A stretch of DNA of 64,000 bases from Streptococcus henryi DSM 19005 (GTDB taxonomy: Bacteria > Bacillota > Bacilli > Lactobacillales > Streptococcaceae): the NCBI RefSeq assembly GCF_000376985.1, contig NZ_AQYA01000036.1, positions 124,001 to 188,000 of the forward strand, given 5' to 3'. Below the pieces are notes generated by a model, which was not told the origin of the DNA, made no database searches, and saw only the letters and a list, made by a program, of their open reading frames with translations. Of the stretch, positions 1 through 64,000 are shown one piece after another. The translations under genes and the position numbers were made by a program. Position 1 is the stretch's first letter, and every line of letters begins with the position of its first letter.

Positions 1-562
1 TTTCTTGAATTTTAGCCGTTTGATCTTCTGTAACTACCAAAACAATTTGGTAAATTGGCTGACGAACCATCGTCCATAAGTTATCAAAATTTTGAGGTTT
101 GAAGCGTCGAATAAGATGTTTAAAACTTCGCTCAACCATCTTAGCCATTTTCTTAGGAACAAGGGCACTCAATACCTGACCAAAAGAACTTGTGCCGATA
201 CCAATGATACGAGAGCCGACTAGCCCTGCAGAAGTTCCGAGCGAGATTTCTCTTCTCTTATCTGTCGCATCTCGCATAATTTTATAAATTAATGACTTTG
301 GAAGCTGATTTTCATATAAAACCTGATCTCGTGTGAAGATATATTGACCATTATAGGTAACCGCAAAGTCCAAACCTAGATTTTCCAGATAAGGCTGGAC
401 AAATGCTGGACCGCGTCCCGTCGCTAAGCCAACAAACACTCCCTGCTTTTTCAAACTTTGGATAGCTTTCTGGGTAGATTTTTGTACATTCTTACGGTCA
501 TTCAAAAGTGTTCCGTCAATATCAAAAAATACTGCTTTGATTGCCAAAATATTTCCAAACAT
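1..562 (-). CDS. Cof-type HAD-IIB phosphatase (3' end outside window)
   Basis: Cytosolic HAD-superfamily hydrolase, probably acting on sugar phosphates or similar small phosphoesters. The minus-strand translation has HAD motif I, FFDIDGTLLNDR, near residues 12-23, followed by an LATGRG-type motif II, as in the Cof/YwpJ subgroup. About 187 codons are visible and the C-terminal part lies beyond base 1. I used the ATG at 562; a TTG at 547 would give a more typical N-terminus (LAIKAVFFDIDG) and cannot be excluded. A GAGGAG sequence lies upstream, but its spacing to the ATG is long. Substrate unknown. The gene runs away from the divergent asparaginase gene. Confidence 0.85.
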   Translation of the reverse strand, partial: MFGNILAIKAVFFDIDGTLLNDRKNVQKSTQKAIQSLKKQGVFVGLATGRGPAFVQPYLENLGLDFAVTYNGQYIFTRDQVLYENQLPKSLIYKIMRDATDKRREISLGTSAGLVGSRIIGIGTSSFGQVLSALVPKKMAKMVERSFKHLIRRFKPQNFDNLWTMVRQPIYQIVLVVTEDQTAKIQE

Positions 563-689
563 CCATTAATCTATAATACTCCTCAGAAAAAATGCTACTT
601 TTCTTAAAAAGTATTTTAGATTAAAGAGAATCGCTTTCTAATCTTTATGATAAAATAGATTATAACATAATTTTGAAAGAAGTATAGAA

Positions 690-1658
690 ATGACAAAAAA
701 AATCCTCGTTTTACACACAGGTGGAACGATTTCAATGCAGGCTGATGCTTCAGGTAATGTTAATTCATCAACTGAAAATCCTATGAACCAAATTGGATTT
801 AATTTAGAGAACTTAGACTTGACTGTCATTGACTTTTTCAATCTCCCTAGCCCTCATATTACACCCTACCATATGCTAGCCCTATACCATAAGATTAGAG
901 ATACCATGGGACAATATGACGGAGTCGTCATCACACATGGTACTGATACCTTAGAAGAGACAGCTTATTTTTTAGATACCATGGCTCTGCCTCAGATTCC
1001 AATTGTCCTCACCGGTGCCATGCGAAGTAGTAATGAATTAGGAAGTGATGGTGTTTATAACTATCTTTCAGCTCTTAGAGTCGCTAGCCATGATAAAGCT
1101 GCAGACAAAGGGGTATTGGTTGTCATGAATGATGAAATTCATGCAGCAAAATATGTCACTAAGACCCACACAACAAATGTTGCCACTTTTAATACACCGA
1201 CTCACGGACCTCTTGGTATCGTTATGAAACATGAAATTCTCTTTTTTAAAACAGCTGAACCTCGAGTCCGCTTTAATCTAGACCAAATTTCTGGAACTAT
1301 TCCTATTATCAAAGCTTACGCTGGTATGGGCTTAGGTGACGGCATTATCAGCCTCTTAGATCCTCAAAAAATCGATGGTGTGGTCATCGAAGCTCTGGGT
1401 GCTGGTAATCTACCGCCTGAGGCTGCTCAAGAGTTAGAGAATCTCATGTTTAAAGGAATTCCGGTTGTTCTGGTATCCCGTTGCTTTAATGGCATTGCTG
1501 AACCAGTTTACGCTTATGCTGGCGGTGGTGTAAAACTCCAGGAAGCCGGTGTCATGTTTGTTAAGGAACTAAATGCTCAAAAAGCTCGCCTCAAACTCTT
1601 AATTGCCTTAAACGCTGGATTAAAAGGTCAAGAATTAAAAGACTATATACAGGGGTGA
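690..1658 (+). CDS. ansA: L-asparaginase, type I-like
   Basis: Hydrolyses L-asparagine to aspartate and ammonia. The 322-residue protein carries both family signatures: HTGGTIS at residues 9-15, whose second Thr (T13) is the expected nucleophile, and HGTDTLEETA at 83-92 with the Thr-Asp pair (85-86) of the second active-site loop. No signal peptide is present, so the enzyme is probably cytosolic. An SD-like GAAAGAAG precedes the ATG. Length is normal for bacterial asparaginases. The small ORF downstream is too close to have a separate promoter that I can see. The family call is firm; the split between type I and II is inferred from the lack of a secretion signal. Confidence 0.92.
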   Translation: MTKKILVLHTGGTISMQADASGNVNSSTENPMNQIGFNLENLDLTVIDFFNLPSPHITPYHMLALYHKIRDTMGQYDGVVITHGTDTLEETAYFLDTMALPQIPIVLTGAMRSSNELGSDGVYNYLSALRVASHDKAADKGVLVVMNDEIHAAKYVTKTHTTNVATFNTPTHGPLGIVMKHEILFFKTAEPRVRFNLDQISGTIPIIKAYAGMGLGDGIISLLDPQKIDGVVIEALGAGNLPPEAAQELENLMFKGIPVVLVSRCFNGIAEPVYAYAGGGVKLQEAGVMFVKELNAQKARLKLLIALNAGLKGQELKDYIQG

Positions 1659-1691
1659 TGCTCTGCTATTTTCCATAAAGGAGGAGAAATG

Positions 1692-1841
1692 ATGAGATTA
1701 ACTATAGCTGCAAGAGATAAGAAGGCTAATCAAGATTTCCACTATGACCTAGAAATTTCAGACAAGCAAGTTATTCTGACAACACTTGCCATTTGTGGAA
1801 CAATCTTGGCCTGTATTGCTCTAAAACGTTTTAAAGCATAA
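1692..1841 (+). CDS. small single-pass membrane protein (49 aa)
   Basis: A short ORF directly behind the asparaginase gene with a near-perfect SD (AAAGGAGG at 1677-1684). Two ATGs occur in tandem (1689 and 1692). Spacing favours the second (7 nt rather than 4), giving MRLTIAARDKKANQDF at the N-terminus. About 28 charged or polar residues are followed by one hydrophobic helix (about 28-43, VILTTLAICGTILACIAL) and a basic tail (KRFKA). The topology suggests a tail-anchored protein with a cytosolic N-terminus. I recognise no family. The strong RBS, the operon-like position and a terminator starting right after the stop support a real gene. Confidence 0.7.
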   Translation: MRLTIAARDKKANQDFHYDLEISDKQVILTTLAICGTILACIALKRFKA

Positions 1842-1842
1842 G

Positions 1843-1871
1843 AAAAACGGTCGCTAAAGTGGCCGTTTTTC
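1843..1871. terminator. bidirectional rho-independent terminator
   Basis: AAAAACGG...CCGTTTTT stem immediately after the small ORF. U-tracts are available on both strands, so it can end both the asparaginase transcript and the convergent gene starting at 2252. Confidence 0.8.
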
Positions 1872-1877
1872 TAAGTC

Positions 1878-2252
1878 TTATTTCATTTTGTAGTACAAGG
1901 GAAGCCAGATAAGTGCAAGTATAGTAAGCAAGGCCAGCCAAGATATTAGGTCAAGTGAAAGGTCTGGTAGTCTCGTTAATAGAGCAGATAATATGGACAA
2001 TGGAATGGCTATTTTAAGCCAAATCCAAATAAGAGACAGACAGCCTCGCGATTCCTTGTCCATTACTTTAATTGTAATGATATAGATTCCAAGAAGCGTA
2101 ATCACTCTTGAAGGTGCTATAAAAAGTTTGCTATTGCCATGAAAATCGAAGGCAAAAAACCCATTTAAGAAAAGCACACACCATAAGATAGCGATGACAT
2201 TTTGAACAAGTTTATACCATTCTTCTCTACTTTTCTTGACTCTGCTCTTCAT
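1878..2252 (-). CDS. hypothetical integral membrane protein (124 aa)
   Basis: No recognised family. The protein begins with a basic cytosolic segment (MKSRVKKSREEWYK). Four hydrophobic segments follow, at about 18-36, 45-61, 73-91 and 97-119, and it ends KMK. It follows the aldo/keto reductase gene on the same strand by 14 nt, so the two are probably cotranscribed. Nothing in the sequence suggests a catalytic function; the layout resembles small uncharacterised streptococcal membrane proteins. Confidence 0.65.
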   Translation of the reverse strand: MKSRVKKSREEWYKLVQNVIAILWCVLFLNGFFAFDFHGNSKLFIAPSRVITLLGIYIITIKVMDKESRGCLSLIWIWLKIAIPLSILSALLTRLPDLSLDLISWLALLTILALIWLPLYYKMK

Positions 2253-2266
2253 TGTAAAACCTTTTT

Positions 2267-3181
2267 CTAAGGCAAATCATTGCCTGCACTGCGGTAGATG
2301 TCATACCACTCAGGGCGCGTAAGTCTAACCTTGCTAGCTTCTACAATCTTGCTAATGCGGTCAGGGTTCATGGAACCTACAATAGCTTGCATTTGAGCTG
2401 GGTGACGAAGAATCCAAGCAATAATGATGGCCTCAGTAGATACCTCATACTGCTCTGCATATTTTTCAATAGTAGCTGTTAAGTCTGCATAATCTGGATT
2501 ACCCATAAAGAGACCACGTCCCAAATCAATTTGGAAAGGCGACCAAGCCTGAACGGTCATACCTTTTAGACGGCAATAATCAAGCACCCCATTATCTCGG
2601 TCAATGGCTCCGCTATTTTGCATATTAACGTTAAGGCCGGCATCAATCATAGGTGTATGTGCAGGAGACAGCTGCATCTGATTAACCGCCAGAGGCTGAT
2701 CCAAATAGGTCTGCAAGAGTTCGATCTGGAAGCGGTTCTGATTGCTGACACCAAAATGCCTAACCTTGCCAGCTTTTTTAAGCTGATTAAAGGCTTCCGC
2801 TACTTCTTCCGGCTCCATCAAGGCGTCTGGTCGGTGAAGAACCAAAAAATCAAGGTAATCTGTATCTAAACGTTTTAGAATACCATCAACCGAATTCAAA
2901 ATATGTGTCTTTGAAAAGTCAAAGTAACCTTTTTGAATACCACATTTAGACTGAAGAATGAGTTTATCACGCGCAATCCCAAGATTTTTAAGAGCCTGAG
3001 CAAAGCGTAGTTCTGACTCACCACCACCATAAATATCTGCATGATCAAAGAAATTTATCCCTTCAGCAAGAGCTCTATCAAGTACCTTTTCAGCTGAAAC
3101 CTTATCAAGCGCAGCCATGCGCATACAACCTAAGGCAATACGAGAGCCCTCTACACTAGTTTGTCCAATTTCCTGTAACAT
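2267..3181 (-). CDS. aldo/keto reductase (YdhF-type)
   Basis: NAD(P)H-dependent oxidoreductase of the AKR superfamily, 304 residues, cytosolic. The catalytic tetrad is readable: Asp46 and Tyr51 in FFDHADIYGG, Lys79 in LILQSKCGI and His116 in FLVLHRPD. The TIM-barrel order is complete and the C-terminal cofactor region (IVGSMNPDRISKI) is present. The physiological substrate is unknown. Its promoter region carries a perfect 16-bp palindrome with a LacI/CcpA-like CG centre, suggesting control by a LacI-family protein. The following small membrane protein gene lies 14 nt downstream. Confidence 0.9.
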   Translation of the reverse strand: MLQEIGQTSVEGSRIALGCMRMAALDKVSAEKVLDRALAEGINFFDHADIYGGGESELRFAQALKNLGIARDKLILQSKCGIQKGYFDFSKTHILNSVDGILKRLDTDYLDFLVLHRPDALMEPEEVAEAFNQLKKAGKVRHFGVSNQNRFQIELLQTYLDQPLAVNQMQLSPAHTPMIDAGLNVNMQNSGAIDRDNGVLDYCRLKGMTVQAWSPFQIDLGRGLFMGNPDYADLTATIEKYAEQYEVSTEAIIIAWILRHPAQMQAIVGSMNPDRISKIVEASKVRLTRPEWYDIYRSAGNDLP

Positions 3182-3221
3182 TATTTTCCCTCTTTTCTAA
3201 TTGACTCTAGTATATCATAAA

Positions 3222-3237
3222 AAGAAAACGTTTTCTT
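3222..3237. promoter_or_regulatory. 16-bp palindrome, LacI/CcpA-like operator
   Basis: AAGAAAACGTTTTCTT is a perfect dyad just upstream of the aldo/keto reductase start and next to its apparent -10 region. It has the central CG typical of LacI-family operators but differs from the usual cre ends. An identical copy is at 48538-48553. Confidence 0.55.
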
Positions 3238-3243
3238 GTATCG

Positions 3244-3276
3244 TTTTAAAAAAGAGCGAAAATTTCGCTCCTTTTT
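3244..3276 (-). terminator. terminator of the DUF2975/HTH gene pair
   Basis: GAGCGAAAATTTCGCTC hairpin (3254-3270) followed on the minus strand by a run of six T. It ends the transcript of the HTH regulator gene upstream. Confidence 0.7.
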
Positions 3277-3410
3277 CATTTGTATGCCAATTGACCAACA
3301 AGATTTGAATCACTTTTTCATTAATAGCAACTATCGGCTGATTGGCATGCACAAGATCTCTTATCTCTTTTGTATTGAGACTCAGACTAAAACGGATTTC
3401 TGGACATCAA

Positions 3411-3620
3411 TTATTCCTCATCTGGTCTGTATTCAAGAATATCACCTGGCTGACAGCCCAATTCTCTACATATGGCATCAAGAGTTGAAAAGCGAATAGC
3501 CTTAGCCTTTCCAGTCTTTAAAATGGAAAGGTTGGCATTGGTAATTCCAATTCTCTCAGCCAACTCTCCTGAACGCATTTTCTTTTTGGCCAGTTCTACA
3601 TCAAGATTAACAATAATCAT
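3411..3620 (-). CDS. small Cro/CI-type HTH regulator (YozG-like)
   Basis: A 69-residue DNA-binding protein that is essentially one helix-turn-helix domain. It has AERIGITNANLSILKTGKA in the HTH region (about 19-40) and the ending LGCQPGDILEYRPDEE typical of the YozG group. These proteins are commonly encoded next to DUF2975 membrane proteins, as here (gene 3632-4261, 11 nt upstream on the same strand). The role is probably autoregulation or local regulation; the ligand and the signal passed by the membrane partner are unknown. Family assignment is confident, targets are not. Confidence 0.88.
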   Translation of the reverse strand: MIIVNLDVELAKKKMRSGELAERIGITNANLSILKTGKAKAIRFSTLDAICRELGCQPGDILEYRPDEE

Positions 3621-3631
3621 CCCTGACCTCC

Positions 3632-4261
3632 CTAGATTGTAAATTCATTTTCGTCTGCAATAGCGATAGCTTTTTCCAGAATAATGGAAATCGTCCAGAC
3701 CAAAACAGCTGCTAACAGATAATTTAGATTAAATAGGCTGTAAGTTGCTGTACGCATCACCCCATCTTTGCTCACGCCACTTTGTAAAATTAAACTTGCT
3801 GAATCTGAACCCTCTCTGATAAGTGAGCCAAGAACTAGGAAAACAGTTGATAATCGAGCCAAGTTAACATTTTTAGCAACAAAAATCTCCTCTGATAAAA
3901 TGTTCTTCATAAATAAACGCATACAGATTAAAATACCAATTGCAGCTAAAAGATTGATAACTTCAACAAACGAACCAAAGGTTGACAATTCTGCTGTAAA
4001 GGATATTCCTGTTCCACTTTTAGTAGAAAATTGAGTCAATAGGTCTAATTTTCCAAATAAAGAAAGCAAAGTATAGATAATTCCTGCAAGTGCGCTAAGT
4101 GATAAGGCAAAAATAACAATATTAATTAAGTAGATTACCCAACGTAAGTATCCAAACTCACGATTTGCCATTGGATTTTTTCTGACTTTGATTAAATACC
4201 AAATTAAAAATAGGATAATCAATAATACAAGAAATACTGAAAAATATAAGATCGTTAACAT
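3632..4261 (-). CDS. DUF2975 family membrane protein
   Basis: A 209-residue membrane protein with four predicted transmembrane helices, at about 2-24, 40-65, 103-125 and 165-190. The family fits DUF2975, which usually pairs with a YozG-type HTH protein; that partner is the next gene. An in-frame ATG upstream at 4306 exists, but AAAGGAG sits 7 nt before the ATG at 4261, so 4261 is chosen. Function in the family is not established; a sensory or regulatory partnership with the HTH protein is inference. Confidence 0.8.
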   Translation of the reverse strand: MLTILYFSVFLVLLIILFLIWYLIKVRKNPMANREFGYLRWVIYLINIVIFALSLSALAGIIYTLLSLFGKLDLLTQFSTKSGTGISFTAELSTFGSFVEVINLLAAIGILICMRLFMKNILSEEIFVAKNVNLARLSTVFLVLGSLIREGSDSASLILQSGVSKDGVMRTATYSLFNLNYLLAAVLVWTISIILEKAIAIADENEFTI

Positions 4262-4442
4262 GATAAACTCCTTTATTAGGATAGATTTGTAGACTACTCT
4301 GATCAAAAAATCTGGATGTTTAGGTCTCTTTAAACCGCGACTTCTAAAATTATTGGTGTTTTCTAGACTCTATCCACTTTCCATTTCCATTATACACAAT
4401 TTACTGACCAAGAACAATTTTTTATTTTAGAACGATAAGTAA

Positions 4443-4544
4443 TACTCAAATAAAATCAAAATCAGACGAGGAAGTGAGACGAAGGCAGTACCAGGGTACG
4501 GCAAGTCGAAACTGACGATGTATCATTTTGATTTTAAAAGAGTA
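4443..4544. repeat. RUP-like repeat, copy A
   Basis: A 102-bp element with imperfect inverted ends (TACTCAAATAAAATCAAAAT at the left, its inverse ending AGAGTA at the right). It resembles the 107-bp RUP elements of pneumococcus. Related copies lie at 52556-52657 and 62735-62837. The rest of the gap 4262-4610 shows no coding sequence. Confidence 0.65.
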
Positions 4545-4610
4545 AAATTTATCTTTTAGAGTTTTCACTAAATTTTAAGACCACTTTTTTATCTACTTGG
4601 TGAGTTTTTT

Positions 4611-5180
4611 CTATTTTTCTAGTTCAACTTTAATATCTCCAGTCACTTCTACACTAACCTGACGTTTATTATTCCTACCATCCTGTGGTTGGTTAATGTC
4701 TCCACTCTTGCTTTTGAGCTTGTAAACACCGTCAAAGGATGCTGGTAGTGAAACTTCTGCTCCGCCATTGTTACTAAAAAGATAGAAATCGTTAAAACTA
4801 GCTCCTTTTGCTAAGTTAATCTCAATGGTTAGGGTTGGTTTCTCAGTCATGACCGTCATCGTTAAACCTTCTTTGGTGAAAGAAATGATTAAGTCACCTT
4901 CATGGTCAATCTCAAATTGTTCTTCTAAGGCGTTGATATTAGATTGAGCAAGGAGTCCAGAAACATGGACAGTCGTCTCCTCCTGCTCTGTCTCAGTTAC
5001 AATCACTTTGGCGGGTTGCTCCAGACCAGAAAGATGCAGGGTATTGATAGCTTGAGCTGGGACAGTCAGCACCTTGTCGTATTCAGTATCTGCCTTATCA
5101 TTTTCCACACCCTGCCAGACTAAAAATCCAAGGCCCACAACTAGGAAAGCTAAGAATGCAAATAACATTTTCTTCTTCAT
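4611..5180 (-). CDS. membrane-anchored DUF4097-like protein
   Basis: Last gene of the ABC exporter operon, 189 residues. It has one N-terminal membrane segment (about 5-23, FAFLAFLVVGLGFLVWQG) and no lipobox, followed by an extracellular beta-rich domain. The pattern (alternating hydrophobic strands, SFTKEGLTMTVMTEKPTLTIEINLAKGASF, then short repeated strands with SGDI) fits the DUF4097 'putative adhesin' fold. It lies 13 nt after the permease gene, so it is probably part of the same response or transport system. Exact role unknown. Confidence 0.65.
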   Translation of the reverse strand: MKKKMLFAFLAFLVVGLGFLVWQGVENDKADTEYDKVLTVPAQAINTLHLSGLEQPAKVIVTETEQEETTVHVSGLLAQSNINALEEQFEIDHEGDLIISFTKEGLTMTVMTEKPTLTIEINLAKGASFNDFYLFSNNGGAEVSLPASFDGVYKLKSKSGDINQPQDGRNNKRQVSVEVTGDIKVELEK

Positions 5181-5193
5181 GATTTTCTCCTTC

Positions 5194-5901
5194 TTATTTG
5201 AACTCGCGTTTTTCGAAGAGCATATAAGCCATCACTGAATAAAGCACTGTAAAGAGAACAGCCACCAGAACCGTTGCGGTAAAATAGTTTCCTGCCACAT
5301 CTACCTGACTCAGTTGGTTAAACATCATATAAGGCGCTAAGGCATCTGTTTTGAAAATCATTCCAATCATGAGACTGGCCAGTTGGTCAAAAAGCAGGGC
5401 GATAATAATGTAAACCATATAAGATTGATAGATTTTGTCAAAGAAGGCAAAGATAAAGGCACAGAGGCTGGCAATAACCGTGTAGATAGGAAGTTGATAG
5501 AGAAAATAGGTCAAAATGGTCTGGTAAGAAGCCACTCCCGTAAACATCTGATGAGCAAAGGCTGTCAGAAGGAGAGCTAAAAGAATGTAAAGCCAAGTCA
5601 TGGCAAGGGTCATAAGCCACTTATAGGAAAAAACCTTCAAACGATTCTGACTCTTAACAAGGATATTATTGATAGTACGATTGGTCAAATCTTCCCCCAA
5701 GAAAATCTTTGCCGGTGTGACAAAAAAGAGAGGAAGTAGCGTTGGCCAGACCATGACAAGGCTTTGTCCCACTTGATTGGAAGTCTCTTCTCGATAGAGA
5801 AAGGCAAAAAGTATAGCAAATGTCATCAAGAGACCTAGCGATACCAGAGACAAGCGCTCTTTGCGGATGCGATAGCAATCGGCTTTTAAATAGTTAAGCA
5901 T
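5194..5901 (-). CDS. ABC-2 type transporter permease
   Basis: A 235-residue integral membrane protein with about six hydrophobic segments, forming the membrane half of the exporter whose ATPase is the preceding gene (13 nt away). The N-terminal sequence LNYLKADCYRIRKERL is the cytosolic entry helix seen in lantibiotic-immunity and bacitracin-type ABC-2 permeases. The substrate cannot be deduced. Context (inducible-looking promoter, ATPase, anchored beta protein) suggests self-protection or envelope-stress export, which is inference. Confidence 0.85.
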   Translation of the reverse strand: MLNYLKADCYRIRKERLSLVSLGLLMTFAILFAFLYREETSNQVGQSLVMVWPTLLPLFFVTPAKIFLGEDLTNRTINNILVKSQNRLKVFSYKWLMTLAMTWLYILLALLLTAFAHQMFTGVASYQTILTYFLYQLPIYTVIASLCAFIFAFFDKIYQSYMVYIIIALLFDQLASLMIGMIFKTDALAPYMMFNQLSQVDVAGNYFTATVLVAVLFTVLYSVMAYMLFEKREFK

Positions 5902-5914
5902 GATAACTCTCTTT

Positions 5915-6784
5915 CTAGTCTAATAAACTCAAATAATAATCTTCAAAGCTGCTTCCAGCATGATAGATATCTGTGATTTCAATGTTTTGCTCAAGGAGAT
6001 AAAGGATTAGCTCCTGAACTGATTTTTCAGGCGACAGACAGAGTTTGTCCCTTTGGACGGTAAACTCTAAGCCCAAGTCACTTAAAGTCTTCTGCGCCAG
6101 CTTATTGTCCAAAGTAGAAAGGATAATCTTTTCCTCGACTTCAGTTTTTAGGGCAGACTTCTCAATATCCTTGATAATGCGGCCCTTGTGCATGATGACA
6201 AAGCGGTCCACCACCAGCTCTAGCTCAGAGAGAATGTGGCTAGAAATAAGGACGGTAATGCCGTAGTTGTCCCGGAGATTGTGGATAATCTCTCGCATTT
6301 CCTTGATGCCAGAGGGGTCCAGGCCGTTGACCGGCTCATCCAAAACCAGAAAGTCTGGAAAGTCTAGAATGGCAAGGGCGATGGCCATGCGCTGACGCAT
6401 ACCAAGTGAAAAATCCTTAACCTTTTTCTTTTTATCCACCTGAGAAAGGCCAACAAGACTGAGGACCTCAGCAATCCGAGCTTCTTTTTCCTTGATTCCA
6501 ATTTGCAAGGCAGCGTAAGTCAGATTGTCCTGGGCTGACATATTAGGATAGAGGACCGGAGATTCAATGATAGAACCGATTTTATAGTTTTGGGCTTGCT
6601 TGACAGAGCCTCCACCCTTACTAATCAGCCCTGACAAGATGCGGATGAGAGTGGTTTTCCCTGCCCCGTTTTGTCCCACGAGGCCTAAAATTTCTCCTTT
6701 TTTGATGGAAAAGCTGACGCTGTCTAAGGCTTTTTGTTTGCCGTAGCTTTTACTAATATGTTCGATGGTCAGTAAGTTTGGCAT
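5915..6784 (-). CDS. ABC transporter ATP-binding protein (BcrA-type)
   Basis: A 289-residue ATPase. Walker A GQNGAGKT is at about 38-45, signature FSLGMRQRM at about 124-132, Walker B LVLDEP at about 144-149, and the switch His is in LISSHILSEL. A C-terminal accessory domain (about 215-289) is typical of the bacitracin/lantibiotic resistance exporters. It pairs with the permease gene 13 nt downstream. The function class is secure; the substrate is unknown. Confidence 0.92.
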   Translation of the reverse strand: MPNLLTIEHISKSYGKQKALDSVSFSIKKGEILGLVGQNGAGKTTLIRILSGLISKGGGSVKQAQNYKIGSIIESPVLYPNMSAQDNLTYAALQIGIKEKEARIAEVLSLVGLSQVDKKKKVKDFSLGMRQRMAIALAILDFPDFLVLDEPVNGLDPSGIKEMREIIHNLRDNYGITVLISSHILSELELVVDRFVIMHKGRIIKDIEKSALKTEVEEKIILSTLDNKLAQKTLSDLGLEFTVQRDKLCLSPEKSVQELILYLLEQNIEITDIYHAGSSFEDYYLSLLD

Positions 6785-6804
6785 GATATGCTCCTTCCAT
6801 ATCT

Positions 6805-7263
6805 TTAAAGGCTAAAACCGTGTTTAGCAAGGTAACGACCTGAGTAATCACAGGCAAAGCCAAGCAAAATTAGGGTCACACCGTATTTAAGACTAATAAG
6901 ATAGGTTCCTGCTGGTGCTTGAAGAGTTGCAAGGTAGCTGGAAAAAACTTCTGTCGTTAGAACAAAGAGGCCGGCTTTTTTGATAAAGCTTGCAAAGGCC
7001 TCTGTCATCAGGTCTGAGACTTGGAAGGTTTTAATAAAGGTTTTCAAGTGTGCCAGGCCAAAGACCCAAAGTCCATTACGAATGAGAAGAACTAGGACAT
7101 TCACTAGTCCTGCTTGACCAGAAATTTTGACGCCTAGATTTTGCGAGTTGGTAAGAAGGGAAGTTGGGAGAAAATTGACCATGAGGGCTAAAAGAACTTG
7201 TAGGACAAGTAGGGCTGCTGCAATAGTAAGAATAATGTTTGCCATTGATTTGATTGTTTTCAT
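6805..7263 (-). CDS. hypothetical membrane protein, first gene of the exporter operon
   Basis: A 152-residue protein with about four hydrophobic segments (10-35, 52-75, 95-112, 122-140). It precedes the ATPase gene by 20 nt on the same strand and is the first gene after the operator-flanked promoter. SD AAAGGA lies 7 nt before the ATG. The arrangement of helices is loosely like DUF2975, but I cannot assign a family. It probably acts with the exporter or senses its signal; that is inference from position only. Confidence 0.65.
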   Translation of the reverse strand: MKTIKSMANIILTIAAALLVLQVLLALMVNFLPTSLLTNSQNLGVKISGQAGLVNVLVLLIRNGLWVFGLAHLKTFIKTFQVSDLMTEAFASFIKKAGLFVLTTEVFSSYLATLQAPAGTYLISLKYGVTLILLGFACDYSGRYLAKHGFSL

Positions 7264-7356
7264 GAGTTTTTCCTTTTATTTCTTTTTTTCGAGAAAAAGC
7301 TGAGCTCCTACTTTTTCTTTTTTTCGATGACGATTTCTTGTTTTTGATTCGTTTTT

Positions 7357-7427
7357 TATCGTCTTTCGATATATTTATAATACAATACAGTAATTCTTTT
7401 GTCAAGAAAAATATCGTTTTTCGATAT
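7357..7427 (-). promoter_or_regulatory. strong promoter between two TATCG-N5-CGATA operators
   Basis: On the minus strand, -35 TTGACA (7400-7405), a 17-bp spacer and -10 TATTAT (7377-7382). Inverted repeat TATCGTCTTTCGATA (7357-7371) covers the start point. ATATCGTTTTTCGATAT (7411-7427) lies just upstream of the -35 box. Two spaced copies suggest repression by a dimeric regulator, possibly with looping or cooperative binding. The leader before the first gene is about 107 nt and can form an AAAAAG/CTTTTT hairpin. Confidence 0.75.
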
Positions 7428-7497
7428 TTTTTTATCTATTGTCGTATTTTAATATCTGTTTTTTAGAAAAATTACCCTTACTATATTATTGTTGAAA

Positions 7498-7523
7498 ACA
7501 AAAAACTCAGCACTTGGCTGAGC
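7498..7523 (-). terminator. terminator of DUF6483 gene
   Basis: CTCAGC/GCTGAG stem (7506-7522) followed on the minus strand by TTTTTTG. Confidence 0.8.
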
Positions 7524-7545
7524 TTAATCTCCTAAAGTTTAGTTT

Positions 7546-7902
7546 TTACCACTTAAATTCTTTCAAATCCTCATGGAGTTTTTCAATTTTATCCAAAGTC
7601 AAATGATTTCTTTCCAAAGACTCCGCATCCAGTGTCTTTAAGTGATCAATAAAGGTATCAACAAGGAATTTATATTGATGAGGACTTAATCGCTTGAGTT
7701 GACCACCGATGACAGCCGCAGCTCTATCAAAATCTTCTTTAGCCAACAAAAAGTCCAGATAGTCATTTCCGTTAACTGCTTTACCTTCTTTATCCTCGAC
7801 CATTCCTAAATCAATATTGATTGTCTCTAGCCTAAAGACTTTCCCTATTGTATTTGCAGTTCCCCTAATTTGGTTCAATAACCAGTCACTATTAAATACC
7901 AT
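7546..7902 (-). CDS. DUF6483-like cytosolic protein
   Basis: A 118-residue soluble, alpha-helical acidic protein (VFNSDWLLNQIRGTANTIGK...LHEDLKEFKW). It resembles small streptococcal proteins now grouped as DUF6483; function unknown. The ATG at 7902 is preceded by AGGAGG with 6-nt spacing. The ATG further upstream at 7917 would overlap the SD and is rejected. The gene appears monocistronic, with its own terminator. Confidence 0.65.
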   Translation of the reverse strand: MVFNSDWLLNQIRGTANTIGKVFRLETINIDLGMVEDKEGKAVNGNDYLDFLLAKEDFDRAAAVIGGQLKRLSPHQYKFLVDTFIDHLKTLDAESLERNHLTLDKIEKLHEDLKEFKW

Positions 7903-8061
7903 GAGACGCCTCCTCATCTAAGCAAAATTACTTTTTAGGGTGTACCTTGCCTTCACTCGTTTTATTACTAACCTGCAGACAAATATTCTATGTTTATTAT
8001 AGCATTTTTTGCATCTTTTGTTAAACGCTTACATTTTAGGGCTAGTTTTTTCTTTGTCTCT

Positions 8062-8210
8062 TCAAACAGTCACTCCCCTGACTGTTTGGTGAACTGACTG
8101 ACGTCAGTTTTTATTTCCAACCTCAAACGGTCACTCCCCTGACTGTTTGGTGAACTGACTGACGTCAGTTTTTATTTCCAACCTCAAACAGTCACTCCCC
8201 TGACTGTTTG
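8062..8210. repeat. 61-bp tandem repeat with paired hairpins, about 2.4 copies
   Basis: Units begin at 8062, 8123 and 8184, and the last is truncated after its first hairpin. Each unit holds a perfect 10-bp hairpin (CAAACAGTCA / TGACTGTTTG, loop 6). The complete units also hold a second stem (AACTGAC / GTCAGTT) followed by five T, i.e. a terminator-like structure. Unit 2 has a single A-to-G change in the first arm (CAAACGG). The rest of 7903-8319 holds no gene. Confidence 0.9.
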
Positions 8211-8260
8211 AGCAGTCCTAGTCTGAAAACTCTTCATTCGGCTATATAGTAGAAAACATA

Positions 8261-8300
8261 AACTCCCTGCATTCTTGATAGATACAGGGAGCTTATTTTT
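8261..8300 (-). terminator. terminator downstream of recG
   Basis: CTCCCTG (8263-8269) pairs with CAGGGAG (8285-8291). T-rich sequence follows on both strands. Confidence 0.65.
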
Positions 8301-8319
8301 AGATTTTCTAGACTAAGTC

Positions 8320-10335
8320 TCAGTCAAAATCTCCTCTTTCTTTGAGGTTTTTGACAATAGGTGCCCAACGCTGGTCTTCTTGCCAGTTTTTATCAGATAC
8401 GATTTCCGCTGCTAGGCGTCTGGCTTCTTCTAAAATAGGATAATCTTCCACGATATCAGCAACCTGAAATTCTGGGATTCCCGACTGGCGCGTGCCGAAA
8501 ATTTCACCAGACCCTCGCATTTTGAGGTCAGCTTCAGCAAGAACGAAACCGTCAGTCGTATCGCACATGGCCTTCATACGTTCCTTACCGCTGTCTGTTT
8601 TGGGATTGGCAACCAGAACACAGTATGATTGTTTATGTCCTCGGCCCACGCGCCCGCGCAGCTGATGCAGCTGGCTGAGCCCAAAGCGATCAGCATCCAT
8701 AATAATCATAACAGTAGCATTGGGAACATTAACCCCAACTTCGATAACTGTCGTTGATACCAAGACTTGAGTTTTTTTATCCTTAAAGTCTTGCATGATT
8801 TGGTCTTTTTCTTCATTTTTCATGCGTCCATGCATGAGGGCGACCGTGGCTACTCCGTCAAAGTAGGCAGATAGTTCCTCATGCAGTGCAACAGCATTTT
8901 TCAAATCCAAGGCTTCTGATTCTTCAATCAAGGGCGAGATAACATAGACTTGGGAATCTTTTGCCAGTTCTTTTTTGACCCAGTTTAGGACTGTCTCCAG
9001 CTGTTGGTGCTTGACCCAGCGCGTGACAATAGGCTTGCGACCTACTGGCATTTCATCGATAATGGAAACATCCATCTCACCAAAGGCTGTAATGGCTAGT
9101 GTACGTGGGATTGGTGTTGCCGTCATCATAAGGACATCTGGGTTTTCTCCTTTTTCTCGAAAGACACGGCGCTGATTGACACCAAAACGGTGCTGCTCAT
9201 CCGTGATAACTAAACCCAGTTTATGGTAAAGCACTGCATCCTGAATGAGAGTATGAGTCCCCACAATCATATCCACCGAGCCATCAGCAATTGCTGCTAA
9301 GGCAGCCTTTTTAGCAGCTGTTTTCATGCCAGAAGTTAGAATGGCGATGGAGAGGTCTGAAAAAAGCTGAGTCAGACTCTCAAAATGCTGTTCCGCCAAG
9401 ATCTCCGTTGGTACCATTAGGGCAGATTGATAGCCAGCCGTATAAGCAGCATACATAGCAAGACTGGCAATAACCGTCTTACCTGACCCCACATCCCCCT
9501 GAAGAAGGCGATTCATGTGAGCTCCAGATTTCATATCTGCTAAAATTTCATCTAAACTTCGCTTTTGGGCGACTGTTAGGGGAAATGGCAGAGCTTCAAT
9601 CTTTTCATTAATCTCTTTATTATCAAAAGCCATGGCTAAGCCATTTGACTCAGACTTGTTTTCCGCTTTCAAAGCCTGCAAGTTCATCTGAAAATAAAAG
9701 AGTTCTTCAAATTTGATGCGGCGGAGAGCCTGCTTGTACTCAGCCAAATCTTTTGGAAAATGCATAGCAGCCGCAGCCTGAGAACGGCTGAGCAAACGAT
9801 ACTTATCCAAGAGAACTTGTGGCAGATTCTCTTCAAGCCAAGAAACAGCGCCAGCATCAAAAGCCGCTTTGATAGCCTTAACCAGTGCAGACTGCGAGAT
9901 TCCTTGAGCCACTCGATAGACAGGCTGCATATCATCTTCAACCTGAGCCAATAGTTTCATCCCAGTTAGAGCAGACTTAGCTTGATCCCATTTACCAAAA
10001 ACAGCAACATCCTGCCCCAATTCAATCTTATCAGCCAAATAAGGCTGATTAAAGAAAGAAATGGCAATAACGGCTTCGCCCTGCTTAATTTTGAAAGACA
10101 GTCGATTACGCTTGAAGCCATAATACTGAACATTGGCAGGCGTTACCACTGTTCCAGTGATAACGGCTTTCTCCCCATCAGCCAGTTCAAAAACGGATTT
10201 AGATTTAAAGTCCTCATAACGAAAAGGATAGTATAATAAGAGGTCTTCTATGGTATAGATATCTAATTTTTGAAATTTTTCAGCAGATTTTGGCCCAAAA
10301 CCCTTTAAATCTGCTATTGGTGATTTTAAATGCAT
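8320..10335 (-). CDS. recG: ATP-dependent DNA helicase RecG
   Basis: A branch-migrating helicase that rescues stalled forks and processes Holliday junctions; 671 residues, the normal RecG length. The N-terminal wedge/OB region (about 1-230) is followed by helicase domain 1 with Walker A GDVGSGKT (about 280) and motif II DEQH in ITDEQHRFG, and domain 2 with QLRGRVGRG. The ATG is preceded by TGTTATAAT with only 6 nt between the -10 and the start codon and no SD, predicting a leaderless message. It lies downstream of the CHAP-hydrolase terminator, so it is probably transcribed independently. The order secA-aro-acpS-alr-recG is a known streptococcal arrangement, here with an inserted wall-hydrolase gene. 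Confidence 0.97.
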   Translation of the reverse strand: MHLKSPIADLKGFGPKSAEKFQKLDIYTIEDLLLYYPFRYEDFKSKSVFELADGEKAVITGTVVTPANVQYYGFKRNRLSFKIKQGEAVIAISFFNQPYLADKIELGQDVAVFGKWDQAKSALTGMKLLAQVEDDMQPVYRVAQGISQSALVKAIKAAFDAGAVSWLEENLPQVLLDKYRLLSRSQAAAAMHFPKDLAEYKQALRRIKFEELFYFQMNLQALKAENKSESNGLAMAFDNKEINEKIEALPFPLTVAQKRSLDEILADMKSGAHMNRLLQGDVGSGKTVIASLAMYAAYTAGYQSALMVPTEILAEQHFESLTQLFSDLSIAILTSGMKTAAKKAALAAIADGSVDMIVGTHTLIQDAVLYHKLGLVITDEQHRFGVNQRRVFREKGENPDVLMMTATPIPRTLAITAFGEMDVSIIDEMPVGRKPIVTRWVKHQQLETVLNWVKKELAKDSQVYVISPLIEESEALDLKNAVALHEELSAYFDGVATVALMHGRMKNEEKDQIMQDFKDKKTQVLVSTTVIEVGVNVPNATVMIIMDADRFGLSQLHQLRGRVGRGHKQSYCVLVANPKTDSGKERMKAMCDTTDGFVLAEADLKMRGSGEIFGTRQSGIPEFQVADIVEDYPILEEARRLAAEIVSDKNWQEDQRWAPIVKNLKERGDFD

Positions 10336-10350
10336 AATTTAATTATAACA
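10336..10350 (-). promoter_or_regulatory. extended -10 promoter of recG, leaderless start
   Basis: On the minus strand TGT-TATAAT (-10 hexamer at 10342-10347) is followed by six bases and then the recG ATG. No -35 match and no room for an SD. Confidence 0.6.
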
Positions 10351-10377
10351 AAAAAGACGCATATTTTTGCGTCTTTA
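10351..10377 (-). terminator. terminator of the CHAP hydrolase gene
   Basis: AAAGACGC/GCGTCTTT stem followed by TTTTTTG on the minus strand; it directly abuts the recG promoter. Confidence 0.85.
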
Positions 10378-10383
10378 ATACTT

Positions 10384-12036
10384 TTATTGGTGTCCAATAA
10401 CATAAGTAAATTGAGCAGCTTGGGCAGCTGAGAAAGTACGGTAAGAAACCACACCACGTCCCATAGCATTGGATTCAGAGATAAGGATAGAACCATCTTC
10501 CTTAACTTCCTCAACAATGGCTACGTGACCATAAGTTGGATCAGCACCTGCTTGACCTGGTGAGAATGATAGCGCATAGCCTGTTTTTGGCTCATGAGTT
10601 GTTTCATAACCTGCTTTTAATTGCCAATCTGCACCATTTCCCATATAGGCATCGAAACGATAGCCTAATTCTTGAGCACGATTATAAACATACCAAGTAC
10701 ATTCACCCCATGGATAAGAAAATCCACTATAAAGCGTTGAATTGATTGCTGTGCTAATAGTATAATCAGCAGGAACTGTTGCAAGCATGACAGTGTTTAA
10801 TGTGCGTAACTCGGCTGGAATTTCTGGTGTGCCACCGTGTTCATCAATCCATTTATCAAGATCTTCCATGATTTGAGCACGACGTTTACCTGTTCCTGAA
10901 GTATCTGTAAAGTAAACACCACCGTCAGTTGCAAAATTAAATTGTCCTGCAGCTAATTTTTGAGCCTTTTGATCTTGAACTTTAAAGGTCAAATTTTTAT
11001 TGCGCACAATAGTTTCGCTAGTTAGTTTGCGAACTGCAGTATCATCATTATAATTTAATGCTTGATTTGGAGATAAATCAAAAGCAGCATAACCAAACAT
11101 ATTGGCACCACTCAATCTTGCAACACCTTGTGTTCCTAGAGAGCTTTCTGCCATAGCAATAGCAACAATGGCACGTACATCAAGTCCACTCTTCTTCTCC
11201 CACTCCAATAGTTTAGCACCATTGATACGCTTAGAATCATAGTTAATACCTGTGTTCTTCAAAAAGCCATCCAATTGCTCAGCTGTAATACCATAACGAT
11301 GAGACAATAAATTATGAGTATAAGCATCCTTACCAGACCAATGTTCAACATATGTCGTATAGGTTAAAATATCGTCGTCATCATAAGAAACATAGTCAAA
11401 ATCCTGTACGTAAGTTTGTTGAGGTAGATCCACAGTAATTTGTTCAACTACTGGTGTTGGAGCCACATTGGACGTACTAGGGACACTTGGGGCACTAGGA
11501 GCAGGTTGAACTTCTTGCGCTTTGTTTTCTGATGGCGCAGGCTTATCTGTACTAGTATTTGGTGTCTCTGCTGGTTTTTCTTCAACTACATCTGAACTTT
11601 GGTCATTAGTTTCTGTGGGAGCTTCATCTTCTGCTTGATTTTGCTCTGATGGCTCTTCATCGACCGTTTTGTCACTATCTTCTTGTCCTTCTGAAGCAGG
11701 TTTATCCTCACCATTCGACTCTGAAACTGGTTCAGACGTTACATCAACATCCGCTTCTTGACTTTGAGGAAGATCATCGTTTGTAGCATCTGCTACTAGA
11801 TTATCAGCAGCTGAGTTAGCCAATTCTGGCTCTAAAATCACTGGTTCTGGTGCAATTGCAACTGAAACAGTATCTTGGGCAATGACCTGATCCGTTGCTG
11901 CATCAGCCTCGATCTCTGTTACGATTTGACTAGACTCTGAGGTATCAGCATCATCAGCCAACGCGACAAAATTTGTCATGTGCGACGATAACAATACAAT
12001 TAGTAAGGCTGTTGCACTTTTATTTAATTTTTTCAC
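10384..12036 (-). CDS. secreted peptidoglycan hydrolase, glucosaminidase-like + CHAP
   Basis: A 550-residue exported protein. The signal peptide (1 to about 27) has a basic start, a hydrophobic core and a likely cleavage after ALA. A low-complexity acidic Ser/Thr/Pro/Glu linker covers about 28-205. A lysozyme/glucosaminidase-like domain follows (about 225-400), with an IAMAESSLGTQGVARLSGANMFG-type segment in which the Glu is the likely catalytic acid. The C-terminal CHAP domain (about 430-550) has Cys in WGECTWYVYN and His in GHVAIVEEV. It probably cuts both glycan and peptide bonds in the wall during division. No LPXTG or LysM is seen. It sits between alr and recG. Functionally it could resemble Cse or PcsB, but the domain order differs, so I give no symbol. 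Confidence 0.88.
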   Translation of the reverse strand: MKKLNKSATALLIVLLSSHMTNFVALADDADTSESSQIVTEIEADAATDQVIAQDTVSVAIAPEPVILEPELANSAADNLVADATNDDLPQSQEADVDVTSEPVSESNGEDKPASEGQEDSDKTVDEEPSEQNQAEDEAPTETNDQSSDVVEEKPAETPNTSTDKPAPSENKAQEVQPAPSAPSVPSTSNVAPTPVVEQITVDLPQQTYVQDFDYVSYDDDDILTYTTYVEHWSGKDAYTHNLLSHRYGITAEQLDGFLKNTGINYDSKRINGAKLLEWEKKSGLDVRAIVAIAMAESSLGTQGVARLSGANMFGYAAFDLSPNQALNYNDDTAVRKLTSETIVRNKNLTFKVQDQKAQKLAAGQFNFATDGGVYFTDTSGTGKRRAQIMEDLDKWIDEHGGTPEIPAELRTLNTVMLATVPADYTISTAINSTLYSGFSYPWGECTWYVYNRAQELGYRFDAYMGNGADWQLKAGYETTHEPKTGYALSFSPGQAGADPTYGHVAIVEEVKEDGSILISESNAMGRGVVSYRTFSAAQAAQFTYVIGHQ

Positions 12037-12086
12037 GACAATCTCCTTTCTTTTACATCATTTTCCTTTTATAACATCATATTAAC

Positions 12087-12120
12087 ATAAAAACAAGGAT
12101 TATTCTAATAATAACCCTTA
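12087..12120 (-). terminator. probable terminator of alr
   Basis: Imperfect AAGGGTTATT/AATAATCCTT stem followed by GTTTTT on the minus strand. Confidence 0.55.
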
Positions 12121-12126
12121 CAGTAC

Positions 12127-13230
12127 TTAATGAAAATAACGAGGTATACGATCGCTCAAAAGACATAGCACTTCGTAATTAATCGTGTGCCTTTTAACCG
12201 CAATATCTGTAGCCGTAATTTCATGACTGCCGTCTTGTCCAATAAGAACAACAGGTGTACCAAGTGCATATTTTTTAGGTAATCTAACAGTTATCTGGTC
12301 CATAGAAACTCGACCAACGATTTCGCAGAATTCTCCATCTATGAGAACAGAAAATCCTTGCAACTCCCTAGTCCATCCATCAGCATAACCAATTGGAATT
12401 GTACCTATAAATTGTTTTTCACTGGCCACATAAGTGGCTCCGTAACCAACACTGGCTCCCTTGTCAATCTCTTTAACGTGAACCAAAACAGACTCTAATG
12501 ATAAAGCTGGTCTTAGTGGGTAAGGTAAAGATAATTCTCTACCACTTGGGTTGAGGCCATAAATAACAATTCCAAGACGAACTGCATTAAAAATGGTATC
12601 AGCATGCCAAAGGCTAGTTGCAGAATTACTTGCATGAACCATTTCAGGTTTAAATGTTAAGTTTGATACTAGTTCTGTAAAAAAGCTTAGTTGCTCATTA
12701 AACTTACTGTCATCTGCCTCGTCAGCAGTTGCAAAATGAGTAAAAATCCCAAGAACTTCAGCCTCTTGGGCTTGTAAACCTGCAATCAGTTTATCTGCTT
12801 CTTCTAAAGAACCAACTCCAATACGACCCATTCCAGAATCAACCTTAATATGCACCTGAAGTCCCTTGAGTGAAATATTTTGGGCCTGAGAAAGATGTAA
12901 CCATTCTAAACTCGCTACTGCAATAATAATATCATTTTCAATAGCCAAATCAACTTCATCTGGCATCACAACACCAAGAATTAAAATGGGTTCATCAATT
13001 CCTGCTTCTCGCAACTCCAATGCTTCATCAATGTTTGAAACACAAAAACCATCTACAAATGTTCGAATATGACTCGCAACTTCTACTGCTCCATGCCCAT
13101 AGGCATTTGCTTTGACAACTGCAAAACTTTTTTTCCCTTGTGGAAGATGCGCTTGTATGGTACGTATATTATCTGCAATAGCAGATAAATCAATTATCGC
13201 CTTTGTCGGACGATGAAAACTTGAAATCAT
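12127..13230 (-). CDS. alr: alanine racemase
   Basis: PLP enzyme interconverting L- and D-alanine for peptidoglycan and teichoic acid D-alanylation; 367 residues, normal length. The PLP lysine is Lys40 in [11 protein letters not shown]. The second catalytic Tyr is in SVGYGATY. A Ser-rich phosphate-binding segment and SMDQITV are present. The gene follows acpS on the same strand (141-nt gap), as in other streptococci. Essential unless D-Ala is supplied. Confidence 0.97.
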
Positions 13231-13371
13231 CTAAACTCCTTGTCTTTATAGTTTTCTATAATTTTCAATTAGTCCTGATTATGCTCACTCAAGATATCCT
13301 TTACCCAATAGAGCTGTCATAGAATGAAGATAATATGAACCTTGAGAAGTGATAAGACTATCTTACCACTT

Positions 13372-13734
13372 TTAGGAATTATTTTCTTCTAAAATCACAC
13401 TTGCTTGAGCAAAATTTCCACTATGTGTTAGCGAAATATAAACATTTCCTTGAAAAATTGCTTGATTAATGTAAGGAGCCCCCTTTTCATTAGGCAATAT
13501 TTCAATATCTTTGAAACCTACTTGGCCAATTCCTGTTCCTAGAGCTTTAGAAAAAGCTTCCTTCCCGGCCCAACGACCAGCTAAAAATTCTATTTTCCTT
13601 TTATGATTTTTTAGCTGTGAAAAGACAACAAATTCATTGGTAGTTAAAATGCGTTCTGCAAACTTTGAATTCTTATTATAAGCTTTCTCTATAGCTGAGA
13701 TTTCCTGTAAATCAATCCCATGTCCGATAATCAT
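13372..13734 (-). CDS. acpS: holo-[acyl-carrier-protein] synthase
   Basis: Transfers 4'-phosphopantetheine from CoA to apo-ACP, activating fatty-acid synthesis; 120 residues. The Mg-binding Asp8 in GHGIDLQEI and Glu59 in WAGKEAFSKALGTGIG are both present, as is the SLTHS motif near the C-terminus. The SD AAGGAGAATAT stands before the ATG. It is followed by alr. Confidence 0.96.
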   Translation of the reverse strand: MIIGHGIDLQEISAIEKAYNKNSKFAERILTTNEFVVFSQLKNHKRKIEFLAGRWAGKEAFSKALGTGIGQVGFKDIEILPNEKGAPYINQAIFQGNVYISLTHSGNFAQASVILEENNS

Positions 13735-13907
13735 ATATTCTCCTTAAAATTAAGAAACAAAGAGCTTCAAGTGGACATAGAAAAATCAGTTCACTACTAC
13801 TTGCTTCTAGTTAATAGAATTACTCATCATCATTTTTGAAAATCAAATATTATATATTTTCTTATTTTTACAAACATACCTATTGTAAACTATTCTTTTT
13901 TTAAAAG

Positions 13908-13940
13908 CAAAAAAGAAGAAGTTGAGTGACCTCAACTCCT
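13908..13940 (-). terminator. terminator of the DAHP synthase genes
   Basis: AGTTGAG/CTCAACT stem (13920-13937) with a downstream T-run (TTCTTCTTTTTTG) on the minus strand, separating aro from acpS-alr. Confidence 0.8.
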
Positions 13941-13950
13941 CCAAATTATA

Positions 13951-15018
13951 TTATTCTGCATCTTTAAAAATCAAATCCTCAAAAGAATCATGACTTAAGG
14001 TTGCATGTATCTCACGAATAAGTTTTTCTGTCTTTTCCCATCCCAAGCATGGATCTGTAATAGATTTTCCAAAAACCTCAGGTTGATCTTGACGACCATC
14101 TTCAAGATAAGATTCAATCATGAAGCCACGAACATACTTACGAATTTCTTCATTCCAATCGCGATTGATAAGGGTTTGACGGACGATACGAATTTGTTCA
14201 AGTGGGTTTTTACCTGAATTATCATGATTAGTGTCCAAGACGATAAATGGATTAGCTAAGCCCATTTTTTTGTATTGAGCGATAGCTTTTTCCAAAATAT
14301 CATAGTAATAATTAGGCTCATTTTCACCATGCTCATTGGTTGCACCACGCAAGATGGCATGAGCGAGGGGATTACCATCAGTTTCTACTTCTGCATTATG
14401 GTAGATAAAGTTTTGTTCGTTTTGAGCAGCGTAGATGGCATTGAACATGACGTTGAGGTTACCTGAGGTTGGATTTTTCATTCCAGTTGGAACATCGATT
14501 CCTGATGCTACAAAGCGGTGCTCTTGGTCTTCGACAGAACGTGCTCCGATAGCATGGTATGAAACCAAGTCATCTACAAGTGGTAAATTGGCTGGATAAA
14601 GCATTTCATCAGCAGTAGTCAAACCAGTTTCAGTAATGACGCGATAGTGAAGGTGACGAACCGCTGCAATCCCATTGATCAAATCAGGAAGTTTTGATGT
14701 GTCAGGCTGATGCATAAGCCCCTTGTAACCATCACCATTCGTACGAGGTTTAGCTGTATAGACACGCATGACCATGAATATCTTATCAGCAACTTCTTCT
14801 TGAAGTGCAGATAAACGTCTAGCATATTCTAAGACTGCTTCTTCATTATCAGATGAACATGGACCAATAACCAAGAGGATACGTTGATCATCTCCTTTGA
14901 TAATAGCCTCTAATTCCTTATCACGCGCTTCTTTACGCTCAAGAAATGCACCTTCTAATTTTGATAACTGTTTAACTTGTGCAATATCAATGCTGGCACT
15001 TTTTTGATGAATACCCAT
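13951..15018 (-). CDS. aroG: DAHP synthase, second paralogue
   Basis: 3-deoxy-7-phosphoheptulonate synthase of the AroF/G/H family, joining PEP and erythrose-4-P in the first step of aromatic biosynthesis; 355 residues. It has LLVIGPCSSDNE, RVYTAKPRTNGDGYKGL, SVEDQEHRFVASG with metal and substrate ligands, and DTNHDNSGKN with the metal-binding His. It begins 5 nt after the stop of the first paralogue, so the two are translated from one mRNA. Strong similarity throughout indicates a tandem duplication; differences are concentrated at the N-terminus (about 1-35), where allosteric control usually resides in this family. Confidence 0.94.
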   Translation of the reverse strand: MGIHQKSASIDIAQVKQLSKLEGAFLERKEARDKELEAIIKGDDQRILLVIGPCSSDNEEAVLEYARRLSALQEEVADKIFMVMRVYTAKPRTNGDGYKGLMHQPDTSKLPDLINGIAAVRHLHYRVITETGLTTADEMLYPANLPLVDDLVSYHAIGARSVEDQEHRFVASGIDVPTGMKNPTSGNLNVMFNAIYAAQNEQNFIYHNAEVETDGNPLAHAILRGATNEHGENEPNYYYDILEKAIAQYKKMGLANPFIVLDTNHDNSGKNPLEQIRIVRQTLINRDWNEEIRKYVRGFMIESYLEDGRQDQPEVFGKSITDPCLGWEKTEKLIREIHATLSHDSFEDLIFKDAE

Positions 15019-15023
15019 AAGCT

Positions 15024-16055
15024 TTATTCTCCTAATGTATTGTAAATTTCACGAACAAGTTCTTCTGTTTTGTTCCAACCTAGGCAGGGATCAGTAATTG
15101 ATTTTCCATAAACCTCTGGCTTATCCTGGCGACCGTCTTCAATATATGACTCAATCATGAAACCACGAACTGCTTTACGAATACTTTCATTCCAATCACG
15201 ATTGATAAGGGTCTGACGAACAATACGGATTTGTTCAAGGTAGTTTTTACCTGAATTATCATGATTAGTATCAATCATGATAAATGGATTTTCCAAGCCC
15301 ATTTTTTCATACTGAGCTATAGTATCCAAAAGGTTATCATAATAATAGTTTGGAATGTTTTTTCCATACTCATTAATGGCTCCACGTAAAATAGCATGCG
15401 CTAATGGGTTACCAGAAGTTTCAACTTCTTCCCCGTTGAATAGGAAGTTTTGTGCTGATTGTGCAGCATAAATACCGTTGAACATAACGTTAAGATTACC
15501 TGAAGTAGGATTTTTCATTCCAGTCGGCACATCAATGCCTGATGCTACAAAGCGGTGTTGCTGGTCTTCAACAGAACGAGCACCTATAGCAATGTAAGAT
15601 ACCAAGTCATCAATCAAAGGCAGATTCTCTGGATAAAGCATTTCATCAGCTGTTGTTATTCCAGTCTCAGTAATTACACGATAATGAAGATTACGAACTG
15701 CACGAATACCATTGATTAAATTTGGTTCACCTTGAGCATCTGGTTGGTGAACAAGTCCTTTATAACCATCACCATTGGTACGAGGTTTAGCAGTGTAAAC
15801 ACGCATAACCATAAATACACGATCTTTCACTTCTTCTTGAAGCTTAGCAAGACGATTTGCATAATCAAGCACAACCTCTTCATTATCAGACGAACATGGA
15901 CCAATAACCAAAAGCATACGGTCATCTTCACCCTTCATGATAGCAGCCAACTCTTTATCACGCGCAATTTTATTAGCTAAAATCTCACCAGACAAGGTAG
16001 ATTCTTCTTTCACAGTTTCGAAATTAATTTTTTCACCTAGAGCTTTGAATGACAT
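15024..16055 (-). CDS. aroG: DAHP synthase, first paralogue
   Basis: Same enzyme family as the following gene; 343 residues with LLVIGPCSSDNE, AKPRTNGDGYKGL, SVEDQQHRFVASG and IDTNHDNSGKN. Two isoenzymes in streptococci are usually inhibited by different aromatic amino acids (Phe or Tyr); which is which cannot be read here. AAAGGAG lies 5 nt before the ATG. Expression is probably governed by the leader-peptide attenuator at 16090-16240, about 35 nt upstream of the start. Confidence 0.94.
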   Translation of the reverse strand: MSFKALGEKINFETVKEESTLSGEILANKIARDKELAAIMKGEDDRMLLVIGPCSSDNEEVVLDYANRLAKLQEEVKDRVFMVMRVYTAKPRTNGDGYKGLVHQPDAQGEPNLINGIRAVRNLHYRVITETGITTADEMLYPENLPLIDDLVSYIAIGARSVEDQQHRFVASGIDVPTGMKNPTSGNLNVMFNGIYAAQSAQNFLFNGEEVETSGNPLAHAILRGAINEYGKNIPNYYYDNLLDTIAQYEKMGLENPFIMIDTNHDNSGKNYLEQIRIVRQTLINRDWNESIRKAVRGFMIESYIEDGRQDKPEVYGKSITDPCLGWNKTEELVREIYNTLGE

Positions 16056-16089
16056 GGCTTCTCCTTTATAAATACTGAGACTCTTTCAC

Positions 16090-16128
16090 AGAAAACAACA
16101 AAATGCCTAGTCCACAAGGGACTAGGCA
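16090..16128 (-). terminator. attenuator terminator of the aro operon
   Basis: Perfect 9-bp hairpin GCCTAGTCC/GGACTAGGC (16105-16127, loop 5) followed by ATTTTGTTGTTTTC on the minus strand. Its 5' arm can instead pair with GGAGATTAGGC (16144-16154) inside the leader-peptide gene. Confidence 0.85.
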
Positions 16129-16140
16129 ATATATAGTCAA

Positions 16141-16179
16141 TCAGCCTAATCTCCAATATGGACAAGAATAGAAAAGCAT
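16141..16179 (-). CDS. aro leader peptide MLFYSCPYWRLG
   Basis: A 12-codon ORF upstream of two DAHP synthase genes. Four of its twelve codons are for aromatic residues (Phe3, Tyr4, Tyr8, Trp9). A weak GGAAA precedes the ATG. The codons for Trp-Arg-Leu-Gly overlap the antiterminator segment, and the stop lies 12 nt before the terminator hairpin, the geometry of a ribosome-stalling attenuator. Expected behaviour: ample charged tRNA lets the ribosome cover the antiterminator arm and transcription stops; stalling at the early Phe/Tyr codons frees that arm and transcription continues. Confidence 0.75.
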   Translation of the reverse strand: MLFYSCPYWRLG

Positions 16180-16203
16180 AAAATTTCCATGAAAATTTTA
16201 AAT

Positions 16204-16238
16204 TTTTTCTATTATACCATTTTGGAGCTCTTTTTCAA
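16204..16238 (-). promoter_or_regulatory. promoter of the aro operon
   Basis: -35 TTGAAA (16233-16238), 16-bp spacer, -10 TATAAT (16211-16216) on the minus strand, giving a start about 25 nt before the leader-peptide ATG. Confidence 0.75.
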
Positions 16239-16274
16239 AGTGATTTTTCAGAATTTTCAGCCTATACGTACAAT

Positions 16275-18803
16275 TTAGAATTGTCGGCGTCCGTGACAGT
16301 TCTTAAATTTCTTACCTGAACCACATGGACACAGATCGTTGCGTTCAACTCCTGAGAAATCAATTTTTTCTTTATTTACTGATGTTGGTGCTTTTGCAGT
16401 GATATTTTTCTCAGCTGTCGTTGTAGCATGATGGCTTGCACGCTCACGTTCGCGTTCGTGAATTTGTGCTTTCATCATCGTACGCGTCACATCAAACTCG
16501 ATAGCTCCCACCATATCTTGGAACATACGGAAACCTTCAGATTGATATTCAACGACAGGATTGTTTTGAGCGTATCCACGAAGGCCAACTGCTTGACGTA
16601 ATTGATCCAATGCATCAATGTGGTCAGTCCACTTGTTGTCCACAACCATCAAAATCAGTACTTTTTGGAATTCTCTTACTGCTTGTTCATCACGTAATTT
16701 AGACATTTGATTGTCGTAAACAGCGAGCGCACGATCGTAGAGATAGTCTTTGATTTCATCAAATTTCAAACCTTCAATGTCTGACAATTGAATTGAATCT
16801 TCTGCAACCAAGTTAGTCTTAGCAAAGTTTAAAATTGCTTCTAAAGCTTCTGTATGTTCGCTTCTGCTATGTGCATCGACTGTGCGATCAATTGTACGTT
16901 TGATCATTGCTTTGATTTCAGGTCCAAGATCACGATCTGCAGTAATGACATCACGACGTTCTGCATAGATAATTTCACGTTGTTCACGCATAACATCATC
17001 ATATTGAAGGACTTGCTTACGTGTATCGTAGTTATTACCTTCAACACGTTTTTGAGCACCTTCAACCTGCTTAGTTAACATACGTGATTTAATCACAACA
17101 TCTTCTTCCCCGTCGCTCAAACGTTCCATAAAGACTTTGATACGATCAGAACCGAAACGACGCATAAGATCATCTTCTAAAGAGAGATAGAATTGTGATT
17201 CACCTGGGTCACCTTGACGTCCTGAACGACCACGAAGCTGATTATCAATACGACGGCTTTCATGGCGTTCAGTACCAATGACACAAAGTCCCCCCAATTC
17301 ACGGACACCTTCACCAAGCTTGATATCTGTACCACGTCCGGCCATATTGGTTGCAATTGTAACAGCACCGCGTTGTCCAGCGTTCATAATGATTTGAGCT
17401 TCTTTGAAGTGGTTTTTAGCATTCAACACTTCATGAGGAACACCAGCTTCTACTAGTTTTTTAGAAATCAAATCAGATGTTTCAACAGCAACTGTACCAA
17501 CAAGTACAGGTTGACCTTTTTCATAGCGTTCCTTGACATCTGCAATTACTGCTCTAAATTTAGCCTCAAGTGTTGGATAAAGAAGGTCAGTATTGTCAAT
17601 ACGAATGACAGGACGGTTTGTTGGAATAGGGATGATTCGCATATTATAAACTTCACGAAACTCTTCTTCCTCTGTTTTTGCTGTCCCCGTCATACCCGCC
17701 AATTTTTTATACATGCGGAACATGTTTTGGTAAGTAATTGACGCACTCGTTTTTGACTCTTCTTGAATACGAACGCCTTCTTTAGCTTCAATAGCTTGGT
17801 GAAGACCATCTGAGAAGCGACGTCCTGGCATTGTACGACCTGTAAATTGGTCGACAATGAGGATTTCTTGCTCTTCAGAAACAACGTAGTCAATGTCTAA
17901 AAGCATGATAAAGTTGGCACGCAAAGCATTATCAATATAGTGAGTAAGGGCAACATTTTCAAGATCATAAAGATTTTCCAAGTGGAAATATTCTTCAGCC
18001 TTGTCGATACCGTAGTCTGATAAACCAATTGTCTTAGTCGGTACATCAATGATGTAATCTGTTGATTCAAGTGTTTTAACAAACATATCTGCACGAACAT
18101 ACAACTGACTAGTTTCTGAGCTTACAGCACCAGATACGATCAATGGCGTACGGGCCTCATCAATAAGAACTGAGTCAACCTCATCAACCAATGCAAAGTT
18201 CAATGGACGTTGAACCATGTCCTCTGCGCGAACGACCATATTATCACGAAGGTAGTCAAAACCAACCTCTGAGTTAGTTGAATATGTGATATCACAGTTA
18301 TAAGCTTCGCGTTTTTCTGATGGAGATTTGGCGGCCAAGTTAATCCCTACAGATAGACCAAGCCAACTGTAAACCTCTCCCATTTCAGTCGCATCACGTG
18401 TTGAAAGGTACTCATTAACAGTAATAACGTGAACCCCTTCACCTGCCAAGGCATTAAGATAAACAGGCATAGTCGCCGTCAAAGTTTTACCTTCCCCTGT
18501 ACGCATTTCTGGAACGTCACCATTATGGAGTACAATTCCCCCCATAATTTGAACATGGTAAGGATATAGTCCCAAGACACGTTTTGAAGCCTCACGGACT
18601 ACTGCAAATGCCTCTGGTAATAGTTGATCCAGTGTTTCACCTTTTTGATAACGTTCTTTAAATTCTGGTGTTTTTGCCTGTAATTCTTCATCAGTTAAAG
18701 CTGCCATTTCATCAGCGTAAGCCTCAACTTTCTTAGCAAGTTTCTCTAATTTTCTTAATTCACCTTTGTCATTTTCAATGACTGTACGTAGAATATTTGC
18801 CAT
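16275..18803 (-). CDS. secA: preprotein translocase ATPase SecA
   Basis: Motor ATPase driving export through SecYEG; 842 residues, normal. Walker A MRTGEGKT at about 99-106, [16 protein letters not shown] (DEAD-like motif II), [13 protein letters not shown] (motif VI), and a C-terminal zinc-binding tail [16 protein letters not shown]. The frame is open further upstream, but AAAGGA 6 nt before the ATG at 18803 and the canonical MANILR start fix the N-terminus. This is the housekeeping SecA, not the accessory SecA2. Confidence 0.98.
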
Positions 18804-18886
18804 TCTTATTCCTTTCGATAGTCTTATCACCCCATTCTAACATAAAATGGCCTCTCATTCAAGAAAACGTCTTATATAAAAAAGAA

Positions 18887-18910
18887 AGAGTCAGAAAATT
18901 CCGACCCCAT
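18887..18910 (-). terminator. possible terminator of manA
   Basis: Imperfect GTCGGAA/TTCTGAC stem with a following CT-rich then T-rich stretch on the minus strand; moderate quality. Confidence 0.45.
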
Positions 18911-18914
18911 TTTT

Positions 18915-19862
18915 CTATGTATTTGGATGGCTTGCAATCACTTCCAACTGCCCATCAATTTCCCAGTTTTTAACATCATTCGGCAAAATCAAATGATCTC
19001 CCTTTTTCAGATAATACATCCGATTATCGACTTTTAGATGACCTTTTCCAGCCAAGACACTTAACAACAAATAGGGAGCTGTTTGGGTCATCAATTCAGG
19101 CCCAGAGAATTTCCAATGGTAAACCGCAAAAAAGTGATTCGATACCAATAATGTCGATGTCATATTTTTTAGGCCAAGACCAACTGGAACACTATTTTCA
19201 GGTTCACCAATTGTTAACACATCAATTGATTGTTTGAGATGAAGATCACGTTTGTAACCATTAGCATCTTTTCGATCAAAATCATAAACACGATATGTTG
19301 TATCACTTGATTGTTGAGTTTCTAAAATCAGAATCCCTTTTCCGATAGCATGCATGGTGCCACTTGGTACGTAGAAAAAGTCACCAGCTTTTACAGGAAT
19401 TCGTGTCAGCAAATGTTCCCAATCTTCAGAGTGAATCATCTGTTCCAATTCTTCTTTGCTTTTTGCATTATGGCCATAAATGATTTCTGAGCCTTCTTCG
19501 GCTGATATCACATACCAGCATTCAGTTTTCCCTAACTCACCCTCATGCTCCATTGCGTAAGTATCATCAGGATGAACTTGCACGCTCAGCCAATCGTTGG
19601 CATCTAAAATTTTAGTAAGCAGAGGAAAAACTTTCTCAGTCGGATGACCAAATAAAGCAGGTTCTTCCTGATAAAGACCATCTAGCTTCATCCCCTCAAA
19701 TCGCCCATTTTTGATAGTCGACACGCCATGCGGATGTGCAGAAATTGCCCAATATTCACCAGTAGATTCACTGGGAATAGCATAACCAAATTCATCACGA
19801 AGTTTAGTTCCACCCCAAATTTTTTCATGCATTACTGATTGCAAAAATAACGGTTCTGACAT
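18915..19862 (-). CDS. manA: mannose-6-phosphate isomerase, class I
   Basis: Zinc enzyme interconverting mannose-6-P and fructose-6-P; 315 residues. The metal site is readable: QVHPDD near residue 97, Glu in GKTECWYV, and His in YVPSGTMHAIG. It ends with the cupin-like domain (about 230-315). It is transcribed after scrK with a terminator between them, so expression may be partly independent. The position beside the sucrose genes feeds fructose-6-P and mannose-6-P exchange. Confidence 0.95.
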   Translation of the reverse strand: MSEPLFLQSVMHEKIWGGTKLRDEFGYAIPSESTGEYWAISAHPHGVSTIKNGRFEGMKLDGLYQEEPALFGHPTEKVFPLLTKILDANDWLSVQVHPDDTYAMEHEGELGKTECWYVISAEEGSEIIYGHNAKSKEELEQMIHSEDWEHLLTRIPVKAGDFFYVPSGTMHAIGKGILILETQQSSDTTYRVYDFDRKDANGYKRDLHLKQSIDVLTIGEPENSVPVGLGLKNMTSTLLVSNHFFAVYHWKFSGPELMTQTAPYLLLSVLAGKGHLKVDNRMYYLKKGDHLILPNDVKNWEIDGQLEVIASHPNT

Positions 19863-20044
19863 TTCGATTCCTCTTTTATAGCATTATTGCTTTATTATAT
19901 CATTTTCTATTTCAAAAAATCCAATTGTTGCTAACTTTTGCATCCAATAACCAAATTTTATTATTTTATAAATCAAAAAATCGCTCTTTCATATTTAGTG
20001 AAACCATAACAAAGCCCAGTAGAGTAATTATTGATATTAAACTT

Positions 20045-20070
20045 AAAAAGTAGGCTTTTAGCCTACTTGA
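20045..20070 (-). terminator. terminator of scrK
   Basis: AAGTAGGCT/AGCCTACTT hairpin (20048-20068) followed by TTTTTAAG on the minus strand. Confidence 0.85.
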
Positions 20071-20086
20071 AAATATATAATTAGAT

Positions 20087-20968
20087 TTATCGTTCAGAAA
20101 CTTTTTTAGCAAGTGCGAAATTTCCAACAGTAGCAGAACCATTTTCAGCAATTGCTGGGGTAACGATGTAATCACTGAGATCTGGAACTGGAAGGTATCC
20201 ATTCATCAAGGCAGCGAATTTATCACGAACTCGTCGTAACATATGTTCTTGTGCCATAACCCCTCCGCCGAAAACAATCACTTGCGGACGGTAAAGAAGT
20301 GTTGCTTGTACAGCCGCTTGAGCAATGTAATAGGCTTGGACATCCCAAACATCAGAATTTTTTTCAATCAACTCACCACGAATACCTGTACGAGCTTCAA
20401 GTGATGGTCCAGCAGCCATCCCTTCCAAACATCCTTTATGGAAAGGACAAACACCAGTAAATCCATGAGCAATATCATGTGGGTGTGGTGCAACATAGAC
20501 ATGACCAGCTTCTGTATGTCCTGTACCACCAATAAATTCACCGCGCTGAATAGCCCCAGCACCAATTCCTGTACCGATTGTGTAATAAACTAAGCTATCG
20601 ACACCTTTACGTACCATAGCTTCACCAAATGCAGAGCTATTAACATCAGTTGTAAAGTAAAATGGTACCTTGAAATCTTTAGCAATCAACCCAACCAAAT
20701 CAACATTTGACCAGTTTGGTTTTGGTGTTTTAGTAATATAACCATAAGTTTCTGAATTTTCATCAATATCGATTGGCCCAAATGATCCAATAGCTACACC
20801 AACCAAATCAGCTTCATAGCGCTTAAAAAATGCAACTGTTTTTTCAATTGTTTCATATGGGGTAGTCGTTGGAAATTGTACTTTTTCAACAACTTGGAAA
20901 TTTTCATCCCCAACAGCACAGACAAATTTTGTACCGCCTGCTTCTACACTTCCATAGAGTTTAGTCAT
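20087..20968 (-). CDS. scrK: fructokinase, ROK family
   Basis: Phosphorylates the free fructose released by ScrB to fructose-6-P; 293 residues. N-terminal phosphate loop EAGGTKFVCAVG (residues 7-18), ROK signature with the zinc site (GHVYVAPHPHD then CPFHKGCLEG) and active-site Asp in FTTDVN. It sits downstream of scrA on the same strand with a terminator between (21085-21108), so readthrough or an extra promoter is needed. Typical streptococcal scrA-scrK-manA order. Confidence 0.95.
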   Translation of the reverse strand: MTKLYGSVEAGGTKFVCAVGDENFQVVEKVQFPTTTPYETIEKTVAFFKRYEADLVGVAIGSFGPIDIDENSETYGYITKTPKPNWSNVDLVGLIAKDFKVPFYFTTDVNSSAFGEAMVRKGVDSLVYYTIGTGIGAGAIQRGEFIGGTGHTEAGHVYVAPHPHDIAHGFTGVCPFHKGCLEGMAAGPSLEARTGIRGELIEKNSDVWDVQAYYIAQAAVQATLLYRPQVIVFGGGVMAQEHMLRRVRDKFAALMNGYLPVPDLSDYIVTPAIAENGSATVGNFALAKKVSER

Positions 20969-21084
20969 CTAAATTTCTCCCTTTTAATCTTTAAATATCT
21001 AATATTAATTATAGATAAAATTCTTTCAAAAATCAAGGTAAAAACCCTTTAAATCCGCTATCTTATCATGTTTTTTACAATAAA

Positions 21085-21108
21085 AAAGAGTGGAAAATTC
21101 CACTCTTT
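21085..21108 (-). terminator. terminator of scrA
   Basis: AAAGAGTGGAA/TTCCACTCTTT perfect hairpin followed by TTTTTTATTG on the minus strand. Confidence 0.85.
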
Positions 21109-21117
21109 AATCAGTGA

Positions 21118-23004
21118 TTATTTTACTGAAATAAGGTCAGCACCTTCAACAACTGTTCCTGAAGCAAGAGGTGTTACTTCTGCATAGTCAGCTGTATTTG
21201 TCACGATAACCATAGTTGTGTCATCAAGACCTGCCGCTGCGATAGCTGCGCTATCAAATGTTCCAAGAACATCACCTTTTTTAACACGTTGATCAGCTTT
21301 AACTTTTTGTGTAAAGCCTTTACCATCCATTGAGACCGTATCGATACCAATGTGGATAAGAACTTCTGCACCGTTGTCAGATTTAAGACCGTATGCATGA
21401 CCAGTTTCAAATGCGATTTGAACAACGCCATCAACTGGTGAAACAACTTTATTACCACTTGGTTTAACAGCAATACCTTTACCCATAGCCTCTGAAGCAA
21501 ATACTGGGTCATTTACTGAAGTCAAAGCTACAGTTTCACCAGCAAGTGGGCTAACAAGTGTTTCTTCTTTTGTTGCAGGAGCTGAAGCTTCTTCAGCTGG
21601 GCTTGCAACTGGAGCCTCAGGCTTTTTTGCAGGAGCTGCTCCTTCCTCATCTTCATAACCAAAGAGGTAAGTAAGAGTGAAACCTGCTGCAAATGAGATT
21701 GCTACCATGATGAGGTATTGGAAAAGTTGACCATTGAGGTAAAGAAGAGTACCAGGGATGATTGTAATACCAAAACCAGTACCAGCAAGACCAAGAAGTG
21801 AAGCGACCATACCACCAAAGGCACCTGCTGCCAATGATAGGAAGAATGGTTTACGGAAACGCAAGTTAACCCCAAAGATAGCTGGCTCAGTAATACCAAG
21901 GAAGGCAGAAAGAGCTGCTGGGAAAGCAAGAGCTTTCAATTTAACGTTTTTAGTTTTAACACCAACCGCAACAGTAGCTGCACCTTGTGCAGTCATAGCA
22001 GCAGTCATGATAGCGTTGAATGGGTCAGCACCAGTGTTTGCAACCAATTGTGATTCAAGCAAGTTGAAGATATGGTGAACACCAGACACGACGATAACTT
22101 GGTGAAGACCACCAATGATAAGACCTGCAAGACCAAATGGCAAGTTTAGAAGAGCTTCAGTACCGATTAGGATGTAGTTTTCAACAACGTGGAAGACTGG
22201 CCCGATTGCGAAAAGTCCAAGAATTGACATTACAAAGAGTGTCATAAATGGAGTAACCAAAAGGTCAAGTGCATCAGGAACTACTTTATGAAGAGCTTTT
22301 TCAAGTTTCGCACCAATAATACCAATGATGAAAGCTGGCAATACAGAACCTTGCAAACCAACTACCGGAATAAATCCAAAGAAGATTTTTGGTGTCACAT
22401 CACCACCAGAAGCTACCGCCCAAGCATTTGGAAGTGAGCCTGAAATAAGCATCATCCCAAGAACAATACCGATAACTGGGTTACCACCGAATACACGGAA
22501 CGTTGACCACACAACCAAGGCTGGAAGAGCGATAAAGGCAGTATCAGTTAAAATTTCTGAGTAAACTTTCAAATCTTCTGGGAGTACGATACCCAAAGCT
22601 CCTAAGAGTCCACGGAGACCCATGAAAAGACCTGTTGCTACGATTGCAGGAATGATTGGGACGAAAACGTCACCGAATGTACGAACTGCACGTTGGAAAG
22701 CATTACCTTGTTTAGCAGCTTCTGCTTTTTGTTCATCTTTAGATGCAGTTGGCATACCAAGCGCCACAACCTCATCATAGATTTTGTTAACAGTACCAGT
22801 TCCAAAGATGATTTGGTATTGACCTGAGTTAAAGAAAGCACCTTGAACTTTTTCGATGTTTTCTACAGTGTCTTTGTCAATTTTCGCTTCATCTTTTACC
22901 ATGACACGAAGACGAGTCGCGCAGTGTGCTACACTGCTGACATTCTCAAGACCACCAATAGCCTTGATGACTTCTTTTGCAATTTGTGTGTTGTCCATTT
23001 GCAA
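21118..23004 (-). CDS. scrA: sucrose PTS transporter EIIBCA
   Basis: Imports sucrose with phosphorylation to sucrose-6-P. The 628-residue protein has domains in the order EIIB (about 1-90, phospho-Cys in SVAHCATRLRV), EIIC (about 110-460, about ten membrane helices, GITEPAIFGVNLR) and EIIA (about 490-628, phospho-His in VLIHIGIDTV), joined by an Ala/Pro/Glu-rich linker. It is divergent from scrB across a 230-bp region with three LacI-type operators. Trehalose-type EII is an alternative by sequence family, but scrB/scrK/scrR context supports sucrose. Confidence 0.95.
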   Translation of the reverse strand: MQMDNTQIAKEVIKAIGGLENVSSVAHCATRLRVMVKDEAKIDKDTVENIEKVQGAFFNSGQYQIIFGTGTVNKIYDEVVALGMPTASKDEQKAEAAKQGNAFQRAVRTFGDVFVPIIPAIVATGLFMGLRGLLGALGIVLPEDLKVYSEILTDTAFIALPALVVWSTFRVFGGNPVIGIVLGMMLISGSLPNAWAVASGGDVTPKIFFGFIPVVGLQGSVLPAFIIGIIGAKLEKALHKVVPDALDLLVTPFMTLFVMSILGLFAIGPVFHVVENYILIGTEALLNLPFGLAGLIIGGLHQVIVVSGVHHIFNLLESQLVANTGADPFNAIMTAAMTAQGAATVAVGVKTKNVKLKALAFPAALSAFLGITEPAIFGVNLRFRKPFFLSLAAGAFGGMVASLLGLAGTGFGITIIPGTLLYLNGQLFQYLIMVAISFAAGFTLTYLFGYEDEEGAAPAKKPEAPVASPAEEASAPATKEETLVSPLAGETVALTSVNDPVFASEAMGKGIAVKPSGNKVVSPVDGVVQIAFETGHAYGLKSDNGAEVLIHIGIDTVSMDGKGFTQKVKADQRVKKGDVLGTFDSAAIAAAGLDDTTMVIVTNTADYAEVTPLASGTVVEGADLISVK

Positions 23005-23039
23005 AAAACTCCTTTTTTTAATTTTTGTGAACTTCTTTT

Positions 23040-23150
23040 TGAAAGCGTTTCACGTTTTACATTTTATCACTTTTTATCAATATGTCAAGCGTTTTGCAGT
23101 TTTTTTTCGTTTTTGCGTAAAATCGTTGATTTTTCATCAGAAAACGTTTA
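23040..23150. promoter_or_regulatory. scrA/scrB divergent control region with three CG-centred operators
   Basis: scrA promoter on the minus strand: TTGACA (23083-23088), 16-bp spacer, TAAAAT (23061-23066). Candidate ScrR/CcpA sites are TGAAAGCGTTTCA (23040-23052, downstream of the scrA start), TCAAGCGTTTTGCA (23085-23098, overlapping the -35) and GAAAACGTTTAC (from 23140, close to the scrB promoter). The scrB -10 is TATATAAT-like around 23152-23160. Confidence 0.7.
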
Positions 23151-23234
23151 CTATATATAATAAGGAGTAATAGCCAATCTGACTATTATTATAGTATCAC
23201 TACACTTTGGTGAATTTAACAAGGAGAAATAATT

Positions 23235-24674
23235 ATGGATATGCCTCAAAACGTCCGATACCGTGCTTATAGCGATTGGACAAGCCAAGAGATTCAAGAA
23301 ATCAACAATAATGTCAAGAAATCTCCATGGCATGCTACTTATCATATTGAACCTAAAACAGGACTTTTAAATGACCCTAATGGTTTTTCATTTTTCAATG
23401 GAAAATACACTCTCTTCTATCAAAATTGGCCTTTTGGAGCTGCTCACGGACTGAAACAATGGGTACACACTGAATCAGAAGACCTAGTGCATTTTACAGA
23501 AACTGCAGTTCGCTTGTTACCAGACCACGCTCATGATAGTCACGGAGCTTATTCTGGTTCAGCATATGAGATTGATGGAAAACTCTTCCTTTTCTACACA
23601 GGAAATGTTCGTGATGAAAATTGGGTACGTGATCCATTGCAAATTGGTGCTTGGATGGACAAAGAAGGTAAAATTGAAAAATTTGAAAATGTCCTAATCC
23701 AGCAACCAAATGATGTTACGGAGCATTTCCGTGACCCACAGATTTTTGAATACAAAGGTCAATTTTTTGCTATCGTAGGGGCGCAAAGCCTTGATAAAAA
23801 AGGTTTTATCAAATTATATAAAGCAGTCGATAATAATGTTGAAAATTGGGAATTTGTTGGCGATTTGAAATTCGGTGGTACTGGTTCTGAGTACATGATT
23901 GAGTGTCCAAACCTTGTCTTTGTAGATGATAAACCTGTTTTACTATACAGCCCTCAAGGTTTGGATAAATCAGAACTAGATTACGACAATATTTATCCAA
24001 ATACTTATAAAATCTGTCAAACGTTTGACACAAAGAATGCAGAACTTATTGGTGCTTCCGAAATTTTGAACCTTGATTATGGTTTTGAAGCTTACGCCAC
24101 TCAAGGTTTCAATGCTCCAGACGGTCGAACTCTTATTGTGAGCTGGATTGGACTTCCTGATGTTGACTACCCAACTGACAAATATGACTACCAAGGAGCT
24201 ATGAGTCTTGTAAAAGAGCTTACAATCAAAGATGGTAAACTCTATCAGTATCCTGTAGAAACCATCACTAGTCTTCGTGATAGCGAAGAAAACTTCTCTG
24301 AAAAATCAACTACATCTAATACTTATGAGTTAGAAGTAACCTTCCCTGCCAATGATAAATCAGAACTCTTGCTTTTTGCAGACGATAAAGGCAACGGCCT
24401 TCGTTTGACAGTTGATACAAAAGAAGGAATTGTTACCCTTGATCGTAGCAAAGCTGGTGTCCAATATGCTACTGATTTTGGAACTAGTCGTCATTGCAGC
24501 ATTGATAAAGACGAAACGACAGCTAACATCTTCGTCGATAAATCTATCGTTGAAATTTTCATCAATAAAGGAGAAAAAGTCTTTACCAGCCGTGTCTTCC
24601 CTGAAGAAGGTCAAGATGGTATTCAAATTGTCTCAGGTAAACCAAGTGGTAAATACTTTGAATTAAAATACTAA
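23235..24674 (+). CDS. scrB: sucrose-6-phosphate hydrolase
   Basis: GH32 enzyme splitting sucrose-6-P to glucose-6-P and fructose; 479 residues, cytosolic. The three catalytic signatures are present: NDPNG in the N-terminal propeller (about residue 46-50, nucleophile Asp), FRDPQIF (about 165) and ECPNL (about 223, acid/base Glu). The C-terminal beta-sandwich spans about 350-479. SD AAGGAG before the ATG. Its stop and the scrR start share a base (TAATG), so translation is coupled. Confidence 0.97.
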   Translation: MDMPQNVRYRAYSDWTSQEIQEINNNVKKSPWHATYHIEPKTGLLNDPNGFSFFNGKYTLFYQNWPFGAAHGLKQWVHTESEDLVHFTETAVRLLPDHAHDSHGAYSGSAYEIDGKLFLFYTGNVRDENWVRDPLQIGAWMDKEGKIEKFENVLIQQPNDVTEHFRDPQIFEYKGQFFAIVGAQSLDKKGFIKLYKAVDNNVENWEFVGDLKFGGTGSEYMIECPNLVFVDDKPVLLYSPQGLDKSELDYDNIYPNTYKICQTFDTKNAELIGASEILNLDYGFEAYATQGFNAPDGRTLIVSWIGLPDVDYPTDKYDYQGAMSLVKELTIKDGKLYQYPVETITSLRDSEENFSEKSTTSNTYELEVTFPANDKSELLLFADDKGNGLRLTVDTKEGIVTLDRSKAGVQYATDFGTSRHCSIDKDETTANIFVDKSIVEIFINKGEKVFTSRVFPEEGQDGIQIVSGKPSGKYFELKY

Positions 24675-25639
24675 TGGTTGCAAAATTAACTGATGTTGCA
24701 GAACTGGCTGGAGTTAGCCCAACTACAGTTTCTCGCGTCATTAACAATAAAGGCTACTTATCTGAAAAGACTATCCTTAAAGTTAAAGAAGCCATGAAAA
24801 CTCTTGGCTATAAACCTAATAACCTTGCTAGAAGCCTTCAAGGAAAGTCAGCTCAACTTATTGGCTTGATTTTCCCAAATATTAGCAACATTTTCTATTC
24901 AGAACTTATTGAACACCTTGAAATTGAACTATTCAAACATGGTTACAAAGCTATCATATGTAATAGTGAAAACGACCCCGTAAAAGAGAGAGAATACCTT
25001 GAGATGCTTGAAGCTAATCAAGTGGATGGTATTGTCTCATCTAGTCATAACCTTGGTATCGATGATTATGAGCGTGTAGAAGCTCCGATTATTGCTTTTG
25101 ACCGTAATCTTGCACCAAATATTCCGATTGTATCTTCGGATAATTTCGAAGGTGGAAAGCTGGCAGCTAAGACTTTACAAAAACACGGCTGTCAAAATAT
25201 TATTATGATTACTGGGAATGACAATACTGATTCACCTACTGGACTACGTCAACTTGGTTTCTCATTTCAGCTCAATAAACAGTCTGAAATCATCAAACTC
25301 CCTAACAACTTATCAGCTATTCGTCGAGAAATGGAGATCAAATCTATCTTAGCCACACGTAAACCTGACGGCATTTTTACCTCTGATGATTTAACTGCAA
25401 TTCTAACGATGAAAGTTGCTAAGAGTCTAGATTTAAATGTTCCAGATGACCTTAAAATTATTGGCTATGACGGTACTCGATTCATAGAAGATTACTTCCC
25501 TCAACTTGCTACTATTCGACAACCTATACAAGAGATTGCACGATTAACGGTTGAGGTTCTTTTGAAAAAAATCAAAGGTGAGAAAACCAGCAAAGATTAT
25601 ATTCTACCTATCTCTCTATTACCTGGAGGAAGTATTTAA
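24674..25639 (+). CDS. scrR: sucrose operon repressor, LacI family
   Basis: A 321-residue regulator: N-terminal HTH (LTDVAELAGVSPTTVSRVIN, about 4-23), hinge (NNLARSLQG), then a periplasmic-binding-like ligand domain (about 60-321). By family precedent it represses scrA and scrB-scrR and responds to fructose or sucrose-6-P-derived sugar. The CG-centred palindromes at 23040-23150 are its probable targets, giving autoregulation through scrBR. The ATG overlaps the scrB stop. Confidence 0.93.
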   Translation: MVAKLTDVAELAGVSPTTVSRVINNKGYLSEKTILKVKEAMKTLGYKPNNLARSLQGKSAQLIGLIFPNISNIFYSELIEHLEIELFKHGYKAIICNSENDPVKEREYLEMLEANQVDGIVSSSHNLGIDDYERVEAPIIAFDRNLAPNIPIVSSDNFEGGKLAAKTLQKHGCQNIIMITGNDNTDSPTGLRQLGFSFQLNKQSEIIKLPNNLSAIRREMEIKSILATRKPDGIFTSDDLTAILTMKVAKSLDLNVPDDLKIIGYDGTRFIEDYFPQLATIRQPIQEIARLTVEVLLKKIKGEKTSKDYILPISLLPGGSI

Positions 25640-25642
25640 AAT

Positions 25643-25687
25643 AAAAACAAGCATTGACTTTTTCGGCAAGTTCAGTGCTTGTTTTTA
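25643..25687. terminator. bidirectional terminator after scrR
   Basis: AAAACAAGCA.../TGCTTGTTTT long stem with T-runs on both strands, between convergent scrR and nusB. Confidence 0.85.
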
Positions 25688-25746
25688 TTTTGTCAAAAAA
25701 TCTTGATCATTTCAAAATTCTAAATGTCTACCTTAACAATGAAAAA

Positions 25747-25788
25747 ACGCTCTTTGAATTGGAATAATAAATTCCACTCAAAGAGCGT
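25747..25788 (-). terminator. terminator of the efp-asp23-nusB group
   Basis: ACGCTCTTTGA/TCAAAGAGCGT stem with an inner GGAAT/ATTCC stem, then TTTTTTC on the minus strand. Confidence 0.85.
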
Positions 25789-25803
25789 CAATCGTTTCAT
25801 TAC

Positions 25804-26241
25804 TTAGTCTTCTTCTGTTACAAATGGACTCAAGAGACCATTGATAAATTTAGCAGAAGTTTCATCTGAGTATTTTTTTGCCATTTCAATCACTTCATTG
25901 ACTGCAACACGACCTGGTGTTTCCTCAAAAAATTTAATCTCGAATAGACCCAAACGTAAGAGGGTTTTGTCGGTAATTGTCAAACGTGATAGACTCCATC
26001 CAGTTTTCAATTTACTCTCAATGATGCTGTCTAGTTCTTCAAGATGTGAACACACACCATTCACTAAGTTGAGCAAGAAAATTGGAACATCCAAAACTTG
26101 GTCATCAGTAAGGTTTTTATCATACTCATAAGCAAAGCGTGCAGCTTCTACAGCTCCTCTTCCAAATTCAAGGCTAAATAGGGCTTGGAAGGCACGTTCA
26201 CGTAAATCTCTTCTTGAATCAACAAACACCTTATTAGTCAT
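25804..26241 (-). CDS. nusB: transcription antitermination factor NusB
   Basis: RNA-binding partner of NusE/S10 in rRNA antitermination; 145 residues from the ATG at 26241, which overlaps the asp23-family stop (ATGACTAA) and has AGAGGA 8 nt upstream. The family signature ARXXAxQxLF appears as [12 protein letters not shown] near the N-terminus, and [26 protein letters not shown] at the C-terminus is diagnostic. A longer start at 26259 is possible but lacks an SD. Confidence 0.95.
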
Positions 26242-26623
26242 CCAAGAAATCCTCTTCAAATAGTGATTTCAACTCAGGTTTTGGTGTTTTTTCCGGAACA
26301 ATTCCCATAACATGGATATTGACTGCAGAAATCGTAACCTCAGCCATCTCATAGACAGCTGCCTTTACTGCCTGTTGAATAGCAATTGATACTGCTGGGA
26401 CGTTTACACCATATTGAAGATGAACATAAATGTCAGCATTTACTGTTCCGTCTTCTTCTGTTTGAAGATAGACACCTTTTCCGTGAGTAGTTTTGCTCAA
26501 ACCATCAGCCACTGTTTTGTTGTGGAGAGAGTGCACACCATCAACTTTAGCAGTCGCAATCCCCGTGATTACTTCAAGAACACGTGGTGAAATAACGATT
26601 TCACCGATATTTTCAGTTGTCAT
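26234..26623 (-). CDS. Asp23/Gls24 family envelope stress response protein (YqhY-like)
   Basis: A 129-residue soluble Asp23-family protein: [20 protein letters not shown] near the start and [12 protein letters not shown] near the end. The gene located between efp and nusB corresponds to yqhY of Bacillus, linked there to control of acetyl-CoA carboxylase; the same role here is only inferred from position. It overlaps nusB by 8 nt and follows efp by 34 nt, so all three are likely one operon. Confidence 0.9.
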
Positions 26624-26657
26624 AGCTCTTTCCTCTCTATCTTAGAAATCGCTGAGC

Positions 26658-27218
26658 TTAGGCACGTGATACGTACGTACCTTCAGCTGTGTTGATAATC
26701 AATTTTTGTCCTGCTTCGATGAAATCTGGGACGTTTACAACAAGACCTGTTTCAAGAGTAGCTGGTTTACCTGAACCTGTAACTGTAGCACCTTTGATTG
26801 ATGGTTGAGTTTCAGTTACTGTTAATTCAACAGTTGTTGGAACTTGAACACCAATAACTTCTGTCCCGTAGAATTGAATTTTTACATCAGCATTTTCAAG
26901 GATGTAAAGCAATTCATTTTCAACATTTGCAACTGGAATTTCATATTGATCATAAGTTTCAGTATTCATGAAATATGCAGTGTCATCCATTTGGTAAAGG
27001 TATTGAGCTGGTACAGTCTCAATGATAGCTTGTTCAAATTTTTCCTCTGGACGGTAGCTAGTATCAAATGTAGAACCAGTACGAACGTCACGCAATTTCA
27101 TACGCATGATTGTGTTCCCTTTACCTGGTTTGTGGTGGCTAGCTTCGAGAACGCGAATCAATTTTCCGTCTGCTGTTTCAAAAGTCATACCTGCTTTAAG
27201 CTTACTTGCTTCAATCAT
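26658..27218 (-). CDS. efp: elongation factor P
   Basis: Relieves ribosome stalling at polyproline motifs; 186 residues with the three beta-barrel domains. The modification-loop region [18 protein letters not shown] (about 28-45) carries the Lys that is modified in many species. The C-terminal signature is intact ([23 protein letters not shown]). The promoter upstream is TTGAGA-17-TAGAAT. Confidence 0.96.
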
Positions 27219-27253
27219 TCGTAAATTACCTCTTATAAAATATTTATCACTTC

Positions 27254-27282
27254 ATTCTAACATAAAATCCTTGATGTCTCAA
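27254..27282 (-). promoter_or_regulatory. promoter of efp
   Basis: -35 TTGAGA (27277-27282), 17-bp spacer, -10 TAGAAT (27254-27259) on the minus strand. Confidence 0.7.
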
Positions 27283-27382
27283 ATGTTTTGTAAGGCTTTT
27301 GGAAAATGGCAGAGCTTACATCACTTGTTTTCTAAAAATTGAACTTCATTTTCTCTAAAACCAGTCAAAAGATCAAAAATAA

Positions 27383-27414
27383 AAAGCGAAAGCTGCATTA
27401 ACAGCTCTCGCTTT
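27383..27414 (-). terminator. terminator of the ydj-like operon
   Basis: AAAGCGAGAGCTG/CAGCTTTCGCTTT stem followed by TTATTTTTG on the minus strand. Confidence 0.85.
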
Positions 27415-27473
27415 CTAGGATTAGGAAAACTACAAAAATAGTTTTGGAAAGACATCATTATTATTGGAGATTT

Positions 27474-28643
27474 TTAGAATTTACCCCCACCGCCACCATG
27501 ACTTCGTCCTGAAGAAGAACTGTGACTGCTGCTGCCACCACCACTTGAACTGCTTGGTTTTGGTTTCAAGCGTCTATTAACATTTCTGTAAAGGAAGGAG
27601 TCTCTTGTTCTTGTCAATTCGAGACTATCCTTCTTGATATAATGACTTGCAGCAGACTCATGTCTAACAGTTTTTAATTTACTAGACATTGCAGATACGG
27701 AAATAAAAGCTACAACAACACCCAAACCTGCGGAAATAGGCAACCAAATCCAACTTAAAGGTTCTTTAGGAAGATTTCCTACATCAAAAGGTTCTCCAGT
27801 GCGAGCTTGGGTAATAAAGGCATCACTTTGATCTGCAAAAATGGTAAATGCTTCAGCATAGTTTCCTTTACTTAAATCAGATAAGAACTTTTTAGAGAGA
27901 TACTCTATACCCTTATCTGTGAATGCTTCTATAGCATAGCCGGTCGTTGTAATATGCCAATCACGTTCCTCCATACTCACCATCAATAGAAGACCATCAT
28001 GATTATCACCTTGTCCATAACCATTATAATCAAAATAGTCATCTGTAAAAGCTTCTGGTGTTTTACCACCTAGTCCATCAACAGTAAGTACTGCTACGTC
28101 ACATTTTTGACGTTCACTAATTTCATCTAACTTAGCAAGAAGTGTTTTTTCTTCATCTGATGAGAGCAAGTCCGCTTCATCTACTAAACGAAGTTGTGGC
28201 TGAAATTGAGATCTGATAGCGGTGAGATAGTTACTAATAGCTCCATACCAAGTATCTTCGCTATTAAATGCACCCCATAATAAGGCTTCACTATCATCAC
28301 TGAGTCGCTCTTTTCCTTTACCGCCATATGTAATATGCCAGACTTTATCCAGATTATCTAAGACTAAGATAACACCATCAACATCACCTGCATTAGTTTG
28401 GTAAATTCTGTCAGCGTAATACTCTAATTCTTCCTCCACAAACTCAGTAACTAGAAAATAGGGTTGGAAATCAAATTCCTTAGCTATTGCTGCAGCTTGT
28501 TCTTCAAGTTTTTGATCTTCTTCAGTTGTAATGAAGCCCACATCATCACGAATATAGTTCACTTCTTCATCAGCGAAAGCCGGACTAATCAGGAAGAAAC
28601 TAAGAAAGATGGTAAAAACTAGTGATATTATTTTTTTCATCAT
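27474..28643 (-). CDS. TPM-domain membrane protein (YdjH/YgcG type)
   Basis: A 389-residue exported membrane protein. Signal sequence at 1 to about 25 (MMKKIISLVFTIFLSFFLISPAFA). A TPM-phosphatase-like domain follows (about 30-265, two VxxLxxxxxCDVAVLTVDG-type units). One transmembrane helix lies at about 295-318, then a basic Ser/Gly/His-rich tail ending in GGGGGKF. It corresponds to YdjH of the Bacillus ydjG-H-I group. GGAGGA precedes the ATG at 28643. It is the last gene of the three-gene operon. TPM domains are often linked to membrane or photosystem quality control; the function here is unknown. Confidence 0.85.
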   Translation of the reverse strand: MMKKIISLVFTIFLSFFLISPAFADEEVNYIRDDVGFITTEEDQKLEEQAAAIAKEFDFQPYFLVTEFVEEELEYYADRIYQTNAGDVDGVILVLDNLDKVWHITYGGKGKERLSDDSEALLWGAFNSEDTWYGAISNYLTAIRSQFQPQLRLVDEADLLSSDEEKTLLAKLDEISERQKCDVAVLTVDGLGGKTPEAFTDDYFDYNGYGQGDNHDGLLLMVSMEERDWHITTTGYAIEAFTDKGIEYLSKKFLSDLSKGNYAEAFTIFADQSDAFITQARTGEPFDVGNLPKEPLSWIWLPISAGLGVVVAFISVSAMSSKLKTVRHESAASHYIKKDSLELTRTRDSFLYRNVNRRLKPKPSSSSGGGSSSHSSSSGRSHGGGGGKF

Positions 28644-28659
28644 TTTCTTATCCTCCCTC

Positions 28660-29748
28660 TCATAATGCATTGACTAGCCAAGCTAGACCATAGGTCATTA
28701 CTGAAACCAGCACTGCTATGATAGCAAAGTAGCGCCAATAGGCTTGTTTATCTAATGGAAGGTCGCCAACGAACTTACCGGTTTGGCCGTTCATTGCAAA
28801 AATATACTTTTTATTATTCCATGTTGTATTTAAGAGCCAAACAGGATAAAGCACATAAGTGGCTCTGCTATTTTCAAAACGTACACTCGTAGACTCTGGA
28901 ACAACTGTTGCATACCCTTGTACCGTACTGGTTAAGGTATCGATGGTGCTTTTTTGCGCACGCTGGTTAGCATGCTTGAGGCTATCATCAGAAGACATAT
29001 CATAACGGTCGGCCATGTAGCCAGCTAAGTAAGCCGTTTGAAAGTCAACAGCTTCACTAAAATCAAAAGGCTCTATGGACTCCATTAACTGATCATCCAA
29101 TTTGCTAGAAGCATCTGCCGGAACATGTTCAAAACTGAGTTTCCCGGCTCTCAAAATTGAATAGTAACTTGTTTCAGTATATTCATAGTCACGATCTGTC
29201 CAATGTCTTACAATTGTCGCCTTATATCGAGCATCCGCATTAACATCTGTATCAAAGACCCAAAATGGTACATAGACGCCTTTAACTTCGTCAATGTGGT
29301 TTTGATCCTTAAATACTTTTGGCAATAGGCGTTTGCCCAAAAGATGTTTATTAAGCGCTTCTTTTGCTGCTTTTTTATCAAGTTTAAAAGGAAGGACAAA
29401 GTCTGGTTTTAAATCCCCTGCAAGTCTTTCCTTAAGAACGACTGGGTTATCACAATATGGGCAGGCTGTCGCTGCGGTTGTTTCATCAGCAATGATTTCA
29501 CCTGCACAAGACTGGCAAATATAAACTTTTAATTGGTCTTCTTCACCTTCCTGCCAGTCACTTCCTGAAGTTTTTTCCCAGCTCAAATCTTTTGAAGCCG
29601 GTAGTTCTTCCAAGTGTTCGTCCATATGCTTGAGGGAATCCATTTCAAACTCAGCATCACAATATGGACACTTCATTTTCTGAAGCTTGGAATCAAAGGC
29701 AATTGCGCCACCGCAAGAAGGACATTTGTATTCAAAACTGTCTGCCAT
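28660..29748 (-). CDS. TFIIB-type zinc-ribbon membrane protein (YdjG type)
   Basis: A 362-residue protein. Two zinc ribbons are at the N-terminus: CPSCGG...CPYCDAEF (about 9-36) and CQSCAG...CPYCDNP (about 74-104). A long mixed domain follows (about 110-325), with one C-terminal transmembrane helix (about 338-360). It matches YdjG in architecture and lies between the YdjI-like and YdjH-like genes. Its stop lies 16 nt before the TPM gene start. It may scaffold the complex at the membrane; this is inferred from the Bacillus neighbourhood. Confidence 0.85.
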   Translation of the reverse strand: MADSFEYKCPSCGGAIAFDSKLQKMKCPYCDAEFEMDSLKHMDEHLEELPASKDLSWEKTSGSDWQEGEEDQLKVYICQSCAGEIIADETTAATACPYCDNPVVLKERLAGDLKPDFVLPFKLDKKAAKEALNKHLLGKRLLPKVFKDQNHIDEVKGVYVPFWVFDTDVNADARYKATIVRHWTDRDYEYTETSYYSILRAGKLSFEHVPADASSKLDDQLMESIEPFDFSEAVDFQTAYLAGYMADRYDMSSDDSLKHANQRAQKSTIDTLTSTVQGYATVVPESTSVRFENSRATYVLYPVWLLNTTWNNKKYIFAMNGQTGKFVGDLPLDKQAYWRYFAIIAVLVSVMTYGLAWLVNAL

Positions 29749-29795
29749 CTAAGTCACCCCTCCCTATCTAGAATCTTTCAATCAAACTTCAGTTT

Positions 29796-31112
29796 TTAGA
29801 AAGGAGTTCCGCACTCAGGGCAGAACTTAGGTGCTTGACTTGGATCTGGTACCTGCCAGCCACAATTGCTACAATGTTTAACTTGATTTGCAGCTGGTTT
29901 TGGTTTTCCACAATTTTGACAGAAATTACCCGTGTTATTTGTTTGACAGTCTGCACACACCCAACCGTTTGCCTGAGGTTTTGGAGATCCACAGTTTGGA
30001 CAGAATTTCCCAGTAGCAACAGCTCCACAAGAACAGTTCCAAGCATCCGCAGCTTGTGTTTGGACTTGCTGAGTTTGTTGGGCCTGAGCCATACGAGCCG
30101 CTTCTTCTCTATCTGCAGCATCAAAGACTCCCTGCATCCCACCTGCTTGTTGTTGAACCATTCCCATACCCATGTATCCCATGAAGGCACCTCCTGGATT
30201 TTCAGCAGCTGAACGCATAGCATCTGCTGTTGCACCAGTCATAGCTGCCGCACGCATTGAACTACTGCGGTAAATAGATTCACTTTGTGCTCTTCTGATG
30301 ATTTCTTCATATTCCTCTGCCAAAATAATCGGATTTAAGGCGATTGAAACAACAGAGATACCACGTAAATCTGACCACTTTTGTGTCAATGCAGCATTCA
30401 TAGCAGATGATAATTCTTCAGTGTGTGCTGGAAGTGCACTCGGTCTAACTTCCATTTCAGAAATTTTAGCTAAGGCTGGCTGCAAGGCACTAATAAATTC
30501 AGTTTTAAGTTGCTTGTCTAGTTCTTCACGCAAATATTCTTTTTCCACATTTGAACAAACGTTAGTATAGAACAAAAGTGGATTAGTAATTCTGTAAGAA
30601 TAAATACCTGAGCATCGAATTGCAGCATCAATATCTAGTCCGATATTCCTATCAACAATCCGGAAAAGAATTGGGCTTGGAGAACCAAATTTATTGTCAA
30701 TCAGTTCTTTGGTGTTGATATAATAAACTCTCTGGTCTTTGCCAGTATCTCCGCCATATGTAAATCGCTTGCCGATAGTCTTGAAAGTCTCACGAATACC
30801 TTCACTCAGTTTTCCAGTAAAAATACTTGGCTCTGTTGAAGTATCATAGGTGAACTCACCTGGTTCAGCACAGACTTCAACAATTTTACCTTGATCAACA
30901 ATCAACATACATTGACCATCAGCGACTGCTATACCAGAACCGTTAGAAATAATATTGTCGCTTCCCTTTGTGTTGGATGACCGTCCAGAAACTCGCTTTT
31001 CACCCTTTACCATCAAAACAGTCTTATCAAGGGCATCACAATAGAAGAATTCCTTCCACTGATCAGCAAGTACACCGCCTACGGCTCCAGCTCCTGCTTT
31101 AATGAGTCCCAT
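29796..31112 (-). CDS. SPFH-domain protein with C-terminal zinc ribbons (YdjI type)
   Basis: A 438-residue protein. The SPFH/virion-core-like domain (about 25-300) is followed by an Ala/Gln/Met-rich coiled region (about 290-355) and three short zinc ribbons: CSCG...CPNCG, CADC...CQNCG and CSNCG...CPEC. No clear membrane helix is visible; the N-terminal Gly/Ala-rich segment may associate with membrane. In Bacillus, YdjI acts with YdjG, YdjH and the phage-shock protein PspA (YdjF); no PspA gene is adjacent here. First gene of the operon. Confidence 0.87.
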   Translation of the reverse strand: MGLIKAGAGAVGGVLADQWKEFFYCDALDKTVLMVKGEKRVSGRSSNTKGSDNIISNGSGIAVADGQCMLIVDQGKIVEVCAEPGEFTYDTSTEPSIFTGKLSEGIRETFKTIGKRFTYGGDTGKDQRVYYINTKELIDNKFGSPSPILFRIVDRNIGLDIDAAIRCSGIYSYRITNPLLFYTNVCSNVEKEYLREELDKQLKTEFISALQPALAKISEMEVRPSALPAHTEELSSAMNAALTQKWSDLRGISVVSIALNPIILAEEYEEIIRRAQSESIYRSSSMRAAAMTGATADAMRSAAENPGGAFMGYMGMGMVQQQAGGMQGVFDAADREEAARMAQAQQTQQVQTQAADAWNCSCGAVATGKFCPNCGSPKPQANGWVCADCQTNNTGNFCQNCGKPKPAANQVKHCSNCGWQVPDPSQAPKFCPECGTPF

Positions 31113-31272
31113 AAATCTACCTCTTTTCTCATTTTTCTTTGATTCGGATGCAACTTTCTTTATATGATTTCAAGCTCTACAATTTGATAACCCAAATAAA
31201 ACAAGCGCTTCCATTCATGATTTTATTATACTCCTATTTCATTGATTTTGCTTAGATTTAATGGAAAATTTA

Positions 31273-31306
31273 GAAAAAAAAACAGCCTTTTTACAAGGTC
31301 TGTTTG
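31273..31306 (-). terminator. terminator of comEB
   Basis: AACAGACCTT/AAGGCTGTT imperfect stem followed by a run of nine T on the minus strand. Confidence 0.8.
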
Positions 31307-31315
31307 TAACGTTAT

Positions 31316-31768
31316 TTAATCCATGCCAAGTTTGACTTCTGGCACGTCATGTTGAATGTATTCAACTCCCTTTTGTTCCATGAGCTCAATCGCAAATGGA
31401 TGCGGTCGGTAGTTGGCTTTATAGGTGATTTTTTTGATTCCCGCTTGCAAAAGGGCTTTAGTACAATTGATGCAGGGAAAATGTGTTACATAAATTTCCG
31501 TATTTTTTGTAGAAATGCCTTCCTTAGCACACTGAATAAGGGCATTCATTTCAGCATGGACCGTTCGGATACAGTGTCCATCTTCCATGTAGTGGCCAGC
31601 ATCATCACAATTATCTGCTTCAGAAACACCACCATTATAACCTGTAGCAATGATGCGCTTATCTTTGACCAATACTGCTCCAACAAAAGCTCGATCACAA
31701 GTAGAACGCTTGGAAATGAGCTCCGCATTGGCCATGAAATAATCTTCCCATGATAAACGATTTGGCAT
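31316..31768 (-). CDS. comEB: dCMP deaminase (ComEB)
   Basis: Zinc enzyme deaminating dCMP to dUMP for dTTP synthesis; 150 residues. Zinc ligands and catalytic Glu are in TVHAEMNAL and [11 protein letters not shown] (PCxxC). A second zinc site is suggested by CDRAF and [17 protein letters not shown]. The ATG at 31768 has AAAGGAGG upstream at good spacing; an in-frame start at 31792 would overlap the preceding gene. Named comEB by homology although it is not itself a DNA-uptake protein. Confidence 0.94.
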
Positions 31769-31791
31769 CTTATGTCCTCCTTTTTCCAGCA

Positions 31792-32154
31792 TTAGTTAAC
31801 CTCTTTCTGTTTGCCATGACCTTGGCACCAATTGAAATAAGCGTAAGAAAGTCCCGCCAAAATAACAATTATGGCACTGAATAGTATAAATAGACCTGAA
31901 TAGTTATTAGAAAAATAAACCAAACCAGTCAAAGCAATCCCAAATCCATAAACCATTCTTACTTGATAAAGTTTAAAGGGCAGTTGCTTTTCCATAAGCG
32001 AAAAATAGAGGAGTGAGGAAATTTGAAGAACAAAATAGGTTTTGGGGCCTTGCAGCAAATCCGCAATAATTAGTCCTAAAAATATCACTAAAATGACAAG
32101 GGCGATAATCGTATAAATCTTCTCTTTTTTTGTCCATTCTTTCATAGTCATCAT
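31792..32154 (-). CDS. hypothetical membrane protein (120 aa)
   Basis: Small integral membrane protein with three or four hydrophobic segments (about 12-32, 37-52, 67-82, 87-108) and a polar C-terminus containing CQGHGKQ. Its gene lies 7 nt after the M24 peptidase gene and abuts comEB, so it is part of that operon. No family recognised. The start could also be the nearby in-frame ATG at 32145. Confidence 0.65.
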
Positions 32155-32161
32155 TTCTTAC

Positions 32162-33226
32162 TCACTTCAAAACGATTAATTCTTTAGGCGCAAGTGTTAG
32201 AAGCTCACAGCCATTTTCAGTAACCAACAAATCATCTTCGATGCGCAAGCCATATTTCCCATCCAAATAAATACCAGGCTCATCCGTGATGGTCATACCA
32301 GTTTGTATCTCTCCCTCCACATTGCCAAAGAAGGGAATTTCGTGGATATCCAAACCAATTCCGTGGCCGATACCATGGGTAAAATGGCTACCATAACCAG
32401 CTTCCACGATAACATCACGCGCCACCTTGTCATAATCACGATAGGTCATACCAGGCTTTAGGGCCTCAATCAGAGCCTGATTAGCACGCAACACGATGTC
32501 ATAAATCTCTCGCTCTTGGTCGGTCACATGTCCAATATGAACGGTCCTTGTCAGGTCGCTGACATAATGATTGTAGTAGCAACCAAAATCCAGCGTCAAA
32601 CTCTCACCGCTTTGTATAATCTTGCTACTTGCCACCCCATGGGGCATAGCAGAGCGATAACCAGAGGCAGCAATGGTTTCAAAAGAAACCCCAGTGGCCC
32701 CATAATGACGCATACGAAAATCAAGAAAATTAGCCACATCTAATTCACTAGTCTGACCTGGTTTGATGAATTCCAAGACATCCATAAATGCCTTATCAGA
32801 AATGGCACAGGCTTGACGAATAGTAGCGATTTCGCTAGCATCCTTGATCATGCGCAGCTCTTCAATGACATTAGACTGAGCCAGCAAATCATAACCTTCA
32901 AAAGCAGTTGATAACTGCTGGTAAAAGGCATAGGTAACCTGATTATCAAAACCAATGGACTTGATGCCATCAGCAGCAAGCATCTTGGCAATCTCAGTCA
33001 GCGCGTCTCGAGATTCCACAATATCAAAATCCTTGACTACATCCTTGGCAATGAGTGAGTAACGCGCATCCGTCACGAAAATCTGATGCTTATCACTTAT
33101 AAAAATGGTCGCATTAGTCCCAGAAAAACCAGTTAAATAGTAAATATTTTTAAGATTTGTCACTAAAATACCATCAACTGGAGATTGAGAAATTCTAGCC
33201 TTCAATCTTGCTAATCGTTCTTTCAT
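32162..33226 (-). CDS. pepQ: M24 family Xaa-Pro peptidase
   Basis: Cytosolic dimetal peptidase cleaving Xaa-Pro bonds; 354 residues. It has an N-terminal creatinase-like domain (about 1-125) and a pita-bread catalytic domain. Metal ligands: Asp in LTLDFGCYYNHYVSDLTRT (two Asp), His in FTHGIGHGIGLDIHE, Glu in TDEPGIY and Glu in GLRIEDDLLV. Length suits PepQ/YpdF; strict assignment between prolidase and Xaa-Pro aminopeptidase is uncertain. SD AAGGAAGAG before the ATG. Confidence 0.9.
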   Translation of the reverse strand: MKERLARLKARISQSPVDGILVTNLKNIYYLTGFSGTNATIFISDKHQIFVTDARYSLIAKDVVKDFDIVESRDALTEIAKMLAADGIKSIGFDNQVTYAFYQQLSTAFEGYDLLAQSNVIEELRMIKDASEIATIRQACAISDKAFMDVLEFIKPGQTSELDVANFLDFRMRHYGATGVSFETIAASGYRSAMPHGVASSKIIQSGESLTLDFGCYYNHYVSDLTRTVHIGHVTDQEREIYDIVLRANQALIEALKPGMTYRDYDKVARDVIVEAGYGSHFTHGIGHGIGLDIHEIPFFGNVEGEIQTGMTITDEPGIYLDGKYGLRIEDDLLVTENGCELLTLAPKELIVLK

Positions 33227-33303
33227 GTCTCTTCCTTTTTCTTGAGTGATTTCTACTATTTTATCATGAAATTGGCCCTAATTCTATAAAATAAGGTAAA
33301 GAA

Positions 33304-33324
33304 AAACGGCATTTCTGCCGTTTA
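33304..33324 (-). terminator. terminator of uvrA
   Basis: AAACGGC/GCCGTTT stem with TTTC following on the minus strand, about 70 nt beyond the uvrA stop. Confidence 0.75.
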
Positions 33325-33390
33325 ATCCTTAGGTAATACGAATTCAGATTAATAGACTGATGAAGTCACATTAACTTGACTGATTTTTGC

Positions 33391-36216
33391 TTACTTCAAT
33401 TTTCCTTTTAAATAGTGACCAGTAAAGCTAGCTGGGTTGGCTGCTACTTCTTCTGGCGTTCCTAAGGCAACGATGGTTCCACCACCAATACCGCCTTCTG
33501 GACCAAGGTCAATAATGTGGTCCGCAGTTTTGATAACATCAAGGTTATGTTCAATAACCAGAACAGTATTACCATCTTCTACAAATCGTTCTAAGACTTT
33601 GAGAAGACGGGCAATGTCATCTGTATGGAGTCCTGTTGTCGGTTCATCCAGAATATAGAGACTCTTACCAGTTGAGCGCTTATGAAGTTCAGAAGCCAGT
33701 TTCATACGCTGAGCTTCACCACCAGAAAGCGTGGTAGCTGGCTGACCTAGGGTCACATAGCCAAGACCAACATCCTTGATGGTCTGCATTTTGCGGGCAA
33801 TCTTGGGAATGGGTGCAAAGAAGTCTACGGCATCGTTAACCGTCATATCAAGAATCTCTGCAATGTTCTTTTCCTTATAATGAACTTCTAAGGTCTCTGA
33901 ATTATAGCGAGTTCCATGGCAGACTTCACAAGGGACATAGACATCTGGTAGGAAGTGCATTTCAATTTTGATGATACCATCACCTGAGCAGGCTTCACAA
34001 CGCCCCCCTTTGACATTGAAAGAGAAACGTCCCTTCTTATAGCCGCGAATTTTAGCCTCATTAGTCTGAGCAAAAAGGTCACGAATGTCATCAAAGACTC
34101 CTGTATAGGTTGCAGGATTTGAGCGCGGTGTACGTCCAATCGGGCTTTGGTCAATATCAATCAGGCGGTCAATATGTTCAATACCCAACAAGGCTTTGTG
34201 TTTACCAGGTTTAGCTGAATTGCGGTTAAGTTTTTGAGCGACAGCCTTTTTCAGGATGCTATTGATAAGAGTTGATTTACCAGAACCAGAAACACCTGTG
34301 ACAGCGATAAACTTACCAAGTGGGAATTTGACATCTAAGTTTCGGAGATTATTTTCAGAAGCCCCCTTAATTTCTAGAAAACGCCCATTGCCTGTGCGAC
34401 GTTCCAGTGGTACAGGGATAGATTTTTTCCCAGACAAGTACTGTCCCGTGATGGATTTCTTATTCTTAGCCACCTGAGCAGGTGTTCCTGAGGCAACAAT
34501 TTCTCCACCAAATTGGCCAGCTCCCGGTCCCACATCAATAAGCCAGTCGGCCTGCATCATGGTATCTTCATCGTGCTCAACAACAATGAGGGTATTACCC
34601 AAATCGCGCATCTTCTTAAGGCTGGCAATCAGACGATCATTGTCACGCTGATGCAATCCGATAGAAGGTTCATCCAAGATGTAGAGGACACCAGACAAGT
34701 TAGATCCAATCTGGGTTGCCAGGCGAATACGCTGGCTCTCACCACCTGAAAGGGTGCCGGCAGAGCGAGATAGAGTCAGGTAATTAAGACCAACGTTATT
34801 AAGGAAGGTCAAACGATCCTTGATTTCCTTGAGGATTGGTGTTGCAATCGTTTTTGCATTGTCGGTGAGTTCAATCTGATTGAGCAATTCTAAGTGGTCA
34901 GCGATGGACAGGTCAGAAATCTGTCCGATGTTCATGCCTTGCTCGCCACCCACACGTACGCAAAGTGCCTGGTCATTGAGGCGATAGCCGTGGCAGGTTG
35001 GACAAGGCAACTCATTCATGTAACCTCGCATAACATTACGGGTAAAGTCACTGTTAGTCTCGTGGTAACGGCGATCGACGTTGGTAGCCACCCCTTCAAA
35101 GGGAATATCAATGTTGCGCTCACCGCCAAAATCATTGACATAGTGGAAGTGGAACTCGCGGTCGCCAGAACCATAAAGAACCAGATTCTGCTCTTCTTCC
35201 GTCAAGTTTTCGAAAGGTGTGTCTAAGTCCACCCCAAATTCAGTCATGGCCTGCTCAAGCATGGCAGGATAATAGTTGGATGAAATAGGATTCCATGGAG
35301 CAAGCGCACCTTCACGAAGTGTTTTAGTCTTGTCAGGAATGACCAAATCCATATCAACTTCCAATTTGTTGCCCAAGCCATCACAGGTTGAACAAGACCC
35401 AAAAGGCGCATTGAAAGAAAAGAGACGAGGCTCCAGTTCTGGAACCGTAAAGCCACATTCTGGACAAGAATAGTGTTCTGAAAAGAGCAATTCATTGCCA
35501 TCCATGGTGTCGATGATGACATAACCATCCCCAAGACGCAAAGCAGCTTCCACCGAATCAAAGAGACGAGAACGAATCCCCTCCTTATTAATCAGACGGT
35601 CAACCACAATCTCGATATTGTGCATCTTGGTCTTAGAAAGTTCGGGAACTTCGGACACATCATAGATGTCCCCATCCACGCGCACCCGAACATAACCATC
35701 CTTTTGCACCTTATCAAAAATAGTCTTGTGCTGCCCCTTCTTACGACGAACAATTGGCGCCAAAATCTGCATGCGGGTTCTCTCAGGTAAGTCCAGCACT
35801 TGGTCAACAATTTGCTCAACAGAAGACGCCGTGATAGCCCCATGGCCATTAATACAATATGGCGTCCCCACACGAGCATAGAGCAGACGCAGGTAATCAT
35901 TGATTTCCGTCGTTGTCCCCACGGTAGAGCGAGGATTCTTGCTAGTGGTTTTTTGGTCTATGGAAATAGCAGGGCTGAGACCATCAATAGAATCCACATC
36001 AGGCTTTTCCATATTTCCCAAAAACATACGAGCATAGGCCGACAAACTCTCAACATAACGCCTTTGCCCCTCTGCGTAAATCGTGTCAAAAGCTAAAGAA
36101 GACTTCCCAGAACCAGACAAACCAGTCACAACAACCAACTTATCACGAGGAATCTCCACATCAATATTTTTCAAATTATGGGCACGCGCCCCATGAATAA
36201 CTAACTTATCTTGCAT
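33391..36216 (-). CDS. uvrA: excinuclease ABC subunit A
   Basis: Damage-recognition ATPase of nucleotide excision repair; 941 residues. Two ABC modules: Walker [10 protein letters not shown] near residue 31 and GVSGSGKST near 640, with two LSGGE signatures ([26 protein letters not shown]). Zinc fingers include CPECG...CSTCDG and CEACSGDG...CEVCHG. The frame stays open upstream to 36294, but the canonical [15 protein letters not shown] start is at 36216. No strong SD was found. A long structured leader lies upstream (36337-36540). Confidence 0.98.
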
Positions 36217-36336
36217 AATTAAGATACCAAGCCCGTAAAGGACAAAGCAAAAATAGGGAATCTGACCTAGGCACAAATACCTAGGAAGATTCATCTTTTT
36301 TGCACAGTCCTTAGGGCGGGTTCATTTCCTTTCTAT

Positions 36337-36540
36337 GATACAAAGGGCGTTAAAAAGCCAAAGTGAAAATAAGCGGTAAGTCCAAAATCTCTGATTTTGT
36401 AGACGCACCCTCGTCAGGACGACTAGTATTTTCACAGGCGAAGCCGAAGAAAGTACAGACGTCTACGACGTAAGATTGACACCGAGTCCTAGAGACTCAA
36501 GGAAAGTTTATCTTTTTCACACCGGCTTTAGCCCGTGTTC
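36337..36540. repeat. structured intergenic element upstream of uvrA
   Basis: A 204-bp tract bounded by GATACAAAGGGC and TAGCCCGTGTTC, containing several small hairpins (CAAAATC/GATTTTG, GAGTC/GACTC, TGAAAATA/TATTTTCA). A shorter relative with the same boundary motifs lies upstream of rmlA at 47671-47752. No convincing ORF. The rest of 36217-36876 holds only the corA leader. Confidence 0.5.
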
Positions 36541-36812
36541 TAATCCTTTCTAGGTTTAAAGAGAAGGGTGGTGACTTGACAGCCCGAACATTTTTTCTTC
36601 TCACATGTATTCAGGTCTAATTCAACTCCTTTTCGTAGTAAATAAGATAGTGATTCTTATTCTACCAAACGACTTTGTCTAATCTTCACTTTTTTTATAA
36701 AAAACTACCATCCTAGACCTCTTTTCTTCCCTTTATTATAACAAATTTTCTACGCTTACTTGTCCCCAAAGTCTGAGATTTATAGTATAATAGGTAAGTA
36801 TGTAAAATTGCT

Positions 36813-36846
36813 GAGCAGATGTCACTTTTTAGCTCTGCTATTTTTA
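36813..36846 (+). terminator. possible attenuator in the corA leader
   Basis: AGCAGA/TCTGCT stem followed by ATTTTT, lying between a TATAAT (36786-36791) and the corA SD (AGAAGGAGGG). It could be a regulated terminator; no Mg-riboswitch consensus was recognised. Confidence 0.4.
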
Positions 36847-36876
36847 AAACAATAGTTATCAGAAGGAGGGTTTGCT

Positions 36877-37821
36877 ATGAAACAAATGTTTCTATCAACG
36901 GCATTAGAATTCAAAGAAATTGAGACATTCGAGCCTGGCGCTTGGATCAATCTGGTAAACCCTTCCCAGGAAGAATCTGTTAAGCTTGCAGAAAAATTCA
37001 ATATCGATATTACCGATTTACGTGCCCCACTCGACGTTGAAGAAACATCTCGTATAACAATTGAAGATGATTACACTCTGATTATCGTTGACGTTCCAAC
37101 CTATGAAGAACGTAATAACAAAAGTTACTACATGACGATTCCTTTAGGAATTATTGTTACTGAAAATGCAGTTATCACGACGTGTTTACAAGAATTAACA
37201 CTCTTTGATCATTTCTACAATCGTCGCATTAAGAACTTTTATACTTTTATGAAGACACGCTTTGTATTTCAACTTCTCTATCGAAATGCAGAGCTGTACC
37301 TAACCGCTCTACGTACTATTGACCGACAAAGTGATCGAATTGAAGCTCAACTTGAAAATGCAACCAGAAACGAACAACTGATTGACATGATGGAATTGGA
37401 AAAATCAATCGTCTACCTAAAAGCTTCTCTCAAACTTAATGAACGAATCGTTAAGAAACTTTCATCAAGTACTAGCTCTTTGAAAAAATACATCGAAGAT
37501 GAGGACTTGCTTGAAGATACCCTGATTGAAACACAGCAGGCCATCGAAATGGCTGACATTTACGAAAATGTCCTTAATGCCATGACCGAAACTTCAGCAG
37601 CCATCATCGGAAATAATCAGAATACCATTATGAAAACTTTAGCTCTGATGACTATGGCCCTAGATATTCCAACCGTCATTTTCTCAGCCTATGGAATGAA
37701 CTTCCAAAATAACTGGCTTCCTTTAAATGGCTTAGAGCATTCTTTTTGGTATATTGTATTCATAGCCGCTATCTTAAGTACTATTGTCGTCATTTACTTT
37801 ATTAGAAAACGATGGTTCTAA
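36877..37821 (+). CDS. corA: CorA family Mg2+/Co2+ transporter
   Basis: Divalent-cation channel; 314 residues. A large cytosolic N-terminal domain (about 1-245) with a long helical region is followed by two C-terminal membrane helices (about 252-270 and 287-308). The diagnostic GMN motif is in SAYGMNFQNNW, and the protein ends in a basic tail KRWF. SD AGAAGGAGGG precedes the ATG. It is followed after 132 nt by an unrelated-looking DUF1129 gene on the same strand. Confidence 0.94.
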   Translation: MKQMFLSTALEFKEIETFEPGAWINLVNPSQEESVKLAEKFNIDITDLRAPLDVEETSRITIEDDYTLIIVDVPTYEERNNKSYYMTIPLGIIVTENAVITTCLQELTLFDHFYNRRIKNFYTFMKTRFVFQLLYRNAELYLTALRTIDRQSDRIEAQLENATRNEQLIDMMELEKSIVYLKASLKLNERIVKKLSSSTSSLKKYIEDEDLLEDTLIETQQAIEMADIYENVLNAMTETSAAIIGNNQNTIMKTLALMTMALDIPTVIFSAYGMNFQNNWLPLNGLEHSFWYIVFIAAILSTIVVIYFIRKRWF

Positions 37822-37953
37822 TTCGAGATAAGACTCATTTTAACCCTTGAAATTATTAAGAAATTGACCAAGTCACAGTATCTTAGCAAAAAGTTTCTGA
37901 ACATTTTTTCATTCAATCCGTTACAACTTATTTATTCAATATAGGAGAATCTC

Positions 37954-38619
37954 ATGGATTTACAAAACCTCACTAAAAAGAACCAAGAATTTATTCACAT
38001 CGCTACAAACCAATTGATTCAGGATGGTAAAACAGACGCTGAAATTAAGACTATTCTTCAAGATGTTATTCCCTCTATTCTTGAAGCACAAAAAAAAGGT
38101 ATCCCAGCAAGAACTTTACTTGGAGCACCAACTGTTTGGGCTAGTGCATTTACACCTAAAGAAGGACAAGATGATAAAAAAACACAGGAAGAAAAAAACA
38201 CAAACCCTTGGTTAATGTGGCTTGATACTTCTCTCCTCTTCTTAGCTGTTGTCACACTACTTCAAGCTATCATGACCTTCTTCAATTCAAAAGCAAATGT
38301 TTCAGGAATTACATCAATCCTTGCACTTAGCTTCGCTGGAGGTGGGGCAATGTATGCTAGCTACCTAATGATTTATCGTCATATGGGTAAAGAAAAGAGT
38401 CAACGCCCTCGCTGGTATAAAGTCTTTGGTATATTGACTCTAGTTATGCTAGCATGGATTCTCGTTTATACCGCTGCTAGCCTTCTTCCAAGTTACTTAA
38501 ATCCACAACTCCCTGCTTTAGTGATGCTTATCATTGCGGCTGCATCTTTCGGATTACGCTATTACCTACAAAAGAAATATAACATTCTTAACGCTATGAC
38601 TCCTCAAGTACAACAATAA
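37954..38619 (+). CDS. DUF1129 family membrane protein
   Basis: A 221-residue protein. The soluble helical N-terminus (about 1-85) has NQLIQDGKTDAEIKTILQDV. Four transmembrane helices follow (about 91-110, 117-138, 153-174, 181-199). It matches the DUF1129 family common in lactic acid bacteria, often near corA; function unknown. SD ATAGGAG before the ATG. Confidence 0.85.
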   Translation: MDLQNLTKKNQEFIHIATNQLIQDGKTDAEIKTILQDVIPSILEAQKKGIPARTLLGAPTVWASAFTPKEGQDDKKTQEEKNTNPWLMWLDTSLLFLAVVTLLQAIMTFFNSKANVSGITSILALSFAGGGAMYASYLMIYRHMGKEKSQRPRWYKVFGILTLVMLAWILVYTAASLLPSYLNPQLPALVMLIIAAASFGLRYYLQKKYNILNAMTPQVQQ

Positions 38620-38726
38620 CAAACTCTACAGACTGAAGAATTTATCTCACACGATATTCTCTTCGGTCTTTTTTTATCCATACAAATAGTACATTTTCTT
38701 ACCTTTAAAAGAAGTGAAACAAAAAA

Positions 38727-38752
38727 AGCGACTCCCTAAGGAATCACTTGAT
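38727..38752 (-). terminator. terminator of the rpsF-ssb-rpsR operon
   Basis: AAGTGATTCC/GGAGTCGCTT stem followed by TTTTTTTG on the minus strand (hairpin 38727-38749). Confidence 0.85.
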
Positions 38753-38778
38753 TAATTCACGATTAAGTTCGTAACGAA

Positions 38779-39018
38779 TTAGTCTTCGTTAACGAATGGC
38801 ATAAGAGCCATAACGCGAGCACGTTTGATAGCTGTTGTTACTTTACGTTGGTTTTTAGCTGAAGTTCCAGTTACGCGACGTGGAAGAATTTTACCACGTT
38901 CTGAAACGAAACGGCTAAGAAGCTCAGTATCTTTGTAATCAACATATTCAATTTTGTTAGCTGCGATGTAATCAACTTTTTTACGGCGTTTGAATCCGCC
39001 ACGACGTTGTTGAGCCAT
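38779..39018 (-). CDS. rpsR: 30S ribosomal protein S18
   Basis: Small-subunit protein of the platform, partner of S6; 79 residues, normal. Contains the conserved [22 protein letters not shown] and [20 protein letters not shown]. Last gene of the rpsF-ssb-rpsR operon, 37 nt after ssb. Confidence 0.98.
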
Positions 39019-39055
39019 GTGTTTTCTCCTTTATATATTTAATTCGTTTAGTCCA

Positions 39056-39568
39056 TTAAAATGGAAGATCGTCATCTGAGATGTCCATTGGGTTCGAATT
39101 GCCAAATGGGCTTTCATCTCTACCAAAGTTTGGTGTTTGTTGTGAAGGCTGTGATGAGAAACCACCACCAGTTGATGCCCCACCGCCAAATGAATTGTTG
39201 TTAAATCCACCAGCATTGTAAGAACCACCAGATTGTCCTTCACGTGTAGCACGACTTTCCAAAACTTGGAAGCTATCTGCAATCACTTCTGTTACATATA
39301 CACGTTGACCCTGTTGGTTTTCATAATTACGAGTCTGAATACGACCTGTAATTCCAACAAGTGTTCCTTTTTTAGCCCAATTTGCCAAGTTTTCAGCTTG
39401 TTGGCGCCAAATAACACAGTTGATAAAGTCAGCTTCACGTTCACCAGACTGATTCTTGAAGTTACGATTTACAGCTAGTGTAAAGGTTGCAACTGCTTGA
39501 TTAGATGGTGTGTAACGAAGTTCTGCATCGCGGGTCATACGACCGACAAGTACTACATTATTAATCAT
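39056..39568 (-). CDS. ssb: single-stranded DNA-binding protein
   Basis: OB-fold ssDNA-binding protein for replication, repair and recombination; 170 residues. OB domain about 1-105 ([19 protein letters not shown]), a Gly/Ser/Asn/Gln-rich flexible linker, and the acidic partner-binding tail DDDLPF. It lies between rpsF and rpsR as in most Firmicutes and is the housekeeping SSB rather than the competence-induced SsbB. Confidence 0.97.
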
Positions 39569-39579
39569 AAACTACCTTC

Positions 39580-39870
39580 TTAAGCGTCTACTTTAACGAT
39601 CATGTGACGAAGAATGTCACCGTTGATTTTTGAAAGACGGTCAAACTCGCTAAGAGCTGCATCATCATTTGCTTCAACGTTAACGATGTGGTAAAGTCCT
39701 TCACGGAAATCGTTGATTTCGTATGCAAGACGACGTTTTTCCCAATCTTTTGATTCAACAACAGTTGCACCGTTGTCAGTCAAGATAGAGTCAAAGCGTG
39801 CTACCAAAGCATTTTTAGCTTCTTCTTCAATGTTTGGACGAATGATATAAAGAATTTCGTATTTAGCCAT
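39580..39870 (-). CDS. rpsF: 30S ribosomal protein S6
   Basis: 96 residues, beginning [12 protein letters not shown] and containing [24 protein letters not shown], the S18-contact region. First gene of the operon, preceded by AAAGGAGG and a leader of about 65 nt. In many bacteria the S6:S18 complex represses this operon through the leader. Confidence 0.98.
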
Positions 39871-39973
39871 TGATATTTTCCTCCTTTTGGTCTAATGACC
39901 CGTGACCCTCGCCACGAGTAAGTGAGGTGCACTCACAAGAAACTATTATACAGTAATAATATTTAAGATGCAA
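39871..39973 (-). promoter_or_regulatory. promoter and structured leader of rpsF
   Basis: -35 TTGCAT (39968-39973), exactly 17 bp, -10 TATAAT (39945-39950). The transcribed leader can form GTGAG/CTCAC, CTCG/CGAG and GGTC/GACC hairpins. An S6:S18-binding autoregulatory leader is plausible by family, but the consensus was not verified. Confidence 0.65.
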
Positions 39974-40183
39974 GTATTTTAATTGAAATTACCATTATTT
40001 TTGTCTTGGCTTAAAAGATTCACCCTTCTTCATTTTCTCACAATTTACCTTGATAGTCTGAGACAAGTTTTCAGTGTGCTAGCAGTCTGATTATTTTATC
40101 AATAGCAAAGTTTATTTAAAAATCTAACTGTCTCTAGTAACTCAGCTAAGAACTCATAAAGTTTATGCAGACTTGTATTTTTC

Positions 40184-40212
40184 AAAAAAAGGCGAGCTTT
40201 CGCTCGCCTCTT
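40184..40212 (-). terminator. terminator of the short-peptide operon
   Basis: GAGGCGAGC/GCTCGCCT stem with GAAA-type loop, then seven T on the minus strand. Very strong. The 200 bp between it and the rpsF promoter hold nothing recognisable. Confidence 0.9.
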
Positions 40213-40259
40213 TTAAAAAATATCTGTGTTTGTGCTCCCACAAACTTTCTCATAAGGAG

Positions 40260-40313
40260 TTAGTTTGCAGAATTGTCTCCGTTTTTGTAGCGACTTAAAT
40301 TCATCTTTAACAT
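40260..40313 (-). CDS. short peptide 5 of the RYKNGD array (17 aa)
   Basis: Encodes MLKMNLSRYKNGDNSAN. SD GAGGT lies 7 nt before the ATG. An alternative internal ATG at codon 4 would give MNLSRYKNGDNSAN, closely matching the short peptide at 40382-40435. Last intact member before the operon terminator. Hydrophilic and basic, with no signal peptide or membrane segment. Function unknown. Confidence 0.72.
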   Translation of the reverse strand: MLKMNLSRYKNGDNSAN

Positions 40314-40381
40314 AAGGTTACCTCACATTATCAATAATTCAAAATAATTCTCTACATTTTACATTGGATTCACCCCTTAGC

Positions 40382-40435
40382 CTATTTTGTGCGGCTAAGT
40401 ACTGTGTCTCCGTTCTTATATCTTGCTACGTTCAT
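40382..40435 (-). CDS. short peptide 4 of the RYKNGD array (17 aa)
   Basis: Encodes MNVARYKNGDTVLSRTK. This has the best SD of the array (GGAGG, 6 nt before the ATG). The core has Ala in place of the usual Ser and uses AGA for Arg where the other members use CGT, CGC or AGG. The tail differs completely from the other members. Not recognised as any named peptide family. Confidence 0.75.
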   Translation of the reverse strand: MNVARYKNGDTVLSRTK

Positions 40436-40648
40436 AAGATACCTCCATTTATTTGAAAATACTCACACACGATAGCTATTATTGGCGATTGACTCATCAC
40501 CAATAATTATACTCTTTGTAATTTACTCAGAGTATTTCGACATTCACCATTCTCCCCGCGGGAAGGTAGAATACGACAGACAACTCCTACTAAGTAACCT
40601 CATTATCAAAACAAACCCGTTTTTGTTTTGTCCTGAACCTACTTACCT

Positions 40649-40714
40649 CTAGTTGTCCAAACTAATGAGCTCATTATCGCCGTTCTTGTAACGGCTAACA
40701 TTAATTGTTTTCAT
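40649..40714 (-). CDS. short peptide 3 of the RYKNGD array (21 aa)
   Basis: Begins MKTINVSRYKNGD and continues with an acidic tail ending SLDN; longest intact member. SD is weak (AAGAG only 2 nt from the ATG). The core codons GCCGTTACAAGAACGGC can also form a 6-bp hairpin around the start of the motif, which is not shared by all members. Confidence 0.7.
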   Translation of the reverse strand: MKTINVSRYKNGDNELISLDN

Positions 40715-40770
40715 AACTCTTACAACTTTCTCACTTTAGAATGTATATTAAGTCTATAAAATCAATTAGA

Positions 40771-40878
40771 TTAAAGCTCTTCAATAACTGTTGTACTAGT
40801 AACAAGCCAGGCTAGCTTTCTGGTTTCTCTTGCACTAGCTAATTCCTCTAATCTGTAACGATATAAATTTAAGAGTTC
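40771..40878 (-). pseudogene. decayed RYKNGD-array copy with extended frame
   Basis: An open frame without a usual start codon reads ELLNLYRYRLEEL and continues for about 36 codons. The segment aligned to the motif (NLYRYR) corresponds to NLSRYK of peptide 5. The sequence before it, CTTAAATTTA, looks like the usual CTTATGAATTTA start region after loss of TG. Could be relic or a peptide using a non-standard start. Confidence 0.45.
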
Positions 40879-40911
40879 CTATGTAATCGGTATCACCCCT
40901 TCGTCACTATT

Positions 40912-40968
40912 TTATGCAACAGGTTCTGTGTCTCCGTTTTTAAAACGACTCATATTAAACATCAACAT
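40912..40968 (-). CDS. short peptide 2 of the RYKNGD array (18 aa)
   Basis: Encodes MLMFNMSRFKNGDTEPVA; Phe replaces Tyr in the core. SD GAGGTG stands 7 nt before the first ATG. In-frame ATGs at codons 3 and 6 are alternatives. The hydrophobic start is too short to be a signal peptide. Confidence 0.72.
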   Translation of the reverse strand: MLMFNMSRFKNGDTEPVA

Positions 40969-40983
40969 AAGACGTCACCTCTT

Positions 40984-41055
40984 TTACTTTTGCAAGATTT
41001 TGTTACCATTAGGAATCGAACGGCCGTTCTTCCTTGACGCAAAGTTACGTTTTGC
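40984..41055 (-). pseudogene. decayed RYKNGD-array copy lacking start and the Tyr codon
   Basis: Open frame reading AKRNFASRKNGRSIPNGNK before a stop. NFASR-KNG aligns to the core with the Tyr deleted and Asp replaced by Arg. No ATG/GTG/TTG precedes it. The palindrome GAACGGCCGTTC lies within it. Interpreted as a degenerate duplicate. Confidence 0.5.
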
Positions 41056-41072
41056 CTACTGCTTTTTGGAGA

Positions 41073-41114
41073 CTAGTCTCCATTCTTGTACCTCGAAACA
41101 TTAAGATTTAGCAT
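41073..41114 (-). CDS. short peptide 1 of the RYKNGD array (13 aa)
   Basis: Encodes MLNLNVSRYKNGD, ending exactly at the core motif, so it shows that no tail is required. SD AAGGAGG stands 8 nt before the ATG. The stop lies inside a perfect palindrome GGAGACTAGTCTCC. First member after the promoter. If real it is among the shortest genes in the window; synonymous variation between members is the main support. Confidence 0.75.
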   Translation of the reverse strand: MLNLNVSRYKNGD

Positions 41115-41155
41115 TTGATGTACCTCCTTAATATCTCTTACTTCTTTATATTTTT

Positions 41156-41184
41156 ATTATAATGTAACCGTTTACTTTTTGCAA
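41156..41184 (-). promoter_or_regulatory. promoter of the short-peptide operon
   Basis: -35 TTGCAA (41179-41184), exactly 17 bp, -10 TATAAT (41156-41161) on the minus strand, about 40 nt before the first peptide ATG. Divergent from mutY. Confidence 0.8.
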
Positions 41185-41289
41185 GAGAAAACTTTATTTT
41201 TGTTTTATTTTTTTATTTATCTTTGGGATTACCTATCAGTGAGTAAAATAGAGTTTCTGGTCTTTAAATTTTTTAAAAGCACGAAACTC

Positions 41290-41304
41290 TGTTACAATAG
41301 TAAC
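41290..41304 (+). promoter_or_regulatory. extended -10 promoter of mutY, leaderless start
   Basis: TGT-TACAAT (-10 hexamer 41293-41298) followed by six bases and then the mutY ATG; no SD and no good -35. Confidence 0.6.
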
Positions 41305-42453
41305 ATGTTAGATTTTAAAGATTACGGCATAGAAATGTGGGATGACAATAAAATTTCATCATTCCGTCGTACCTTGTTAGCATGGTACGATAATGAAAAA
41401 CGAGATCTCCCATGGAGACGGACTAAAAACCCTTATCACATCTGGGTATCTGAAATAATGTTGCAGCAAACTCAAGTTGTGACAGTTATCCCCTACTACG
41501 AGCGCTTCTTAGATTGGTTTCCTACTATTGAGAAATTAGCTAACGCCCCTGAACAACAATTATTAAAGGCTTGGGAAGGATTGGGCTACTACTCAAGAGT
41601 CCGTAATATGCAGAAAGCAGCGCAGCAAATCATGACTGATTTCGATGGGACATTCCCATCGACTCACTCCGATATTTCAAAATTGAAAGGGATTGGCCCT
41701 TATACTGCTGGTGCTATAGCATCAATTGCCTTTAACCTTCCTGAACCTGCAGTTGATGGAAATGTGATGCGTGTCATGGCGCGCTTATTTGAAATTAACT
41801 ATGATGTTGGTGAACCCAAGAATCGCAAGATCTTCCAAGCTGTCATGGAAAAACTCATTGATCCAGACCGCCCCGGAGATTTTAATCAAGCATTGATGGA
41901 TTTAGGAACTGATATTGAATCAGCAAAGAATCCGAGACCAGATGAGAGTCCAATTCGCTTTTTTTGCGCTGCCTATTTAAATGGGACATATGATAAGTAC
42001 CCTATTAAGGCTCCTAAAAAGAAACCTAAACCTATACAAATTCAGGCATTTATTATACAAAATGAAGACGGTGAGTTTCTTATCGATAAAAATAATGACG
42101 GTCGACTTCTAGGTGGATTTTGGTCTTTTCCTATTATGGAAACTGACTTCCTTGGACAACAACTTGATTTATTCGAAAATGATAGCTCCGTGCTTGAAAC
42201 CCTTTCGAAAAAAACAATTTTCGAGCAAGAGTACAATCTCAAACCAGTTTGGTCTGAGCAATACTTTACTCCTGTAAAACACACTTTTAGTCATCAAAAA
42301 TGGACAATTGAGATGGTGGAAGGACTTTCTAAAAAAGCTCCGCTATTGCCCTCAAAAGATCTCCTATGGGTTACACCTCAAGATTTTGATAAATTCCCTA
42401 TGGCTACACCACAAAAGAAAATGGTTCAGGAACTTTTCAAAAATAAAAAATAA
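41305..42453 (+). CDS. mutY: adenine DNA glycosylase MutY (cluster-less type)
   Basis: Removes adenine mispaired with 8-oxoguanine; 382 residues. Catalytic region WRRTKNPYHIWVSEIMLQQT, helix-hairpin-helix LKGIGPYTAGAIAS (about 115-130), catalytic Asp in EPAVDGNVMRV. The C-terminal NUDIX-like 8-oxoG domain spans about 245-382. The four-Cys iron-sulfur loop is absent: after ALMDLGTDIESAKNPRP only one Cys remains. The frame is open further upstream, but MLDFKDYG is the homologous start and the promoter geometry agrees. Confidence 0.95.
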   Translation: MLDFKDYGIEMWDDNKISSFRRTLLAWYDNEKRDLPWRRTKNPYHIWVSEIMLQQTQVVTVIPYYERFLDWFPTIEKLANAPEQQLLKAWEGLGYYSRVRNMQKAAQQIMTDFDGTFPSTHSDISKLKGIGPYTAGAIASIAFNLPEPAVDGNVMRVMARLFEINYDVGEPKNRKIFQAVMEKLIDPDRPGDFNQALMDLGTDIESAKNPRPDESPIRFFCAAYLNGTYDKYPIKAPKKKPKPIQIQAFIIQNEDGEFLIDKNNDGRLLGGFWSFPIMETDFLGQQLDLFENDSSVLETLSKKTIFEQEYNLKPVWSEQYFTPVKHTFSHQKWTIEMVEGLSKKAPLLPSKDLLWVTPQDFDKFPMATPQKKMVQELFKNKK

Positions 42454-42495
42454 ATTAAAAAATGATATAATAAAATAAAAAGTGGAGGTAATTTT

Positions 42496-43017
42496 ATGAA
42501 AAAAATGTCACTGTTAAGTGTTTCTTTACTTGCTTTGCTTCTCCTTAGCGCTTGTAAACCAACGGAGAAAGAAAGTAAACAAGACTCCAGTAGCTCTCAA
42601 ACTAGTCAAATTTCTACTAGCCAGACTGACTCAACTGATGCAGATGTAGAAACAAATAGCAGCAATGAGACTAGTAATCAAGAAGTGCCTTCAGCTAGTT
42701 TAGATCTTCAAGCAATTGCAAATCAAGACTTTTCTAGCATTGCTGGTTCATATGAGGCTAGCGGTGGCAACTACATCATCAATACTGATGGAAGTTTTAC
42801 CTATAGCAAATCTGATGGAGATTTAACCTTCCCTATTACAGACGGGAAGGTGGAAAATGGTATGGCTGTGCTATCTTCCAACAACTTTACATTTTATGTC
42901 ATACCGGCTGGTGTGGACTCACCCGTATCAGTACCAGACTTTTTAGGCACTGATGATAACACAAGAGATCGTGTCATAATTGATGGTGAAGGTATGAACC
43001 TTTTCTTTCTTAATTAA
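42496..43017 (+). CDS. lipoprotein with DUF6287-like C-terminal domain
   Basis: A 173-residue lipoprotein: signal peptide with lipobox LLSAC (Cys at about 20), a Ser/Thr/Gln/Asp-rich linker (about 22-68), then a beta-rich domain (about 70-173) beginning LDLQAIANQDFSSIAGSYEA, a pattern found in streptococcal DUF6287 proteins. Promoter TATAAT and SD GTGGAGG lie just upstream of the ATG. Surface-exposed; function unknown. Confidence 0.8.
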   Translation: MKKMSLLSVSLLALLLLSACKPTEKESKQDSSSSQTSQISTSQTDSTDADVETNSSNETSNQEVPSASLDLQAIANQDFSSIAGSYEASGGNYIINTDGSFTYSKSDGDLTFPITDGKVENGMAVLSSNNFTFYVIPAGVDSPVSVPDFLGTDDNTRDRVIIDGEGMNLFFLN

Positions 43018-43020
43018 ATT

Positions 43021-43056
43021 AATAAGGGACTGAATATTTTCAGCCCCTTATTTTAT
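43021..43056. terminator. bidirectional terminator between lipoprotein and adh
   Basis: TAAGGGACTGAA/TTCAGCCCCTTA stem with T-rich flanks on both strands. Confidence 0.85.
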
Positions 43057-43068
43057 GCCATCTTATTT

Positions 43069-44112
43069 TTAATCTGAAACAACTAACATTGATTTAATAG
43101 TTTTGCGGTCTGCCATATCTTGGTAGGCTTGGTTGATATCAGCAAGGTCGTAGGTATCCGTAAAGACGCGACCTGGATTGATGTCCCCGTCAAGCACAGC
43201 TTTTAGCAAGGTTTGTTTGACATAGGTCGTTACTGATGCTGGACCGCCACCGATAGTGGTGTTTTGTCCGAATGTTGAACCGATAGCGCGATTGCCATAG
43301 TGTGGTACCCCAACGAAACCAACACGTCCGCCATTATGAAGAACTCCGAGAGCTTGCTCAATGGCTGCTTCTGTTCCTACGCATTCAAGCGCAGCATCCG
43401 CTCCTCCGCCGAGGATTTCACGAACCTTGGCAATCCCTTCTTCACCGCGTTCTGCTACGACAGCGGTAGCTCCTGAAGAAAGAGCCATTTGCTGACGGTC
43501 TTCATGACGGCTCATGAGCACAATCTGAGAAGCTCCGCGCATTTTTGCCGCAATAACCGCGCATTGACCAACGGCACCATCACCGATAACAACAACCTTA
43601 TCACCAACTTGGACATTTGCAGTTCGCGCAGCATGGTAGCCTGTTGGCATAACATCAGCAAGGGTAAGGAGTGATTTAATCATACCTTCTGAATAATCTG
43701 ATGGTTGGCCCGGAACTTTAATTAAAGCCCAGTCAGCATAGTGGAAACGGATATACTCAGATTGGTAACCATTACCAAAGTTGCTGCCAATATGATTATC
43801 ACAAGAACCATCAAAACCAGCACGACAAGCGTCACATTGGCCACAGCCATGAGTGAATGGCACGATAACAAAGTCACCAGGTTTCACTGTATTAATAGCA
43901 GAGCCTACTTCTTCGACGATACCAAGCGCTTCATGCCCTGAATTGGTTGAATGCTCAGCCTTGTTGTCACCGTGAGAATAAGACCAAAGGTCAGAACCAC
44001 ATACACAAGCACGAACGACTTTTACGACAACATCGTCATCCGCTTGAAGACTTGGTTTAGCAACTTCTTCGATAATCATAGAACCAGCTTTTTCAAAAAT
44101 AGCAGTTTTCAT
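43069..44112 (-). CDS. zinc-dependent alcohol dehydrogenase
   Basis: A 347-residue medium-chain dehydrogenase. Catalytic zinc ligands: Cys in VRACVCGSD, His-Glu in SGHEALGIVEEVG. Structural zinc Cys cluster in CGQCDACRAGFDGSC. The Rossmann motif is VVIGDGAVGQ (about 174). The promoter has a 19-bp spacer with a dyad, the hallmark of MerR-family control (NmlR/AdhR type), suggesting response to aldehydes or electrophiles. Substrate unknown; formaldehyde or other aldehyde detoxification is possible. Confidence 0.9.
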   Translation of the reverse strand: MKTAIFEKAGSMIIEEVAKPSLQADDDVVVKVVRACVCGSDLWSYSHGDNKAEHSTNSGHEALGIVEEVGSAINTVKPGDFVIVPFTHGCGQCDACRAGFDGSCDNHIGSNFGNGYQSEYIRFHYADWALIKVPGQPSDYSEGMIKSLLTLADVMPTGYHAARTANVQVGDKVVVIGDGAVGQCAVIAAKMRGASQIVLMSRHEDRQQMALSSGATAVVAERGEEGIAKVREILGGGADAALECVGTEAAIEQALGVLHNGGRVGFVGVPHYGNRAIGSTFGQNTTIGGGPASVTTYVKQTLLKAVLDGDINPGRVFTDTYDLADINQAYQDMADRKTIKSMLVVSD

Positions 44113-44152
44113 TTATTTTCCTCCGTATTTAAAGTTAGCATTAATTATTCTT

Positions 44153-44183
44153 ATTATACTACTTGTAGTCAACTATAAGTCAA
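44153..44183 (-). promoter_or_regulatory. MerR-type promoter of the alcohol dehydrogenase
   Basis: -35 TTGACT (44178-44183) and -10 TATAAT (44153-44158) separated by 19 bp on the minus strand. ACTTGTAGTCAACTATAAGT (44161-44180) is an imperfect dyad filling the spacer, as in NmlR/AdhR operators. Confidence 0.75.
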
Positions 44184-44282
44184 GAAAAAATATTCTAGGC
44201 TATCTACATACTAGGCTATCTCGGTAGTTATATCAGCAAACTCGAAAATAGATAATTTAAAACAATAGAGATTAATTGCAAA

Positions 44283-44310
44283 AAGCCTAGCTTTAAAAAA
44301 GCTAAGCTTC
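44283..44310 (-). terminator. terminator of trxA
   Basis: AAGCTTAGCTT/AAGCTAGGCTT stem followed by TTTGC on the minus strand. Confidence 0.7.
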
Positions 44311-44320
44311 TAAATCATTA

Positions 44321-44635
44321 TTAGCTTAATTCTTCAACAATTGCTTTAAGCTGAGCTTTAGTGTGAACACCTGCAACTTGTTTTACAACTTCTCCATCTT
44401 TTTTGAAAAGAAGTGTTGGAATAGACATAATGCCAAATTTTTGAGCAGTTTCAGGGTTTTCATCCACATCAATCTTAACGATTTTAAGTTCATCTTCGCT
44501 CAATTCTCCTGCCAATTGATCAAGAATAGGTGCTTGCATCAAACATGGACCACACCAAGTTGCCCAAAAGTCAACAAGGACAAGTCCTTCTGCTGTTTCT
44601 GCTTCAAAAGTTTTATCAGTCACGATATGTGCCAT
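44321..44635 (-). CDS. trxA: thioredoxin
   Basis: Disulfide reductase, 104 residues, with active site ATWCGPC (Cys pair about 28/31) and the cis-Pro loop MSIPTLLFK. The residue after the active site is Leu-Met-Gln rather than Lys-Met. The ATG at 44635 follows GGAGAAATCTT; an upstream in-frame ATG at 44653 lacks an SD. Confidence 0.94.
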   Translation of the reverse strand: MAHIVTDKTFEAETAEGLVLVDFWATWCGPCLMQAPILDQLAGELSEDELKIVKIDVDENPETAQKFGIMSIPTLLFKKDGEVVKQVAGVHTKAQLKAIVEELS

Positions 44636-44879
44636 AAGATTTCTCCGTTTCATCTAGTTTATAAAGATATTTTACGCGAAAAGAGTCTTTTAGGCAAATA
44701 ATTGCTACGTGTTTTAAATTACCAAAGAACTATGACCAAAACACTTTATTAATCTTTACATCTGATATCAAAAAAATGCACATAAAGTCAAATGCATTCT
44801 GTAACCTGATTATTTCCTATATAATTTCAAAAAACCTTGTCTATCTCAATAAACATTGATTCGACAAGGTTTTGTTCAA

Positions 44880-45968
<1,089 letters not shown>

Positions 45969-46094
45969 CTAAGGTGGTGCGGACGGCAGCGACTTCCATC
46001 GGAATTCCATGCCTAAATTTTGAGCCAAGAGTCTCAAAATTTCCGAGATATCTAGCAATCTTGCAAGATATCTTTTCACCACTGCGTCAAACAT
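45969..46094 (-). CDS. doubtful 41-aa ORF in an rml intergenic element
   Basis: Begins MFDAVVKRYLARLLDIS and ends SLPSAPP; GAGGG abuts the ATG, too close for a proper SD. The DNA contains a perfect 10-bp stem AAATTTTGAG/CTCAAAATTT and a GATATC/GATATC pair, so the frame may be incidental to a structured repeat. From memory, similar short 'hypothetical proteins' recur in streptococci, which fits a repeat family. Real translation is uncertain. Confidence 0.35.
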   Translation of the reverse strand: MFDAVVKRYLARLLDISEILRLLAQNLGMEFRWKSLPSAPP

Positions 46095-46186
46095 CCCTCT
46101 TAGGCTCGCTTCACTCGCCTTTTAGAATCTTAATGTTGGGTTTTAAGAAGCTGATTTTTTGTAGTTTAGATATTTTTTACGGATCT

Positions 46187-46780
46187 TTACAAATCTTCTT
46201 TTTTCAGTGGTTTCACATCTTTAAGCAACGGGTGATTCTTGTCAGCTTCTGAGACTTCTGCTTCAGCCAAGTTTTCCCATTCAATACCTAGGCTTGGGTC
46301 TGCATAGTTAACAAAGGCATATTTAGGTTTGAGCTCTAATGCCCAATAGTCATTAACCAAGTAGCTATAGGCTACTTTATCGGACAAGACTTGGAAACCA
46401 TTAGCAACACCGCGGGGCACAAAGATGCCTTTAGAAGCGTCAATGATGGTTTGGTAGGTTTTACCAAAACTTTCTCCTTCACGAAGGTCAACCCAAGTAC
46501 CGAGAACTTTCCCTTCATCCGCTACTGAGATGTATTTGTCCCAAGGTTCAGCGTGGAGACCGCGAAGGACATTTTTACGTGAGAAGGAAACATTATTTTG
46601 AAGTTTCCCTTCCGAAAAGAAGCTTTCAGGAAAACCGAGTGGCACCATCTTTTCTTTCTGGAAGTTTTCTTTAAACCAGCCACGGTTATCGCCGTGAACT
46701 GGAATGTCAAACTCTAAGAGACCTGGGATAGCTTCAATTTGGCGAGCTGCCAGTTCTTTACCGAAAAATTGTTCTGTCAT
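46187..46780 (-). CDS. rmlC: dTDP-4-dehydrorhamnose 3,5-epimerase
   Basis: Third-step epimerase, 197 residues, cupin fold. Recognisable pieces are VHGDNRGWFKENFQ, NNVSFSRKNVLRGLHAEPWDKY (active-site His and Lys) and SKGIFVPRGVANGFQVL. Its ATG shares a base with the rmlA stop, so the two are translationally coupled. It is distinct from the classical RmlC subgroup by the N-terminal extension, as in other streptococci. Confidence 0.95.
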   Translation of the reverse strand: MTEQFFGKELAARQIEAIPGLLEFDIPVHGDNRGWFKENFQKEKMVPLGFPESFFSEGKLQNNVSFSRKNVLRGLHAEPWDKYISVADEGKVLGTWVDLREGESFGKTYQTIIDASKGIFVPRGVANGFQVLSDKVAYSYLVNDYWALELKPKYAFVNYADPSLGIEWENLAEAEVSEADKNHPLLKDVKPLKKEDL

Positions 46781-47649
46781 TAAGCTTCTCCAATCAAACG
46801 GAGCAAGTATTGTCCGTATTCATTTTTCTTAAGTGGCTGTGCCAATTCAAAGACTTGTTCTTTGGTGATATAACCCATACGATAGGCAATTTCTTCCAAG
46901 TTAGCGATTTGAACATTTTGTAGACGTTGAACGGTTTCAATATATTGAGAGGCTTCTAAGAGACTTTCGTGTGTTCCCGTATCCAACCAAGCAAATCCAC
47001 GTCCCATAAGTTCAACAGACAAGTCTCCTCGATCAAGATAAGCTTTGTTAACGTCGGTGATTTCCAATTCACCACGAGGAGATGGTTTGATATTTTTGGC
47101 AATGTTAACCACATCATTATCATAGAAATAAAGACCAGTAACTGCGAAGTTTGATTTAGGCACTTCTGGTTTTTCTTCGATAGAAATGGCATTCATGTCC
47201 TCATCAAATTCAACCACACCAAAGCGTTCTGGGTCTTTAACTTGATAACCAAAGACAGTGGCACCCTTTTCTTTAGCTGCTGCACGTTGCAACATTTTAG
47301 TCATTCCAGCACCGTGATAGATATTGTCACCAAGAATAAGGGCAACATGGTCATTACCAATGAAGTCTTCACCGATAATAAAGGCTTGAGCCAATCCATC
47401 TGGACTTGGTTGCTCTGCATATGACAAAGAAATGCCGAGCTCAGATCCATCGCCAAGCAAATCCTTAAAGCGAGGGAGATCCTGAGGCGTTGAAATAATC
47501 AAAATTTCTTTAATCCCAGCCAACATGAGAGTTGATAGGGGATAATAGATCATAGGCTTGTCATAGATGGGCATGAGCTGTTTGGAAGCGGCGCGAGTCA
47601 AGGGATAGAGACGCGTTCCAGAACCTCCTGCTAGAATAATACCTTTCAT
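46780..47649 (-). CDS. rmlA: glucose-1-phosphate thymidylyltransferase
   Basis: Makes dTDP-glucose; 289 residues. Nucleotidyltransferase signature [20 protein letters not shown] (residues 8-27), followed by [15 protein letters not shown] and [10 protein letters not shown] with the metal-binding Asp. First gene of rmlA-C-(gap)-B. SD AAAGGAG before the ATG. An element related to the uvrA leader lies just upstream. Confidence 0.97.
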
Positions 47650-47670
47650 ATGTGATTCTCCTTTTAAAAA

Positions 47671-47752
47671 GATATAAAGGGCATTTTAAGCACTAAGCAA
47701 AATAGTATTTTTACAATAGAAAAAATTCTCTTGCTAGTCCTAGCCCGTGTTC
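47671..47752. repeat. short relative of the uvrA-leader element, upstream of rmlA
   Basis: Begins GATATAAAGGGC and ends TAGCCCGTGTTC, the same boundary motifs as 36337-36540, but with a shorter unrelated-looking interior. Confidence 0.4.
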
Positions 47753-47916
47753 AATTTTAATAGTCGCTACCATTTTACCATTTTTTGCAACCACTGTCAT
47801 TATTTACTGAATTTTGTTTCTCATTGCGGTCAATAGTTCCCTCCTTATTAAAATTTTATCAGTTTTTTTCAAGACAAAAACAAAAGAAATGCCACCAGGA
47901 CATTTCTATATTAATT

Positions 47917-48423
47917 TTAAATAATAGTAGGTAACTCGTCATCGTCATCAAAGTCTTCAACCTTATCTTCTCCAGGAAGTGGTTTTTGAATGTGACCTAA
48001 GATAAAACGAGAAATTGGACCAACGATTAAGAAGTTTAATGGCAAAGCTGCGACAAAGTTGGTAATCCAAGCACGACCATAGACTGGCAATGACAGTGGC
48101 ACGCGGTTAAACAAGAGTCCATATAGAGACATAAAAGTAACCATAAAAAGTACCATTGTTCCTGAGATTGCTCCAATTTTCATCCAGCGTTTATCATGTG
48201 GGTTGATATGGCTTAAGATAGCAAAAGCAATCTTTTTAGCAATTGGACCAACGATAACAACATCAAGCAAGAAGGCAACAATAAACCCAGGGATAAAACC
48301 TAAAGCGACGTGTGCCCAAGAAAACTGCCCAGCTACAATTAGGTTCCAGATACTCATCCCCAAAACCATCATGCTGCACATAAGACAGGTGAAAATTATT
48401 GCTTCTTTAAAATTACGAGGCAT
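47917..48423 (-). CDS. DUF2798 family membrane protein
   Basis: A 168-residue protein with four membrane helices in two similar halves (about 10-30 and 38-60; 85-105 and 118-138). Each half ends in a VGPI(A/S)(K/R)-type loop (VVIVGPIAKKIAFA, LIVGPISRFILG), the internal repeat typical of DUF2798. The tail is acidic (DDDDELPTII). Function unknown. Confidence 0.85.
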   Translation of the reverse strand: MPRNFKEAIIFTCLMCSMMVLGMSIWNLIVAGQFSWAHVALGFIPGFIVAFLLDVVIVGPIAKKIAFAILSHINPHDKRWMKIGAISGTMVLFMVTFMSLYGLLFNRVPLSLPVYGRAWITNFVAALPLNFLIVGPISRFILGHIQKPLPGEDKVEDFDDDDELPTII

Positions 48424-48537
48424 TTACTTACTCCATTCTAATATATAGATGCTATTTAAAAGTTTTTTTAAACAACAACAGGAGTTATTCTAGCACAAAA
48501 AAAATTTTCGTGTAAGTGAATTTTTTAAAAAATTTCA

Positions 48538-48553
48538 AAGAAAACGTTTTCTT
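48538..48553. promoter_or_regulatory. second copy of the 16-bp CG-centred palindrome
   Basis: AAGAAAACGTTTTCTT, identical to 3222-3237. Here it lies after the 3' end of the acetyltransferase gene and upstream of the DUF2798 gene. Confidence 0.45.
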
Positions 48554-48570
48554 CTTCCCTTTTATTTCAT

Positions 48571-49038
48571 CTACAAAATCTGCTCCATGCGTGTTTCTTG
48601 GGGCTTTAGCCCCTGTCTTTGGTAAAATCGCAGAGCGCCTAGGTTATCATTCCAGACATTAAGCGTTAGGTTATAGCAGCCAATTTCTCTAGCGTAATCA
48701 AGAGCAAAGCAATAAAGCTCCTCACCAATCTTCTGGCCACGCGCCGCCTCATCCACACAAAGATCATCAATAAAAAGCGTCTTATGGACTACTTGAGGAG
48801 CTTTTGATTCTTCAATAATTGTAAAGAGATGTCCCAAAACCTGACCTTGATCATTTTCATAAACAAAAATAGGACGTTGATCATTTTTCACGAGTTCTTC
48901 TAGTTCCTGGCGTGTAAATTTACTGCCCTGAGCCTGAAACAAATCAGGTCTAACCTTATGGTGAACCAATAGAATTTGTCCTAATAGGTTTTCAAGCGCT
49001 GGAATATCAGCTGCTACTGCACGTCTAATCGTCATCAT
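48571..49038 (-). CDS. GNAT family N-acetyltransferase
   Basis: A 155-residue acetyltransferase. N-terminal MTIRRAVAADIPAL, acetyl-CoA loop EAARGQKIGEELYCFA (R/Q-x-x-G-x-G/A type) and NVWNDNLGALRFYQRQGL at the C-terminus are typical GNAT motifs. Substrate unknown. The first of two tandem ATGs (49038) was chosen, with AAGGT upstream; the ORF stays open to 49098. Confidence 0.85.
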   Translation of the reverse strand: MMTIRRAVAADIPALENLLGQILLVHHKVRPDLFQAQGSKFTRQELEELVKNDQRPIFVYENDQGQVLGHLFTIIEESKAPQVVHKTLFIDDLCVDEAARGQKIGEELYCFALDYAREIGCYNLTLNVWNDNLGALRFYQRQGLKPQETRMEQIL

Positions 49039-49101
49039 CAGATACCTTATGTCACAACCTTTGGCTGTGTACAATCCCTTTCTTTTTTCTTGGGGCAATG
49101 G

Positions 49102-49755
49102 CTAGCGCTGGCCATCCCATTCCGCGTAAAACTCACTTAAAAAATCTTCCAAATAAGCATGGCGCTGCTCTGCCATTTTCCGACCATAGTCAGTGTTCAT
49201 CAAATCCTTAAGTTTCAATAGTTTTTCATAAAAGTGCATGATGGCAGTATCATCACCCTTACGATAGTCTTCTGCTGTCAGGTTCTCGCGAGCCTGCTTA
49301 TTGGGATCATGAATCAGTCTTCCCTTGCTGCCAGAATAGGCCATGCAACGTGCAATACCGATGGCACCAATGGCGTCCAGCCTATCTGCATCCTGAACAA
49401 TAAGCCCCTCTAGTGTAGACGGTTTACTTGAACCAGAACCTTTGAAAGACATGGTGCTAATGATGTCGAGAACCTGCTTGATAGCAATAGCTGTCATTCC
49501 ATGTTCTGCCATCCAAGTTTGTAAGTTACCCAATTCTTGGTCAGGATTGTCGGACAATTTCTCATCAGCCATATCATGCAAAAGAGCAGCCAGTTCACAG
49601 ATAAAAACATCTGCTCCTTCTACTTGTGCTATGCTGCGAGCAGTGTTGCGAACCCTAACAATATGCCACCAGTCATGACCACTTGCCTCACCAGACAACC
49701 TTGCGGAAACCAGTTCTTCCGCCGCATTTAAAATATCAATCTCTTTATCTAACAT
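49102..49755 (-). CDS. HD-domain phosphohydrolase
   Basis: A 217-residue metal-dependent phosphohydrolase. HD motif LAALLHDMADEKL (about 63-75), upstream His in GHDWWHIVRVRN and a downstream Asp in VQDADRLDAIGAIGIARC match the YedJ/YpgQ-like family. Substrate unknown, perhaps nucleotides. The start at 49755 is preceded by TGCTATAAT and six bases, again predicting a leaderless or short-leader mRNA, although AAAGGC is present. A long in-frame upstream extension overlaps the rhodanese gene and is rejected. Confidence 0.85.
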   Translation of the reverse strand: MLDKEIDILNAAEELVSARLSGEASGHDWWHIVRVRNTARSIAQVEGADVFICELAALLHDMADEKLSDNPDQELGNLQTWMAEHGMTAIAIKQVLDIISTMSFKGSGSSKPSTLEGLIVQDADRLDAIGAIGIARCMAYSGSKGRLIHDPNKQARENLTAEDYRKGDDTAIMHFYEKLLKLKDLMNTDYGRKMAEQRHAYLEDFLSEFYAEWDGQR

Positions 49756-49770
49756 GCCTTTATTATAGCA
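49756..49770 (-). promoter_or_regulatory. extended -10 promoter of the HD hydrolase, leaderless start
   Basis: TGC-TATAAT (-10 hexamer 49762-49767), six bases, then ATG; it directly follows the rhodanese terminator. Confidence 0.6.
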
Positions 49771-49774
49771 AAAA

Positions 49775-49797
49775 ACGGCAGGATTTCCTCCCGCCGT
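49775..49797 (-). terminator. terminator of the persulfide operon
   Basis: ACGGCGGGA/TCCTGCCGT stem followed by TTTTT on the minus strand. Confidence 0.85.
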
Positions 49798-49810
49798 CTG
49801 CATCAAATTA

Positions 49811-50110
49811 TTATTTTTCCAAATTTCCTGTCCATGCCACAGTTCCGCCATCAACATTTGTAACATCGTAGCCTTGGGCATCCAAGAAGGCGCAAGCTTG
49901 GGCCGAACGTCCGCCCATTTGGCAGATAATGTGATAAGGCTTATCTGCTGCCAATTCTGTGTAGCGTCCAGCAAATTCGCTCAAGGGCAGGTTGACTGCA
50001 CCTGGAACATGACCCGCAGCAAACTCGTCAGCTTCGCGGACATCTACCAAATTAACCCCACCTTGATCCAAAAGTCCTTGCAAGTCTGCGATTGAAATGT
50101 TTTTAGTCAT
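49811..50110 (-). CDS. single-domain rhodanese
   Basis: A 99-residue sulfurtransferase. Substrate loop with catalytic Cys in YHIICQMGGRSAQA (about 60-73), preceded by LVDVREADEFAAGHVPGAVNLP. It overlaps the CoA-disulfide reductase stop by 8 nt (ATGACTAA), so it is translationally coupled. SD AGAGGAG precedes the ATG. Part of a persulfide-handling operon with two other rhodanese modules. Confidence 0.92.
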   Translation of the reverse strand: MTKNISIADLQGLLDQGGVNLVDVREADEFAAGHVPGAVNLPLSEFAGRYTELAADKPYHIICQMGGRSAQACAFLDAQGYDVTNVDGGTVAWTGNLEK

Positions 50111-51755
50111 GAATAATCTCCTCTGGTCTAACCGTATTATAAAGTGAGTAGGCTCCGTCAAGATTTGCAACCTTGAAGCCTTTTTGTTTGAGAATACGCT
50201 CCGCTAAGTAAGAACGTAAGCCACTGTGACAGCTGACGATGTATTCTTTATCAGCATCCAGCTCGGCTAGGCGCGAGCGCAGGTCATCAAGTGGAATAGT
50301 AACAGCATCTGGGAAACGCCCATTAGCCACTTCAGCAGCTGTGCGAACATCCAGCAAGACCTTGCCCTTGGCCAACTCATCCTTGAGCTCATACCATTGA
50401 ACACTATCACTGAGTCCTTCAGCCAGGTTAATAGCTGCATAGCCAATCATATTAACTGGGTCTTTGGCAGAACCAAATGGAGGTGCATAAGTGAATTCCA
50501 ACTCTGGTAAATCAAAGATAGTAAGACCAGCCTTGATAGCTGTAGCAAGGATATCGATACGTTTATCCACACCTTTTTGACCGACAGCTTGAGCACCGTA
50601 GATGGCACCTGTCTTAGGGTTAAAGACCAATTTCATGGTGATGCCAGTTGCACCTGGGTAGTAGCCAGCATGGTCGTTACCTGTCGTATGAACAACAGCT
50701 ACATCATCAAAACTTTGACGAGCCACACGTTCACTAAGACCTGCTGACGCAGCTGCCATATTGAAGACTCGGACAATAGCTGTGCCGATTGAGCCCTTGT
50801 TTTCACGAGCTTGACCAGCAATGACATCGGCAACCTGACGACCCTGACGGTTGGCCGGGTTGGCTAGGGAAATCAGGGCATCTTGACCTGTAATCTGGTT
50901 CTTAACCACAATGGCATCACCGACAGCATAGATATCAGCTTGGTTCGTTTGGTAATTCTCATCGACCAAGATACCTCCACGAAGTCCCAAATCCACACCA
51001 GCTGACTTAGCCAAGTCGTTTTCAGGCTGAACTCCAACTGAAAGGATGGTGATGTCTGATTCAAGGACTGTACCATCTTCCAAAACGATAGATTGTCCTT
51101 GGTCTTTAAAGACTTGAGCAGATTGACCAGTGATGACACGGATGCCATTCGCAACTAATTCAGCCTGGACAAAGGCAGCCATCTCTTCATCCAATGGTGG
51201 CAAGACATGCGGAGCTTTCTCCACAATTGTAACTGATAAGCCTTTCTTGGCAAGGGCTTCTGCCATTTCAAGGCCGATGAAACCAGCTCCGATAACTGTA
51301 GCATTGCCACTAGCGACACCAGCAAGCTTGGCCATGATTTTATCCAAATCAGGAATGTTGCGGAGAGTGAAGACATTGTTTGCTTCCTCTAACCCTTCCA
51401 TTGGCGGTACAAACGGCTTTGCTCCTGGTGACAAGATGAGTTTGTCATAGCTTTCGCTGTAAGTCTTGTCTTGGTGGCGAACAGTCACTTCTTTCTTAAC
51501 AGGATCGATTGCCAGAATTTCTGTTTCTGGACGAACATCCAATTCAAAACGAGCCTTGAGACGCTCTGGTGTTTGAACTAATAGGCTAGAACGCTCTGCT
51601 ATTTCCCCAGAAACGTGGAAAGGCAAACCACAATTGGCAAAGGAAACGAATGGTCCCTTGTCAAAAACAATAATTTCCGCATCTTCCATGAGACGGCGAA
51701 GACGAGTTGCTGCCGACATACCACCAGCAACACCACCAACGATAATGATTTTCAT
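50103..51755 (-). CDS. CoA-disulfide reductase with C-terminal rhodanese (CoADR-Rhd)
   Basis: FAD-dependent enzyme reducing CoA disulfide or CoA persulfide; 550 residues. FAD fold VGGVAGGMSAA at 6-16, active Cys42 in SFANCGLPF, NAD fold VIGAGFIGLEMAE (about 155), dimerisation domain to about 450, then a rhodanese domain with Cys in IVSCHSGLRSYLAE. Fusion of both activities is known from CoADR-RHD proteins that handle polysulfide. Start at 51755 with GGAGG upstream. Middle gene of three. Confidence 0.94.
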   Translation of the reverse strand: MKIIIVGGVAGGMSAATRLRRLMEDAEIIVFDKGPFVSFANCGLPFHVSGEIAERSSLLVQTPERLKARFELDVRPETEILAIDPVKKEVTVRHQDKTYSESYDKLILSPGAKPFVPPMEGLEEANNVFTLRNIPDLDKIMAKLAGVASGNATVIGAGFIGLEMAEALAKKGLSVTIVEKAPHVLPPLDEEMAAFVQAELVANGIRVITGQSAQVFKDQGQSIVLEDGTVLESDITILSVGVQPENDLAKSAGVDLGLRGGILVDENYQTNQADIYAVGDAIVVKNQITGQDALISLANPANRQGRQVADVIAGQARENKGSIGTAIVRVFNMAAASAGLSERVARQSFDDVAVVHTTGNDHAGYYPGATGITMKLVFNPKTGAIYGAQAVGQKGVDKRIDILATAIKAGLTIFDLPELEFTYAPPFGSAKDPVNMIGYAAINLAEGLSDSVQWYELKDELAKGKVLLDVRTAAEVANGRFPDAVTIPLDDLRSRLAELDADKEYIVSCHSGLRSYLAERILKQKGFKVANLDGAYSLYNTVRPEEIIHD

Positions 51756-51756
51756 C

Positions 51757-52089
51757 TTATTTTCCTCCAATAATTTTTCCTGTGTAGGCTGACATGCCAC
51801 CTCTTACATTGATGACCTGGTAGCCTTTTTTACTTAGTAGGCTAGCTGCGCGTTTACTGCGCATACCTGATTGGCAGATGACATAAAGTGGCCCAACTTT
51901 AGGCTCTTTGTAGGCTTCAAGTTGATCCAGCGGGAAATTTCTAGCTCCTTTAATATGCCCTCCCTGGTATTCTTGCTTTGTGCGTACATCTAATAATGTA
52001 ATCTTTTCTTTTGCCAGAAGCTCTTCTAATTCCTTGCTAGAAATGCTTTTTATGGCTGAAGAAAAGAATCTTTTCAGAAAATTCACCAA
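51757..52089 (-). CDS. rhodanese-like protein, first gene of the persulfide operon
   Basis: A 110-residue rhodanese. A basic/hydrophobic N-terminus (NFLKRFFSSAIKS) may associate with membrane; the catalytic loop is YVICQSGMRSKRA with preceding LLDVRTKQEYQGGHIKGARNFP. The start appears to be TTG at 52089 (AAGGAG 6 nt before) or GTG at 52086. It abuts the reductase gene by one base. The operator ATACCCCTATAGGTAT lies on its transcription start. Confidence 0.88.
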   Translation of the reverse strand: MVNFLKRFFSSAIKSISSKELEELLAKEKITLLDVRTKQEYQGGHIKGARNFPLDQLEAYKEPKVGPLYVICQSGMRSKRAASLLSKKGYQVINVRGGMSAYTGKIIGGK

Positions 52090-52108
52090 TATTTTCTCCT
52101 TCTTTCAA

Positions 52109-52160
52109 ATACCCCTATAGGTATATTTAAATGATAGCACATTTCAAAGATAGCTGTCAA
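52109..52160 (-). promoter_or_regulatory. promoter and operator of the rhodanese/CoADR operon
   Basis: -35 TTGACA (52155-52160), 18-bp spacer, -10 TATCAT (52131-52136). The palindrome ATACCCCTATAGGTAT (52109-52124) covers the start point, matching the CsoR/CstR operator pattern. Confidence 0.8.
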
Positions 52161-52184
52161 ATAGAAAGATTGAGTCACTCTTAA

Positions 52185-52213
52185 TTGACAATTATACCCC
52201 AGGTCGGTATAAT
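52185..52213 (+). promoter_or_regulatory. promoter and operator of the CsoR-family gene
   Basis: TTGACA (52185-52190), exactly 17 bp, TATAAT (52208-52213). ATACCCCAGGTCGGTAT (52194-52210) occupies the spacer and part of the -10, implying autorepression. Confidence 0.85.
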
Positions 52214-52234
52214 AAAAGAAAAATGGAGGTAGCT

Positions 52235-52495
52235 ATGAGAACAGAGAAAAAAGATATATTAAACCGCCTCAAACGTGCCGAAGGTCAGCTTCGTGGTATC
52301 CAAAAAATGATTGAGGACGAACAAGAGTGTATTGATATTGTTACCCAATTGACTGCGGTTCGTTCCAGCATTAACCGCACACTTGGTCTCGTTATCGGAA
52401 ACAAGATTAACCAAGTCATGGAGAATCCTGTGGATAACCCGGAAGAGCAAGAAGCTAAAATTCAACAAGTTTTGGATATGATTGTTAAGAAGTAA
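52235..52495 (+). CDS. CsoR/FrmR-family repressor, single-Cys CstR-like
   Basis: All-helical DNA-binding repressor of the CsoR family; 86 residues from the ATG at 52235, which has GGAGG at 5 nt; the ATG at 52223 overlaps that SD. It has RLKRAEGQLRGIQKMIEDEQECIDIV and SSINRTLGLVIGNKI, the family core. Only one Cys (position 32) is present: the second Cys of CstR is replaced, and the Cu(I)-binding His/Cys pair of CsoR is also lacking. Divergent from the rhodanese/CoADR operon, with an operator in front of each. Persulfide sensing is inferred from context. Confidence 0.9.
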   Translation: MRTEKKDILNRLKRAEGQLRGIQKMIEDEQECIDIVTQLTAVRSSINRTLGLVIGNKINQVMENPVDNPEEQEAKIQQVLDMIVKK

Positions 52496-52498
52496 AAA

Positions 52499-52530
52499 AA
52501 TCCTGTAAACAGCCGTTTACAGGATTTTCT
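52499..52530 (+). terminator. terminator of the CsoR-family gene
   Basis: AATCCTGTAAAC/GTTTACAGGATT perfect 12-bp stem followed by TTCTTG. Confidence 0.9.
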
Positions 52531-52555
52531 TGTTGATAGTCAAAGATAGAAGCTA

Positions 52556-52657
52556 ATACTCAATGAAAATCAAAATTAGAGGAGGCAAGCCGACGCAGAC
52601 ATACCTAATGGTAGGCAAGAAGGCTTAACGAACTATCATTTTGATTTTCGAAGAGTA
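52556..52657. repeat. RUP-like repeat, copy B
   Basis: 102 bp from TACTCAATGAAAATCAAAAT to the inverse end (ATTTTGATTTTCGAAGAGTA). About 90% identical by eye to copy C; ends are inverted repeats. Placed between the CsoR-family gene and a convergent small membrane protein gene. Confidence 0.8.
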
Positions 52658-52685
52658 TATTCTTCCTAGATTTCTAAAACCCAGA

Positions 52686-52871
52686 CTATTTGTCATCTTT
52701 CTTGAGATGGCGCATAGCAAAGAAGACTAAATTAATGACAATTAGAGCTCCCCAAACACAAGCCATAATGACATTATTATTTTTGAGATTGACATAGACA
52801 CCTAAGCCATAGAGTAGGACAAAGACAAGGGTCATTAAGTCTGAACTAGATACAAAGGGCATTTTTTTCAT
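52686..52871 (-). CDS. small two-helix membrane protein (61 aa)
   Basis: Two hydrophobic helices (about 12-28 and 33-54), basic N-terminus (MKKMPF) and a charged C-terminus (RHLKKDDK). No family recognised, but its length, clean start (AAAGGTAATTACAAATG, spacing usable) and position behind lepA support a real gene. Confidence 0.6.
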   Translation of the reverse strand: MKKMPFVSSSDLMTLVFVLLYGLGVYVNLKNNNVIMACVWGALIVINLVFFAMRHLKKDDK

Positions 52872-52907
52872 TTGTAATTACCTTTCATTTTAACAGAAAA
52901 AAACAAA

Positions 52908-52940
52908 ATGAGCCAAAAAGATTTCTTGGCTCATCTTTTT
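52908..52940. terminator. terminator after lepA
   Basis: ATGAGCCAA/TTGGCTCAT perfect stem with T-rich sequence on both sides. Confidence 0.85.
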
Positions 52941-52959
52941 TTGGAATTATCCAAGACTC

Positions 52960-54795
52960 TTATTTCTTCTTCTCGTCATCATCCATAGAAAGGACACTCA
53001 AGAAGGCTTCTTGCGGTACTTCTACAGAACCGATAGCTTTCATACGTTTCTTACCAGCTTTTTGTTTTTCAAGGAGTTTACGTTTACGAGAAACGTCACC
53101 ACCATAACACTTAGCAAGAACGTTCTTGCGGAGGGCCTTGATATCTGAACGGGCAACGATTTTTTGACCGATAGCTGCTTGAATAGGCACTTCAAATTGT
53201 TGACGTGGAATGATTTTCTTGAGTTTTTCAACAATGAGTTTTCCACGTTCGTAAGCAAATTCTTTGTGGACAATGAAGCTGAGGGCATCAACCTTGTCAC
53301 CATTAAGAAGGATGTCCATCTTAACCAATTTAGACTTACGGTATTCAGAGATTTCATAGTCAAATGAAGCATATCCACGGGTTGATGACTTGAGCTTATC
53401 AAAGAAGTCAAAGACAATCTCAGCCAATGGAATTTGGTAAATAACATTAACACGGTTATCATCAATGTAGTCCATAGTCACAAAGTCACCACGTTTACGT
53501 TGGGCCAAATCCATAACGGCTCCAACATAATCTTGTGGCACCATGATTTGAGCCTTAACGTATGGTTCTTCAATACTTTCAACCTTGGTTGGATCTGGGA
53601 ACTCTGAAGGGTTAGATACTTCAATCATTTCTCCATCAGTGGTATTAACATGGTAAACTACGGATGGCGCCGTCATGATGAGGTCAATGTTGAACTCACG
53701 TTCCAAACGTTCTTGAATAACATCCATATGGAGAAGTCCCAAGAATCCACAACGGAAACCAAAACCAAGGGCTTGGGAAGTCTCAGGCTCAAATTGCAGG
53801 CTGGCATCGTTAAGTTGAAGTTTTTCAAGAGCCTCACGAAGGTCATTATACTTGTTAGACTCAATTGGATAAAGACCAGCAAAGACCATTGGGTTCATCT
53901 GTTTGTAACCCGCTAGCGCCTCTGAAGCAGGATTATCTGCCAGCGTTACGGTATCCCCCACACGGGTATCTGCAACAGTCTTGATAGAGGCAGCGATATA
54001 ACCAACATCACCTGTCGCAAGAACATCACGACCCATAGCCTTAGGCGTGAAAATTCCTACTTCAGTAACATCAAAAGTCTTACCATTAGACATCATTTGG
54101 ATGGTATCTCCAGGTTTAACCATACCATTGACGATACGAACTTGCAAGATTACCCCACGATAAGGGTCATAAACTGAGTCAAAGATAAGGGCTTGGAGAG
54201 GTGCTTCCACATCACCTGTTGGTGCAGGTACTTTCTCCACGATTTGCTCAAGGATTTCATCAATCCCAATACCAGCCTTAGCTGAAGCAAGTACAGCATC
54301 TGAAGCATCTAAACCAATAACATCCTCGATTTCTTGGCGAACACGCTCTGGATCTGCAGCAGGCAAGTCAATCTTGTTGATAACTGGCATGATTTCAAGG
54401 TCATTATCAAGAGCTAGATAGACATTAGCCAAAGTTTGGGCTTCAATACCCTGAGCCGCATCCACAACTAGGATAGCACCTTCACAGGCAGCCAAGGAGC
54501 GTGATACTTCATAGGTAAAGTCAACGTGTCCAGGGGTGTCAATCAAGTGGAAAATGTAAGTTTCCCCATCTTTAGCAGTGTAGTTTAATTGCACAGCGTT
54601 AAGCTTGATGGTAATCCCACGCTCACGCTCCAAGTCCATACTGTCAAGGAGCTGGGCCTGCATCTCACGACTCGAAACTGTCTCAGTTTGCTCCAAGATA
54701 CGGTCAGCCAGCGTTGACTTCCCATGGTCAATGTGGGCAATAATGGAGAAGTTGCGAATCTTCTCCTGACGTTTTTTCAATTCTTCTATATTCAT
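52960..54795 (-). CDS. lepA: elongation factor 4 (LepA)
   Basis: Ribosome back-translocating or assembly GTPase; 611 residues. G motifs AHIDHGKST (P-loop, about 21-29), [24 protein letters not shown]. The distinctive LepA C-terminal domain ends [25 protein letters not shown] before the ATG. -10 TATAAT about 36 nt upstream. Confidence 0.97.
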
Positions 54796-55031
54796 TTACA
54801 ATTCCTATACTTTTTAGTCATTCCAATCTATTATATCAAAAAGATGGGTAGCGTGCGCATTTTATCACCTATTTTTATTTAAGATTATCTCATCTTACCA
54901 TCTCAAAAATAGCTTGCTCTTGAGTTTCATCTTCAGCTCTTGATCTGATAATAATTAAGGCTGAGTGAAACGTTATAAAATCAATTTTCAATGAGAATCA
55001 ATCAGCCACATACACATTAATTTTAAATATG
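54796..55031. other. intergenic tract lepA-ndk, nothing recognised
   Basis: Apart from the lepA promoter (TATAAT near 54830), this AT-rich stretch shows no convincing ORF, repeat or structured RNA. Confidence 0.6.
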
Positions 55032-55040
55032 GAAAACTAA

Positions 55041-55076
55041 AAAAGACAAACCTAAACATAAAGTCTGTCCTTTTAA
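55041..55076 (-). terminator. possible terminator of ndk
   Basis: AAAAGGACA/TGTCTTTT stem with a long loop, followed by TT-rich sequence on the minus strand. Confidence 0.5.
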
Positions 55077-55102
55077 TAAAATCTAGTTTTTCAAGTTTAA
55101 GA

Positions 55103-55528
55103 TTAATTATTTGATTGACCAAACCAAAGTGCAATTTCTCGTTGTGCTGCTTCTTTAGAATCCGAACCATGGACAACATTCTTAATATTGCCATCTACTG
55201 GCCCCATTGCAAAATCTCCACGGATGCTTCCTGGAACCGCATCAACTGGGTTGGTTGCCCCCATCATGATACGCCAACTCTTAACTACTTTTGGACCGGA
55301 AATAACGCCAATTAAAACGGGACCGCTAAGCATGTAGCCAAGAATATCTCCGAAAAACGGCTTATCAACTAAATGACTATAGTGCTGACGGAGGATGTCT
55401 TCAGTTGCCATCCTTAGCTCCAATCGTTCAATAGTAAAACCACGACGTTCAATTAAATGAATAATTTCACCAATTAGGCGACGCTCAACACCGTCAGGTT
55501 TAATCATGAAGAAAGTTTTTTCAGTCAT
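55103..55528 (-). CDS. ndk: nucleoside diphosphate kinase
   Basis: Balances NTP pools by phosphotransfer through an active His in KNVVHGSDS (about 118); 141 residues. N-terminal [18 protein letters not shown] and the [17 protein letters not shown] loop are diagnostic. SD AAAGAGGCAATT before the ATG. Confidence 0.96.
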
Positions 55529-55686
55529 AATTGCCTCTTTTCTAAGTCATAAAACGTTTATTTCTTATATTTTAACATAAAAGCGCTTTCTTTGATAGAG
55601 CTAATTGTTTTTTCTTACAAAATCATCATTAAATCAACTTGCAAAACCTTCACGCACTCTCGCAGATAAAGATTAACCTATATATA

Positions 55687-55800
55687 GTCTAATGAAGAAC
55701 TTTCAGACAAGGAAATGAGGCGGGAAATTAAGGAAAGGTCTTTCACTCATCCAAGAGTATGGCAAGACGAAAGTGACGATGTATCAAAACTCTTCAAATG
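55687..55800. repeat. diverged RUP-like element (copy D)
   Basis: Contains GGCAAGACGAAAGTGACGAT, nearly matching GGCAAGTCGAAACTGACGAT of copy A, but the ends are eroded. It lies in the 345-bp ndk-glgP gap, which holds no gene. Confidence 0.45.
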
Positions 55801-55812
55801 ACTGTATCAAAA

Positions 55813-55850
55813 AACAAGAACTCCAGAGTTATGAATCTAGAGTTCTTGCT
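55813..55850 (-). terminator. terminator of glgP
   Basis: CAAGAACTC/GAGTTCTTG stem (55815-55848) followed by TTTTTTG on the minus strand. Confidence 0.85.
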
Positions 55851-55874
55851 AAAGTTTTTTAAAGGGACTTATCT

Positions 55875-58136
55875 TTAGTTTGAGTGCCAAATATCCTCAT
55901 TATATTGTTCGATTGTACGATCTGATGAGAAGAATCCAGCTTTGGCAATGTTTTTAACAACTTTTGTCATCCAAACATCTTGGTCCTCATAATCTGAAAG
56001 CATTTTTTCTTTGACTGCAATATATTCTTTCAAATCAATGAGTGTCATGAACCAGTCTTTGTTGATAAGTTCATTATAGAGACGTTCGAGACGTTGAGCA
56101 TTTCCACGATTAATAAGTTCATCACTTACGATAAAATCAACTGCTTCTTTAATGGTTTCATCATTTTCGTAGTATTCTGCAGATACATAAGAACTATCAG
56201 CATAGAGGTCAATGATTGTATCAGAATCTTTACCAAATGTGTAGATGTTATCCATACCGGCAAGCTCTGCTATTTCCACATTAGCCCCATCCATTGTTCC
56301 TAGAGTTAGTGCCCCATTTAGCATGAACTTCATGTTACCTGTACCAGATGCTTCTTTAGATGCGAGGGAGATTTGCTCGGAGATATCTGTCGCAGGTATG
56401 AGGTGTTCAGCTACCGTCACATTGTAGTTTTCCACAAGGTGAACATTGAGGTATTGGCTAACTTGAGGATCGTTGTTGATAAGTTCAGAGAGACAAAGGA
56501 TAAGGTGAATGATATCTTGGGCAATGGTATAAGCAGGTGCTGCTTTTCCTCCAAAGATAACTGTAATTTTACGTTGTGGAAGATTGCCACGTTTAATTTC
56601 CAAATACTTGTGGATAACATAAAGGGCATTCATCTGTTGACGTTTGTACTCATGGAAACGTTTAATCTGAGTATCAATGATTGAGTTTTCATCAAGATCG
56701 ATACCTTTATTGTCCTTGAGGTAGCGTTTAAGTGCTAATTTGTTATTGTACTTGATTTGAGAAAGTTTAGCATGAACTGTTTCATTGTCTGCAAAAGCTA
56801 AAAGTTTTTCCAACTTAGTAGCATCAGTCAAGTAGTCATCACCAATCAACTCTTTGATACAATCAGCCAAGTCTTGGTTAGCAAATTCCAACCAACGACG
56901 GAAAGTAATACCATTTGTTTTGTTGTTGAATTTTTCAGGATAAAGTTCATAGAAACCTTTAAGTTCACTATTTTTAAGGATTTCAGTGTGAAGTGCAGCT
57001 ACCCCGTTAACTGAAGTTGCAAAATGAATATCCATGTGCGCCATGTGAACACGACGACTGTCATCAATGATTTGGAGACTAGGGTCTTTTACTTGATCAG
57101 CCACCAAAGCATCCAATTTTTCAATGATTGTTACCAAGTGTGGTACAACTTCATTGAGGTAATCTAGCGGCCATTTTTCAAGCGCTTCCGCCAAGATTGT
57201 GTGATTAGTGTAACCAACCATATTTTTAACGATTGATACAGCTTGGTCAAAGTCAATTCCATGTTTTTCTGTCAAAAGACGAATCAATTCAGGAATAACC
57301 ATTGATGGGTGAGTGTCGTTAATTTGAACATAAGCATAATCAGCCAAATCGTGGATATTTGACCCACGTTCAATGGCTTCGTCGATTAATAGCTGCGCTG
57401 CATTTGAAACCATGAAATATTGTTGGTAAATGCGAAGCAATTCACCATTTTTATTAGAATCATCTGGATAAAGGAAAAGTGTCAAATTGCGAACAATATT
57501 TGTTTTGTCAAAATCAATACCATCTTTGATTTGACCATAATCAATTCCTGTAATATCAAAAAGATTGAGATAATTTTTAGTGTCACGTTGGTAACCCAAA
57601 ACATCAATACGGTCAAGACGTGATTTCAAAGTGAAATCTTTGAATGGGATATCATAGCTGATATCTGTTGGAACTAACCAACTATCTTCTTCAATCCAGT
57701 AGTTTGGCTCAGTCTCTTGTTCATTGTGTCGGAAAACTTGTTTGAAGAGACCACAGTGGTAATTTAGTCCTACACCTTCACCATTGATTCCTAAAGATGA
57801 CATAGAATCAATAAAACATGATGCCAAGCGTCCAAGTCCTCCATTACCAAGTGAAGGTTCAAGTTCTACATCCTCAACTTGTGCAATGCTCTTACCAGCA
57901 ATAGCTAATTCTTGTTTGATATCTTTATAAATACCAAGGTTAATCAAGTTGTTTGAGAGGAGTTTCCCAATCAAGAATTCTGCAGAGATATAGTAAACTT
58001 TGCGTTTAGCTGTATTTTTCTCTTTGCCAGCAGCAGCTTCTTTTACATAATGTAAAAGCGCTACATAGATTTCTTCATTACTAAGTTCGTTAAGTTTTTT
58101 GCCTTGTTTTTCAATATAGGTTGTAAAGTTAGTCAT
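55875..58136 (-). CDS. glgP: glycogen/maltodextrin phosphorylase
   Basis: PLP enzyme releasing glucose-1-P from alpha-1,4-glucans; 753 residues, the short bacterial MalP/GlgP length. PLP lysine in [14 protein letters not shown] (about 630), N-terminal [22 protein letters not shown], and [12 protein letters not shown] are diagnostic. It follows malQ on the same strand by 158 nt. In the maltodextrin pathway it acts on chains produced by MalQ. Many streptococci call it malP. Confidence 0.96.
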
Positions 58137-58294
58137 GTTTTCAGTCGTTCCTTTAGATGTTTATAGGGTTAGATCGAACTCGAATAATTTCTTATTAACG
58201 AATTCACCAATTAATAACTATTTGACAGATGAACTAGTCAAAGAAAAATTAGTTTTCATTGACTAAGCCTAAGTCATCTGTGCTTTTGTATTGT

Positions 58295-59821
58295 TTATTT
58301 TTTGAGCTCTTCTTTACTTTTTTTAAAGGTATTTTTACGAGCATAAAGAGCAGTAATTTCTTTTAAGAAAGCTTTTCGTTCAGCAGTCAGATCTTCAGCT
58401 AGCATACGCCACTGCCAGTTGCCGCCAAGCGTATTAGGAATATTCATTCGAGCATCAGCAGGTTTGTCCAATAAATCTTGCATGCAGACAATAGCAACAT
58501 CAGAAACTGTTGCAAAAAGTGCGCGTAGCATTGCTTCATTAATTGGTTCGTCTTTTTGACGGCGAATGTAGGCATCTGTAAATGCTTTTTGCTCAGCTGT
58601 AAGATTTTCATACCAACCATTAATAACCTCATTATCATGGGTACCAGTGTAAGCCACAACATTTGAAGTATAATTGTGCGGGATATCAATACTTTGCCCT
58701 TCAGTGTCAAGCAAGCCAAATTCTAAGATTTTCATGCCAGGAAAAGCTGTATCTGTTAGCAGTTGCTCAGCTTTTTCATCAATATAACCTAGATTTTCAG
58801 CAATAATAGGCAGATCACCTAATTCAGCTTTTACTGTATCAAATAGAGCGCGTCCAGGTCCAGATTGCCATTCACCATTCTTAGCTGATGTATCTTCTCC
58901 AGGAATTTCCCAAAAATCTGAGAATCCCTTGAAGTGGTCTATACGAAGGAGGTCATATATTTTAAATCCTTCACGAATACGGTAAACCCACCAGGCAAAT
59001 GATGTTTTTTCATGAGCATCCCAATCATAAATTGGATTTCCCCAAAGCTGACCTTCATCTGAGAAACTATCTGGTGGACAACCAGCAATATAGATTGGTT
59101 TTTTATCTTCATCGAGTTTAAAGAGTTCCGGCATGGTCCAAACTTCAACACTGTCAGCAGAGACATAGATTGGCATGTCTCCGATGATTTCAATTCCATT
59201 TTCATTAGCATATGCTTTAAGAGCTAGCCATTGTTTGAAGAAGAAGTATTGAGTTACTTTATGATAATTAATAACATCAGCTAATTCTTTGCGATATTTA
59301 TCTAGAACTTCAGGTTCTCTTTGAATAAGGGCAACGTCGTCCCATTCTTGTAAAGCCTTATTTCCAAAATGTTCTTTGAAGGCCATAAATTCAGCAAAGT
59401 CTCTTAGCCAATCAGCTTCTTTTTCAAAATCAGCTAATTTTTTCAACCCCGACTTACTTGCAAGAAATCCTGCAACTGCTTTTTCCAAAACAGGTCTACG
59501 CATTTCAAAAATAAGTTCGTAATCGACTGATTCAGGATTAGGAGCAAAGTTTAAATTGACATAATCCGTTTCAGTAAGATAACCCTCTTTAGCAAGCAAG
59601 TCAAAATCGATTAGATGAGTATTACCTGCAACTGCTGAGAAAGATTGATAAGGTGAATCACCGTAACTTGTTGTGGTGAGAGGCAAGATTTGCCAATAAC
59701 TTTGATCTGTTTCAACTAGGAAATCAACAAAATCGTAAGCTGATTTACCAAATGTTCCGATTCCAAATGAACCTGGAAGAGATGTGATGTGCATTAAGAC
59801 ACCGCTTGCGCGTTTTTCCAT
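58295..59821 (-). CDS. malQ: 4-alpha-glucanotransferase (amylomaltase)
   Basis: GH77 enzyme that disproportionates maltodextrins; 508 residues. Recognisable are LPLTTTSYGDSPYQSFS (acceptor region), LLRIDHFKGFSDFWEIPG with the catalytic Asp, ENLGYID with the acid/base Glu, and TGTHDNEVINGW with the third acidic residue. First gene of malQ-glgP, behind a promoter containing a MalR-type operator. Confidence 0.97.
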   Translation of the reverse strand: MEKRASGVLMHITSLPGSFGIGTFGKSAYDFVDFLVETDQSYWQILPLTTTSYGDSPYQSFSAVAGNTHLIDFDLLAKEGYLTETDYVNLNFAPNPESVDYELIFEMRRPVLEKAVAGFLASKSGLKKLADFEKEADWLRDFAEFMAFKEHFGNKALQEWDDVALIQREPEVLDKYRKELADVINYHKVTQYFFFKQWLALKAYANENGIEIIGDMPIYVSADSVEVWTMPELFKLDEDKKPIYIAGCPPDSFSDEGQLWGNPIYDWDAHEKTSFAWWVYRIREGFKIYDLLRIDHFKGFSDFWEIPGEDTSAKNGEWQSGPGRALFDTVKAELGDLPIIAENLGYIDEKAEQLLTDTAFPGMKILEFGLLDTEGQSIDIPHNYTSNVVAYTGTHDNEVINGWYENLTAEQKAFTDAYIRRQKDEPINEAMLRALFATVSDVAIVCMQDLLDKPADARMNIPNTLGGNWQWRMLAEDLTAERKAFLKEITALYARKNTFKKSKEELKK

Positions 59822-59931
59822 AACTTGCGCCTCATTTCTTTTTCATTTTATATTCCATAAGAATCAAGTCTATCAGGGATCAGTCCCCATAAGACTTCAA
59901 ATAACACAAAATAATTAATTTCTATAATGCA

Positions 59932-59960
59932 ATTTTAGCGCAATCGTTTGCGTAAGTCAA
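59932..59960 (-). promoter_or_regulatory. malQ-glgP promoter with MalR-type operator in the spacer
   Basis: -35 TTGACT (59955-59960), 17 bp, -10 TAAAAT (59932-59937) on the minus strand; the dyad CGCAAACGATTGCG (59939-59952) fills the spacer. Confidence 0.85.
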
Positions 59961-60006
59961 TAGTTTTTTTAAAAAACTTCGATAACTATGTTACCGAAGT
60001 TCATAT

Positions 60007-61047
60007 TTATTTATTTTCTGCTTTATCTTCTACTATTAATTGTCTTACACTTTCTCTCTCTTTTAGAATAAAAGGAACAATAATAGTCTCATGACTGACC
60101 TCATCAGGGCTCTTAATAATACTTAAAAGATGTCGAAGGCTTGTTCTGCCAAGATTCTCAATATTGACATCAAATGTTGTTAAATATGGATGAATTAATT
60201 TTGAATAGATAGAGTTATTGAAAGTAATCAATGAAATATCATCTGGTACCGACAAGTCATAGAAAGATAAAAATTGCATTAAGCGAATCGCAACAATATC
60301 ACCAATAACGATTAGAGCAGTTGGTTTTTCTTCATCTATAGTATCAATAAGCTCTTGTAATACTTCTGGTTTTTTTCGGTCAAATAGCAGAGCTTCTCTA
60401 CTTGGAATCCCTAATCTATCAGATCCTCGTACATAACCAAAATAGCGCTCAACTGCAACTTCAGATTCCTTATCATCTGTGATGAAAAGAATTTTCCGAT
60501 GCCCTTTTCTATATAAGTAGTCTACAGCTGTTTTACCCATAAGCTGATTATCATTATTAACATAAGTTATGTCATTCTCAAATCCCTCTGGGGCTCCGAC
60601 TACAACAAAAGGCATTTTATTATCCATAAGATACTTTCGTACAGGGTCATTAATATCTGAATATAGAATAATAAAACCATCCACCCTTTTCTGGCGGTGC
60701 ATAAGTTTTACCTGGTCTTCAACCTCTTCTATAGAAAGACCAGTCGCAATAGAAACTGTGAAGTCATTTGCCTTAGCTTCATTAGTAATCGTAGACAAGA
60801 TTCTCATAAAGAAAGGTTCACTTAAACGATCTGGAGTCACCAATGGTGGAAAAATCAAACCAATATTATAGGTTAAACCGCTAGCCAACATTTGTGCAGC
60901 AACATTGGGTACATATCCAAGTTCCTGCATTGCTTTTCTAACACGTTCCTTTGTCTTTTGAGAAATTGAGGTATTATCCTTCAAAACGCGACTAACCGTT
61001 GAAGGGTTAACACCAGCCTTAGCAGCCACATCTTTAATTGTAACCAT
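60007..61047 (-). CDS. malR: maltose operon regulator, LacI family
   Basis: A 346-residue LacI-type regulator: HTH TIKDVAAKAGVNPSTVSRVL at the N-terminus (about 3-22), hinge VPNVAAQMLASGLTYNIG, then ligand domain (about 60-340). Located between malQ-glgP and malX-F and flanked by matching GCAA...TTGC operators, so it is the obvious MalR. Inducer is presumably maltose or a maltodextrin. SD AAAGGAGG before the ATG. Confidence 0.93.
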   Translation of the reverse strand: MVTIKDVAAKAGVNPSTVSRVLKDNTSISQKTKERVRKAMQELGYVPNVAAQMLASGLTYNIGLIFPPLVTPDRLSEPFFMRILSTITNEAKANDFTVSIATGLSIEEVEDQVKLMHRQKRVDGFIILYSDINDPVRKYLMDNKMPFVVVGAPEGFENDITYVNNDNQLMGKTAVDYLYRKGHRKILFITDDKESEVAVERYFGYVRGSDRLGIPSREALLFDRKKPEVLQELIDTIDEEKPTALIVIGDIVAIRLMQFLSFYDLSVPDDISLITFNNSIYSKLIHPYLTTFDVNIENLGRTSLRHLLSIIKSPDEVSHETIIVPFILKERESVRQLIVEDKAENK

Positions 61048-61215
61048 GATCTACCTCCTTTATTCCATTTTATACTAGTTTATAAGCAGTGACAAGCTAA
61101 AATATAGGAATAAACCATATATTTTCTAATACTTGTTTCATATTTACTTCATTTTTTTATAACCTAAATAGGCCACAGTTTACAATACTGCTCCATCATA
61201 CCTGTTTTGACAATC

Positions 61216-61330
61216 AAACGCAAGCGTTTTCTTAAAAAATACTTCCTCATTTATTTTAAAAACAAAAAAACTTTATAAATTTTTAAAAAAATTGGCAAAA
61301 AGTACTTGACAAAGATTGCAAACGGTTGCA
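61216..61330 (+). promoter_or_regulatory. malX promoter with two CG-centred operators
   Basis: TTGACA (61306-61311), 17 bp, CATAAT (61329-61334). The dyad TGCAAACGGTTGCA (61317-61330) lies in the spacer, and AAACGCAAGCGTTT (61216-61229) is a second, upstream palindrome. The rest of the malR-malX gap (61048-61376) is AT-rich with nothing else recognised. Confidence 0.85.
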
Positions 61331-61376
61331 TAATATAGTGTGTAAACATCAAAACATTCTCTAGGAGGAGAAAAAA

Positions 61377-62627
61377 ATGAAAAAGTCTACTTGGAAAACA
61401 ATCGTTACTAGCGGTGTTGCTTTGGCATCAGTTGCTACTCTCGCTGCTTGTTCTTCGAACAAAACAGAAGATGCAAAGTCTTCATCAGACACTGTCAGTC
61501 TAAAACTTTGGGTCCCTACAGATGCTAAAGAATCTTATGAGGCTACAGTTAAAGCTTTTGAAGAAGCTGAAGGCGTTTCTGTAAAAATCGTAGAATCAAA
61601 CGATTCTAAAGCTCAAGAAAATGTGAAGAAAGACCCAGAAAAAGCAGCTGATGTCTTCTCACTTCCACATGACCAACTCGGTCAATTAGTTGAGTCAGGT
61701 GTTATCCAAGAAATCCCTGAACAATATGCTACTGAAGTTGCAGAAAACAACGTTGAAAATGCTGTTGCTGGTGCACAATACCAAGGTAAAACATATGCTT
61801 TCCCATTCGGTGTAGAATCACAAGTTCTTTTCTACAACAAATCTAAACTTTCTGAAGATGATGTTAAAACTTACGAAGGTATCACTTCAAAAGCTACATT
61901 CGGTGCTTCGCTCAAAGAAGTTAATGCATATGCTATTGCTCCTTTGATGCTTTCAGTTGGTAACACTCTCTTTGGTGAAGATGGTGAAACTATCGATGGT
62001 ACAAACTGGGGTAACGATAAAGGTGTTGCTGTCATGCAATGGTTGGCTGACCAAAAAGATAACAGTGGTTTTGTAAATGTCACTGATGCAGAAGCTGTTT
62101 CAAAATTTGGAGATGGTACAGTTGCTGCTATCGAAACAGGCCCTTGGAACTATGCTGCTGCCGAAGAAGCTATCGGTGCTGACAACCTAGGTGTTACTGT
62201 TTATCCAACTGTAACTATCGATGGTGAAACTGTACAACAACAAGCATTCATGGGTGTTAAACTTTACGCTGTTAACCAAGCTCCTGCTGGCGGAGATGCA
62301 AAACGTATTGCTGCTTCTTATAAATTGGCTGCATACCTCACTGAAGCTGAAAGCCAAAAGAACCAATTTGAAACACGTAACATCATTCCTTCAAACAAAG
62401 AAGTACAATCATCAGATGCTGTTGCTAACAACCAATTGGCTAAAGCTGTTTCAAGCATGACTGGTTCAGCTGAACACACTACAGTAATGCCTAAAGTTAA
62501 CCAAATGGCTACTTTCTGGACTGAATCAGCGGCGCTTCTTAGCGGACCATATTCAGGTAAAATTGCTCCTGCTGACTTCCTAGCTAAATTGCAACAATTC
62601 GATAAAGACTTGGCTGCAACTGAGTAA
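61377..62627 (+). CDS. malX: maltose/maltodextrin-binding lipoprotein
   Basis: Extracellular substrate-binding lipoprotein of the maltodextrin ABC importer; 416 residues. Signal peptide with lipobox LAAC (Cys25), then a Ser-rich spacer and the bilobal type 1 binding domain (LKLWVPTDAKESYEATVKAFEE at the start of lobe 1). AGGAGGAG 7 nt before the ATG. It is followed after 436 bp by the permease gene. Confidence 0.95.
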   Translation: MKKSTWKTIVTSGVALASVATLAACSSNKTEDAKSSSDTVSLKLWVPTDAKESYEATVKAFEEAEGVSVKIVESNDSKAQENVKKDPEKAADVFSLPHDQLGQLVESGVIQEIPEQYATEVAENNVENAVAGAQYQGKTYAFPFGVESQVLFYNKSKLSEDDVKTYEGITSKATFGASLKEVNAYAIAPLMLSVGNTLFGEDGETIDGTNWGNDKGVAVMQWLADQKDNSGFVNVTDAEAVSKFGDGTVAAIETGPWNYAAAEEAIGADNLGVTVYPTVTIDGETVQQQAFMGVKLYAVNQAPAGGDAKRIAASYKLAAYLTEAESQKNQFETRNIIPSNKEVQSSDAVANNQLAKAVSSMTGSAEHTTVMPKVNQMATFWTESAALLSGPYSGKIAPADFLAKLQQFDKDLAATE

Positions 62628-62697
62628 GAAACTCGCAAATGCTTGAGAATGCTTATTTAAATCAGTTATTCTCAAATCATCGATTTTGAATAAACGG

Positions 62698-62727
62698 AAG
62701 GGGCTGGGACAGAAGTCTCGGCCCCTT
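62698..62727 (+). terminator. hairpin after malX
   Basis: AAGGGGC/GCCCCTT stem without a strong T-run. A weaker GAGAAT/ATTCTC stem lies before it (62644-62672). Likely reduces transcription into malF or stabilises the malX mRNA. Confidence 0.55.
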
Positions 62728-62734
62728 AAATCTT

Positions 62735-62837
62735 ATACTCAATGAAAATCAAAATTAGAGAAGGCAAGCCGTTACAGATATACCTAATGGTAGGTAAGAA
62801 GGCTTAACAATCTATTATTTTGATTTTCAAAGAGTAT
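62735..62837. repeat. RUP-like repeat, copy C
   Basis: Same ends and internal sequence as copy B (TACTCAATGAAAATCAAAAT ... AAAGAGTA), inserted inside the mal operon between malX and malF. Confidence 0.8.
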
Positions 62838-62855
62838 TAATTGAAATATGCCTTG

Positions 62856-62926
62856 TCAATATCATAGTAATCAGAAATAATGACTTGCTGAAACGATAGA
62901 TTATCAATTGATTACTATGATATTGA
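62856..62926. repeat. perfect 18-bp inverted repeat between malX and malF
   Basis: TCAATATCATAGTAATCA (62856-62873) and its exact complement (62909-62926), loop 35 nt. No T-run follows. It may be a remnant of a small mobile element or an mRNA-stabilising structure. Confidence 0.8.
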
Positions 62927-63063
62927 TAAGATTGTCTCTGCTTCTATAAGAGAGTCACCTATACTTCAATTGTATTTTACTTTTATTCATGAGCTACATA
63001 TACTTATGGCTCGTTTGAGTACTGGTACCGTTCCAGTTTTATGACAAATAGGGAGGAATAATA

Positions 63064-64000
63064 ATGAACGACTCTGTCTATTTTGAAAAGGTTTCAGTTC
63101 TTGAAGCCCTGAAAAAAGGCGGCACAGACATTAAATTATCAGCTTTGGTAATGGGCTTTGCCAATCTTGCCAACAAGCAAATTATCAAAGGATTACTTTT
63201 CTTATTCAGTGAAATTCTTTTCTTGATTACCTTTGTTTTACAAGTAATCCCAGCTATGGGTGGCCTCATTACCTTGGGAACACAAGCTCAAGGTCAGCAG
63301 GTTGTTGAAATTGATGGTATAAAAATCACCCAAGCTGTTGATGGCGACAACTCTATGTTGATGCTGATTTTTGGTTTAGCTTCACTAATCTTCTGTCTTG
63401 TCTTTGCCTATATTTATTGGTGTAACCTTAAAAGTGCTCGAAAACTTTATGTTTTAAAGGCTGAGAATAAAAAGATTCCAAGCTTCATGGAGGATTTCCA
63501 TACGCTGACAGACGGTCGTTTCCACATGACCCTCATGTCAATCCCTTTGTTGGGTGTCCTTCTCTTCACTATTGTGCCCCTAGTTTATATGATCTGTCTA
63601 GCCTTCACTAGCTATGATCATAATCATTTACCACCAAAATCCCTCTTTGATTGGGTTGGTTTGGCAAACTTTGGAAATGTCCTTACAGGTCGTATGGCAG
63701 GAACATTCTTCCCAGTCTTGACCTGGACTCTAATTTGGGCGGTTGCCGCTACAGCTACCAACTTCTTCTTTGGTATCGTTTTGGCTTTAATTATCAATAC
63801 CAAAGGTCTGAAGCTTAAGAAGATGTGGCGAACAATCTTCGTCATCACAATTGCCGTACCTCAGTTTATCTCCCTGCTCATCATGCGCAATCTCTTAACT
63901 GATGGCGGTCCACTCAATTCAATGCTGATTAAAATCGGCCTGGTTTCAGCTAAAAATCCACTGCCATTTTTGACAGATCCAGTTTGGGCAAAATTCTCAA
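63064..64000 (+). CDS. malF: maltodextrin ABC transporter permease (3' end outside window)
   Basis: MalF-type permease; 312 codons visible. An N-terminal cytosolic stretch (MNDSVYFEKVSVLEALKKGG) is followed by membrane helices at about 42-63, 95-118, 155-178 and 218-243. The rest, including most of the EAA loop, lies beyond 64000. SD GGGAGGA 6 nt before the ATG. With MalX and (outside) MalG it forms the importer; streptococcal names malC/malF are both in use. Confidence 0.93.
   Translation, partial: MNDSVYFEKVSVLEALKKGGTDIKLSALVMGFANLANKQIIKGLLFLFSEILFLITFVLQVIPAMGGLITLGTQAQGQQVVEIDGIKITQAVDGDNSMLMLIFGLASLIFCLVFAYIYWCNLKSARKLYVLKAENKKIPSFMEDFHTLTDGRFHMTLMSIPLLGVLLFTIVPLVYMICLAFTSYDHNHLPPKSLFDWVGLANFGNVLTGRMAGTFFPVLTWTLIWAVAATATNFFFGIVLALIINTKGLKLKKMWRTIFVITIAVPQFISLLIMRNLLTDGGPLNSMLIKIGLVSAKNPLPFLTDPVWAKFS

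Follow-up and report, generated by a model that had tools for sequence, protein, structure and literature searches.

The aroF-aroG locus and its promoter

The leader discussed here is on the minus strand of the window, the whole stretch of 64,000 nucleotides that was analysed, which comes from the 2.42 Mb genome of Streptococcus henryi DSM 19005 (G000). The minus-strand gene order is secA, which ends at 16275, then the leader, aroF, aroG, a terminator-like hairpin at 13942 and an acpS-like gene, secA being called by Pfam and the acpS-like gene by eye. The initial annotation placed an amino-acid attenuator ahead of two DAHP synthase genes, and both genes are indeed of this family by PF00793 and TIGR00034, with aroG beginning 5 nt downstream of aroF. 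The promoter described ahead of them, TTGAAA-16-TATAAT, is present at 16238-16211 on the minus strand, and the promoter motif TGNTATAAT is invariant across 10 aligned species. Judged from the -10, transcription of aroF-aroG would start at about 16204. The features of the locus are collected in Table 1.

There is also a CodY-like box at 16243-16257 in the window, just upstream of the -35, with 3 mismatches to the CodY consensus. The window has 17 such boxes against 12.6 expected, which is near chance, and the bases of this one are largely common to the aroF promoters of the ten-species alignment.

Table 1. Features of the aroF-aroG locus, in window positions
Feature	Position	Strand	Basis or remark
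Sigma-70 promoter TTGAAA-16-TATAAT, extended -10 TG	16211..16238	minus	11/12 consensus bases
GGA, the sole Shine-Dalgarno-like bases seen before the leader ORF, weak	16186..16188	minus	by eye
Candidate leader-peptide ORF MLFYSCPYWRLG + stop, 12 codons	16141..16179	minus	sequence
Candidate control codons TTC TAT (Phe3 Tyr4)	16168..16173	minus	stall model
Antiterminator outer 5' arm GUCCAUA	16157..16163	minus	predicted folding
Antiterminator core 5' arm GGAGAUUAGGC, overlapping ORF codons 9-12	16144..16154	minus	predicted folding
Intrinsic terminator hairpin, 10 pairs, -16.8 kcal/mol	16104..16128	minus	sequence and predicted folding
U-rich tail TTTTGTTGTTTT	16092..16103	minus	sequence
aroF-like class I DAHP synthase, 343 aa	15024..16055	minus	PF00793, NF009395, TIGR00034
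Second class I DAHP synthase (aroG), 355 aa	13951..15018	minus	PF00793, NF009395, TIGR00034
Terminator-like hairpin after aroG	13915..13942	minus	window terminator scan

The leader terminator and its alternative pairing

A perfect 9-bp terminator with a T-run had been described between the promoter and aroF. The hairpin, TGCCTAGTCC-CTTGT-GGACTAGGCA, and the T-run are both there, with 10 pairs instead of 9. An ORF segment was also said to pair with the 5' arm of the terminator, and this is borne out: GGAGATTAGGC (16154-16144) pairs with GCCTAGTCC, which is that arm, and the pairing continues outwards as GTCCATA/TGTGGAC. In predicted folding the antiterminator core has an energy of -10.6 kcal/mol, the antiterminator and the terminator are mutually exclusive, and the antiterminator overlaps the end of the ORF. 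None of 200 shuffles folds as well as the RNA between 16186 and 16098 (z = -3.77), whose most stable structure is the antiterminator, with GUCCAUAUUGGAGAUUAGGC paired to GCCUAGUCCCUUGUGGAC, rather than the terminator.

The duplex exceeds chance expectation. With the terminator 5' arm, the leader preceding the terminator forms a duplex of -14.4 kcal/mol, a value reached in 6 of 2000 dinucleotide shuffles (mean -7.3), and with the whole hairpin at -27.2 kcal/mol, which none of 2000 shuffles reach. Among 25 window terminators gathered by one rule it is the aro leader that has the strongest alternative pairing (-14.4, the next being -10.1). A terminator with an alternative pairing over the end of the ORF is thus statistically well supported, and as it sits between a conserved promoter and the gene it must be conditional if that promoter is used.

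The hairpin could instead be a plain terminator for read-through from secA that now lies after the aro promoter and regulates nothing, with aroF and aroG expressed weakly or by read-through. The proximity of the end of secA and the lack of any other minus-strand terminator in a scan of 16000-16400 are in keeping with this, as are the hairpins found between secA and aro genes in other species, for example G202 and G090. However in G202 the hairpin is upstream of the promoter, the place expected for a secA terminator, whereas in the aro leader of G000 it follows a conserved promoter and its alternative pairing is improbable, and we consider a plain terminator unlikely.

The full set of parts of a classical attenuator had been claimed for this leader, including a competing early hairpin formed by TCCA and TGGA. 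That hairpin exists, but at -1.4 kcal/mol it is weak as a protector, and because of this the untranslated leader RNA, folded with no ribosome, is predicted to be 97-99% antiterminated, so that the claim of a full classical set does not hold. With the trp-type protector missing, loss of translation should therefore switch the aro genes on, and this default-on prediction is easy to test. A protector (1:2) hairpin that gives termination without translation marks the trp-type subclass only.

The same folding result bears on a further possibility, that the ORF is translated so little that the antiterminator always wins and transcription just runs on through the leader, the device being a relic or still in the making. 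The weak Shine-Dalgarno and the lack of conservation of the leader, both discussed below, would fit such a leader as well, but it leaves unexplained the presence in G000 of both a strong terminator and the pairing, and we regard it as very unlikely.

The candidate leader ORF and the stall model

The 12-codon ORF with Phe, Tyr and Trp codons that was reported initially is found at 16179-16141 on the minus strand and reads ATG CTT TTC TAT TCT TGT CCA TAT TGG AGA TTA GGC TGA; the aromatic codons of MLFYSCPYWRLG are F, Y, Y and W among the 12. By a strict rule (ATG start, 8-30 codons, at least 4 F/Y/W and at least one third F/Y/W) an aromatic-rich ORF arises in 546 of 20000 shuffles (2.7%), so that the peptide by itself, or the composition of its ORF alone, is weak evidence. 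Strong pairing and an aromatic ORF occur jointly in 4 of 40000 shuffles, and the aro leader is the sole one of the 25 window terminators to have a strict-rule aromatic ORF. Aromatic ORFs become common once the rule is relaxed to three F/Y/W within four codons, or four within eight, from any start codon: 65 of the 186 upstream regions then have one, often in an alternative secA frame. Shuffles of the aro leader itself give four F/Y/W in eight codons in 80 of 1000 cases with an ATG start and in 209 of 1000 with any start.

The main weakness of the leader-peptide model is the weak Shine-Dalgarno of the candidate ORF MLFYSCPYWRLG. It pairs at -3.3 kcal/mol, where 35 long ORFs, with the first ATG taken as the start, have a median of -8.8 and aroF has -9.1, and it beats only 17% of those 35 starts. 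An overlapping second ORF on the minus strand, MEILCFSILVHIGD (window 16146-16190), has six branched-chain codons of 14 and a start signal weaker still, at -2.2 kcal/mol.

It may be that the same terminator and antiterminator are worked by another factor, such as a protein, transcription speed or translation of a different frame, for example MEILCFSILVHIGD (16190-16146), with the aromatic codons coincidental. Another factor is favoured by the much stronger support for the pairing than for the ORF, by the 2.7% chance rate of aromatic ORFs given above, and by two of 38 named loci that have a strict-rule ORF of unrelated sequence (L023 and L026, see below). However the antiterminator arm coincides with the final four codons of the ORF, which a ribosome terminating there would cover, and no Rfam family matches the window at gathering score; we hold another factor to be somewhat unlikely.

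In E. coli pheL and trpL, as in the aro leader model, there are control codons and a terminator before a biosynthetic gene, and the position of the ribosome decides the pairing. They have a strong protector hairpin and strong translation signals, whereas the aro leader has two candidate control codons only.

With regard to ribosome position, we folded the RNA downstream of a ribosome stalled at each codon, with its leading edge set 12 or 15 nt beyond the first P-site base. When the A site holds Phe3 the antiterminator has 97-99% for the 12-nt edge and 9-13% at equilibrium for the 15-nt edge. For a stall at Tyr4 the terminator wins at equilibrium, its share being 86-100% for Tyr4 or for Phe3 with the 15-nt edge. 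With the ribosome at Tyr4 the antiterminator core is nevertheless 99-100% formed until the 3' arm of the terminator is nearly complete, and as the core forms before that arm and the terminator wins only at equilibrium, the predicted outcome depends on kinetics. For a Tyr4 stall, or Phe3 with the 15-nt edge, the attenuator model would thus need kinetic trapping. At Tyr8 with the 12-nt edge a weakened core is present at 58-92% until the 3' arm is complete; if kinetic trapping is strong, a stall there would likewise leave a weakened core, which would count against the model. A stall at Tyr8 with the 15-nt edge, or at Trp9 onward, covers most of the core and the terminator forms in the model, and with the ribosome at the stop codon the terminator is at more than 99%.

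Sensing of Phe and Tyr, and possibly Trp, had been suggested. The stall model agrees for Phe3 and perhaps for Tyr4, but makes sensing of Trp unlikely, as a Trp9 stall would cover most of the core and a Tyr8 stall part of it.

In the mechanism that we propose, when Phe and Tyr are plentiful the ribosome would reach the end of MLFYSCPYWRLG and cover GGAGAUUAGGC, the terminator would form and transcription would stop. A shortage of Phe (or Tyr) would hold the ribosome at codon 3 or 4, leaving GGAGAUUAGGC free to take the terminator 5' arm before the 3' arm is made, and RNA polymerase would read on. The analysis shows the sequences of promoter and terminator, the alternative pairing and where it lies with respect to the ORF, and the families of the two genes; translation of the ORF, termination and the response to Phe and Tyr are what we infer here. 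That the leader is a ribosome-mediated transcription attenuator of aroF-aroG sensing charged tRNA-Phe and, less, tRNA-Tyr has in our judgement about an even chance of being right. What we have is a well-built candidate for a conditional terminator, for which a Phe/Tyr leader peptide is plausible but unproven.

Related leaders in Streptococcus and beyond

We sought aroF relatives in 284 genomes of the genus at E up to 1e-100 and found them in 243. The upstream DNA was compared for the 148 best-matching aroF copies from among the matches listed (147 genomes, G073 being present twice), and 38 of 80 named aroF loci were scanned, the other 42 being left out. The promoter motif TGNTATAAT is within 60 nt of the start of the aroF match in 45 of the 148 regions and further away in 6 (G000, G189, G224, G036 and, twice, G073), with no exact match within 300 nt in the remaining 97. 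Between promoter and aroF, and clear of the promoter, a terminator-like hairpin is found among the 51 promoter-bearing regions only in G000 and, in imperfect form, in G224. G000 alone among the 148 has a strict-rule aromatic ATG ORF within 200 nt of aroF.

In an alignment of ten chosen species all ten have the promoter and only G000 and G189 have a long insert. G189 is the sister of G000 in an aroF tree of 33 rows (support 99/97), and its 132-nt aroF leader is without an ATG ORF and without a terminator. An alignment of the leader in related streptococci, looking for conserved aromatic codons, had been proposed as a check, and no relative examined shares the ORF. There is thus no comparative support, which means that the device is lineage-specific, recent or fortuitous; if real, it is probably lineage-specific. 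Its birth could in that case be placed, as the sister has a leader at the same site with neither ORF nor terminator and most other promoter-bearing relatives examined have the promoter right before the gene.

A BLAST search of the 284 genus genomes, with three candidates scored per genome, recovered the whole leader only from G000 itself. Short matches occur in 45 other genomes at E up to 0.05, the best having an E of 4.7e-4 for one genome. This match, in G098 (92% over 26 nt), lies between genes that by eye are rny- and gmk-like, and neither it nor the match in G010 has any aro context; we do not treat either as a homologue. In its own genome the terminator tail finds itself alone with up to 3 mismatches allowed, and an exact 30-mer is absent from the viral contigs searched (plasmid search: none).

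G224 was considered as a second case. Its 141-nt aroF leader (L121, 1345-1500) has a GTG ORF, MKFYFFESCQYL..., and alternative hairpins with a duplex reached in 11 of 2000 shuffles, and is perhaps a separate attenuator. We have set it aside, as 196 of 1000 shuffles yield such an ORF, which is thus no rarer than expected by chance, and as its alternative arm seems to come ahead of the F-Y-F-F codons, so that a stall there would not free the arm. The GTG ORF is not shared by the relatives G073 and G036. G073 has a different aromatic ORF, found in 47 of 1000 shuffles (ATG only) and without a start signal, and upstream of its aroF (L158, 170-263) there is a sub-threshold match to SSRC8_2, a Streptococcus sRNA family, at 39 bits against a gathering score of 72.

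The two named loci of the 38 with a strict-rule ORF within 200 nt of an aro gene are from Aquibacillus (L023) and Floricoccus (L026), and their ORFs, unrelated in sequence, are likely due to chance. In Aquibacillus saliphilus the ORF MFYWWSTSFK (L023, 1310-1370) overlaps a hairpin of 13 bp that has a T-run, is located ahead of a DAHP synthase gene and between two candidate -10 boxes, and may be chance or another leader. The Floricoccus ORF, MKKVVHYLYYFNNF, is by eye between two aro paralogs.

Known attenuators, T-boxes and other leaders

The list of leader-peptide attenuators in Firmicutes is short, and the aro leader, if real, would extend it to control by aromatic amino acids. PMC5864092 describes Rli60 of Listeria monocytogenes, an ilv ribosome-mediated attenuator tested by mutants. 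It too is from a Firmicute, with a 13-aa leader peptide where the aro leader has 12 codons, and serves branched-chain amino acid (BCAA) genes with BCAA codons where those of the aro leader are aromatic. The energies in its figure legend are -10.3 and -17.1 kcal/mol (PMC5864092, the first taken as the antiterminator), against -10.6 and -16.8 for the aro leader. Given this similarity, the model is not weakened by the terminator being preferred at equilibrium. In contrast to the readthrough predicted for the aro leader without translation, loss of the start codon or RBS in Rli60 is described as super-attenuating (PMC5864092). The more specific reading, of a recent Phe/Tyr leader-peptide attenuator of DAHP synthase in one streptococcal lineage, with a default opposite to that of Rli60 such that untranslated RNA would give readthrough and termination would require a ribosome that completes the peptide, we put forward tentatively and think rather doubtful.

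The ilv-leu operon of S. aureus has a leucine-rich attenuator peptide backed by suppressor mutants, and it and the aro leader are alike in being of a Firmicute biosynthetic operon with a leader ORF and terminator; that peptide differs in being a 26-aa BCAA one with a putative RBS 9 nt before the start and with homologous peptides aligned (PMC5794164). Leader peptides are also predicted there for BCAA genes of L. lactis and Streptococcus (PMC5794164). For hisS and hisZ of bacilli, His leader peptides were predicted from sequence (PMC2965389). As with the aro leader this is a sequence prediction of a Firmicute leader peptide where relatives have a T-box, but for another gene and amino acid, and the His leaders of hisZ and of a hisS paralog closely resemble each other.

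In S. agalactiae transcriptome work, elements before gbs1262 and gbs2033 were proposed to sense aromatic amino acids or their precursors (PMC4448216). The terms aroF and DAHP are absent from PMC10942264 and PMC2494555, as is "leader peptide" from the former, and a literature search covering few subscription papers gave, among the titles listed, none on a leader-peptide attenuator of a streptococcal DAHP synthase.

The T-box (RF00230) is among the Rfam families without a match in the window at gathering score. The G000 genome has 13 T-box hits, all below the Rfam cut-off and none on the contig of the window. RF00230 is found at gathering score in 7 of 8 aro loci labelled Enterococcus, Trichococcus or Sedimentibacter. 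The T-box leaders of the Enterococcus and Trichococcus DAHP synthase genes resemble the aro leader model in that tRNA charging controls the same gene family, and differ in reading the tRNA directly without a leader peptide, whereas the aro leader here has no T-box. Elsewhere in G000 three T-box hits are close together (contig C35, 52065-53965; L140, L141 and L151), and the L151 hit is directly before an ORF that by eye resembles trpB.

Two other aroF leaders were observed. In S. hillyeri (L022) the promoter is 223 nt from aroF and there is a long structured leader containing a T-run, for which no Rfam match was found at E 0.1. In mitis-type streptococci (L174, L206, L262 and others) there is a hairpin, CGGAT(A/G)CC...GG(T/C)(A/G)TCCG, between secA and aroF. 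Five examples matched no Rfam family at E 0.1. It is present in 49 of the 148 genus regions and 7 of the 38 named loci, 23-27 nt before aroF, and is followed by TTTGCTTTATAA in 52 of these 56. By eye there are paired changes on both sides, and the hairpin is possibly a conserved processing site or an attenuator.
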